Source: Anaerolineales bacterium (GTDB taxonomy: Bacteria; Chloroflexota; Anaerolineae; Anaerolineales; Villigracilaceae). From it: a stretch of 37,173 nt of DNA. The DNA lies in the NCBI GenBank assembly GCA_013140605.1, contig JABFSL010000098.1:1-37173 (forward strand). Reading direction: 5' to 3'. Shown piece after piece: positions 1 to 37,173 of this stretch; position 1 is the first letter of the stretch, and every line of letters begins with the position of its first letter. The position numbers and the translations under genes are program-made. The notes beneath the pieces were generated by a model that was given only the letters and a program-made list of their open reading frames with translations, was not told the DNA's origin and did no database searches.

Positions 1-534
1 GATTATCTGCGCACTGGCGATGCACGTCCGCTGGGCGGTGTGTTCTATCACAACGCAATGGATGTGGTGGCGATGGCGGCTTTGCTCAGTCACGTTAGCG
101 AATTACTGGCTGACCCATACAGCGGCCGCGTAGAACACGGGCTGGATTTCATCGCGCTTGGAAAATTATATGAAGACCTCGGTCACTGGGATGAGGCCGC
201 CCGTCTGTTCGAGCGTGGACTCGAGCTTGGGGTGACAGAAGCAGATTTCGGCGTGGCAGTGAAGCGTTTGTCCATCCTGCAAAAAAAACGCGGGGATGTG
301 GATCGGGCTCTTCGGCTGTGGGAGGAAGCGGCGAGAAAAGGTCACATTTATGCCCACATTGAGCTGGCAAAATATTATGAACATAAAATGCGTGATGTAA
401 AGACATCGATCAAATGGGCGAAGTCGGCGCGCAGGGAAGTTGAACGCGCCGACCTGCCGGCATACATTCGGAACCATTGGCTGACCGAGATAGATCACCG
501 GCTGACGCGTTTGGCACGCAAAGCAGGTTTATAA
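1..534 (+). CDS. RNase H-like (YprB-type) exonuclease-domain protein with C-terminal TPRs, 3' end only
   Basis: The reading frame is open from base 1, so the gene starts upstream; 177 residues are visible. The first residues (YLRTGDARPLGG, then YHNAMDVV) resemble the last motif of the YprB-type RNase H-like fold of DEDD exonucleases, where the Asp after HN would be the final metal ligand. After about residue 50 the protein becomes helical, with TPR-like repeats (GKLYEDLGHWDEAARLFERG, then RGDVDRALRLWEEAARKG). The family is poorly characterised; a role in nucleic-acid processing is inferred from the fold only. The STAS gene follows after a 31-nt gap. The call is moderately sure because only the end of the nuclease domain is present. 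Confidence 0.7.
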   Translation, partial: DYLRTGDARPLGGVFYHNAMDVVAMAALLSHVSELLADPYSGRVEHGLDFIALGKLYEDLGHWDEAARLFERGLELGVTEADFGVAVKRLSILQKKRGDVDRALRLWEEAARKGHIYAHIELAKYYEHKMRDVKTSIKWAKSARREVERADLPAYIRNHWLTEIDHRLTRLARKAGL

Positions 535-565
535 TTGCCATCAATCTTTTCAGAGGAGCATACAA

Positions 566-979
566 ATGGAACTTACCGTTACACAGGCACAAGGCCGCGT
601 CCCTGTTACGATCATCAGCGTTGCCGGCCATTTGGATGGACAATCGTATCAAAGCCTGATCAAAAAGGCGCGCGAGGTTTTTGAGTCTGGTTCAAAGCAC
701 TTATTGTTGGATCTTGCCGACCTGACTTACATTTCCAGCGCAGGGCTGGTTTCTTTGAACACCATTACTTTAATGATCCGCGGCGAGGCTTTGCCCGACC
801 CTGAACAGGGATGGTCGACGCTCAAGTCCATGGACCGCCCTCACAGCGCGGGCGGAACAAAAATAAACTTGAAATTACTCAACCCGCGCCCTGAGATCAC
901 CAATGTGTTCGAAATGGTCGGGTTTTCAGAGTTCTTTGATGTCTTTACAGACAAACAAACAGCCGTTGACTCATTTTAG
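566..979 (+). CDS. STAS-domain protein (anti-sigma factor antagonist-like)
   Basis: 137 residues with a single STAS domain. A clear Shine-Dalgarno (AGAGGAG) lies 9 nt before the ATG. The core motif LADLTYISSAGLVSL (residues 50-64) matches the phosphorylation loop of SpoIIAA/RsbV proteins. Ser58 aligns with the serine phosphorylated in SpoIIAA, while the usual preceding Asp is Ser here. The stretch between this loop and the C-terminal helix (about residues 70-100) is longer than in minimal SpoIIAA proteins. No anti-sigma kinase or sigma factor is adjacent, so its partner is unknown. By family it would bind a switch kinase and release a sigma factor or another regulator. Confidence 0.85.
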   Translation: MELTVTQAQGRVPVTIISVAGHLDGQSYQSLIKKAREVFESGSKHLLLDLADLTYISSAGLVSLNTITLMIRGEALPDPEQGWSTLKSMDRPHSAGGTKINLKLLNPRPEITNVFEMVGFSEFFDVFTDKQTAVDSF

Positions 980-994
980 TTTACGGGAAACTTT

Positions 995-1023
995 CAGCGA
1001 TGCAGTGATAAACTGCATCGCTG
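995..1023 (+). terminator. Perfect 12-bp stem-loop after the STAS gene
   Basis: CAGCGATGCAGT and ACTGCATCGCTG form a perfect 12-bp stem with a GATAA loop, 15 nt after the STAS stop codon. There is no real T-run behind it, so it may be a weak terminator or an mRNA-stabilising hairpin. Confidence 0.45.
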
Positions 1024-1095
1024 TTGATTCACTCACCCTATACAAATTGGTTGAACATAGCCGTAGGGCAAGTTATTTATTGAGGCAGTGAAAAT

Positions 1096-2373
1096 ATGAA
1101 ACGCAACCTTGGCAACCTGACGATCATTGTGCTTGTTTTTCTTACTGTTATTATCTGGCTGGTGTTTCCTCCCATTAAGGAAGGCGTTGAGAATTATGCG
1201 CGCGCTTATGCGGGCGAGGTGCTTGGTTCGGTGGTGATCGTTCTAATGTCCTGTTCGTTGTTTATTTCCACGCGGCCAAAATGGGCTGAGCCATTCTTCG
1301 GCGGCCTGGACAAGATGTACATCACGCATCGGCGGACATCCACAAGCGCATTTCTATTAATGTTCGTTCATCTGCTGACGGTGCCCATTACCATTGTGAA
1401 CTTACGCCTTGGAAATTATCTGGGGATGATCGCATTTTTGGGAATCGTGGCAATTGTCCTGCCAACACTCGCGCCGCGTATTCCATTTTTAAGCAGGTTG
1501 ACCGGCAACACATACGAAGGCTGGAAGAAACTACATCGTTACATCGGCATCTTTTTCATTATCGGCTTCATTCACTCGTTGACGGTAAAGGCGCTTAGCG
1601 CGTTCATCGCAATCAACTGGGTGCAGATCTTCTTTATTATTGGCACGATCTGCTATCTTTACACCGAGGTCTTCGGACAATACTTCAAGAAATATCTGCC
1701 TTACACGGTGGAAGCCGTGAATCATCCCAATAATGCCACCACCGAAGTGGTCTTGCGCGCAAAGAAAGACACGATCAAAAAACAACGCGCGGGACAATTC
1801 TTATTTGTGCGTTTTTTGGGCAGCAAGGAACTAAACGAATCTCACCCCTTTACCATTTCCAGCGCGCCCCATGAAAACGTACTGCGCATCACCATTAAAG
1901 CCTGTGGAGATTTCACTCGTCATCTTTTCAGTAATTTACATGCCGGCACAGATGCAATGATCGAAGGCGCTTACGGCATGTTCGACTATAAATCTGGCGG
2001 GCGGAAGCAGATCTGGGTCGCTGGTGGAATCGGTGTGACACCATTCCTCTCGTTCATACGGGACCTGGAAACTGGTCTAGCCTACGATGTGGATTTTCAC
2101 TACACTGTTCGCCATCGCGAGGAAGCCATCTTTGTGGATGAGATAAAAGAAGCCGCAAAAAAGAATCCCCGCTTAAAGACCCATATTCGCTTTTCATCCA
2201 CAGACGGTTCATTGACCGTTGAAGATATCGTGAAGAATGTGGGAGAAGACATCCACGAGCATTACGTTTACATGTGCGGACCGCTTCCCATGGTGCAATC
2301 CTTTGAAAAGAAGTTTCTGGATGCGGGTGTCCCGTCTGGTAATATTCACTATGAGGAATTTAATTTCAGGTAA
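1096..2373 (+). CDS. Ferric reductase-like transmembrane oxidoreductase (heme b, FAD, NAD(P)H)
   Basis: 425 residues. The N-terminal half has about six membrane helices carrying two His pairs, H78/H92 and H147/H160, spaced as in ferric-reductase/NADPH-oxidase heme-b domains. The cytoplasmic half is an FNR-type module: FAD-binding HPFTISS (250-256), NAD(P)H-binding AGGIGVTPF (309-317), and CGP (394-396) near the C-terminus, ending in the aromatic-rich tail HYEEFNF. By family it moves electrons from NAD(P)H through FAD and heme across the membrane to an unknown acceptor (Fe(III), O2 or another). A rhodanese and a small CxxC membrane protein follow on the same strand, which suggests a membrane redox unit. 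No good Shine-Dalgarno is visible; the ATG at 1096 follows GCAGTGAAAAT. Confidence 0.9.
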   Translation: MKRNLGNLTIIVLVFLTVIIWLVFPPIKEGVENYARAYAGEVLGSVVIVLMSCSLFISTRPKWAEPFFGGLDKMYITHRRTSTSAFLLMFVHLLTVPITIVNLRLGNYLGMIAFLGIVAIVLPTLAPRIPFLSRLTGNTYEGWKKLHRYIGIFFIIGFIHSLTVKALSAFIAINWVQIFFIIGTICYLYTEVFGQYFKKYLPYTVEAVNHPNNATTEVVLRAKKDTIKKQRAGQFLFVRFLGSKELNESHPFTISSAPHENVLRITIKACGDFTRHLFSNLHAGTDAMIEGAYGMFDYKSGGRKQIWVAGGIGVTPFLSFIRDLETGLAYDVDFHYTVRHREEAIFVDEIKEAAKKNPRLKTHIRFSSTDGSLTVEDIVKNVGEDIHEHYVYMCGPLPMVQSFEKKFLDAGVPSGNIHYEEFNFR

Positions 2374-2470
2374 TATTATTAACCAGCCATTCATATTTGG
2401 AGATCAGTGTAAGACCGTATTACAGACACACGTCTGAAAACGCAAGAAGAATCAAATATTTGGAGGAAAC

Positions 2471-2938
2471 ATGCCTCGAAGAAAAAGTAAAAGTATCAAT
2501 ACCCGCAGCGGATTATCCGCTTTAGTACGCCGCCCATCCATGCAATTGGCAATGCTGGCTTTTGTAGCATTCATCATCTATTTGATCGCGCTGGCCGGCG
2601 GGGGCAGCAGCGACAGCGGACTGGCACGCGATATCAGCGTGGACGAAGCTTATCAGATGTATCAGGGTGATGCCTTCGTTTTGGATGTCCGAACCCAGGA
2701 GGAATGGGACGAGTATCACGCGCCCAATGCCACGCTCATTCCATTGGACCAATTGCAGGCGCGAATCAGCGAAGTGCCAAAAGACAGGGAAATTTTGGTT
2801 GTCTGTCGGTCCGGGAATCGCAGTCAGCAGGGAAGGGATATTCTACTGGCGGCAGGCTACAACGCCACCAGCATGACCGGCGGATTAAAGGAATGGTTCG
2901 CCAAAGGTTATCCCATCGAAGGCGCGCCAGCGCAATAA
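2471..2938 (+). CDS. Membrane-anchored rhodanese-like protein
   Basis: 155 residues. A basic N-terminus is followed by one membrane helix (about residues 26-43), then a rhodanese domain (about 55-150) with the loop CRSGNRS holding the catalytic Cys. The order basic tail then helix predicts that the domain lies outside the cytoplasmic membrane. Rhodaneses carry persulfide sulfur; some membrane forms act in thiol redox chemistry. A strong Shine-Dalgarno (TTGGAGGAAAC) sits before the ATG. It is followed after 16 nt by the 58-residue gene, which has its own Shine-Dalgarno, so the two are probably cotranscribed. The substrate is unknown. Confidence 0.9.
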   Translation: MPRRKSKSINTRSGLSALVRRPSMQLAMLAFVAFIIYLIALAGGGSSDSGLARDISVDEAYQMYQGDAFVLDVRTQEEWDEYHAPNATLIPLDQLQARISEVPKDREILVVCRSGNRSQQGRDILLAAGYNATSMTGGLKEWFAKGYPIEGAPAQ

Positions 2939-2954
2939 AAAGAGGAGATCCATT

Positions 2955-3131
2955 ATGTGTGTCATCTGTGCAAGCATTCCCGCAGCCGCAGCCGTGGGGG
3001 CAAAAATGAATGCCAGCCAACTAAGCCAGCCTGAAGAAAAGCGAAAACCGATCGGTAGGATCACAGGCGTGGTTATCGGTTCATTGATGATCGCATCTGT
3101 GATCTATCACACGCTGCGCTGGCAGGATTAA
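2955..3131 (+). CDS. Small membrane protein with N-terminal CxxC (58 aa)
   Basis: A 58-codon frame begins at an ATG preceded by AGAGGAG, 16 nt after the rhodanese stop codon. The protein begins MCVICASIPAAAAVGAK, so a CxxC pair (C2, C5) sits at the extreme N-terminus before a short Ala-rich stretch. A charged linker follows, then a single membrane helix (about residues 33-51) and the tail YHTLRWQD. I do not recognise a named family. The strong ribosome-binding site, the tight spacing and the following terminator make it a convincing gene. The CxxC could bind metal or heme or form a disulfide; a redox or sulfur link to the neighbouring rhodanese and ferric-reductase-like protein is inferred from context only. 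Confidence 0.75.
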   Translation: MCVICASIPAAAAVGAKMNASQLSQPEEKRKPIGRITGVVIGSLMIASVIYHTLRWQD

Positions 3132-3152
3132 CATCCAACAAAAGCAAACATG

Positions 3153-3190
3153 ACTCACCCCGAAATTAATGTTTCGTGGGTGAGTTTGTA
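3153..3190 (+). terminator. Terminator after the redox gene cluster
   Basis: ACTCACCCCGAAA pairs with TTTCGTGGGTGAGT (one bulged base) and is followed by TTGTATT. It lies 21 nt after the 58-residue gene. Confidence 0.7.
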
Positions 3191-3203
3191 TTAAGAACAA
3201 ACT

Positions 3204-3279
3204 GGACGCAGATCGCGACGCGCGCAGAAAAACGCTGATCTTTTTCTTTATCTGCGCAAATCAGCGTTCATCTGCGTCC
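3204..3279. repeat. Palindromic intergenic element with CGCAGAT ends
   Basis: Outer arms GGACGCAGAT (3204-3213) and ATCTGCGTCC (3270-3279) are perfect complements. Inner arms AACGCTGAT (3231-3239) and ATCAGCGTT (3260-3268) also pair. A third pair, GCGCAGA/TCTGCGC, overlaps these, so alternative folds are possible. No ORF is present. It looks like a REP-type dispersed element rather than a terminator, since the real terminator is just upstream. Confidence 0.6.
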
Positions 3280-3369
3280 CAAATTAAATTCGGGGGTAAT
3301 TATGCTTTCTCTCAATCAGGTGAGGGTCGCATACAACTTGACTCTTCACTTTTTCCGCCTTACACTTAT

Positions 3370-3384
3370 TGAAAATGATTTTCA
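3370..3384 (+). promoter_or_regulatory. Fur/Zur box, 7-1-7 inverted repeat
   Basis: TGAAAATGATTTTCA is a perfect 7-1-7 palindrome close to the classic Fur-family box. It lies 19-33 nt before the start of a Fur-family gene that heads a metal-uptake locus, so autoregulation and metal control of the locus are likely. Confidence 0.75.
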
Positions 3385-3402
3385 TTAACGAAAAGAGCAT
3401 TT

Positions 3403-3825
3403 ATGTCCACTGAACTGTGGTTGGCACAATTACATGAGAATGGGTATCGCCTCACCGACGCGCGCCGCGCCGTAGTGGAGATTGTCGAAAGATCCGCGCG
3501 CGCGCTCACGCCTGTTGAAGTCTATGATATGGCGCGCAGGAAATATCGCGCCCTCGGCCTTGTCACGGTCTATCGAACGCTGGAAAAACTTGAAGAACTT
3601 CATCTCATTCAACGTGTGCATCAGCCGATGGGATGCCAGGCATTTATTTCGGCGGGCGAAGGTCATCAGCATTTACTGCTCTGTCAAAACTGTGGGCAGG
3701 TGGCATTCTTCGAAGGCGACGATCTGGATGTGCTGACAAAGTCCATTGCCAAAAAGACAGGTTATCAGATCAGCGAGCACTGGCTGCAACTATTCGGTCT
3801 GTGCGTAAACTGCCGCACCAACTAA
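3403..3825 (+). CDS. Fur-family metal regulator, probably Zur
   Basis: 140 residues, the normal length for Fur proteins. An N-terminal winged helix (about 1-80; LVTVYRTLEKLEEL is the recognition region) is followed by the dimerisation domain. Two CxxC pairs, C94/C97 and C134/C137, would hold the structural zinc, and GHQH (87-90) is the usual regulatory-metal segment. A Fur-box palindrome lies just upstream and a zinc-type ABC transporter downstream. Together these favour a zinc uptake regulator (Zur), but manganese or iron sensing cannot be excluded from sequence alone. The Shine-Dalgarno is weak (AAAGAG). The substrate-binding protein gene follows after 45 nt. Confidence 0.88.
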   Translation: MSTELWLAQLHENGYRLTDARRAVVEIVERSARALTPVEVYDMARRKYRALGLVTVYRTLEKLEELHLIQRVHQPMGCQAFISAGEGHQHLLLCQNCGQVAFFEGDDLDVLTKSIAKKTGYQISEHWLQLFGLCVNCRTN

Positions 3826-3870
3826 CTCAAATCCCTCGCAAATAGCGGGGGATTAAAAAAGGGATCATAA

Positions 3871-4767
3871 ATGAAAAAGATTATCAATTCCATTATTGTA
3901 TTTTCAACTCTCGCGGCTCTCTTCTTAACGGGTTGCGGATCAGCCCCGAAAAGCAGTGACGGCCGTTTGAAAGCGCTCACCTCCACCACCTTTCTGGCAG
4001 ACATCACTCGGAACATTGCAGGCGACCGTATCAGCGTGGACTCTCTGCTGCCTGTTGGCGCAGACCCGCACGCCTATCAAGCCGCGCCGTCTGATGTGGC
4101 GAAGATCGCAGAAAGTAATTTGCTGATCTTGAATGGTTTGGAATATGAGCATTTCATTGAGCCTTTGCTTGAAAATGCCGGGGGTGAGAAACTGATGATC
4201 GAGGCCACAGCAGGCCTAAGTCCAAGAGAAGATGCGGGGAGTATCGATCCGCATATGTGGCTTGATCCAAATCTGGTTGTGACCTATGTCGAAAATATCC
4301 GCGATGGTTTAATTCAAATTGACGCGGGTGGCGCGGAAATATACACAGCCAATGCGGATGCATACATCGCGCAGTTGAAAGAACTCGATCAGTGGATCGT
4401 GGAGCAGGTGAATACAATTCCTGTCGAGCGCCGTTTGCTGGTGACCAATCACGAGGCGGTTGGATATTTTGCGGAGCGTTATGGTTTTGAGGTTGTTGGC
4501 GCGGTTATTCCCAGTATGAGCACGGATGCGGGAACTTCGGCGAAAGGATTGGCTGCGCTGATCGAACAGGTTAAGGCGGCAGGCGCGCCTGCCATTTTTC
4601 TCGGTGAAGTCGAAAACCCTGACCTCGCCAACCAGATTGCATCGGAGACAAATGTAAAAGTTGTGGATAATTTGTATCTTGAGTCGCTGACCGATGGCGC
4701 GCCCGCCGCGACATACATTGATATGATGAAGCATAATGTTATTCAAATCGTGAAAGCTTTGAAGTAA
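3871..4767 (+). CDS. Zinc/manganese ABC transporter substrate-binding lipoprotein (ZnuA/TroA-like)
   Basis: 298 residues with a lipoprotein signal (lipobox LTGC, C22). It belongs to the cluster A-I solute-binding family. Predicted metal ligands are H67 (GADPHAY), H128 (DPHMW) and H194 (TNHEAVGYF). A His at the third position is typical of zinc-type TroA/ZnuA proteins, where manganese-type PsaA/MntC has Glu. The usual His/Asp-rich zinc loop of some ZnuA proteins is absent. It would capture the metal outside the membrane and pass it to the permease at 6302. The ATG follows AAGGGATCATAA. The operon is interrupted behind it by a four-helix-bundle cassette. Confidence 0.92.
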   Translation: MKKIINSIIVFSTLAALFLTGCGSAPKSSDGRLKALTSTTFLADITRNIAGDRISVDSLLPVGADPHAYQAAPSDVAKIAESNLLILNGLEYEHFIEPLLENAGGEKLMIEATAGLSPREDAGSIDPHMWLDPNLVVTYVENIRDGLIQIDAGGAEIYTANADAYIAQLKELDQWIVEQVNTIPVERRLLVTNHEAVGYFAERYGFEVVGAVIPSMSTDAGTSAKGLAALIEQVKAAGAPAIFLGEVENPDLANQIASETNVKVVDNLYLESLTDGAPAATYIDMMKHNVIQIVKALK

Positions 4768-5217
4768 GATTAACATCGATTTACGATTTACGATTGATGA
4801 TTTACGATTGCCTCTACAGATTGCTCTAATTGATGAGTTGTAAAAGGAGAATAACATGGATGAAAAAGCCTTTAAAGCTAGAACGAAAAAATTGGCTGTT
4901 GCGATCATCAAGCAAGTTGACAAACTTCCGCGGTCTCTTGCGACGGATGTAATCGCAAAGCAGCTTATACGGTCAGGCACATCCATCGGAGCGAACTATC
5001 GTGCGGCGTGCCGCGCTAAATCAACTCCTGATATGATCAATAAATTGAAAATCGTTGAAGAGGAGAGTGATGAAACAGAATACTGGCTCGAACTTCTAAC
5101 AGAAGCAGGGCTGACTCCTCGAGATCAAGTCGCGGATATTTACAAAGAAACGGACGAAATCCTCTCCATGACCATTGCCTCCATTAAGACCCTCCGCGCT
5201 CATAAATCGTAAATCAA
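4768..5217 (+). mobile_element. Four-helix-bundle gene cassette with inverted-repeat ends (intact copy)
   Basis: The segment between the substrate-binding protein stop codon and the ATPase start codon is bounded by GATTTACGATTTA (4778-4790) and its exact complement TAAATCGTAAATC (5203-5215). Additional GATTTACGATT words follow on the left side (to 4810). The right repeat contains the stop codon of the enclosed gene and ends 2 nt before the ATPase ATG. A related cassette occurs in the next intergenic position of the same operon. That it is mobile is inference: no transposase is encoded and no target-site duplication is evident. Confidence 0.55.
4856..5212 (+). CDS. Four-helix-bundle protein (S23/23S rRNA IVS-protein family)
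   Basis: 118 residues, matching the S23/IVS four-helix-bundle family: RSLATDVIAKQLIRSGTSIG near residues 26-45, followed by ANYRAACRA, is the family hallmark. EYWLELLTEAGL opens the last part. Relatives are encoded inside intervening sequences of 23S rRNA and include the Avd accessory protein of diversity-generating retroelements. The molecular role of stand-alone members is not established. A Shine-Dalgarno (AAAGGAG) precedes the ATG. The gene is a foreign body in a metal transporter operon, between binding protein and ATPase, and its stop codon lies inside a terminal inverted repeat. No reverse transcriptase is nearby, so a retroelement role is unlikely. Confidence 0.9.
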   Translation: MDEKAFKARTKKLAVAIIKQVDKLPRSLATDVIAKQLIRSGTSIGANYRAACRAKSTPDMINKLKIVEEESDETEYWLELLTEAGLTPRDQVADIYKETDEILSMTIASIKTLRAHKS

Positions 5218-6012
5218 ATGACTCACACACCTCACCGTCTTGAAGTTGAAAACGCCAGCATTGGTTATGGCGAAAAAATAATCATGCGCGACTTGAGTTT
5301 TCAAGTGCCGCATGGCGCGCGCGTGGCCGTGGTCGGACCGAACGGAGCGGGCAAATCCACGTTGTTCAAAGCGCTGGTTGGAATTTTGCCGCTGAAAAGC
5401 GGACAGATCATCATCCACGGTGAATCACTTGGTACACATAAAGATTGTGTGGCCTATGTGCCTCAGCGCGAAGATGTGGATTGGCGATTCCCCGTCACGG
5501 TCAGTGATGTAGTGATGATGGGGCGCTTCGGTCAAATGGGATGGTGGAGTCAACCATCAAAAACGGATAAGCAGATCGTTCGCAAAAGTATTGAGCAAAT
5601 GGGAATTACCGATCTGGCAGACCTGTCCATTGGTCAGCTTTCTGGCGGACAACAGCAGCGTGCTTTCCTAGCCCGTGCGCTGGCACAGGAGCCGCACATC
5701 TTATTAATGGATGAACCCTTTACCGGCGTGGATGCGACCACACAGGAAGTGACGTTCGGCTTGCTTGATCACCTTCGTGAGAAGATGGTCACAGCCATTA
5801 TTTCAACGCACGATCTCAATCTGGCCGCATCACGCTTTGATCTTGTGCTCTTGATCAACCACCGTCTCATTGCATATGGTACACCGCAACAAGTTTTTAC
5901 CAGGGAAAATTTGGCATCTGCGTTTGGTAATTCATTACTCGTCATGGAAAATGGGATGATGCTGGTGGATGAGTGCTGCCCACCGGAAGAGCAATTTACG
6001 ATTAACGATTGA
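5218..6012 (+). CDS. Zinc/manganese ABC transporter ATP-binding protein
   Basis: 264 residues with a complete ABC signature: Walker A GPNGAGKST (40-48), Q-loop VPQRE (81-85), LSGGQQQR (141-148), Walker B ILLMDEP (161-167) and switch His198 (STHD). It powers import of the metal delivered by the lipoprotein at 3871. There is no Shine-Dalgarno; the ATG lies 5 nt after the stop codon of the four-helix-bundle gene, so translational coupling is likely. The last residues before the stop (FTIND) are encoded by GATTTACGATT-like repeat sequence, so the second cassette seems to have replaced the native 3' end of the gene. Confidence 0.93.
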   Translation: MTHTPHRLEVENASIGYGEKIIMRDLSFQVPHGARVAVVGPNGAGKSTLFKALVGILPLKSGQIIIHGESLGTHKDCVAYVPQREDVDWRFPVTVSDVVMMGRFGQMGWWSQPSKTDKQIVRKSIEQMGITDLADLSIGQLSGGQQQRAFLARALAQEPHILLMDEPFTGVDATTQEVTFGLLDHLREKMVTAIISTHDLNLAASRFDLVLLINHRLIAYGTPQQVFTRENLASAFGNSLLVMENGMMLVDECCPPEEQFTIND

Positions 6013-6301
6013 TGGACAATTCACGATTTACGATTGGGGATTGGGGATTTGCGATTGTTTGATGATCGTGGTTGCTTGTAAAGATTATCTCGACTGATGA
6101 GTTATAAAAGGAAAATGGCATGGATGAAAAAAACTTCAAGGCAATAACAAAAAAACTGGCTGAGGCAGGGTTGGTTTCCAAAAATCAAATCGCAGATATT
6201 TACAAAGAGACTGACGAAATCCTATCCATGATCATCGCCCCGATCAAAACCCTGCGTGCCCGTCCACAATCCAAAATCGTAAATCCAAAATCGTAAATCC
6301 C
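5992..6301 (+). mobile_element. Second four-helix-bundle cassette, internally deleted
   Basis: The left edge (TTTACGATTAACGATTGATGG, then CACGATTTACGATTG and GGGGATTTGCGATTG) overlaps the end of the ATPase gene. The right edge has two copies of AAATCGTAAATCC and ends next to the permease ATG. The leader GATGAGTTATAAAAGG and the start of the ORF match the first cassette (GATGAGTTGTAAAAGG). The interior lacks most of the gene. Confidence 0.5.
6120..6296 (+). pseudogene. In-frame deleted four-helix-bundle gene (58 codons)
   Basis: The ORF starts MDEKNFKAITKKLAEAGLVS and continues KNQIADIYKETDEILSM. Its first 14 residues align with residues 1-14 of the intact protein at 4856 and the rest aligns with residues 83 onward. 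About 68 codons, including the RSGTSIG hallmark, are therefore missing without loss of frame. The last residues (SKIVNPKS) are read from the right terminal repeat. The product could not form the four-helix bundle. It may persist because its reading frame lets ribosomes reach the permease gene 5 nt downstream, which has no Shine-Dalgarno; that is inference. Confidence 0.75.
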
Positions 6302-7120
6302 ATGAATTTTCTTCTCGAGCCTCTCACTTATCAATTCATGCAGCGCGGACTTTTCGCCTCAGTCATTGTCGGCGTGCTGTGCGCCGTGATGGGAACTTAT
6401 GTTGTTCTGCGCGGCATGGCTTTTCTGGGTGACGCCATGGCGCACGCGATCCTGCCGGGGGTGGCGATCGCTTATTTATTACAGGGCAATCTGCTCGTCG
6501 GCGCGGGAGTGGCAGCGGTCATCGTCGCCCTGAGCATTGGACTATTCTCACGCGAAGGCGTGGTCAAGGAAGATACTGCCATCGGAATTTTATTTGCGGC
6601 GGCGCTCTCACTGGGCGTAGCGTTGATCAGCTCCATGCAAACCTATGCTGTTGACTTATCCCATATTTTGTTCGGTAATGTATTGGGGGTCAACAGTTCT
6701 GACCTTTGGATGATCGCAATCCTTAGTTTTATGATCCTGCTAACGGTTGGATTATTCTTCAAACAATTCCTGGTCATCTCTTTTGACCCCGTTCTTGCTG
6801 CGACCTTGCGCCTGCCGGCTGAACTGTTACGGAATCTGATGCTGGTGCTTTTGGCGTTGACCGTTGTGGTCTCCCTACAAACGGTGGGCGTCAGCCTCGC
6901 CGCCGCCATGTTGGTGACTCCCGCCGCAACAGCCTATTTACTAACACGAAGATTATTGCCCATGATGCTGGTATCTGCATTGATCGGCGCGTTATCATCA
7001 GTCATCGGTTTATATTTGAGTTATTACCTGAACATTGTTTCAGGCTCCACCATAGTACTAACGGCCACCGCGTTTTTCCTGTTCGCCTTCTTATGGAAGA
7101 GAATAAAATCCAAGCAATAA
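6302..7120 (+). CDS. Zinc/manganese ABC transporter permease (ABC-3 family, ZnuB-like)
   Basis: 272 residues, almost wholly hydrophobic, with about eight membrane helices. The N-terminal part with VVLRGMAFLGDAMAHAILPG is the conserved segment of the ABC-3 family (ZnuB, MntB, TroC), and VVSLQTVGVSLAAAMLVTPA carries the cytoplasmic EAA-like coupling region. It forms the membrane channel for the ATPase at 5218 and the binding protein at 3871. The start ATG comes directly after the right repeat of the deleted four-helix cassette and has no Shine-Dalgarno. The transporter appears complete: binding protein, ATPase and permease. Confidence 0.93.
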   Translation: MNFLLEPLTYQFMQRGLFASVIVGVLCAVMGTYVVLRGMAFLGDAMAHAILPGVAIAYLLQGNLLVGAGVAAVIVALSIGLFSREGVVKEDTAIGILFAAALSLGVALISSMQTYAVDLSHILFGNVLGVNSSDLWMIAILSFMILLTVGLFFKQFLVISFDPVLAATLRLPAELLRNLMLVLLALTVVVSLQTVGVSLAAAMLVTPAATAYLLTRRLLPMMLVSALIGALSSVIGLYLSYYLNIVSGSTIVLTATAFFLFAFLWKRIKSKQ

Positions 7121-7140
7121 TTAATTTATGCAACAAGCGG

Positions 7141-7146
7141 TAGAAT
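7141..7146 (+). promoter_or_regulatory. -10-like box for a possible leaderless start
   Basis: TAGAAT ends 7 nt before the ATG at 7154; no Shine-Dalgarno and no good -35 are visible. The spacing would put transcription initiation at or next to the start codon. Confidence 0.4.
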
Positions 7147-7153
7147 ACAGCCC

Positions 7154-8644
7154 ATGCAAAATAAAACCTTCCATTCACTCATACTTCTTTCCATCTTCCT
7201 TCTTTCATCCTGCACATCGACAGCCACAGCGGTGCCTGTCATTGAGCCGAACGCCACGCCATCCATCCCTGCGGTGACTGACACACCTTTATCAATATCA
7301 ACTGAAGCGCCTGTCTCCACGGCAATTCCAATCGCAGAGTTGGAACTGGCAAAATATATCTTGAATACAAACATTGATTACGACGCCCATACGATCACCG
7401 TAGATGAAAGCATTTACTATCCCAACCGCACGGCCAGCCAACTGAACACATTCGTACTGGCAGTCGTTCCAAATCTCTGGGCGGGCAGTTTCAACCTGAC
7501 CAATATCGAAATTGACGATATACCGACAACAACTTATTCGCTCGAAGGACAAAAGCTTGAGATCGCGCTTTCTTCGCTGCTGCAACCCGGTTCCATTATC
7601 AAGATCGACATCCAATACACCCTGGATCTCCCCTTCGCGGAACAGGAAGACCCCAATGTTTCACGTCCGCGCATTTATGGATACACCACGCGTCAGTTGA
7701 ATCTCACCAATTGGTATCCGTTCGTTGTCCCATACATAAACGGCGAATGGATTCTGCATGAGCCGTGGGTATATGGCGAGCATCTCGTTTACGATTCAGC
7801 GGATTACGAGGTAAATCTCAGCTTCACAGATTTCGCTTCCGCGCCGATCATCGCCGCCAGCGGATTCCCCGAACAGAAGGAAAGTTTCATCCGCTACACC
7901 ATCGACGCCGCGCGGACATTTGCGCTTTCCGCCAGCCGCGAATTTCAAGTCTCCACCTTGCAGGTTGGGGATGTGACCGTATCCAGCTATTATTTCGCAT
8001 TCAACGAAGCGGCGGGGCAGGCCGCATTACAAACCAGCGCAGAGTCTGTTCAAATATTCAGCGACCGCTACGGACCCTATCCGCATAAAACACTCTCGCT
8101 CGTGATGGGCGACTTCAACGACGGCATGGAATTTTCAGGCTTCTTCTATCTCAGCCGCGATTTTTACAACCTGTACGATGGAACACCCGCCAACTATCTC
8201 ACTTTTGTCGCCGCACACGAAACAGCGCATCAATGGTGGTTCGAACAGGTGGCAAGCGACCAGGCACTGCAGCCGTGGGTGGACGAAGCGCTATCCACTT
8301 ATTCCGAGCGCATCTATTATGAAAACCTTTATCCAGACCTCGTGAGTTGGTGGTGGACATATCGAATTGATTTTTACAAACCGCAGGGTTTTGTGGATAT
8401 TCCCATTTACGACGGACAGGGATTCCGCCCCTACACCAACGCGGCATATTTTCAAGGCGCACACTTTCTTGAAGACCTGCGTGCCCGAATTGGCGACGAC
8501 GCCTTTTTTGCCTTCGTTCAGGATTATTACACACAGGGGCGCGGCAAGGTTGTCACCGCCGCAGATTTCTTCCACATTCTGGGCGGGCATACCAGCACAG
8601 ATTATTCAGACCTCGTTAGAAAGTATTTCCGAAACATTTATTAA
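7154..8644 (+). CDS. M1-family (gluzincin) metallopeptidase-like lipoprotein, copy 1
   Basis: 496 residues. A lipoprotein signal ends LLSSC (C20) and is followed by a short Thr/Pro-rich linker. The catalytic zinc site is HETAH (355-359) with the third ligand E378 in WVDEALSTY, the HExxH-x18-E pattern of M1 aminopeptidases. The part before it is beta-rich, as in M1 N-terminal domains, but the whole protein is shorter than classic aminopeptidase N. It would act outside the cytoplasmic membrane on peptides; the substrate is unknown. Its stop codon overlaps the start of a second copy by one base. Placement after a zinc importer may or may not be meaningful. Confidence 0.85.
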   Translation: MQNKTFHSLILLSIFLLSSCTSTATAVPVIEPNATPSIPAVTDTPLSISTEAPVSTAIPIAELELAKYILNTNIDYDAHTITVDESIYYPNRTASQLNTFVLAVVPNLWAGSFNLTNIEIDDIPTTTYSLEGQKLEIALSSLLQPGSIIKIDIQYTLDLPFAEQEDPNVSRPRIYGYTTRQLNLTNWYPFVVPYINGEWILHEPWVYGEHLVYDSADYEVNLSFTDFASAPIIAASGFPEQKESFIRYTIDAARTFALSASREFQVSTLQVGDVTVSSYYFAFNEAAGQAALQTSAESVQIFSDRYGPYPHKTLSLVMGDFNDGMEFSGFFYLSRDFYNLYDGTPANYLTFVAAHETAHQWWFEQVASDQALQPWVDEALSTYSERIYYENLYPDLVSWWWTYRIDFYKPQGFVDIPIYDGQGFRPYTNAAYFQGAHFLEDLRARIGDDAFFAFVQDYYTQGRGKVVTAADFFHILGGHTSTDYSDLVRKYFRNIY

Positions 8645-10239
8645 TGACACGCCATCGCCGCACAGCTCCACTAACCCGCGCAATACGTATTGCGTATTAT
8701 GTATTGCTTTTATCTCTTCTTGCATCCTGCGCGTCACCCACGCAGACCGCTCCTGTTTTCCCAACTTTTATTTTGATCACACAGGACCCGAACGCTCCGC
8801 CAACAGCCACACCTTTTCAACCATCGGGGCCGACTGACACGAGCGTTCCATCCTTCACGCCTGAGACGCCAACACAAATTCCCACGCAGACCGCTACGCA
8901 GACTCCGCTTCCCCCCACGCCGATAACTGCTCCAGCCACGACAGCAGTACCGCCACCGACAGGTGATGCGTCGCGCACAAATTACATCCTGTATGGCACA
9001 TTGGATTTCAATGAGCGCACCCTCAGCGTGGATGAAACGATCCGCTATTACAACAACACAGGGACGGTGCTATCAGATATTGTATTATCCGTTCAACCGA
9101 ATCGATATGGCGGCGCTTTCGTTCTGAATTCCATTTCACAGGATTCTGCCACGTTGACAAATTACACACTCAACGATCAACGCCTGACCTTGAACCTGCC
9201 CCAGCCCCTTCAACCGAACTCAGCCACTACGCTGACTTTGAATTTCAATCTCAATATTCCCGCAAAATCATCAGGCGGGATCTTTGGCTATGACTTCAAC
9301 CAGATCAACCTTGTGGACTGGTATCCCTTCGTTGTACCCTATATCAATGGCTGGGTTCTGCACGACCCTTCAAGCTTTGGCGAACACCTTGTCTATGATT
9401 CCTCTGACATCGAATTAAATTTAAAAACAGGGTCGGATGTGGTCATTGCGGCAAGCGCTCCTTCCGAGCAAAATGGCGAATGGACTCGCTATCGCCTATA
9501 CGGCGCGCGCGCGTTCACACTATCAGCGAGTAATGAATTCCTTGTGGCAGAATCAGCTGTCGGGTCGGTTGTGATCCGCTCATATTATTTCGATGGGTAT
9601 CAGGCCGCAGGCGAAGCCATCCTGTCTACAGCGGTGGATGCTGTCGGCACATTCGAGTCACAGTACGCGCCTTATCCATATCAAAGTCTGGCGGTGGTGC
9701 AGGCGGATATCCATGATGGTCAGGAATATGACGGGTTGGTGATTCTGGCAACGGATTTTTATGGGGAATACGTCGGCGGTCCGAGGAACAACCTGACCAC
9801 CATCGGTGTGCATGAGATCGCTCATCAATGGTGGTACGGATTGGTGGGAAGCGATCAGGCGCTCGAACCCTGGCTTGATGAGGCGCTTTCGGTCTATAGC
9901 GAGCGCATCTTCTTTGAGAATAATTATCCGGGCAATATCTCATGGTGGTGGCAGTTCCGCGTGGACTTTTTCAAGCCCGGCGGTTTTGTAGATATGCCGG
10001 TGTACAACGCGGGGTCGCAGCGCCAATATGTAAATGCTGTGTATTTGAACGGCGCGCATTTTATAGATGATGTGCGCGAGCGGGTGGGATATGGAAATTT
10101 CGCAAAATTCTTAAAAGCCTACGCAGCGCGCTATTCACGCGGGCATGCAACCCCGGCGGATTTCTTCGCGCTTTTACGCGAGACCGTGAATGTGGATATC
10201 AGCGATCTGATCGCAGCATATTTTTCACAATCTTATTAA
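8644..10239 (+). CDS. M1-family metallopeptidase-like lipoprotein, copy 2
   Basis: 531 residues and clearly paralogous to the preceding gene over the folded part (shared blocks WYPFVVPYING, HQWW and ALSVYSERI). The zinc site is HEIAH (390-394) with E413. The lipobox is LASC (C29). Between the lipid anchor and the folded domain lies a long Pro/Thr-rich spacer (about residues 30-112), much longer than in copy 1, which would hold the enzyme away from the membrane. Start and stop overlap (TAATG), so the two are translationally coupled and arose by tandem duplication. A distant hydrolase with another substrate is possible, but the metal site is intact. Confidence 0.85.
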   Translation: MTRHRRTAPLTRAIRIAYYVLLLSLLASCASPTQTAPVFPTFILITQDPNAPPTATPFQPSGPTDTSVPSFTPETPTQIPTQTATQTPLPPTPITAPATTAVPPPTGDASRTNYILYGTLDFNERTLSVDETIRYYNNTGTVLSDIVLSVQPNRYGGAFVLNSISQDSATLTNYTLNDQRLTLNLPQPLQPNSATTLTLNFNLNIPAKSSGGIFGYDFNQINLVDWYPFVVPYINGWVLHDPSSFGEHLVYDSSDIELNLKTGSDVVIAASAPSEQNGEWTRYRLYGARAFTLSASNEFLVAESAVGSVVIRSYYFDGYQAAGEAILSTAVDAVGTFESQYAPYPYQSLAVVQADIHDGQEYDGLVILATDFYGEYVGGPRNNLTTIGVHEIAHQWWYGLVGSDQALEPWLDEALSVYSERIFFENNYPGNISWWWQFRVDFFKPGGFVDMPVYNAGSQRQYVNAVYLNGAHFIDDVRERVGYGNFAKFLKAYAARYSRGHATPADFFALLRETVNVDISDLIAAYFSQSY

Positions 10240-10267
10240 TCTTTGATAAGAAATACCCTCTGCAATA

Positions 10268-10305
10268 TTGACACCTTTACATTTGTAACTATAATTGTTA
10301 CGAAT
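10268..10305 (+). promoter_or_regulatory. Consensus promoter with overlapping operator before the Rrf2 gene
   Basis: TTGACA (10268-10273) and TATAAT (10290-10295) are separated by 16 nt. ATTTGTAAC (10281-10289) and GTTACGAAT (10297-10305) form a 9-7-9 inverted repeat (8 of 9 pairs) that spans the -10. The repeat ends exactly before the ATG, so the likely transcript has almost no leader and the operator would block the polymerase. Autoregulation by the Rrf2 protein is inferred. Confidence 0.75.
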
Positions 10306-10728
10306 ATGAATACAAACCAACGATTTGCCATCTCGATACATGCGCTGACCCTGCTTGCCGCGAACAGCGCTCCCCTCACTTCTGAAATGATCGCCGGCAG
10401 TGTGGATACCAACCCGGTCGTGATCCGCCGCACGATGGCGGGATTGCGCCAGCGCGGTCTGGTCAAATCAAAATCAGGCGCGCACGGCGGCTGGAAATTG
10501 ATGCGTGACCCAAAGCAGATACTTTTATGCGATGTGTATCTCAGCCTCGGCGAGGATACTGTGCTGGCCATCCATGCGCATCCGAACAAATATTGTCCCG
10601 TCGGGGGAAATATCAAAGGCACATTACAGGAAATATTTTCTGTCACGCAAAACGCAATGATGGACTCGCTCAGGCAGGTCACAATCGCCGATGTATTGGC
10701 AGATGTAAGAGCGAAGGGTAAAAAATAA
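10306..10728 (+). CDS. Rrf2-family transcriptional regulator
   Basis: 140 residues. The N-terminus FAISIHALTLLA and the winged-helix part VVIRRTMAGLRQRGLVKSKS, followed by the wing GAHGGW, are typical of Rrf2 proteins of the YwnA type. Only one Cys (in NKYCPVGG) is present, so the three-Cys Fe-S site of IscR/NsrR is absent; sensing may be by another route. I chose ATG 10306 because it gives the standard N-terminus and follows directly on a consensus promoter. It is followed after 32 nt by the YgiD-type dioxygenase, the likely target of its regulation. Confidence 0.9.
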   Translation: MNTNQRFAISIHALTLLAANSAPLTSEMIAGSVDTNPVVIRRTMAGLRQRGLVKSKSGAHGGWKLMRDPKQILLCDVYLSLGEDTVLAIHAHPNKYCPVGGNIKGTLQEIFSVTQNAMMDSLRQVTIADVLADVRAKGKK

Positions 10729-10760
10729 TACGGTCTCAACGGAGCCAAGGAGTAAAACAA

Positions 10761-11531
10761 ATGACTGAAAAAATGCCAGTTCTATTTGTAGGACACGGCA
10801 GTCCGATGAATGCCATTGAAGACAATGAATTTTCGCGCGCATGGACGGAAGCCGGAAAGGCCCTGCCCAGACCCCGCGCCATTCTTTGTGTTTCGGCGCA
10901 TTGGGTCACGCGCGGCACGCTGGTCACCGCAATGGAACAGCCGCGCACGATCTACGACATGTACGGTTTTCCAAAGGAATTGTATGAAGTAACCTATCCC
11001 GCGCCTGGTTTGCCAGATCTGGCAGAGCAGATCCGGCGTATTATTAAGAAGACCGATGTACAAATGGATCAGGAATGGGGGCTTGATCATGGCACATGGT
11101 CGGTGCTGCACCGCATGTTCCCTGAGGCGAACGTCCCGGTCATCCAAATGAGCTTGAACGCAAATTTACAGGTCTCCGAACATTATGAAGTGGCGAAGCA
11201 ATTAAGGGAATTGCGCGAGGAAGGCATCTTGATCATCAGTTCCGGGAATATCGTGCATAACCTTTCGCTGGTGGAGTTCCGTGATTTTGCGTATGACTGG
11301 GCGATTGAATTTGACGGCCAGGTCAAGAATTGGATCCTTGCGGACGATCACGAACCGATCATCAATTTCCAAAAACAAGGCCAGTCCGCGCAGCTTTCCA
11401 TCAACAGCGGAGAACATTATGTGCCGTTGTTATACGCCCTTGCGTTGAAAACTGAAAACGAGCCTGTTTCATTCTTTGCTGAAAAGGTTTGGGGCGGCTC
11501 GGTGAGTATGAGATCGGTACGGATCGGATAA
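10761..11531 (+). CDS. ygiD: 4,5-DOPA-extradiol-dioxygenase-type protein (YgiD/DODA family)
   Basis: 256 residues, the usual length of the LigB-like class III extradiol dioxygenase family. Conserved His sites are H12 (FVGHGSP), H47 (SAHWVT) and H110 (GLDHGTW), with a further GEHYVPLLYAL near residue 225. These match the zinc/iron-binding and catalytic His of YgiD. The reaction known for the family is ring-opening of catechols such as DOPA; the natural substrate here is unknown. A Shine-Dalgarno (AAGGAG) precedes the ATG. An Rrf2 regulator is directly upstream, so expression is likely induced by a small-molecule or redox signal. Confidence 0.9.
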   Translation: MTEKMPVLFVGHGSPMNAIEDNEFSRAWTEAGKALPRPRAILCVSAHWVTRGTLVTAMEQPRTIYDMYGFPKELYEVTYPAPGLPDLAEQIRRIIKKTDVQMDQEWGLDHGTWSVLHRMFPEANVPVIQMSLNANLQVSEHYEVAKQLRELREEGILIISSGNIVHNLSLVEFRDFAYDWAIEFDGQVKNWILADDHEPIINFQKQGQSAQLSINSGEHYVPLLYALALKTENEPVSFFAEKVWGGSVSMRSVRIG

Positions 11532-11545
11532 TACTTTTATTGGAG

Positions 11546-11567
11546 TGCAAAATCTCCCGATTTTGCA
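11546..11567 (+). other. Perfect 9-bp hairpin between ygiD and the reductase gene
   Basis: TGCAAAATC and GATTTTGCA pair around a TCCC loop, 14 nt after the ygiD stop codon. There is no T-run behind it, so a terminator role is weak; mRNA processing or protection is as likely. Confidence 0.4.
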
Positions 11568-11583
11568 TCGTGAGAATCAGCCA

Positions 11584-12261
11584 ATGAATCGTCCCTACGT
11601 TTTTATCAACACTGCAACATCAGCCGATGGAAAGATGGATACGTTTGAACGCAAAGGCTCCGCGATTTCATCCAAACGCGATAAAGAGCGTGTGGATCAA
11701 TTACGCGCGGATGCGGACGCGGTGCTTGTCGGGGGGAAAACGCTTCTCGGCGAATTACCCAAGTTGACAGTTAAGAGCGAAGCGCTGCGTGAGGCCAGAG
11801 TAAGGCGCGGGATGACGCCGAATCCAATTAAGGTCGGAGTCGTCACGAGAGCAGATATTCCGCTCGAATCAGATTTTATAAAAGCAGGTTCTGCGAGAGT
11901 GGTAATATTTACAACATCACAGACATCTATAAGCAAGCTCGAAACCCTGCGGGCTAATGGCGTTGAAGTTTTTGTGGATGCTGCGCCGCGAGTGAATCTG
12001 CACAAAATGATGGAATTGCTGGGAGAGTTGGGCGTGAAGCGGCTGATGGTGGAAGGCGGCGGCACGATCAATTTTGAGTTGTTGCGGCTGGGGCTTGTGG
12101 ACGAATTGATGATCTACATCGCCCCCATGATCTTCGGCGGAGACAACGCCCCCACGCTTGCATCTGGTTTTGGGCTTGCACGAAATGATGCCATTACGAT
12201 GAATTTGAAAAACGTAGAAACTCACGAAGATGGCGGAGTTTTATTACACTATAAATTGTAG
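11584..12261 (+). CDS. Pyrimidine reductase of riboflavin synthesis (RibD C-terminal domain, stand-alone)
   Basis: 225 residues forming a lone RibD-C/DHFR-like domain. NTATSADGKMD near the N-terminus, ADAVLVGGKTLL, and VEGGGTINFELLRLGLVDEL are the hallmarks of the NADPH-dependent reductase that converts the ribosylaminopyrimidine phosphate to the ribitylamino form. No deaminase domain is fused. A GTP cyclohydrolase II gene follows directly, which supports a role in riboflavin synthesis. I took ATG 11584 rather than a GTG at 11545, because the earlier start would run through a hairpin and adds residues not seen in the family. Other riboflavin genes are not in the window. Confidence 0.88.
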   Translation: MNRPYVFINTATSADGKMDTFERKGSAISSKRDKERVDQLRADADAVLVGGKTLLGELPKLTVKSEALREARVRRGMTPNPIKVGVVTRADIPLESDFIKAGSARVVIFTTSQTSISKLETLRANGVEVFVDAAPRVNLHKMMELLGELGVKRLMVEGGGTINFELLRLGLVDELMIYIAPMIFGGDNAPTLASGFGLARNDAITMNLKNVETHEDGGVLLHYKL

Positions 12262-12294
12262 GCCGCGCTTGAAGCATGACCTACGGAGGAATCC

Positions 12295-13053
12295 ATGACT
12301 ACATTTACACATGAACAAATCGAACTTTTATTGGATGAAAATTGCTGTCACGAATGTGAGGGCGTTGGAAAGGATAATATTTGCGTGAAGATCGAAGCCA
12401 TCGCAGAACTGCCAACACGCTTTGGCGATTTTCATATCGTTGCATTCTCGAACAACCGCGATGGCAAGGAACATGTTGCCATTATCAAAGGTGAAGTATT
12501 GGGCGCGGACGATGTGCCTGTGCGCCTGCATTCCGAATGTTTAACCGGCGACGTGGTGGGATCACTGCGCTGCGATTGCCGCGATCAACTGGAAGCCGCG
12601 TTAAAGAAGATCGGCGAAATGGACAAGGGCATCGTTCTTTATCTTCGCCAGGAAGGCCGCGGCATTGGGCTGACCAACAAGATCCGCGCTTATAGTTTGC
12701 AGGATCAGGGCCTCGACACGGTGGAGGCGAATCTCGCGCTTGGCTTCCGCGACGACGAACGCGATTATGCCATCGCCGCGCACATGCTCCACTCGCTCAA
12801 GATCCAGTCCATTAATTTGATGACCAATAATCCCAAGAAAATCGACCAGCTCACGCAATACGGCGTGAATGTAAAAAAACGCATTCCGCATATTTTGCCG
12901 AGCAACGATCACAATCGTTTTTATCTCGAAACCAAGGCCGCCAAATCCGGTCACCTGTTTGATTTTCACGGCAAGGCACATTTCCCCGAACAAAGCGACA
13001 AACCGATCATCGAGGGCATGACCGAAAGCCAGATCAAGGCATTGTATGATTAA
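12295..13053 (+). CDS. ribA: GTP cyclohydrolase II
   Basis: 252 residues. The zinc-binding block HSECLTGDVVGSLRCDCRDQL has C82, C93 and C95, and QEGRGIGL is the catalytic loop. The enzyme opens GTP to the first riboflavin intermediate. No DHBP synthase domain is fused. The first 40 residues form an extension with a C-C-x-x-C cluster (DENCCHECEG) that is not part of the standard E. coli RibA; it could bind metal. A good Shine-Dalgarno (GGAGGA) precedes the ATG. The reductase gene lies 33 nt upstream, so the two form a riboflavin pair. No FMN riboswitch was recognised upstream. Confidence 0.93.
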   Translation: MTTFTHEQIELLLDENCCHECEGVGKDNICVKIEAIAELPTRFGDFHIVAFSNNRDGKEHVAIIKGEVLGADDVPVRLHSECLTGDVVGSLRCDCRDQLEAALKKIGEMDKGIVLYLRQEGRGIGLTNKIRAYSLQDQGLDTVEANLALGFRDDERDYAIAAHMLHSLKIQSINLMTNNPKKIDQLTQYGVNVKKRIPHILPSNDHNRFYLETKAAKSGHLFDFHGKAHFPEQSDKPIIEGMTESQIKALYD

Positions 13054-13074
13054 GGTTGAAGGTTAAAAGTTGAA
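13054..13074 (+). repeat. Three heptad words GGTTGAA/GGTTAAA/AGTTGAA
   Basis: Three tandem 7-mers fill the gap after the ribA stop codon. The third contains the TTG start codon of the SDR gene and the first two act as its upstream region. Confidence 0.6.
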
Positions 13075-13750
13075 CAGCAAAACAATCGTTATCACTGGCG
13101 CAACTGGCGTATTGGGAAATCTGGTTGCTAAAACATTTGCGGAGCGCGGGCATAACATTGCCTTGCTTGACCGCGATCAAATCAAGTTGGATTCCCTCGT
13201 CCGCGATCTGAATCTACCCAACGAGAGACTCTACGCCCAAACCATTGACCTGCTCAATGGCACGGCGGTTCATGACTCAGCCGAAGCAGTTCTTTCCAAA
13301 TTTGGCAGTGTCCACGCCTTGATCCATCTCGTCGGCGGCTGGACGGGCGGCAAGACGATCCCCGAATCATCCGAGGATGATTTCGAATCCATGCTCAACC
13401 AGCACGTGTGGACAACATTCCATTTACTCCACGCGTTTGCCCCGCAGATCGCAAAGAGCAACTGGGGACGGGTCATGATCGTATCCAAACCTGAGACAGT
13501 GCATCCCTCTGCAAAGACGGCCCTGTACACCGCAGCAAAATCGGCACAGGAAAGTTTGGTGTTGACTCTGGCTGAAGAATATAAAGAGAATGGGTTGACA
13601 GCGAATGTCATTCACGTCAAATCCATTGATACAAAGAACGAAGCGCTGCGCGGAGCCACAACACCTGCGGAGATCGTCTCGGCAATGACCTATTTGTTCT
13701 CAGATGATGCGGGGAAGGTGAATGGCGCGAGAATACCGTTATACGGTTAA
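13070..13750 (+). CDS. Short-chain dehydrogenase/reductase (SDR)
   Basis: 226 residues with the classical SDR layout: cofactor loop TGATGVLG (9-16) and catalytic S139, Y153 and K157 (YTAAK). The acidic residue after the second strand (ALLDRD) suggests NAD(H) preference. The substrate is not predictable. The only start giving a full Rossmann fold is the TTG at 13070, which sits inside a tandem 7-mer repeat; no later Met precedes the cofactor loop. The gene is 16 nt after ribA, so it may be cotranscribed, and ends at a strong terminator. Confidence 0.85.
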   Translation: MNSKTIVITGATGVLGNLVAKTFAERGHNIALLDRDQIKLDSLVRDLNLPNERLYAQTIDLLNGTAVHDSAEAVLSKFGSVHALIHLVGGWTGGKTIPESSEDDFESMLNQHVWTTFHLLHAFAPQIAKSNWGRVMIVSKPETVHPSAKTALYTAAKSAQESLVLTLAEEYKENGLTANVIHVKSIDTKNEALRGATTPAEIVSAMTYLFSDDAGKVNGARIPLYG

Positions 13751-13755
13751 ATCAA

Positions 13756-13786
13756 AACTCCGAGTTCAGAACTCGGAGTTTTTTTA
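13756..13786 (+). terminator. Bidirectional terminator between SDR and cytochrome b561
   Basis: AACTCCGAGTT and AACTCGGAGTT form an 11-bp stem with a 3-nt loop, followed by seven T (and preceded by AAAA on the other strand). It serves both convergent genes. Confidence 0.9.
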
Positions 13787-13789
13787 TTT

Positions 13790-14320
13790 CTATTTTCCAA
13801 ACCACATGCGGCTCAACAAATTATCCCTGCGGATGAACTGATGATAAAACGCAGCGCCAGCGTGCATCGCGATCAACGCGATCAAAACGTAGGAAATATT
13901 TCCGTGAATGGGGAGCTGCGGGTAAATGAACAAATCCTCGGGTATGACACCGCGGCCCTGAAGAATATTATCAAGACCATAGGCACGGCTCAACGATCCG
14001 CCCGCAAACATAATGGCAAACACGCCAACATACAGCAGAAAATGAACAACTTTCCCAACGAGATTCAATAATGGGTGACCAGCATCCGCCGGTGCCGGGC
14101 GTTTAAAAACAAACCGTGTGATCAGACGGCTGATCATTAAAAAGCCAAGAAGAATGCCCGTCATCCTATGAAAACCCAACATTTGGATCTCCTGCGCATT
14201 TGGCGTGTTTGGGAAAACCAAAAATCCCACGGCAAGCATAAAGATGGTCAGAATGGCAACCAGCCAATGCAAAACAACATGAATGGGATGATACCGTTTG
14301 GGAAAAGTTTGATTTGACAT
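13790..14320 (-). CDS. Cytochrome b561-family membrane protein
   Basis: 176 residues with four membrane helices. Conserved His occur in HWLVA (helix 1), LGFHRMTG (helix 2) and IAMHAGAAFYHQF (helix 4), giving the two heme-b ligand pairs of the CybB/b561 family. The gene is read on the minus strand with a Shine-Dalgarno AGGAGAG before the ATG (TTTAAAGGAGAGAG on the coding strand). The family moves electrons between quinol or other carriers and a soluble partner such as superoxide; the partner here is unknown. It converges on the SDR gene. Confidence 0.9.
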   Translation of the reverse strand: MSNQTFPKRYHPIHVVLHWLVAILTIFMLAVGFLVFPNTPNAQEIQMLGFHRMTGILLGFLMISRLITRFVFKRPAPADAGHPLLNLVGKVVHFLLYVGVFAIMFAGGSLSRAYGLDNILQGRGVIPEDLFIYPQLPIHGNISYVLIALIAMHAGAAFYHQFIRRDNLLSRMWFGK

Positions 14321-14389
14321 TGTCTCTCTCCTTTAAGGCATTATAGCGCATGATAAAAGGCCTGGAAAAATTCGGTTGATGTTTAGCGG

Positions 14390-14395
14390 TATACT
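14390..14395 (+). promoter_or_regulatory. -10-like box for a possible leaderless start
   Basis: TATACT lies exactly 6 nt before the ATG at 14402. No Shine-Dalgarno is present in GCGGTATACTCGCGGG. Confidence 0.45.
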
Positions 14396-14401
14396 CGCGG
14401 G

Positions 14402-15265
14402 ATGAAAAGCCAGATCATCACTACAAACAATATCAACCTGCATCTTATGACCGACGGCCCTGAAGAAGGGATGCCGGTCATTTTATTACATGGGTTTCCA
14501 GAATTCCATTTTGGCTGGAGAAAGCAGATCCCCGCTTTGGCGGCAGCGGGCTTCCGTGTCATTATCCCGGACCAGCGCGGATATAACCTGTCCGATAAAC
14601 CAAAAGGAATATCTTCCTACGATGTGGATATTCTTGCAAAAGATATCATCGGGCTGTTCGATCACTTTGGAATCCAAAAAGCGCGGTTGGTCGGGCATGA
14701 CTGGGGCGCAGTCGTTGCATGGACAATTGCGATCAATCACCCCGAACATTTGGAAAAACTTGCCATCTTAAATGTGCCGCATCCAGATGTGATGGCGGAT
14801 TTTGTCCTGAACAATGCGTCCCAGCGCAAAAAATCCTGGTATGTTTTCTTCTTTCAAATCCCTTTGTATGTTGAATGGATATTGAAAAGGAATGATTATC
14901 ACAACATGGCGCGCATGTTGGTCGGCTCCGGGCGAAAACTTACTTTCACCGAGCAGGATGTGGCAGAGTACAAAAAAGCCTGGTCACAAAAAGGCGCGTT
15001 GACTGGAATGGTCAACTGGTATCGCGCGGCCATGCGGCGCGGACTGCGGTATACATTCAGCAAAAAGTCGCCTGCGCGGCGGGTGCATGTTCCCACAATG
15101 ATGTTGTGGGGCAAGCACGATATTGCCCTCAGTTATGAAATGGCGCGGCCATCCATTGACTTGTGCGATGATGGTGAATTAACCTTCTTTGAAAGATCCA
15201 CACATTGGGTCCAGCACGATGCGAGTGAAGAAGTAAATCAAAAACTGATCAGATTTATGAGATAA
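14402..15265 (+). CDS. Alpha/beta hydrolase, epoxide-hydrolase-like
   Basis: 287 residues. HGFPE (30-34) forms the oxyanion region and GHDWGA places the nucleophile at D100, an Asp as in epoxide hydrolases and haloalkane dehalogenases rather than a Ser. GKHDIAL supplies the late acid and STHWVQHD the base His. The HGFPE motif and the cap-domain length favour an epoxide hydrolase over a dehalogenase. The substrate is unknown. No Shine-Dalgarno is visible, and a TATACT box ends 6 nt before the ATG. A transporter of the EamA type starts 3 nt after its stop codon, so the two are likely cotranscribed. Confidence 0.88.
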   Translation: MKSQIITTNNINLHLMTDGPEEGMPVILLHGFPEFHFGWRKQIPALAAAGFRVIIPDQRGYNLSDKPKGISSYDVDILAKDIIGLFDHFGIQKARLVGHDWGAVVAWTIAINHPEHLEKLAILNVPHPDVMADFVLNNASQRKKSWYVFFFQIPLYVEWILKRNDYHNMARMLVGSGRKLTFTEQDVAEYKKAWSQKGALTGMVNWYRAAMRRGLRYTFSKKSPARRVHVPTMMLWGKHDIALSYEMARPSIDLCDDGELTFFERSTHWVQHDASEEVNQKLIRFMR

Positions 15266-15268
15266 CTT

Positions 15269-16123
15269 ATGCCAATTTTTGCCATTATCCTGTTGTTCTT
15301 TTCCGCATCCATGCATGCCATGTGGAATTTTCTACTTAAGAGTTCCGAGGAAAAATATATCGCCATGGGCTGGCAGGTGATCCTGAGCGGATTATTCTCA
15401 ACCGTCCTGATATTTTTCACCGGCCTGCCGCCAAGCTCGATGTGGTTCTTCGCGGTCTTGAGCATGATCCTGGAAGCAATTTATTTCATTCTGCTGTGCA
15501 TTGCCTACAGCGACCATGATTTTTCGCTGGTGTATCCCATTGCGCGCGGAGCGGCCCCGGCCTTGTTGGTGCTATGGTCTGCGATCTTTCTGCGCGAACA
15601 ATTGACTGTTGGCGGTTACATTGGACTGGCTTTTATCACAGGCGGCATGATCGTGATCGGTGCGACCACGCTGCTGCATAGCAATGGCGAAAAGCCGCAC
15701 TTGCGCGGGATCCTTACCGCCCTGTCAGTGGCGCTGATCATTTCCATTTATACATTTATTGACGGGACAGCCGTAAAAAACGGACCCGCCCTGCCTTATG
15801 GATTATCCATGTTCGTGATGGTTCCGTTTGTGACGACCCCATATCTCACTCACCGTTATGGATGGAGTTCCTTCGCAAGGGTGTGGGAGAAGAATTATAA
15901 ATATTTACTGGTTGGCGGAGTGTTGGGACTTGTGGCATATATGCTCGCGCTGTTTGCCTATACCTTTGCGCCGCTCAGTTATTCGGGCGCGATCCGTGAG
16001 GTGAGCGCAGTGATCGGAGCGTTCCTCGGCTGGAGATTCTTGAAGGAGGAAATGGGCGGCGTGCGCGTGGCAGGCTCCGCGATCGTGTTCGCAGGGGTGA
16101 TGGTGATCGCGATTTTTGGATAA
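15269..16123 (+). CDS. EamA/DMT-family transporter
   Basis: 284 residues with about ten hydrophobic helices in two homologous halves, the layout of drug/metabolite transporters. FSASMHAMWNFLLKSS at the N-terminus and YPIARGAAPALLVLWSA in the first half resemble EamA domains; YSGAIREVSAVIGAFLGWRFLKEE is the corresponding block of the second half. It is an inner-membrane exporter or importer of a small metabolite, not further predictable. It begins 3 nt after the epoxide-hydrolase-like gene and ends 30 nt before the Nudix start. Confidence 0.87.
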   Translation: MPIFAIILLFFSASMHAMWNFLLKSSEEKYIAMGWQVILSGLFSTVLIFFTGLPPSSMWFFAVLSMILEAIYFILLCIAYSDHDFSLVYPIARGAAPALLVLWSAIFLREQLTVGGYIGLAFITGGMIVIGATTLLHSNGEKPHLRGILTALSVALIISIYTFIDGTAVKNGPALPYGLSMFVMVPFVTTPYLTHRYGWSSFARVWEKNYKYLLVGGVLGLVAYMLALFAYTFAPLSYSGAIREVSAVIGAFLGWRFLKEEMGGVRVAGSAIVFAGVMVIAIFG

Positions 16124-16127
16124 TTGC

Positions 16128-16146
16128 AATGTCGTCATTGCGAGGA
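16128..16146 (+). repeat. Fragment of an ATGTCGTTGCGAGG-type repeat
   Basis: AATGTCGTCATTGCGAGGA matches the end of the palindromic elements at 29009 and 32823. The fragment provides the GAGGA Shine-Dalgarno for the Nudix gene. Confidence 0.55.
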
Positions 16147-16153
16147 ATATAAA

Positions 16154-16573
16154 ATGCCAGATCAAATTTTTCCAGAACCGACAGTGGGCGTGTTTATCTT
16201 CAACAAGGCAGGGGAGCTGTTGTTGTTGAAGAGCCATAAATTCCCCGGCAAATATGTCGTCCCCGGCGGGCATGTGGAATTGGGTGAGCGGATCGAGGAG
16301 GCGGCTGTGCGCGAGGCGAAGGAGGAGACCGGGCTGGATATTTATGACCTGAAGTTCATTAACTTCCAGCAGTTCATTTATGACCCCTCGTTCTGGAAGC
16401 GGCGGCACTTCATCTTTTTCGATTACGCCTGTAAAACGGACTCTCTGACATTGACGCTGAATGATGAAGCGGAGGAGCATGTTTGGGTTAAGTTGGAGGC
16501 GGCTCTTCATCTGCCTTTGGATTCTTATACGCGGACTTCCGTCGAGAAGATCGTTAAGGGAAATTTGTCATAA
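16154..16573 (+). CDS. Nudix hydrolase
   Basis: 139 residues with a full Nudix box at residues 39-61 (G-x5-E-x7-REAKEETGL). The family cleaves nucleoside diphosphates linked to another group, using Mg2+ or Mn2+ bound by the REAKEE helix. Specificity cannot be read from sequence. I chose ATG 16154 because GAGGA lies 7 nt before it. A frame extension to 16124 would run through repeat sequence. The gene overlaps nothing but follows the EamA transporter closely. Confidence 0.9.
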   Translation: MPDQIFPEPTVGVFIFNKAGELLLLKSHKFPGKYVVPGGHVELGERIEEAAVREAKEETGLDIYDLKFINFQQFIYDPSFWKRRHFIFFDYACKTDSLTLTLNDEAEEHVWVKLEAALHLPLDSYTRTSVEKIVKGNLS

Positions 16574-16594
16574 AATCAGGGTGATTAAAAATGG

Positions 16595-16724
16595 TTGCAG
16601 TCCCGCCTGAAACTGGGTAATATAAGAGGGCATGGAACGAATTTTGGCACGAATCCTTTTAGGCATATTTATGCCTTAAATCAGAAAGCCTGATGGGTAC
16701 ACATGTACCTGTCAGGCTTTTTTT
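16595..16724 (+). promoter_or_regulatory. Leader region before the aminotransferase, with weak promoter and two hairpins
   Basis: A weak promoter-like pair, TTGCAG and TAATAT with a 17-nt spacer (16595-16623), is followed by a hairpin AGGCAT-ATTT-ATGCCT (16661-16676) and then by an intrinsic terminator that ends 21 nt before the aminotransferase ATG. If the promoter is real, the terminator lies inside the leader and would act as an attenuator. Otherwise it simply ends the Nudix transcript. Confidence 0.4.
16685..16724 (+). terminator. Intrinsic terminator just before the aminotransferase gene
   Basis: AAAGCCTGA (16685-16693) pairs with TCAGGCTTT (16712-16720) and GGTAC pairs with GTACC inside it. 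A run of T follows directly. Confidence 0.88.
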
Positions 16725-16745
16725 ATCTCATAACAAGGAGTATGA

Positions 16746-17993
16746 ATGCAAACACCGTGGGAATATCGTTACGCACATCGCACGCAAAAAATGGGGAGTT
16801 CCGTCATCCGTGAATTGTTGAAATTCACTGAACAGCCCGACATTATTTCATTTGCGGGAGGATTGCCTGCGCCTGATGTTTTCCCGTTGAAGGAGTTTCA
16901 AGAGGCTTGTAATGTTGTTTTGGAAACACATGGAGCGCAGGCCTTGCAGTACAGCACGACCGAAGGCTACCTGCCTTTGCGCGAAATGATCGCGCGCCAC
17001 AATGCGCGCTTCAGCGTGCAGGTGACCTCTGAAAATATTATGATCACTTCCGGCTCGCAGCAGGCGTTGGATTTTATCGGACGTTTGTTCGTCAACCGCG
17101 GTGATTATATTGTCGTGGAATCGCCGACTTATTTGGGAGCATTGCAGGCATGGAACGCCTATGGCGCGCAATATATTTCCGTGCGCGCGGATGAACACGG
17201 CATGGTCGTGGATGAGTTGGAGGCCGCTCTTCGCATTGGCCCCAAGTTCATTTATATTCTGCCGAACTTTCAAAACCCATCAGGTTCCACGCTCAGCCTT
17301 GAGCGCCGCAAGAAGTTGGTTGAGCTGGCAGATAAATACGGCGTTCCGATTGTGGAAGATGATCCATACGGACAGCTCCGCTATGAAGGTGAGCATATCC
17401 CCTCGGTTGCCACCCTGGACAGTCAGTACCGCAACGACAATGACGGCGAATATACCGGCAATGTGATCTACCTGAGCACATTCTCAAAATTGCTCGCGCC
17501 GGGACTGCGCCTCGCATGGGTGGTCGCGCCGCCGCAGGTGGTGCGAAAATTGGTCATGACCAAACAAGCTGCTGATTTGCACACATCGTCATTCAACCAG
17601 CATGTGGCCTATGAAGTGGCCAAGGGCGGATTTTTGGATGAGCATGTCAAGGTGATCCGCTCCACGTATAAGGAACGCCGCGATGTGATGCTCGAAATGA
17701 TGGATGAAATGTTCCCGCCCGAAGTGCGCTGGACAAAACCGCAAGGCGGCATGTTCCTATGGGGTATGCTCCCTGAAACTGTGGATGCGGCTGAAGTTCT
17801 AAAAGTTGCGATCGACCGCAAGGTGGCATTCGTGCCCGGCGCGGCATTCCACCCGAATGGCGGCGGCAGGAATACAATGCGCCTTAACTTCTCGTTCTCA
17901 TCACCGGATACCATCCGCGAGGGAATTACCAGATTGGGTATTACTTTGAAGGAAGCGGTGAAGAATGGAAAGACAGTGGGTAGTGGAAAGTGA
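16746..17993 (+). CDS. PLP-dependent class I/II aminotransferase (LysN/2-aminoadipate type)
   Basis: 415 residues of fold-type I aminotransferase. ISFAGGLPAPDVFP at residues 34-47 and YSTTEGYLPLREMIA are typical of the 2-aminoadipate/MocR-like subgroup. NFQNPSGSTLS and IVEDDPYGQLRYEG bind the cofactor, and STFSKLLAPGLRLAW carries the Schiff-base lysine K248. No GntR domain is fused, so this is an enzyme rather than a MocR regulator. The likely substrates are 2-aminoadipate, branched-chain or aromatic amino acids. A Shine-Dalgarno (AAGGAG) is present. The final residues (VGSGK) are read from GTAGTGG repeat words. Confidence 0.9.
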   Translation: MQTPWEYRYAHRTQKMGSSVIRELLKFTEQPDIISFAGGLPAPDVFPLKEFQEACNVVLETHGAQALQYSTTEGYLPLREMIARHNARFSVQVTSENIMITSGSQQALDFIGRLFVNRGDYIVVESPTYLGALQAWNAYGAQYISVRADEHGMVVDELEAALRIGPKFIYILPNFQNPSGSTLSLERRKKLVELADKYGVPIVEDDPYGQLRYEGEHIPSVATLDSQYRNDNDGEYTGNVIYLSTFSKLLAPGLRLAWVVAPPQVVRKLVMTKQAADLHTSSFNQHVAYEVAKGGFLDEHVKVIRSTYKERRDVMLEMMDEMFPPEVRWTKPQGGMFLWGMLPETVDAAEVLKVAIDRKVAFVPGAAFHPNGGGRNTMRLNFSFSSPDTIREGITRLGITLKEAVKNGKTVGSGK

Positions 17994-18009
17994 GTAGTGG
18001 GAAGTAATA
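17976..18009 (+). repeat. GTAGTGG-type word repeat at the aminotransferase 3' end
   Basis: GTGGGTAGTGG, AAAGTGAGTAGTGGG and AAGTAAT follow one another. An opposite-strand counterpart (ACTATTCACTACCCACC, from 18053) lies beyond the terminator, so the block forms a loose inverted repeat around it. Confidence 0.5.
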
Positions 18010-18019
18010 TGCCAAGATA

Positions 18020-18053
18020 AAAAGACGCCCTATTCTGGAATAGGGCGTCTTTT
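18020..18053 (+). terminator. Bidirectional terminator between aminotransferase and malic enzyme
   Basis: AAAAGACGCCCTATTC and GAATAGGGCGTCTTTT form a perfect 16-bp stem with a two-base loop. It serves both convergent genes. Confidence 0.92.
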
Positions 18054-18083
18054 ACTATTCACTACCCACCTCACACTGCCTAT

Positions 18084-19433
18084 CTACTCATCCACATACG
18101 GGACATATTCCGCGCGCGCGATTCCCTGCTTGATGGCGGTCTCTGCAACGGCACGCGCGACGGCGCGATGCACTTTCTTATCCAATGGGCTGGGAACCAA
18201 TTCGCCGGGCGGGGTCATCTCGGCGATGACGTGCGCGGCGGCCAATAACATTTCATGCGTGATGCGCGGCGCGTTCGCATCCACTGCGCCGCGAAAGATG
18301 CCGGGGAATCCCAAAACATTATTCACAGATTTTCCGTCCGCCGCAAAAGCCGCGCCGTGCTCCATCGCCAGTTCAGGATCAATTTCAGGGTTCGGGTTAG
18401 ACAGCGCGAGAATGATCTGTCCCTTGCGAACCATTTCAGGCTTGATCAAATTCGGCGCGCCGGTGGTCGCGATCACGATGTCGCATTTTTCCATGATCTC
18501 TTTTAAGTTGGATTTCCTGCCCCCGGCCTTTTCAAACCTACTTAAAGCATCTTGACTCAAGTCCGCGCCATAGACTGCGTTCCCGGTCAAGCGCATCATC
18601 ATCTGACCGATGGCATGGCCAGCCGCCCCAAGCCCGATCTGCCCGATGACCGCTTTGTTCAGATTCGTGCCAGTCTCGCGCGCGGCGTTAAGCAAGGCCG
18701 CGGTACAGACCACCGCCGTGCCATGCTGATCGTCATGCAGAACGGGAATATCGAGCATGGCTTGTAATCTTTCTTCAATTTCAAAACAGCGCGGCGCGGA
18801 TATATCCTCAAGTTGAATGGCTGAGAAGGTCGGCGAGATGGCCGCAACAGCCGCAATGATCTCTTCGGTATCTTTTGTATTCAATAAAATGGGAATCCCC
18901 GAAAGCCCAACCAGCGTTTCCATCAACATGGCTTTGCCTTCCATCACAGGCATACTTGCCAGCGGACCGATATCTCCAAGCCCGAGTACAGCCGTACCGT
19001 CTGAAACAATGGCCACCATGTGACTGATGCTGGTATACAACCGCGCCTTCGATGGATCTTTGGCGATCATCAAGCAGACTTCCGCGACACCGGGCGTATA
19101 CACGCGTCGCAGCGTGGTCAATGAATCAATGGGGTAACGCGAGCGGATGGCGATCTTCCCTTTTTGATGAAGCTCCAACACCTCGTCACGCACTTCGAGG
19201 ATGCGCGTGCCTTCGTTGTTCCGCATGGCTTCGAGGATTACTTCCACATGTGCTTCATCCTCCGCTGTAATGGTAATATCACGCACCACGTTCTGTGATG
19301 TTTCAGTCAGCAATAACAGACTGCCGACATTCCCGCCTGCTTCGGCAATTACGGTCAATAATTTTGCCAGTACACCGTTTTTCTGTGAATTGCGGACGCG
19401 TACCGTACGAATGAGTTTTCGTTCCCAGGCCAT
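18084..19433 (-). CDS. NAD(P)-dependent malic enzyme with N-terminal ACT domain
   Basis: 449 residues. An ACT-like regulatory domain (about residues 6-85) precedes the malic enzyme. Catalytic Y112 is in RRVYTPGVAEVC and K167 in EGKAML; metal ligands are E209/D210 (LEDISAP) and D234/D235 (HDDQHGTA). IGQIGLGAAGHAIGQ binds the dinucleotide. It converts malate to pyruvate and CO2; an ACT domain suggests control by an amino acid or another small ligand. I chose the start at 19433 because AAGGAG lies 7 nt before it on the minus strand. Cofactor choice is not certain. Confidence 0.93.
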   Translation of the reverse strand: MAWERKLIRTVRVRNSQKNGVLAKLLTVIAEAGGNVGSLLLLTETSQNVVRDITITAEDEAHVEVILEAMRNNEGTRILEVRDEVLELHQKGKIAIRSRYPIDSLTTLRRVYTPGVAEVCLMIAKDPSKARLYTSISHMVAIVSDGTAVLGLGDIGPLASMPVMEGKAMLMETLVGLSGIPILLNTKDTEEIIAAVAAISPTFSAIQLEDISAPRCFEIEERLQAMLDIPVLHDDQHGTAVVCTAALLNAARETGTNLNKAVIGQIGLGAAGHAIGQMMMRLTGNAVYGADLSQDALSRFEKAGGRKSNLKEIMEKCDIVIATTGAPNLIKPEMVRKGQIILALSNPNPEIDPELAMEHGAAFAADGKSVNNVLGFPGIFRGAVDANAPRITHEMLLAAAHVIAEMTPPGELVPSPLDKKVHRAVARAVAETAIKQGIARAEYVPYVDE

Positions 19434-19576
19434 ATGTGACTCCTTTACTGCGTCCCTAAGGGCGAAGAATATTCTACATATCCATTTTAAGACAATCACT
19501 TGCGCCGCACGCCAGTGCAGGTGTACCGCAAATCCTCAAACGATTCGCGGTATTCATCGCAACAAATATAATTTGA

Positions 19577-20296
19577 TTATTTCAGCAAATCAGGAAGTTC
19601 TGCAAATGATTTGATGATCGCGCATCCTGCGTCGGGGAAGAGACTGATCGGGTCGTAGAGAACAGGTATCAGCCCGGCGCGACGCGCACCGACAACATCG
19701 GCAAAATAATTGTCGCCGATGTACATCGTCTCCTGTGCGGATGTGCCGGCCAATTCCAACGCACGTTCAAAGATGAGGCTGTGAGGCTTGAAGGAATTCA
19801 CTTCTCCGCCCGCAAGAACGAATTGAAAATAAGAGTCGAGTTTTATATTTTTTATTTCATCATGATATGGCTCTTCGCGATTGGACACCACGCCAAGCAC
19901 ATACCCTGATCTTTTCAGGAATTCCAAAAGCGGACATACATCCGGCGGCACATGGACTTCTGGTTTATAAAATTCCTCCATGTACGCTGAAACCTGTGGT
20001 GCGAGTTCCACAGCCTGTGCGGTTCCAGTGCCCAGCGCCACCAAACGCCGCTTTGTAAAATTAACCCAAAAGCTTCTCTGGTCATCCTTGAACAGCCTGC
20101 CATCGGCTTGAATTTCAAGCGAGAAGGCAAAATAATGGTGCACCCAATGCTCCGCGCGGATAAAACCCTCTTCCGAAATATGCAAACCAATGCTTCTGGC
20201 ATATTCCACAAAAACATCCCCGGCAGCGGGGATGTGATGACGAAGCGTACCGTCAAGATCGAATAGTACTGCTTTAATGGGATTGGACGAAATCAA
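19577..20296 (-). CDS. HAD-superfamily hydrolase (phosphatase)
   Basis: 239 residues. All four HAD motifs are present: FDLDGTL (nucleophile Asp), VVSNRE (motif II), FKPH (motif III Lys) and GDNYFADVVGARRAG (motif IV). The helical cap sits between motifs I and II, so it is a subfamily I enzyme like phosphoglycolate phosphatase or YjjG. The substrate is not predictable. The start is TTG at 20296, with AGAGG six nt upstream on the coding strand. It is preceded by moaA on the same strand, with a palindromic repeat between them. Confidence 0.9.
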   Translation of the reverse strand: MISSNPIKAVLFDLDGTLRHHIPAAGDVFVEYARSIGLHISEEGFIRAEHWVHHYFAFSLEIQADGRLFKDDQRSFWVNFTKRRLVALGTGTAQAVELAPQVSAYMEEFYKPEVHVPPDVCPLLEFLKRSGYVLGVVSNREEPYHDEIKNIKLDSYFQFVLAGGEVNSFKPHSLIFERALELAGTSAQETMYIGDNYFADVVGARRAGLIPVLYDPISLFPDAGCAIIKSFAELPDLLK

Positions 20297-20323
20297 GTAA
20301 ACCTCTGGATTTGAAAATCATTT

Positions 20324-20469
20324 GAACTCTTTCATAAGTAGGTGTAATTTAGCCACACACCTGCCCTGGCGGGCGGTGCCAGGGGAGCACACAGAGTCTT
20401 TTGAGAAGAACCTTTAAATCTCTGTTTTTCTCTGTGACCTCTGTGGCAAAAAGGCTTTTGCAAGAGGTC
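20324..20469. repeat. MITE/REP-like palindromic element, copy A (with extra hairpin)
   Basis: The right end CTTTTGCAAGAGGTC (20455-20469) and internal words (CACACAGAGTCTTTTGAGA, TCTCTGTGACCTCTGTGGC) match copy B at 24898. The left end is degraded (GAACTCTTTCATAAGT). Compared with copy B it has about 27 extra bases including CCCTGGC/GCCAGGG, a small hairpin insertion. It lies between moaA and the HAD gene. Confidence 0.75.
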
Positions 20470-20481
20470 TATTTTATGGAT

Positions 20482-21486
20482 TCAACCGCCGATATGCGAC
20501 ATCTCAACTTTGGGCAGGGAGATGGTGTTCTCGGATCGAAGTTCTGAATAGCGGTCATCCCGTTTGCCCCAAACATTCGCGATGAATTGTGAAACTTCAT
20601 CATCTGTCGCGCCGCCGCGGAGCAGGTCACGGAAATCATGGCCTTTGACAGCGAACAAACAGGTATAGAGTTTGCCTTCGGCGGTGATGCGGGCGCGGTT
20701 GCAGTCGCGGCAAAAGGCCTGGGTGACAGATGCGACCATGCCGACTTCGCCACTGCCGTCTTTATAGCGCCAGCGCCCGGCCACTTCACCTTGATAATTT
20801 GGGGTGACAGGCTCAAGCGGCATTTCAGCGTCGATCATTTTGACGATCTCAGCGGCGGAGACAACATCATCCATTCTCCAGCCGTTGGAATGACCCACAT
20901 CCATATACTCGATGAAGCGCAGGATATAGCCCTTCTCGCGGAAGTAGCGCGCCATCGGCAAAATACTGGATTCATTGAGTCCGCGCTTGACCACCATGTT
21001 GACCTTGATCGGGTCCAGTCCCACAGCGGCGGCGGCCTCCATCCCTTCGATGACTTTCTCCACCGGGAAATCCACATCGTTCATGGATTTGAATATTGCA
21101 TTATCGAGTGAGTCCAAACTTACGGTGACCCGTTTCAGCCCGGCATCTTTCAGCGCCCGCGCATGTTTGGGTAACAGCGACCCGTTCGTGGTCAGGGTAA
21201 GATCGAGATCGGGAATTTCCGCCAGCATGGAGATCAGGTCAGGCAGGTCTTTGCGGACAAGCGGCTCGCCGCCGGTCAGCCTGATCTTGCGGACTCCGTG
21301 TGCGGCAAAAATGCGTGCCAGCCGTGTGATCTCTTCAAAGGTTAGGATCTGATCGCGGTGCAGGAACTGGTGGTCTGGCCCGAAGATCTCCTTTGGCATA
21401 CAGTACACACAGCGGAAATTACAGCGGTCAGTGACGGAGATCCGCAGGTCACGCAGGGAACGGTTAAGAGTATCGGTTAGGGGCAT
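20482..21486 (-). CDS. moaA: GTP 3',8-cyclase MoaA
   Basis: 334 residues of radical SAM enzyme. The N-terminal cluster is C22-x3-C26-x2-C29 ([10 protein letters not shown]), LTGGEPLVR follows, and the C-terminal second cluster has FCRDC and a third Cys in LYTCLF. The chain ends in IGG, the conserved Gly-Gly tail needed for the MoaA reaction. It makes the first intermediate of molybdenum cofactor from GTP. No other moa gene is in the window. No Moco riboswitch was recognised upstream. The start shows only a weak AAGAAGCG ribosome-binding site. Confidence 0.96.
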
Positions 21487-21688
21487 TTTATTTCGCTTCT
21501 TGTCTAAAATTGTCTTACAAACTCATCTTACGAGGAACAACTCCGAAGGAGTTTACTGACGATGACTTCCTAATTGTACGCATTATAACAACAATATAAG
21601 AATCCCAATGATACAATTGACGAGCCTTGTTCCCCGTGCTATTATCCTTCATTATCTTTTACCATTTTTTTATTACAAAGGAGTTATT

Positions 21689-22771
21689 ATGAGTTTCGAA
21701 TTTATTGTTCGTATTGTTGGCATGGTTATCTTATCGATCATCGGCGGGTACTGGGGATACGAGATTGCGGCAAAATCCATTCCAGACCAGATCATTAGCT
21801 ATACACTGGGGTTTGCCCTGCTCGGCGCTCTGAGCGGACTGTTGTTTACGCCATACGTCACCACCCGCCCGGCGCGTTTCTTCCGCTCCCTGCTTGGCAG
21901 GCTCGCGGCGGAAAGTCTGTTCGCGGCGCTGACCGGATTGATCGTTGGTCTTCTGATCGCGGCCTTGCTCGGCTTCCCCCTTTCGCTTTTGCCAAAACCA
22001 TTTGGAGAGGTGCTTCCATTTTTGGGCGTACTGATCTTCTCATACTTTGGGGTTTCACTCTTCGTAATGCGGCAGGGTGACATTATGGGACTGCTCAGCG
22101 CCTTGAGTGGACGAAACGGCGAAGGCGGCAGTTCATCCTCCTGGACAAATCTCAACCGTAACATTCTGCTCGATACCAGCGTTATCATTGACGGCCGCGT
22201 GGCCGACATTGCCAAAACTGGATTCCTGCCCGGCACGCTTCTCATTCCGCGCTTTGTGTTGAACGAGCTTCAATATATCGCCGATTCCCCTGATGGCATG
22301 CGCCGTCAGCGCGGACGCCGCGGCATGGAAGTGCTGGCCGAATTACAGAAACTCCCGAACATCCTCGTCCGCATCTCAGACATCAACGTTGAAGGCGTGC
22401 GCGAAGTGGACGATAAACTCATCGTATTGGGCAAGCAGCTCAAAAGTCCGGTATTGACCAACGATTACAACCTCAACCGCATCGCCGAACTGCAGGGCGT
22501 GACCGTGCTCAATATCAACGAACTCGCCAACGCGGTTAAATCGGTTGTTCTGCCCGGTGAAGGCCTGCGCATCAACATCATTCAGGAAGGCAAGGAACAC
22601 GGACAGGGTGTCGGCTACATGGATGACGGCACAATGGTCGTGGTCGAGAACGGCAAGGAATACATCGGCGAATACATGGAAGTCAACATCACCAAAGTCC
22701 TGCAAACCGCCGCCGGCCGCATGATCTTTGGCCGCGTGGATGAAGAAGCCGCCGCGAAGAAGAAGAGATAG
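21689..22771 (+). CDS. PIN-TRAM domain membrane protein (YacL-like)
   Basis: 360 residues. Four membrane helices occupy about residues 5-130. A PIN nuclease domain follows with D162 and D168 (LLDTSVIIDGR), E193 (LNELQYIAD) and a later Asp (TNDYNLN). A TRAM domain, a probable RNA-binding beta-barrel, closes the chain (about 295-350). Relatives are widespread and uncharacterised; an RNase activity is predicted from the intact acidic site. ATG 21689 is chosen since AAAGGAG lies 5 nt before it; an upstream in-frame ATG at 21608 lacks one. The next gene is cysS. Confidence 0.92.
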   Translation: MSFEFIVRIVGMVILSIIGGYWGYEIAAKSIPDQIISYTLGFALLGALSGLLFTPYVTTRPARFFRSLLGRLAAESLFAALTGLIVGLLIAALLGFPLSLLPKPFGEVLPFLGVLIFSYFGVSLFVMRQGDIMGLLSALSGRNGEGGSSSSWTNLNRNILLDTSVIIDGRVADIAKTGFLPGTLLIPRFVLNELQYIADSPDGMRRQRGRRGMEVLAELQKLPNILVRISDINVEGVREVDDKLIVLGKQLKSPVLTNDYNLNRIAELQGVTVLNINELANAVKSVVLPGEGLRINIIQEGKEHGQGVGYMDDGTMVVVENGKEYIGEYMEVNITKVLQTAAGRMIFGRVDEEAAAKKKR

Positions 22772-22773
22772 TA

Positions 22774-22866
22774 GTCTTATAGTCCCCTTGTCGAGTGGTC
22801 GACTTGTCTGACCACTCGATAACTATCTGACTACTCGACCATCTGACTACCCGACTACGAGACTAA
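22774..22866 (+). repeat. Hairpin plus GACTA-word repeat between the PIN-TRAM gene and cysS
   Basis: TCGAGTGGTC (22791-22800) and GACCACTCGA (22810-22819) form a 10-bp stem; flanking TAGTC/GACTA and AGT/ACT extend it. From 22827 the words CTGACTACTCGACCAT and CTGACTACCCGACTACGAG follow in tandem up to the cysS start. A similar GACTA block precedes the GH1 gene at 31449. Confidence 0.6.
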
Positions 22867-22870
22867 CCCC

Positions 22871-24268
22871 ATGCTGAAAATCTACAACACCCTCACCCGC
22901 AAGACCGAAGAATTCCAAACCCTCGAACCGAACCTCGTCAAAATGTACGTCTGCGGTGTGACCGTTTACAACGACGCGCATGTCGGCCACGCCATGTCTG
23001 CGCTGGTCTTTGACATCATCCGCCGCTATTTGGAATACAGCGGCTACACCGTCAAGCACGTCATGAACTACACCGACGTGGACGACAAGATCATCAACCG
23101 CGCCAAACAGCTTAACGAAGACCCGCTCAAACTGTCACAGCGCTACATCGAAGACTACGCAGCCGACCTTAAGAGTCTGAACGTCCTGCCCGCCACATCC
23201 AACCCGCAGGTCAGCAAGACCATGCCGCACATCATTAAGTTCATCGAAGGCCTCATCCAAAAGGGACATGCCTACGCCGCCACGAATGGCGATGTTTATT
23301 TCAGCGTCACAAGCGACGACGATTATGGCCGTCTCTCAGGCCGCAAACTGGATGACATGCAGGCAGGCTCGCGCATCGAAGTGGAGGAAGCCAAAACTCA
23401 CCCAATGGACTTCGCACTCTGGAAGGCCGCCAAGGAAGGCGAAATTTCATGGGACAGTCCCTGGGGCAAAGGCCGCCCGGGCTGGCACATCGAATGCTCG
23501 GCCATGAACCTTGCCGAACTCGGCGAACAGATTGACATCCACGGCGGCGGCAACGACCTGATCTTCCCGCATCACGAGAACGAGATCGCGCAAAGCGAAT
23601 GCTACACGGGCAAGGAATTCTCGCGCTACTGGGTGCATAACGGCATGTTGCAGCTCGGCGGCGAGAAAATGTCCAAGTCGCTTGGCAACATCGTCAGCAT
23701 CAAGGAATTCCTATCCAAACGTGAAGCGGATGTGATGCGCATGCTGGTCTTGAACGGGACGTATCGCTCGCCTTTGCTTTTCAATGATGAGACATTGGAC
23801 GCCGCGCAGAAAAACGTCGAGCGCCTCAAATCTGCCCTGCGGCCTGCTTCTGCCTCTGCCAGCGGACTCAGCCCTGAATCAGATTTGCTTCTCGCATCCA
23901 AAGCCAACTCTGCAAAAACAAATTTCACCGAAGCCATGGACAGTGACTTCAACACCGCAGGCGCAGTCGCCGCGTTATTCGAACTCAGCAAGATCATCAA
24001 CAACGCGCGTGACGACGGAGCCACCGATGCGCAACTCACATTCGTACAAGCGGTGTTCAAGAACCTGGCAAATGTGCTTGGACTCAAACTCGAAGAGAAA
24101 AAAGGCTCGGGTGATGCGGACGCCTTCATCAACCTGCTGATCGAAGTCCGCGCCGAAGTGCGCAAGCAAAAACTATGGGCGCTCTCCGACCAAATCCGCG
24201 ACAAGTTGAAGGAACTCAACGTCACCATCGAAGACAGCAAGGATGGCACGAGTTGGCGGTATTCGTAA
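22871..24268 (+). CDS. cysS: Cysteinyl-tRNA synthetase
   Basis: 465 residues, the normal length. The class I signature HVGH (37-40) lies in [11 protein letters not shown], the KMSKS loop is exact at 266-270, and C28 is the first zinc ligand; later GWHIECSAM and HHENEIAQ carry the other zinc site residues. It charges tRNA-Cys. There is no Shine-Dalgarno, the upstream region being repeat words ending GACTAACCCC. A strong terminator follows. Confidence 0.97.
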
Positions 24269-24291
24269 TTGGAGGAATGAGTAATAAGTAA

Positions 24292-24333
24292 AAAGGACTT
24301 CCGAAGCGTTGACTTCGGAAGTCCTTTATTTTT
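24292..24333 (+). terminator. Terminator after cysS
   Basis: AAAGGACTTCCGAAG and CTTCGGAAGTCCTTT form a perfect 15-bp stem with a CGTTGA loop, followed by ATTTTT. Confidence 0.92.
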
Positions 24334-24350
24334 GGCCGCATTCACCATGC

Positions 24351-24356
24351 TATAAT
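24351..24356 (+). promoter_or_regulatory. -10 box for a possible leaderless start
   Basis: TATAAT ends 7 nt before the ATG at 24364. No -35 consensus and no Shine-Dalgarno are visible. Confidence 0.5.
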
Positions 24357-24363
24357 TATGTTT

Positions 24364-24603
24364 ATGAACGCAGATGAAATTCGTTTCCACCTTCGTGACC
24401 GCTGGAAAGCCGTTGAAGAATTCGAACGGCAGGAACTGCGCGCCATGTCACTGGATGAACATTGGCAGAAACTAAACGCCATTGTTCGCTTTGCAATTGA
24501 AACAGGCATGAAACGCGATAATGATAATGGCGAAATGGAAGTATTCATGCGCTGGGCAAAACTAAAGGAAAAATACGAGTCCGGGGTATGGGACGGAAAA
24601 TAA
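24364..24603 (+). CDS. Hypothetical helical protein (79 aa)
   Basis: The protein begins MNADEIRFHLRDRWKAVEEF and is rich in Arg, Glu and aromatic residues, with a predicted mostly helical fold and no membrane segment or known motif. I do not recognise it. An alternative ATG at 24358 would add two residues, but it lies only one base after a TATAAT box, so 24364 is preferred. It stands alone between the cysS terminator and a palindromic repeat. Confidence 0.65.
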   Translation: MNADEIRFHLRDRWKAVEEFERQELRAMSLDEHWQKLNAIVRFAIETGMKRDNDNGEMEVFMRWAKLKEKYESGVWDGK

Positions 24604-24731
24604 TAACTCACCTTACGCGCTGTCATGATTCCCTGAGCGGAGCGAAGGGTCTCTGAGATAATCGTAGAGACCCTTCGCTGTCGCTCAGGGCGACATGCCC
24701 GAAAATATACAAAACTGCGTAAGGTGAGATA
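24604..24731. repeat. Large nested palindromic element with CTCACCTTACGC ends
   Basis: Ends CTCACCTTACGC (24607-24618) and GCGTAAGGTGAG (24717-24728) are perfect complements. Inside, CCCTGAGCG then GCGAAGGGTCTCT (24631-24654) pairs with AGAGACCCTTCGC then CGCTCAGGG (24666-24690). The inner palindrome may be a second repeat inserted into the first. There is no coding capacity. Confidence 0.75.
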
Positions 24732-24762
24732 ATAAGTTGATTTGAAGTCAGCAAAGATAGTA

Positions 24763-24797
24763 AAACTTCCAAGAGCAACCATCTCGGAAGTTTTTTT
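24763..24797 (+). terminator. Terminator-like hairpin with ACTTCC/GGAAGT core
   Basis: AAACTTCC (24763-24770) and GGAAGTTT (24786-24793) pair around GAG/CTC and an AACCAT loop, followed by a T-run. The segment 24798-24897 beyond it holds only small imperfect hairpins (for example AAGTCC-GC-AGGACTT) and no gene that I can see. Confidence 0.75.
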
Positions 24798-24897
24798 ATT
24801 CAATGGGAATGGACGATCAAGTCCGCAGGACTTTCACGAACTGAGGCAGGGCTTTGCGTAGCACCCTGTGGGTCAGCCCGCACCGATTTAGAATAAT

Positions 24898-25019
24898 AGA
24901 CCTCTTGCATAAGTAGGTGTAATTTAGCCACACAAAGCACACAGAGTCTTTTGAGAAGAACCTTTAAAACTCTGTTTTTCTCTGTGACCTCTGTGGCTAA
25001 AAGACTTTTGCAAGAGGTC
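24898..25019. repeat. MITE/REP-like palindromic element, copy B (most complete)
   Basis: The ends are AGACCTCTTGCATAAGT (24898-24914) and ACTTTTGCAAGAGGTC (25004-25019), inverted and nearly perfect. Inside, TTTAGCCACA and CTCTGTGACCTCTGTGGCTAAA also pair. The element ends 3 nt before the stop codon of the minus-strand gene at 25023. It encodes nothing. Copies A (20324) and C (35659, opposite orientation) share ends and interior. Confidence 0.85.
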
Positions 25020-25022
25020 AAA

Positions 25023-25418
25023 TCAGGAACCCCCGAGCGCAAGATTGATAAACTCCTCTTTTGTCTTTACCACAATGGACTTCCTTTGACCGACCACCGC
25101 AGGGGCTTGCGATGTCGGCCCGTCATACACATCAAGCCTGCTATTTCTGCCGCGGACCACAATAACGCGTCGGAAAAAAGCCGAGGGCACCGAAAAGATC
25201 AAACTGGTAATGTGTACGATATCAAGCGCATCGAACTCGTTGATAAGGATCGTATACGGATGTTCCAAATAGGCGAGATCGTGTAATCTGGCATCATCGA
25301 TGTATGGGATTCTGGTCACATCCAATTGCGGGTGGAGTTTCAGCATGTTGCCGATGCCCTCATCCAGCAGCGAGCCGTCCCCCAACACAAATATTTTGAC
25401 AAGTGATGAATGTGACAT
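25023..25418 (-). CDS. Pseudo-receiver (response-regulator-like) protein
   Basis: 131 residues. The start VKIFVLGDGSLLDEGIGNMLKLHPQ follows the pattern of NarL-type receiver domains (hydrophobic strand, then a D-rich turn, then helix 1), but the usual double Asp is replaced by GDGS, and no output domain is present. Later HPYTILINEFDAL occupies the place of the phospho-Asp strand, with no clear Asp acceptor. A phosphorylation-independent signalling or scaffold role is inferred. It lies alone on the minus strand, with a palindromic repeat touching its 3' end. Confidence 0.55.
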   Translation of the reverse strand: MSHSSLVKIFVLGDGSLLDEGIGNMLKLHPQLDVTRIPYIDDARLHDLAYLEHPYTILINEFDALDIVHITSLIFSVPSAFFRRVIVVRGRNSRLDVYDGPTSQAPAVVGQRKSIVVKTKEEFINLALGGS

Positions 25419-25513
25419 AAGAACTGCTCCATCGAACGGCCCGATCAGGCAGGCGGATTCGATCCATTTACATGGATATATATACCAGTCGCTGACCAGC
25501 CTGAAAAGTTACG

Positions 25514-25525
25514 ACCTTACGCAGT
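25514..25525. repeat. Solo end of the CCTTACGCAGT element
   Basis: ACCTTACGCAGT equals the complement of the right inner end of the element at 24604-24731, without the rest. The gap 25419-25750 otherwise contains a small hairpin (ATCCAT/ATGGAT near 25460), a Cys-rich reading-frame end on the minus strand, GTAGGTAAAAGG word repeats (25577-25604) and the terminator below. Confidence 0.45.
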
Positions 25526-25605
25526 CAATTTTTTAGCTTCCACAGTTTTCACATTCATCGCCCGCGCAACACTTATGGGAAGTAGGTAAAAGGTAATAAG
25601 TAAAA

Positions 25606-25640
25606 AAACTTCCAAGGCGTTGGCTTTGGAAGTTTATATT
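25606..25640 (+). terminator. Terminator-like hairpin with ACTTCC core
   Basis: AAACTTCCAA (25606-25615) and TTGGAAGTTT (25626-25635) pair with GGC inside, followed by ATATTTAAAGG. It marks the left border of the A+T-rich island. Confidence 0.65.
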
Positions 25641-25750
25641 TAAAGGAAAAAACAAGCACACGATGTGACGTTTTGTCTGTAGACGTTTTATCTGCCAGTA
25701 TTGATAATACTTTTTATGGAAAATCGAAGTAGAATTTGAGAAAACAAAAT

Positions 25751-26023
25751 ATGTCGATGTATATTTTCTTTGAATCAACAGATGAAATATTTCAGAGATT
25801 TGATAATTATGAAATATGGCCGTGTGTTCTTCTCAATCCAACTGACCCCAGTGGCAGCGAAAGATGCGATGCCGATAATCCAGATATTGCATTCTGGAGT
25901 ATTTACGGTCATTTTCGGACAGGTGGCCTTGAATGTATAAGCGACCATGAAACCTACGAAGAAGCCAAAGAGTTTATGGAAACGCTACCCAAAATGCCAC
26001 TCACGCCTTTAACACCTTTTTGA
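25751..26023 (+). CDS. Hypothetical small protein in the A+T-rich island (90 aa)
   Basis: The product starts MSMYIFFESTDEIFQRFDNYE and contains the acidic, aromatic-rich segment IAFWSIYGHF; the tail ends in PLTPLTPF. No signal, membrane helix or known motif was seen. I do not recognise the family. The start was taken at the ATG 25751 because an upstream in-frame TTG at 25736 has no support. It ends 9 nt before the HNH nuclease gene and has the same A+T-rich codon use, so the two are probably one transcription unit and were acquired together. Confidence 0.6.
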   Translation: MSMYIFFESTDEIFQRFDNYEIWPCVLLNPTDPSGSERCDADNPDIAFWSIYGHFRTGGLECISDHETYEEAKEFMETLPKMPLTPLTPF

Positions 26024-26032
26024 GGATTTTCT

Positions 26033-26875
26033 ATGCCTGTAAATTTCAAATCTCTTGAATTTGGTCAAAGTTATGACCGCCCATTTTTAGCAAAGCTTTG
26101 GGGCTATCAAAGTTTTCACGCAATTTCCAAGGGCGTTGTAACGCCTGCCAACACAAAATATATTGTTCTTTTTGTAACCAAAGACAAGCAACTAGCTTTG
26201 ACACAATACAATGATTACATTGATGGAAACATGCTTTTTTGGGAAGGTGAAGAGAAACACAGTTCGGATAAAAGAGTTGTTGAAGCAAATAAAAACCAAG
26301 ATGAAACTCGTCTTTTCTACAGGGAAACTCACCATTCTCCGTTTGTTTATTTTGGGAGGATATCATTAACCGATTTCCAACTGAGAGAAAATGCCCCAAG
26401 TGAATTTGTATTTAGAATAGAAATGCTTTCATCTGAAATTGACGCTTTCAAAGAAGTGCGTGAACATGCGGGGGAATATAAGGCTTTAGATAAAACCGAG
26501 CAAGAGCAAATCGTAGTAAGCAGACTCGGACAAGGCAATTTCAGAAGAAATGTAATAAGGCTTTGGGGAAGTTGTTCTGTGACAGGATTGCAAAGTGTTA
26601 CTTTATTGCGGGCATCACATATAAAACCGTGGAAAGACAGCAACAATCAAGAAAGACTAAATCCATTCAACGGTCTTTTATTGATTCCTGATTATGACTT
26701 TTTATTTGACAGGGGATATATAACGTTCAAGAACAATGGAAGCGTACTTATTTCTCAAAAATTGAGCCCTTTTGCGCGTAAAATTTTTGATGTAGATGAT
26801 GCCCTTCAATTGCGAAATGTTTTCCCCGAAAACAAAGAATATTTAGATTTTCATCGAAGCGAAGTCTTTGAATAG
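26033..26875 (+). CDS. HNH endonuclease with DUF3427-like N-terminal domain (type IV/McrA-like candidate)
   Basis: 280 residues. The C-terminal third is an HNH_2-type nuclease: RLGQGNFRRNVIRLWGSCSVTG, then ASHIKPW with H196, and NPFNGLLL with N213, followed by DFLFDRGYITF. The N-terminal part (about 10-115; YDRPFLAKLWGYQSF, LFWEGEEKHSSD, TRLFYRETHHSPFVYFGRI) resembles DUF3427 modules that accompany helicases and HNH nucleases in restriction systems. A modified-base or phage DNA restriction role is therefore plausible but not shown. Codon use is far more A+T-rich than in neighbouring core genes, a sign of horizontal gain. No methyltransferase is adjacent, which favours a modification-dependent enzyme. 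Confidence 0.8.
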   Translation: MPVNFKSLEFGQSYDRPFLAKLWGYQSFHAISKGVVTPANTKYIVLFVTKDKQLALTQYNDYIDGNMLFWEGEEKHSSDKRVVEANKNQDETRLFYRETHHSPFVYFGRISLTDFQLRENAPSEFVFRIEMLSSEIDAFKEVREHAGEYKALDKTEQEQIVVSRLGQGNFRRNVIRLWGSCSVTGLQSVTLLRASHIKPWKDSNNQERLNPFNGLLLIPDYDFLFDRGYITFKNNGSVLISQKLSPFARKIFDVDDALQLRNVFPENKEYLDFHRSEVFE

Positions 26876-26918
26876 TGCTATTTGTTTGAAATACCATAAA
26901 TATTTTAGTGCATGAGTC

Positions 26919-27278
26919 ATGAACAAGATTAAATTCAACTATCTTTATCGTGATGGCAGTAATTACAAATCTTGGGGAGAGATGGTTTTCTCAAACCCTG
27001 AGCAATTAGCTCTGAGTGAGATTGAAGCAAAATTAGTTGACGCCTTTCTGCCAGACAAACTATTTATTGCCAGTCAAATTTCCATTCCAGAAAAGTTTTT
27101 ATTTGCAAACAGGCAATTTACAAAATACGATCATTGTTACCATGAGTTTGATTGTGTGGAGATTTGTGAAGAAAACCTTACCGACAATTCAAATCGTTCA
27201 ATTACTGATTTCTTGAAAGATGTTGAAATGGCCTCAAAGCATGGTTGGAAAGCATTCGATGTTTTAGAACGAGCCTGA
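26919..27278 (+). CDS. Conserved hypothetical protein next to nuclease genes (119 aa)
   Basis: The chain begins MNKIKFNYLYRDGSNYKSWG and continues with a pattern of mixed strands and helices (EIEAKLVDAFLPDKLFIASQ, YHEFDCVEI). It is soluble, without signal peptide or catalytic motif that I can name. I believe this is a widely distributed family of unknown function, but this is from memory of similar proteins and not a search. A+T-rich codon use links it to the HNH gene 43 nt upstream. Confidence 0.65.
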   Translation: MNKIKFNYLYRDGSNYKSWGEMVFSNPEQLALSEIEAKLVDAFLPDKLFIASQISIPEKFLFANRQFTKYDHCYHEFDCVEICEENLTDNSNRSITDFLKDVEMASKHGWKAFDVLERA

Positions 27279-27289
27279 CACATTCAGAG

Positions 27290-27433
27290 AAGAAACTACA
27301 GGGCAATAAAGATCGGGACAAACTTGTCATAAGGGAACTAAGAAAAATGGGCTGGAAAATTATCCGCGTCTGGGAACATGAACTCAAACACCCATCAAAG
27401 GTTGCCGCAAAGTTACTTCGTCATCTTTCATAA
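27290..27433 (+). pseudogene. C-terminal remnant of a Vsr-like endonuclease
   Basis: The frame carries NKDRDKLVIRELRKMGWKII then RVWEHEL, which matches the C-terminal half of very-short-patch repair endonucleases (N..RD..v...L...GW.ii.vWE.el). The N-terminal catalytic half (normally about 90 residues more, with the Asp and zinc site) is missing, and no start codon or ribosome-binding site is fitted to this remnant. It is best read as a relic of a lost DNA-cytosine methylation or restriction system. A DUF559-type endonuclease tail is the main alternative. Confidence 0.6.
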
Positions 27434-27535
27434 TTCATCCTTCATCATTCATCCTTCATCCCTCATCACTTTTCACTCCCCACCACCCACCATTCACTAT
27501 CTCCCCATCCACCACCCACTGATTCATGCTAAACT
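27434..27535 (+). repeat. Pyrimidine-rich TTCATCC / CACCCAC word repeats
   Basis: After the Vsr stump come ATTCATCC, TTCATC, ATTCATCC, TTCATCCC, then CACCACCCACC and CACCACCCACTGA. This low-complexity, C/T/A-only block fills the gap to the decarboxylase promoter region and marks the right border of the A+T-rich island. Confidence 0.6.
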
Positions 27536-27563
27536 TCGCCTCAACCCCAAGGAGGAGTCACAC

Positions 27564-29009
27564 ATGCCCACACTCCCATTTCCCAAATCAGGACAACCCA
27601 AAACAGAGATCCTCGCCTCCATGCGCCACGCGCGTGACCATGACGCGCAATGGCACAACGGACGGGTCTTCGGCCTCGTCTATCACATCTCAGATGAGAT
27701 AGACGATCTGCTCAAGGAAGCCTACACCATGTTCTTCTCGGAGAACGGTCTCAACCCCACGGCCTTTCCCAGCCTGAGCAAGTTCGAGAACGAGATCATC
27801 GCAATGGCCTCCAATCTGCTGGGCGGCGATGAGCAGGTTGCTGGCACCATGACTTCGGGCGGCACCGAGTCCCTGCTGATGGCGGTCAAGACCGCGCGGG
27901 ATTATGCGCGTGCCAAACGCGGAATTACGGCCCCTGAGATCGTCATGCCCACCACCGCGCATCCCGCCTTCGACAAGGCTGGCGAATACTTCAACGTGCG
28001 CATCATCCACATCCCCGTGCGTGACGATTTCCGTGCAGATGTCGAAGCCATGCGCCGTGCCATTACCAAAAACACCATCATGCTGGTCGGCTCGGCTCCA
28101 TCCTACCCGCATGGCGTGGTCGATCCCATCCGCGAACTGGCCGCGCTGGCGCAGGAACACGGTCTGCTCTTTCACACCGACGCCTGCGTGGGCGGATTCA
28201 TGCTGCCCTTCATCCGCAAGCTCGGGTATCCAGTGCCTGATTTTGATCTCTCTGTCCCGGGCGTGACCTCCATCTCAGCCGACTTGCACAAGTATGCCTA
28301 CGCCGCCAAACCAGCATCCATCGTTCTGTATCGGACCTCGGAACTGCGCCGCCATCAAATGTTTGTCTCCACCGACTGGCCGGGCGGCATATACCCGTCG
28401 GCTGGCATGGCTGGCTCGCGCCCCGGCGGACCCATCGCTGCGGCCTGGGCCTTGCTCAATTATTTGGGTGAGGATGGTTATCTGGAGATCACCGATATTG
28501 TGATGCGCACCGCCAAGGTCTTTCAGGATGGCATCAACGCCCTGCCTGATCTGAAAGTCTTGAGCAATCCTGAAATGAGCGTCTTCGCCATCGCATCCGA
28601 CTCAATCGATGTCTACGATCTCGCCGATGAACTCGCCCTGCGCGGCTGGCATTTGGATCGTCAGCACTTCCCGCCCTCATTGCATGTGACAGTCAACTAT
28701 GTTCACGCGCAGGTGGCTGCCGAGTTTCTGTCAGATTTGGAAACTGCCGTGGGCGTGGTCAACAGGCCTGGGCTGAGAAAGACCGCCACGAAGTTTTTGG
28801 TCAAAGCTGCCAACCTGCTCACCCGCATCCTGCCAGAGGAAACGGTCAGCAATCTGTTTAACAAAGCCTCGTCCCTGCTTGGCGGCGGAGGAGGCCTGCC
28901 CACGCGCATGGCTCCCATGTACGGCCTGATAGGCTCGCTCCCCAACCGTGGCGATTTGAAGGAATTGGTGTTGGACTTGTTGGACGGTATCAATACATAT
29001 AAAGAATAA
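27564..29009 (+). CDS. PLP-dependent decarboxylase/lyase, sphingosine-1-phosphate-lyase-like
   Basis: 481 residues. Group II PLP fold: TSGGTESLLMAVKTARD binds phosphate, HPAFDKAGEYF and HTDACVGGF flank the ring, and SADLHKYAYAAKP carries the Schiff-base lysine K243. The sequence pattern resembles sphingosine-1-phosphate lyase more than glutamate or tyrosine decarboxylase. A lyase or decarboxylase acting on an amino-phospho or amino acid substrate is inferred. ATG 27564 is supported by AAGGAGGAG eight nt upstream; a longer frame to 27378 would be read from low-complexity repeats. The C-terminal 70 residues form an extra helical and Gly-rich tail. Confidence 0.85.
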   Translation: MPTLPFPKSGQPKTEILASMRHARDHDAQWHNGRVFGLVYHISDEIDDLLKEAYTMFFSENGLNPTAFPSLSKFENEIIAMASNLLGGDEQVAGTMTSGGTESLLMAVKTARDYARAKRGITAPEIVMPTTAHPAFDKAGEYFNVRIIHIPVRDDFRADVEAMRRAITKNTIMLVGSAPSYPHGVVDPIRELAALAQEHGLLFHTDACVGGFMLPFIRKLGYPVPDFDLSVPGVTSISADLHKYAYAAKPASIVLYRTSELRRHQMFVSTDWPGGIYPSAGMAGSRPGGPIAAAWALLNYLGEDGYLEITDIVMRTAKVFQDGINALPDLKVLSNPEMSVFAIASDSIDVYDLADELALRGWHLDRQHFPPSLHVTVNYVHAQVAAEFLSDLETAVGVVNRPGLRKTATKFLVKAANLLTRILPEETVSNLFNKASSLLGGGGGLPTRMAPMYGLIGSLPNRGDLKELVLDLLDGINTYKE

Positions 29010-29198
29010 TGTCGTTGCGAGGAGGGCTGGTGGTTGAGTAGCCGCGCTCTTGTTTTTCGCGGCGTACACTTGCACTGCACGCAAGTGCAGGTGTCGAAAC
29101 CCAGCCCGACGAAGCAACCCCTGTTGCGCGGAAATCTCCCCCACAAGATTCTCTCATTAAACCGGGGGTTGCTTCGCAAAGAACGCTCGCAACGACAT
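29009..29198. repeat. ATGTCGTTGCGAGG palindromic element with nested second repeat
   Basis: Ends ATGTCGTTGCGAG (from 29009) and CTCGCAACGACAT (to 29198) are perfect complements; the first base overlaps the decarboxylase stop codon. Inner arms GAAGCAACCCC and GGGGGTTGCTTC also pair. A second palindrome, GGGCTGG to CCAGCCC (29024-29107), with CACTTGC/GCAAGTG at its centre, seems to be inserted into the left arm. The same outer sequence appears at 32823-32924. Confidence 0.8.
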
Positions 29199-29218
29199 GA
29201 ATTATAGAGGAGCACTCA

Positions 29219-30661
29219 ATGACACTTGCCAAAGAAGACCGACTTCCCTTTTGGACAAAACTCATCTACGGCACAGGCGACTGGAGCATCGCCAGTTACG
29301 GCACACTGCGCCAGGTCTTCTACGCCATCTTCCTGACCGACGTGGTCGGGCTGGAGCCGCGCCTCGCATCGGTGGCCGCGCTCGTCGGCATCATCTGGGA
29401 CGCGATCAATGATCCCATTGTGGGCGTGCTCAGTGATCGCATGAAATCACGCTGGGGAAGGCGGCGTCCGTTTTTGCTTTTCTTCGCGATTCCCTTCGGC
29501 CTGGGTTTCATGCTCTTGTGGTATGCGCCCCCTTTTGAAGGCCAGATTGCCAAAGCGCTCTTCGTCACCCTCGCGTTCATGATCAGCGACACCTTGCAAA
29601 CGCTGGTCGTGGTTCCGTTCTCCGCGCTCACCCCCGAACTGACCCAGGACTACGATGAACGCACTTCGCTGATCGGCTTCCGCATGTTCTTCAACCTTGT
29701 GGTTTCGCTGGTCGCTGCCGTTGCCGCGCCCGCCATCGTGGATGGTGTGCTTGCAAACGGCGGCACGCAGCAACAAGGTTTTATGCTGACAGCGGCCATC
29801 TTCGGCGGGCTTGCCATCCTGCCCTTTCTGCTCATCTTCGCGGTGGTGCGCGAAAAACCGTTGAGCGCAGCCAATGTCGTGCGGGAAATCCCATTCCTGC
29901 AAACTGTGAAAACCGCGTGGAGCAATATCCCGTTCCGCTTCGCCACCCTGCTCTACATGCTCAACTGGATCACCTTCGACCTCGTCGCGCTCGTCCTGCC
30001 GTTCTATCTCGTCTACTGGATATCAAGCGGGGACCTGCTGGCGAAGGCAACCGTCCTTGGCGTTTCGCTTCCCATTGAATCAGCGGTCTTTGCGGTCTTG
30101 TTGATTACGGCTGTGATCGCTTTGCCCATCTGGTTATTTGTCTCGAAGAAGTTGAGCAAGAAAAGCGCCTACATCGTTGGGATGGTCTTTTGGGCGGGCG
30201 TGCAATTGGTGATCTTCTCGATCCAACCTGGACAGGTGAGCATGATCCTGCTCATGAGCTTTTTCGCCGGGATCAGTGTTTCCTCCGCCCACATCCTGCC
30301 CGACTCCATCTTCCCCGATGTGATCGAATGGGATGAACTCCGCACAGGCCGCCGTCAGGAGGGCATTTATTATGGCGTCAAGAACTTCATCCGCAAGCTG
30401 ACGGGCGCGCTCGCGATCTTTATTGGCTTGCAGGTCTTGGGCTGGTTCGGCTATCAATCTCCACCCGAAGGCGCCACATCCTTTACTCAATCACCGCAAA
30501 CCCTCACCGCCATCCGCTTCCTGCTCGGACCCTTCGGCGCGATATTGCTATTCAGTGCGGTCGCAATGGCCTGGTTCTACCCACTCACACGCGAACGTCA
30601 CGCCCGCATTCGAAAGTTGTTGCTAAGAAGAAAGGAAAGAACAAAGACGGATGAAGAGTAG
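29219..30661 (+). CDS. GPH-family sugar:cation symporter (MelB-like MFS)
   Basis: 480 residues with twelve predicted membrane helices. WDAINDPIVGVLSDRMKSRW then GRRRPF is the signature loop of glycoside-pentoside-hexuronide symporters, and the N-terminal helix SYGTLRQVFYAIFLTDVVG agrees. It would import a glycoside or sugar with Na+ or H+. A GH1 beta-glucosidase lies two genes downstream (31488), so the pair may take up and hydrolyse disaccharides or glycosides. GAGGAG precedes the start. Confidence 0.88.
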   Translation: MTLAKEDRLPFWTKLIYGTGDWSIASYGTLRQVFYAIFLTDVVGLEPRLASVAALVGIIWDAINDPIVGVLSDRMKSRWGRRRPFLLFFAIPFGLGFMLLWYAPPFEGQIAKALFVTLAFMISDTLQTLVVVPFSALTPELTQDYDERTSLIGFRMFFNLVVSLVAAVAAPAIVDGVLANGGTQQQGFMLTAAIFGGLAILPFLLIFAVVREKPLSAANVVREIPFLQTVKTAWSNIPFRFATLLYMLNWITFDLVALVLPFYLVYWISSGDLLAKATVLGVSLPIESAVFAVLLITAVIALPIWLFVSKKLSKKSAYIVGMVFWAGVQLVIFSIQPGQVSMILLMSFFAGISVSSAHILPDSIFPDVIEWDELRTGRRQEGIYYGVKNFIRKLTGALAIFIGLQVLGWFGYQSPPEGATSFTQSPQTLTAIRFLLGPFGAILLFSAVAMAWFYPLTRERHARIRKLLLRRKERTKTDEE

Positions 30662-30670
30662 GGACATGTA

Positions 30671-30705
30671 AAACTTCCCAGTGCAAACTCTCGGAAGTTT
30701 TTATT
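30671..30705 (+). terminator. Terminator after the GPH symporter
   Basis: AAACTTCC (30671-30678) and GGAAGTTT (30693-30700) pair with partial inner pairing; TTATTT follows. Confidence 0.8.
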
Positions 30706-30713
30706 TGATAAAG

Positions 30714-30719
30714 TACAAT
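30714..30719 (+). promoter_or_regulatory. -10-like box for a possible leaderless start
   Basis: TACAAT ends 6 nt before the ATG at 30726; no Shine-Dalgarno lies between. Confidence 0.4.
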
Positions 30720-30725
30720 CAGCCC

Positions 30726-31451
30726 ATGAAAGAACTCATCTATTCACGCAACGCAGTCTACGAAGTCATGCGGGCAAGACGCAGGCAGATATTCTCCATT
30801 GAGATCGCCGAGGGAGTGCAGGGTAAAGGCAGGATCGAAGACATACTAAAGATGGCACAGCAGCAAAAGGTGAAAGTCAGCCGTGTGCCGCGCCCCAAGC
30901 TGGACAAGGTCCACCAGAACAATCAGGGCATCGTGGCCGAAGTCAGCGGGTATCCGTATTCGGATGTGGTGGATATTCTGGATAGCGCCAAAGGCGAACT
31001 GCCTTTCGTGCTCATGCTTGATTCCCTGCAAGACCCGCAGAACTTCGGCACCCTCATCCGCACCGCCGAAGCGCTTGGCGTGCACGGCATCGTCATTCCG
31101 CTGGCCCGCTCCGTGGATATGACTCCCGCCGTGGTCAACGCGTCCTCTGGCGCGAGCGAGCACATGCTCATCGCGCAGGCGAACCTGTCCCAGACGATAG
31201 ACGCGCTCAAAGACAATGACATCTGGGTCGTCGGGCTGGATCAGGCCGGGGCGGAGATAGAGGCGGGGTCACGTCACCTAAAAGGTGCATTGGCGCTCGT
31301 CGTCGGCTCGGAAGGCGAAGGGCTGCATGATCTCGTCCGAAAGAAGTGCGACATCGTTTTGAAGCTCCCCATGAAAGGCAGGATCGAATCCCTCAATGCC
31401 GCCGTTGCGGGGTCGGTGGCACTATATCTCGCCTATCTTTCTCGGCAATGA
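30726..31451 (+). CDS. rlmB: 23S rRNA (guanosine-2'-O)-methyltransferase, RlmB/TrmH family
   Basis: 241 residues. A short N-terminal substrate-binding domain (about 1-75; NAVYEVMRA, HQNNQGIVAEV) is followed by a SPOUT methyltransferase with its three motifs: DPQNFGTLIRTAEALGV, VVGSEGEGL and LPMKGRIESLNAAVA, which form the SAM-binding knot. The N-terminal region marks the RlmB branch rather than TrmL. The expected target is the 2'-O of a guanosine in 23S rRNA; the related tRNA enzyme TrmH cannot be fully excluded. The stop codon TGA lies at the start of a GACTA-word repeat. Confidence 0.88.
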   Translation: MKELIYSRNAVYEVMRARRRQIFSIEIAEGVQGKGRIEDILKMAQQQKVKVSRVPRPKLDKVHQNNQGIVAEVSGYPYSDVVDILDSAKGELPFVLMLDSLQDPQNFGTLIRTAEALGVHGIVIPLARSVDMTPAVVNASSGASEHMLIAQANLSQTIDALKDNDIWVVGLDQAGAEIEAGSRHLKGALALVVGSEGEGLHDLVRKKCDIVLKLPMKGRIESLNAAVAGSVALYLAYLSRQ

Positions 31452-31486
31452 CTACCCGACTATTCGACCAGCGACTAGGAGACTAA
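31449..31486 (+). repeat. GACTA-word repeat between rlmB and the GH1 gene
   Basis: TGACTACCCGACTATTCGACC then AGCGACTAGGAGACTAA is close to the block before cysS (22827-22866). It supplies the rlmB stop codon and the AGGAG Shine-Dalgarno of the next gene. Confidence 0.65.
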
Positions 31487-31487
31487 A

Positions 31488-32813
31488 GTGCCTCAAGCAA
31501 CCTATCATTTTCCAAAAGGATTTCTGTGGGGGACGGCCACCGCCTCGCATCAAGTGGAAGGCAACAACACCAATAACAACTGGCACGCGTGGGAAGAAGC
31601 GGGGCACACCGCACACAAGTCTGGCCTCGCCGCTGATTGGTGGGGCGGACGCTGGCGCGAGGATTTCGACCGCGCCGCCGAAACGGGACAGAACGCGCAT
31701 CGCTTCTCTGTGGAATGGAGCCGCATCCAGCCGACGCCCGACACGTGGGATGAAGAAGCCATCGAGAAATACCGCCTCATGCTGCGCGGATTGAGGGAAC
31801 GCAACCTGACAGCTTTGGTTACGCTGCATCATTTCACCGACCCGTTGTGGGTCTCTGAACGCGGCGGCTGGGAAAACCCCGAGATCGTCGGCCTCTTCGA
31901 AAAGTTCACCCGCAAAGTAGTGGACGCGCTCAAGGAATACAACACGCTCTGGTGTACGATCAACGAACCGAATATCTACGCCCTGAGTGGATATGTGCAA
32001 GGCGTATTCCCGCCCGGAAAGAAAGACCTCAAATTATCCATGCGCGTGCTGGGCAACATGATCCGCGCGCACGCCGCTTCGTATCGTGCCATCCACGAGT
32101 TACAGCCCGAAGCGCGTGTGGGATACGCCCTGCATTACCGCCCGATGGTTCCGCACTTGAGCTGGTCACCGCTTGATAGACTCATGCGCAACATCCGCTA
32201 CAGCGGAGTCAACATGGGCTTCCCCTCTGCCATTTCAACTGGCGTCATGCGTTCTCCCGTCGGCAACCAGAACATCCCCGAAGCCAAAGGCACTCAAGAT
32301 TATCTCGGCCTGAATTACTACTCCGTGGATACGGTCTGGTTCGATCTCTTCAGACCCGGTGAGTTATTCTCCAACAGCGGCTATCCCAAAGACGCCGATA
32401 TGAGCAGCACGAACTTCCTCGCCAACATCCCCGAAGGCATCTTCACCTCCATCAAATGGATCGAACGAACCTATCCCAACCTACCGATCATCATCACCGA
32501 AAATGGCGTGGAAGATTCCGACGATCACATGCGTCCGCGTTATATCGCCCAACATCTGCATCAAGTCTGGCGCGCCGTCAATTTCAACTGGCCTGTGAAG
32601 GGATACTTCCACTGGTCCCTCGTTGACAACTTCGAATGGGAGCGCGGCTGGACTCAACGCTTCGGCCTCTGGGGCCTCGACCTCGACACCCAAAAACGCA
32701 TCCGTCGCCCCAGCGTGGATTTCTATGCCGAGATCTGCAAAGAGAACGGCATCTCATCAGACATGGTGCAAAAGTATTGCCCCGAAGTGTTTGATAAGAT
32801 TTTTCCATCGTAA
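31488..32813 (+). CDS. GH1 beta-glucosidase
   Basis: 441 residues, the size of bacterial GH1 enzymes. FPKGFLWGTATASHQVEG at the N-terminus, TINEPN with acid/base E160, and ITENGVE with nucleophile E338 are complete. It lacks a signal peptide, so it acts in the cytoplasm on imported glycosides. The family also includes beta-galactosidases, phospho-glycosidases and others; the active-site pattern here does not show the phospho-binding motif clearly. The start is GTG 31488, with AGGAG six nt upstream within a repeat. Sugar entry is probably through the GPH symporter at 29219. Confidence 0.93.
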   Translation: MPQATYHFPKGFLWGTATASHQVEGNNTNNNWHAWEEAGHTAHKSGLAADWWGGRWREDFDRAAETGQNAHRFSVEWSRIQPTPDTWDEEAIEKYRLMLRGLRERNLTALVTLHHFTDPLWVSERGGWENPEIVGLFEKFTRKVVDALKEYNTLWCTINEPNIYALSGYVQGVFPPGKKDLKLSMRVLGNMIRAHAASYRAIHELQPEARVGYALHYRPMVPHLSWSPLDRLMRNIRYSGVNMGFPSAISTGVMRSPVGNQNIPEAKGTQDYLGLNYYSVDTVWFDLFRPGELFSNSGYPKDADMSSTNFLANIPEGIFTSIKWIERTYPNLPIIITENGVEDSDDHMRPRYIAQHLHQVWRAVNFNWPVKGYFHWSLVDNFEWERGWTQRFGLWGLDLDTQKRIRRPSVDFYAEICKENGISSDMVQKYCPEVFDKIFPS

Positions 32814-32822
32814 CTCTCACAA

Positions 32823-32924
32823 ATGTCGTTGCGAGGGCGCTCTTGTTCTTCGCCCGAAGCAACCTCCCAATTAAACAGGAGATTGCTTCGTCGGAAAGAG
32901 CAAGTGCCCTCCTCGCAACGACAT
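32823..32924. repeat. ATGTCGTTGCGAGG palindromic element
   Basis: Ends ATGTCGTTGCGAGG (32823-32836) and CCTCGCAACGACAT (32911-32924) are perfect complements. GAAGCAACCTCC and GGAGATTGCTTC pair at the centre. It encodes nothing and lies between the GH1 gene and a small membrane-protein gene. Confidence 0.8.
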
Positions 32925-32942
32925 AGTATAGAAGACTCGAAA

Positions 32943-33272
32943 ATGAAACTACGAATTACTTTACTCGCACTGTCCGCAATTTTGCTTGCCGCTCACTTCC
33001 TGCGGACGTTCACCATCATCCCCATGTTGATCTGTCTCGCCGCGCCCTTTATTTTGCTCATCAAAAAACGCTGGAGCCTGTTGACCGTTCAAGCGCTGAC
33101 AGTAGTCGGCGCAGGGATCTGGCTTGTCACGCTTAACGGCATCATTCAACAACGCCTGTTCGAAGGCCGCTCGTGGACAGCCTCAGGGATTATTCTGGGC
33201 GTGGTGGCAGGTTATACACTTTTGACAGGCTGGCTTTTGAACAGCCCCGTTGTAAAAGAAAAATATCCGTAA
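32943..33272 (+). CDS. Small hypothetical membrane protein (109 aa)
   Basis: The chain has three to four hydrophobic segments (about residues 5-20, 26-40, 47-65 and 78-100) separated by short basic turns (KKRWS). No catalytic motif is visible. I do not recognise the family. The in-frame extension to 32823 reads through the palindrome and is rejected; ATG 32943 lies just outside it. No Shine-Dalgarno is convincing. It stands alone between a repeat and the word repeats before tex. Confidence 0.65.
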   Translation: MKLRITLLALSAILLAAHFLRTFTIIPMLICLAAPFILLIKKRWSLLTVQALTVVGAGIWLVTLNGIIQQRLFEGRSWTASGIILGVVAGYTLLTGWLLNSPVVKEKYP

Positions 33273-33274
33273 GC

Positions 33275-33376
33275 AATGGACGGTAGACCGTAGACGATTG
33301 ACGATGGCGCATGGAGAGTGGTCTCTCTTCGCCATTCTATTTGCCGACCTTCGACTTTTGACCTTTGACTTTCAAC
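33275..33376 (+). repeat. GACGGTA / TTTGACC word repeats before tex
   Basis: AATGGACGGTAGACCGTAGAC then GATTGACGATGG is followed by a hairpin (ATGGCG/CGCCAT around GAGAG/CTCTC) and then by CGACCTTCGACTTTTGACC and TTTGACTTTCAAC. The two word blocks are roughly complementary across the hairpin. Confidence 0.6.
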
Positions 33377-33390
33377 GAATTTCTCCATGA

Positions 33391-33396
33391 TAAAAT
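33391..33396 (+). promoter_or_regulatory. -10-like box for a possible leaderless start
   Basis: TAAAAT ends 8 nt before ATG 33405. No Shine-Dalgarno is present. Confidence 0.35.
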
Positions 33397-33404
33397 CCAC
33401 CCCT

Positions 33405-35582
33405 ATGACTCACGCAGAACAGATCGCATCCCAACTAAAAGTCAAGCCGTCGCAAGTTACGGCTGTCATCAATCTTTTAGACGAAGGCAACACCGTTCCA
33501 TTCATTGCCCGTTACCGCAAGGAAATGACAGGCTCGCTCGACGACGAACAGATCCGCATCATCGCCGATGAACTCATCCGTTTGCGCGGACTCGACGAAC
33601 GCCGAGTCTCCATCCTTGCTTCCATCGAAGAGCAGGGCAAACTCACCGATGAATTACGCGACAGCATCAACGCTGCCGTCACCATGACCGCACTCGAAGA
33701 CCTATACGCGCCCTATAAAAAGAAACGCCGCACACGCGCCATGGTCGCACGCGAAAAGGGACTGGAACCGCTTGCTGACTTAATTTTGAAACAAGCTTCT
33801 GACTCACCCGAAGAAGCTGCAAAGCAATTTATCAACGATCAAGTCTCCAGCATCGAAGAAGCCTTGCAAGGCGCACGTGACATCGTCGCTGAAATGATCA
33901 GCGACAACGCCAACGTCCGCGCGGCGACCCGTGAGAAGGCGCTCAAGTTCGGCAAAGTCCGCGTGGAGAAGATCAAAGACGCCGTGGATGAAAAAGCCGT
34001 TTACGAATCCTATTATGAATTCGAAGGCAACGTTAACAGATTCATGCCGCATCAAATTCTCGCCATCACCCGCGGCGAAAAGGAAGGCGTTCTGCGCGTG
34101 CATGTGGATGTCCCTGAACGCGACTGGCTGAATGCCATTCAAGCTGAATTTGAAGAAGATATCATCAGTCCCTTCGCGGAACAACTTGAACTTGCGATTC
34201 AAGATTCCGCTGAAAGACTATTACTCCCCGCCATCGAACGCGATGTCCGCCGTGAGAAAGGCGAAGTCGCAGATAACCACGCCATTCAAGTCTTCGCCAC
34301 CAACCTGCGTGCCCTGCTGGGGCAGGCCCCGCTTGCTAATCAAGTTGTGCTCGGCCTCGACCCTGGCTTCCGCACAGGCTGCAAAGTTGCCGTCGTGGAC
34401 GCCACTGGCAAACTGCTTGACACAGGTACGATCTATCCGCACGAGCCGAAGAACGATTGGAAGGGTTCGATCAACACTCTGCAGGATATGATCAACCGCC
34501 ATCACGTCACGCTCATCACCATCGGCAACGGCACCGCTTCACGGGAGACGGAGAAGCTCGCTGCCGAAGTAATCAGTGGTCTCGATACGGCGAAAGAGCA
34601 TCGCCTACTCGACCACCAACGCAACACGCAACATGCAACAAAGTATTTGATTGTCAATGAAGCGGGCGCATCGGTTTATTCCGCATCTTCTCTCGCCCGC
34701 GCCGAATTCCCCGATCTCGATGTCACCATTCGCGGCGCGGTTTCCATTGCACGCCGCGCGCAAGATCCGCTCGCCGAGCTCGTCAAGATCGATCCCAAGT
34801 CCATTGGCGTGGGCATGTACCAGCACGATGTCGATCAAACCGCGCTCACGCACGCTCTCGATGGCGTGGTCGAAAGCGTGGTCAACAGCGTTGGCGTGGA
34901 TGTCAACACCGCCAGTTCCGCGCTGCTGACGCATGTCGCGGGCATCGGCCCAAAACTCGCCACCAACATCGTCACTCATCGCGACGCGAACGGCCCTTTC
35001 AAATCCCGCACCGCATTGAAGAAGGTCGCTGGGCTTGGCCCGAAGGCTTTTGAACAGGCAGCAGGCTTCATGCGGATTCGAAATGGGGCGAACCCATTGG
35101 ATGAATCTGCGATCCATCCAGAATCCTACGCGATCGCAGAATCCATTCTCGCTCGCGCCGCGCTGACAGTTGATTCGTCCATCCCAGACAGAATCGCCGC
35201 CTTGGAATCCCTCACCTCAAAAACTCCGCTCGAAACATTAGCCGCCGAACTCGAATGCGGCGTGCCCACACTCAAAGACATCCTCGAACAACTCGTCCGC
35301 CCAGGTCGTGACCCACGTTCCGATACCCCCGCTCCCATCCTGCGCTCAGATGTGCTCAAAGCTGAAGACCTGCTGACAGGTATGCAACTCAAAGGCACAG
35401 TCCGCAACGTGGTGGACTTCGGCGCCTTTGTAGACATCGGACTCAAAGGTGATGGCTTGTTACATAAATCTCAAATCCCGTTCGGAACAGTCTTGAAGGT
35501 CGGCGATATCATAGATGTGGAGATCGTCAAGATCGAAACCGAACGCGGACGTATTGGTCTTGGCTGGGTGAAGACCTCATAA
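33405..35582 (+). CDS. tex: Transcription accessory protein Tex
   Basis: 725 residues from ATG 33405 (731 if the ATG at 33387 is used). N-terminal Tex helical domain with GNTVPFIARYRKEMTGSLDD; a YqgF-like RNase H-fold domain with LGLDPGFRTGCKVAVVD; helix-hairpin-helix region VAGIGPKLATNIV and VAGLGPKAFEQAAGF; and a C-terminal S1 RNA-binding domain (GTVRNVVDFGAFVDIGLKGD). The domain order and length match Tex/YhgF. The protein binds RNA and affects transcription in other bacteria. It is followed by palindromic repeats and terminators. Confidence 0.94.
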   Translation: MTHAEQIASQLKVKPSQVTAVINLLDEGNTVPFIARYRKEMTGSLDDEQIRIIADELIRLRGLDERRVSILASIEEQGKLTDELRDSINAAVTMTALEDLYAPYKKKRRTRAMVAREKGLEPLADLILKQASDSPEEAAKQFINDQVSSIEEALQGARDIVAEMISDNANVRAATREKALKFGKVRVEKIKDAVDEKAVYESYYEFEGNVNRFMPHQILAITRGEKEGVLRVHVDVPERDWLNAIQAEFEEDIISPFAEQLELAIQDSAERLLLPAIERDVRREKGEVADNHAIQVFATNLRALLGQAPLANQVVLGLDPGFRTGCKVAVVDATGKLLDTGTIYPHEPKNDWKGSINTLQDMINRHHVTLITIGNGTASRETEKLAAEVISGLDTAKEHRLLDHQRNTQHATKYLIVNEAGASVYSASSLARAEFPDLDVTIRGAVSIARRAQDPLAELVKIDPKSIGVGMYQHDVDQTALTHALDGVVESVVNSVGVDVNTASSALLTHVAGIGPKLATNIVTHRDANGPFKSRTALKKVAGLGPKAFEQAAGFMRIRNGANPLDESAIHPESYAIAESILARAALTVDSSIPDRIAALESLTSKTPLETLAAELECGVPTLKDILEQLVRPGRDPRSDTPAPILRSDVLKAEDLLTGMQLKGTVRNVVDFGAFVDIGLKGDGLLHKSQIPFGTVLKVGDIIDVEIVKIETERGRIGLGWVKTS

Positions 35583-35658
35583 TTTATGCTCATGACCCCG
35601 TAGGCGGTGTGTTGACGGTTCGTCTCTCGCTCACCGTGCCGAAACAGGTCAAATGATT

Positions 35659-35779
35659 AGATCTCTTGCAAAAGTCTTTTTTGCCACAGAGGTCACAGAG
35701 AAAACCCTGAGTTTTTAAGTGTTTTCCTCAAAAAGCTCTGTGCTCTCTGTGGCTAATGCTCTCACTTATGCAAGAGGTC
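35659..35779. repeat. MITE/REP-like palindromic element, copy C (opposite orientation)
   Basis: The ends are AGATCTCTTGCAAAAGTC (from 35659) and ACTTATGCAAGAGGTC. Inside, GCCACAGAGGTCACAGAGA and CTCTCTGTGGC pair. Its reverse complement aligns end to end with copy B. The stretch 35583-35658 between tex and the element shows nothing I can name. Confidence 0.82.
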
Positions 35780-35811
35780 AATTATAGAAAATAAATAGTA
35801 CAGCATTCAAC

Positions 35812-35911
35812 CCCGAAGGGGTGTCAGGGATCGAAAAAATCCATGACATCCCTTCGGGATTTGTTTTGTAATATACACGTTGCTACAATCATTTCATCCC
35901 TTCGGGATTTT
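35812..35911. repeat. CATCCCTTCGGGATT hairpin repeats
   Basis: CCCGAAGGGGTGTCA (35812-35826) pairs with TGACATCCCTTCGGG (35844-35858) and GGAT/ATCC inside it, making a long hairpin. CATCCCTTCGGGATTT occurs at 35848 and again at 35895. The first hairpin, with GATTTGTTTTG behind it, could end the tex transcript. Confidence 0.6.
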
Positions 35912-35919
35912 CGTCGCAG

Positions 35920-35944
35920 GACACAACTTTGTTGTGTCTTTTTC
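35920..35944 (+). terminator. Terminator before the TetR promoter
   Basis: GACACAAC and GTTGTGTC form an 8-bp stem with a TTT loop, followed by TTTTT. Confidence 0.78.
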
Positions 35945-35948
35945 ACCC

Positions 35949-35996
35949 TTGACAAACTAGAGTATTTGCTCTACTCTAATAGAGTAAATACTCTAG
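35949..35996 (+). promoter_or_regulatory. TetR promoter with 17-6-17 operator
   Basis: TTGACA (35949-35954) and TACTCT (35972-35977) are 17 nt apart. CTAGAGTATTTGCTCTA (35957-35973) and TAGAGTAAATACTCTAG (35980-35996) are inverted with 16 of 17 pairs, so the operator covers the spacer, the -10 and the start site. Its right end touches the AGGAGA Shine-Dalgarno of the TetR gene. Confidence 0.85.
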
Positions 35997-36004
35997 GAGA
36001 CACA

Positions 36005-36589
36005 TTGAGCACAAAAGACAACATCCTCACCACCGCCCTCAAACTCTTCAACGACGAAGGCACGGCGGCGGTCAGCACCAACCATATTGCAGAAGCGGCA
36101 GGCATCAGCCCGGGCAATTTGTATTATCACTTCCGCAACAAGGAAGAGATCATCCGCGAATTGTTCGAGCGCCTGTTCGCCGCCACCGATGCAGGCTTCA
36201 ACCTGCCAGCAGACACAATGCCAACACTCGATGATCTTCAACAATACGTCCGCTTCAATTACAAGACCCTTTGGGCTTATCGCTTCGCCTATCGTGAACT
36301 CGCCGCCCTCCTGCGCAGCGACCCCGAATTACGCACGAACTTTTTAGTCTATCGCAAACGCGGATTTGAAGGATTCAATCAATTGTTCGATGCTTTCGTA
36401 TCCGCGGGTGTATTGATCGCGCCAACGAATCCAGAAGTCCGCAGCAACCTTGCCGAAACCATCTGGCTCATCTCGGAGTTCTGGCTCAACAGTTTGGAGA
36501 TCGGAGGAAAACCCATCAACGAGACTCAAATGGAACGCGGTGTGCAATTGATGATGCAAGTTCTCGAACCTTTTATTAGTAGATCATAG
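36005..36589 (+). CDS. TetR-family regulator
   Basis: 194 residues. The helix-turn-helix part (NILTTALKLFNDEGTAAVST, then IAEAAGISPGNLYYHFRNKEEI) matches TetR. The C-terminal ligand domain with FNYKTLWAYRFAYRELAALL resembles TetR regulators of the YcdC/TM1030 type. The start is TTG 36005, with AGGAGA 5 nt before it; longer in-frame starts would begin upstream of the promoter. It would bind the 17-6-17 operator and control itself and the DUF4386-like gene 9 nt downstream. The inducer is unknown. Confidence 0.9.
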   Translation: MSTKDNILTTALKLFNDEGTAAVSTNHIAEAAGISPGNLYYHFRNKEEIIRELFERLFAATDAGFNLPADTMPTLDDLQQYVRFNYKTLWAYRFAYRELAALLRSDPELRTNFLVYRKRGFEGFNQLFDAFVSAGVLIAPTNPEVRSNLAETIWLISEFWLNSLEIGGKPINETQMERGVQLMMQVLEPFISRS

Positions 36590-36598
36590 GAGATCAAC

Positions 36599-37173
36599 AT
36601 GTCTGAAAACAAACTTCGCAAGCTTACTGGATTCTTTTTCATTATCGGCGCAATTCTGGTCAACATCCCATACACGCTGCTCATCATGAACTTTGACTAT
36701 CCCGATATTCTGCGCCAACCCACCGAGGAAATTCTCACCAAATTTCAAGCGGGCGGTAATTCACTCATTTATACCTGGCTGGCTTTTGCATGGGTTGGGC
36801 TTCCCATGTTGTTCGGCGCCATCCTTCTCAAGCGCATTCTTGAAAAAGAAAACTCACCCTTCCTTGAAACGGCGACAACCATCGGCGTGATCGGATTCAT
36901 CGTGCAGGTGGTTGGACTCCTGCGCTGGGTCTTCGTCATCCCCGTCCTCGCCCGCCTCTTCACCGACCCGACGACTGATTCAGTCACGAAGGCAGCCATC
37001 CCCGCTGTATTCATCGCCGTCCACCAATACGGCGGAGTCATCCTCGGCGAACACCTCGGACAATTCCTGATCATCATTTGGATGAGCATCATCAGCGGCA
37101 TTAGTTTCAATTCAAAGATATTCAGCAAATGGGTTGCGTGGCTGGGATGGTTCGCCTCCGCAATTTATCTGCT
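36599..37173 (+). CDS. DUF4386-like membrane protein, 5' part
   Basis: The frame starts at ATG 36599 (AGGAGA 8 nt before) and is still open at the end of the window; 191 residues are visible. MSENKLRKLTGFFFIIGAIL opens the first of several membrane helices, and VHQYGGVILGEHLGQFLIII is a conserved-looking segment near residue 145. The family is uncharacterised. It is encoded behind the TetR gene in the same unit, so it is presumably the regulated target. Confidence 0.8.
   Translation, partial: MSENKLRKLTGFFFIIGAILVNIPYTLLIMNFDYPDILRQPTEEILTKFQAGGNSLIYTWLAFAWVGLPMLFGAILLKRILEKENSPFLETATTIGVIGFIVQVVGLLRWVFVIPVLARLFTDPTTDSVTKAAIPAVFIAVHQYGGVILGEHLGQFLIIIWMSIISGISFNSKIFSKWVAWLGWFASAIYL

Follow-up and report, generated by a model that had tools for sequence, protein, structure and literature searches.

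What kind of element would place a four-helix-bundle gene between inverted repeats at two successive junctions of one metal-uptake operon? The locus lies in the window, the whole stretch of 37,173 nucleotides analyzed here, from an Anaerolineales bacterium of the Villigracilaceae (assembly GCA_013140605.1, contig JABFSL010000098.1). A first-pass annotation had proposed that it holds elements resembling the intervening sequences (IVSs) of 23S rRNA, sited at junctions of a protein operon.

Two cassettes in one metal-uptake operon

The operon contains, on the forward strand, genes for a Zn/Mn-type substrate-binding lipoprotein of the ZnuA family (3871..4767; PF01297, 1.3e-79), a metal ABC transporter ATPase (5218..6012; PF00005), and an ABC-3 family permease (6302..7120; PF00950, 2e-77). 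Element 1 (4768..5217, forward strand) fills the whole 450-bp gap from the stop codon of the binding-protein gene to the ATPase ATG. It has a 5' arm of five GATT anchors at a 7-nt pitch, GATTTACGATTTACGATTGATGATTTACGATT (4778..4809, forward strand), and a short 3' arm of two anchors, which is the inverse of the 5' arm (5203..5215, reverse strand); the arms are inward-facing GATTNNN heptads. Between them is an open reading frame (ORF) of 118 amino acids (4856..5212, forward strand), preceded by a Shine-Dalgarno-like AAAGGAG, which matches the S23 or 23S_rRNA_IVP four-helix-bundle family in both PF05635 (4.3e-19; 69.1 bits, with a cutoff of 33.8) and TIGR02436 (1.5e-26; 92.7 bits, with a cutoff of 24). 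An intact S23/IVS-type gene with inverted-repeat ends, as the first-pass annotation had read it, is thus present between the binding protein and the ATPase. Its stop codon lies within the 3' arm, 5 nt ahead of the ATPase ATG; therefore, translation can continue and the host operon stays usable. Allowing two mismatches, GATTTACGATTTA has 14 matches in the window, with 0.87 expected and a maximum of 4 in 100 shuffles. Thirteen of them are within 4778-6299, where the match at 5041-5053 lies within the S23 coding sequence and belongs to neither arm.

S23 was the only gene recognized between the arms in the window, and no transposase domain was found there. Rfam gave no match on the window, and the 23S rRNA location was not met. 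We discarded a defense system, for which PADLOC gave no match. In the predicted RNA fold the two arms of element 1 pair with each other, and the whole element is modestly more stable than its shuffles (z of -1.48, with 8 of 100 shuffles as good), a value too weak to keep a strong fold of the whole RNA as a candidate.

Element 2 (6013-6301) occupies the junction between ATPase and permease. Its 5' heptads (5993..6056, forward strand) include a five-anchor array at 6025-6056 and start within the ATPase gene, so that the final codons of the ATPase (..EEQFTIND) are encoded by the element; this heptad tail replaces a His-rich tail that is present in empty-site species. The RNA of this 5' part has a z of -0.76. 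The ORF at 6120..6296 (forward strand) has 58 codons and no Pfam or NCBIfam match. It is nevertheless an S23 remnant with an internal in-frame deletion, in which the start and the end of the protein are fused and the middle is missing; in tblastn, S23 residues 81-115 align at 77%. The 3' arm (6268..6299, reverse strand), just ahead of the permease ATG at 6302, is longer than that of element 1, with five anchors instead of two. A second, related cassette had been proposed at this junction; it is present and related, but its gene is decayed. The observation that each cassette finishes at the next start also held, with element 1 ending at 5217 and element 2 at 6301 and an ATG directly after each.

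Heptad arms, their words, and the S23 fold

We scanned a species-level genome collection and took the best 80 of 574 S23 relatives as named loci, a set that leans toward the query because only these were kept. One locus with a short flank (L119) was left out of flank scoring. In the remaining 79 loci from these best 80 of 574, the self-match at lag 7 was 13.5 in 5' flanks and 14.1 in 3' flanks, compared with 3.84 in 2,091 control windows. Lag 8 was slightly raised (4.5 and 4.1, compared with 3.6), and lags 4 to 6 and 9 to 13 showed no rise in the S23 flanks. The inverted repeat between the flanks exceeded the control 99th percentile at 61 of the 79 loci. For the lag-7 score, the 99th percentile of the controls is high (14) because the control windows themselves contain arrays, and only 35% of 5' flanks and 39% of 3' flanks exceeded it. 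With a score of at least 8, a 5' arm was found at 60 of the 79 loci, a 3' arm at 57, either at 73, and both at 44; the same score was reached by 58 of 1,970 control windows (2.9%) and by 5.8% of random window pairs. When distinct S23 loci were pooled, with duplicates and short flanks removed, 161 of 173 had at least one arm at this score and 120 had both, leaving 12 armless by threshold.

The same holds outside the named set. Three cyanobacterial genomes, reached via the named loci, gave 22 S23 matches, and heptad arrays, many of them perfect, were found in the flanks of most of the 21 that could be scored. A family-wide search with one cyanobacterial S23 gene found an arm at 29 of 30 loci. 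No rRNA was found near S23 in the 20 of the 80 named loci that were scanned for it. The unit of an S23 gene with heptad arms is real and general.

Within the genome of the window, an array was found in the flank of seven of the nine scored S23 genes, the split gene L010/L011 having been left out. The first-pass annotation had expected the repeats of the window around other S23 genes. Taken literally this failed, since GATTTAC arms are found at no other S23 gene of this genome, and a single repeat common to all of them was discarded; what stood is that each gene has a heptad word of its own. What comes closest in this genome is a GATT array with six anchors of a variant word, 1,169 bp from the S23 gene of L003.

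Some loci had unusual surroundings. A selenocysteine tRNA gene precedes the S23 gene in two Acidobacteria, with about 55 to 60 nt between the tRNA gene and the S23 start (L108, 2852-2946; L117, 2848-2942). A distant S23 gene in genome G080 (L268, 2809-3174) has a strong upstream AATCGCA array (score of 42) in another context. At 1070-2626 of L080 (genome G038), the S23 frame has no stop and continues across the heptads into a gene resembling an aminotransferase, which predicts a fusion protein of 519 amino acids.

We compared the words of the arms with each other and with the proteins that they enclose, keeping 140 unique proteins of 171 elements. For the 95 elements with both arms, the mean distance between the 5' word and the reverse complement of the 3' word was 1.00, compared with 2.91 when the pairing was shuffled (minimum in 200 shuffles, 2.67) and 3.47 in direct orientation. 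Between elements, the word distance grew as the identity of the S23 proteins fell, from 0.51 at 80 to 95% identity to 1.01 at 70 to 80%, 1.97 at 60 to 70%, 2.71 at 50 to 60%, 2.94 at 45 to 50%, and 3.1 to 3.4, the background level, below that. Simple co-inheritance predicts such a trend, which is compatible with coevolution of protein and word but is no proof of it.

The length of the arms has one peak. The median of 203 arms was 33 nt (arms below a score of 12 were left out), with 71 arms of 30 to 33 nt and 91 of 28 to 34 nt, and an arm of 30 to 33 nt corresponds to five anchors of 4 to 5 nt at a 7-nt pitch. Among GATT-anchored arrays in loci of the genus, 30 had four copies, 37 had five, and 10 had six; three-copy arrays were at chance level as judged by control anchors. 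The AlphaFold2 model of the element 1 protein (pLDDT of 96.8) has four helices. Its best match in the PDB was 2rld_E, with a TM score of 0.84 by query and 0.91 by target, and its 10 best matches were chains A to E of 2RLD and 2GSC, followed by Avd (4DWL); chains of a diversity-generating retroelement (DGR) ribonucleoprotein and the Avd of the Bordetella phage DGR were also among the matches. 2RLD consists of five chains of one sequence. By analogy with these structures, we infer that the S23 protein may form a ring of five that reads five heptads, although the assembly of the protein of the window itself has not been shown.

Occupied sites, empty sites, and solo arrays

An ATPase search of relatives gave matches with E values of at most 1e-60 in 50 of 61 genomes. 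We read the junctions by eye at 25 loci, of which 23 belong to the 30 retrieved by this search and two are additional, so the following are hand counts; two of the 25 (G036 and G016) represent a second, divergent metal operon. The junction of binding protein and ATPase was readable in 21 loci. It held an intact S23 unit in three, a decayed one in one, S23-less arrays of at least three copies in five, a two-copy trace in one, and no GATT array in 11, one of which (G012) has an array of another word. The junction of ATPase and permease held an intact unit in three of the 25 loci (one with an internal stop), a decayed one in two, arrays only in three, and no array in 17, and S23 was also seen there in further genomes outside the 25 loci. 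Two ORF-less hairpin versions had RNA folds with z values of -3.63 and -3.16. At the second junction, comparison with sister species shows host sequence replaced, not cleanly split. No clear target-site duplication was found by eye at the junctions of the 25 loci, and neither an insertion event nor an excised form was seen.

A similar picture was obtained at carA-carB. The CarB N terminus was matched in 20 of 57 genomes, and an S23 unit lies just upstream in five of them. In G022, 2 nt separate carA from carB, and the carA frame extends to the carB start in G066, G004, and G023; the carA tail was not recognized in 4 of the 20 loci, one of which has S23. Had all relatives been occupied, the idea of an inserted element would have been refuted, but S23-free junctions were found at both places in the metal operon and at carA-carB. 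The presence of units and solo arrays at the same sites varies between species. We also noted that S23-less carA-carB junctions in L305, L307, and L314 are occupied by a dispersed repeat whose ends resemble GGTGGTCGAGTAG, and that the GGTGGTCGAGTAG-ended repeat adjoins several solo heptad arrays (L024, L027, L033, L034, and L037).

The position of the units relative to genes was again scored in the named loci, the best 80 of 574. A codirectional start followed within 60 nt of the 3' arm in 45 of 55 cases and within 12 nt in 30, whereas at control offsets in downstream sequence the counts were 114 and 34 of 220. A codirectional stop was found at most 80 nt upstream of 38 of 56 5' arms, and 4 of the 56 faced an opposite-strand start within 60 nt. 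These counts mean that units tend to occupy stop-start gaps, in sense. The repeat adjoining the start codon, remarked on in the first-pass annotation for the two cassettes of the window, is therefore general, but it may reflect survival and not a choice of landing site. The larger claim, that IVS-like elements with an S23 gene and inverted repeats at their ends exist at junctions of protein operons, was borne out, though insertion has never been observed as an event.

How often the units move is less clear. One S23 cluster is found at ABC-ABC, carA-carB, argJ-argD-like, and MoxR-DUF58-like junctions, among others (gene names read from the sequence). On a tree of 29 S23 proteins, nine context labels required eight changes, the least possible, whereas shuffled labels required 16.2 on average; each context is therefore mostly of single origin, and moves are few. 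A clade with support of 98/89 contains three contexts: ABC, MoxR, and a third. Of the 26 inner branches, 15 are poorly supported, and long branches were flagged. As far as such a tree can tell, movement of the S23 unit is rare, and the number of moves is unsure. Genome G080 carries two copies in one operon, the two-junction pattern of the window; they are 85% identical over 390 aligned nucleotides, the match begins at the 5' array, and the second copy ends at the contig end. S23 genes of three clusters have the same downstream gene in several families and different upstream genes. All S23 genes of the window's cluster that were seen in the genus are in metal ABC operons, at one junction or the other, which could mean function and not mobility; a 63% relative in another family (G039) has a different context.

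Arrays also exist away from S23 genes. In 437 kb of this genome, we found 23 arrays of lag 7 with a score of at least 12; the remaining lags between 4 and 15 gave 0 to 2 each, except for lag 14, a harmonic, with 12. The word of 12 of the 23 is at most one letter from the word of a resident S23 gene (at least 4 of these 12 are S23 flanks), whereas the mean for shuffled words was 3.4 and the highest value in 300 shuffles was 8; the other 11 match no resident S23 word that closely. Solo GATT arrays lie directly 5' of leuD, moeA-like, and HAD-like starts, a solo GATT-word hairpin lies ahead of a nuoJ-like start (all names read from the sequence), and GATT-word arrays are also found in frame within enzymes. 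We rejected the possibility that solo GATT arrays are S23 remnants: in a tblastn search of L013 to L041 with four S23 proteins, none was among the matches listed, and the sites are therefore not visibly decayed genes.

In-frame arrays were followed in a helicase for which 51 of 57 genomes in the genus gave a match. Among 30 loci compared, lag-7 arrays in two of its loops exceeded the 99th percentile of the controls in 21 and 24 loci, respectively (480 control windows, maximum of 8), at the same place with different words in different species. At the first of the two sites, the period in L226 (G080) and L227 (G027) is 8 and not 7, and a second class of array may exist. The window itself has an in-frame heptad array of another word, ACGCAACACGCAACATGCAACA, at 34619-34640 in a Tex-like gene (33387-35582). 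At 27421-27500 it has two tandem heptad words, one of the ATTCATCCTTCATC type and then a CAC-rich one, upstream of a gene for a pyridoxal-dependent decarboxylase (both genes read from the sequence).

Known heptamer repeats and possible explanations

REP/RAYT systems combine a repeat that flanks a gene with solo copies of the repeat scattered in the genome. The units described here share this layout, but they have no transposase domain, and their repeats are period-7 arrays instead of palindromes. Cyanobacterial STRRs are short tandem heptanucleotide repeats, known as repeats only; the link to an S23 gene is drawn here, without comparison to any named STRR word. The DGR protein Avd has the same four-helix-bundle fold, but no reverse transcriptase gene was found on any S23-bearing contig here. 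PF05635 has been noted as Avd-like in the portion of the source that we could consult (PMC10053308).

Two published cases come closer, both known to us from parts of the papers. The 23S rRNA IVS of Coxiella burnetii has two to three GACAGAT heptamers 5' of its S23 ORF, in strain-variable copy number, and a 28-bp terminal stem; heptamers and stem are described in one element, without generalization in the text available (PMC4990558). It shares with our units the S23 ORF, the inverted repeats at its ends, which pair in the RNA, and the heptamers upstream of the ORF. Unlike it, our units have a protein operon as host, heptads that make up both arms, and a word tied to the S23 lineage. TAACTGA direct repeats were described in Beggiatoaceae, Cyanobacteria, and Bacteroidetes, with 169 sets in one Beggiatoaceae genome, mostly ahead of starts. 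In the main genome studied, they have two to six copies, are sometimes within ORFs, and vary between strains; no mechanism was evident, and the identity of the binding protein was left open, with the suggestion that such a protein could itself be the mobile element (MacGregor 2015, PMC4679880). The available text of this paper contains no match for "S23," "four helix," or "intervening." We found TAACTGA bracketing three cyanobacterial S23 genes that are 86 to 100% alike, while a 79% relative has another word at its 3' side and no 5' arm. The heptamer arrays before starts are thus alike in the two studies, and the S23 genes that the word brackets are the difference. Judged from these partial sources, the Coxiella IVS heptamers and the TAACTGA repeats fit a family of S23-heptad elements. 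In the open-license literature, we found no paper besides PMC4990558 that joins S23 and heptads and none that draws the link generally, and as far as searched, the design is undescribed as a system.

What, then, are the two cassettes? We consider it probable, though well short of certain, that they are one intact and one decayed member of a widespread group of IVS-like elements whose pentameric protein recognizes its own five-heptad array; recognition and the chemistry of transfer are inferred. A ring of five S23 subunits, as in the solved structures, would recognize the array with one heptad per subunit. Recognition would probably take place on RNA or a single strand, because the arms are within operon transcripts, can pair, and are dominantly in sense orientation. 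It could allow the unit, or the arms alone, to be copied or recombined into new sites, and survival would then favor intercistronic gaps and tolerant protein loops. The DNA-joining enzyme, whose identity is unknown, would have to be supplied by the host or by a different element, because S23 consists of a four-helix bundle and nothing else. The idea that S23 binds heptads has only correlation between sequences and symmetry behind it, with no binding data, and this recognition and the joining chemistry, both inferred, are the weakest steps.

The same arrays could belong to host regulation. An S23 ring comparable to the TRAP protein would then sit on heptads at start codons and tune translation, with solo arrays as its regulon, its own arms as autoregulation, and ordinary recombination spreading them. 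The 30 of 55 3' arms that end within 12 nt of a start codon and the solo arrays directly ahead of leuD, moeA-like, and HAD-like starts are what this would predict, and translational control was also proposed for the TAACTGA arrays, mostly just 5' of starts, in what we could see of that paper (MacGregor 2015, PMC4679880). Control at start codons makes no sense for in-frame arrays within enzymes, however, sister species differ in sites and words, and 11 of the 23 sampled arrays differ by more than one letter from every resident S23 word, so we regard regulation as unlikely without dismissing it. A role restricted to the metal operon, with S23 as a co-opted subunit or regulator and the arms incidental, would explain why, in the genus, this S23 cluster was found nowhere but in metal ABC operons, at either junction. 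It is hard to reconcile with the many species without S23 at either junction, with the persistence of decayed copies, and with other S23 clades at carA-carB, argJ-argD-like, MoxR-DUF58-like, and ABC-ABC junctions, and we give it almost no credence.

Two further explanations concern how arrays arise. In a retroelement-like process, an Avd-like S23 protein would deliver heptad RNA to a host reverse transcriptase, which would copy arrays elsewhere. The Avd and DGR ribonucleoprotein chains among the structure matches of the model and the sense bias, which fits an RNA step, speak for such a process, but the sole reverse transcriptase match in this genome (PF00078, 38 bits, in a 506-amino-acid ORF) is on contig C95, where the family search found no S23. 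A reverse transcriptase beside an S23 gene was not found in this genome, and we think this process improbable. Slippage alone, with arrays collecting in tolerant spacers and the S23 gene as a bystander, would account for arrays without S23 genes and for their variable copy number. It is very improbable given that 437 kb held 23 lag-7 arrays but 0 to 2 at other lags (12 at the lag-14 harmonic), an excess that points to a process tied to seven, and that the arms around S23 are matched and inverted, have one length peak, and carry a word that follows the protein.

We return to the proposed recognition by the S23 protein of its own heptads. The element works like an IVS-type element outside rRNA and, as an IVS, is a variant, since the rRNA location is not met. 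A broader proposal can be made only tentatively, at slightly under even chances: a repeat-addressing system in which each S23 lineage has a private word, present in about five copies on each side of the gene and in scattered solo copies, and read by a five-membered ring. Such a system would spread via intercistronic gaps and protein loops and would be the common source of rRNA IVSs, cyanobacterial STRRs, and TAACTGA repeats. The first-pass annotation saw the cassettes of the window, and the pattern of S23 and heptads is wider, recurring across bacteria with words of their own. The role of the small, widespread S23 proteins is unknown, and reports of heptamer repeats have so far been piecemeal and without a known partner. 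With the tie between S23 lineage and word, and with arms of the length expected for a ring of five, the role of S23 and the origin of dispersed heptads become one question, and the design may explain scattered 7-letter repeats in genomes. If arrays also move, they would supply operons with new spacers and proteins with in-frame insertions.
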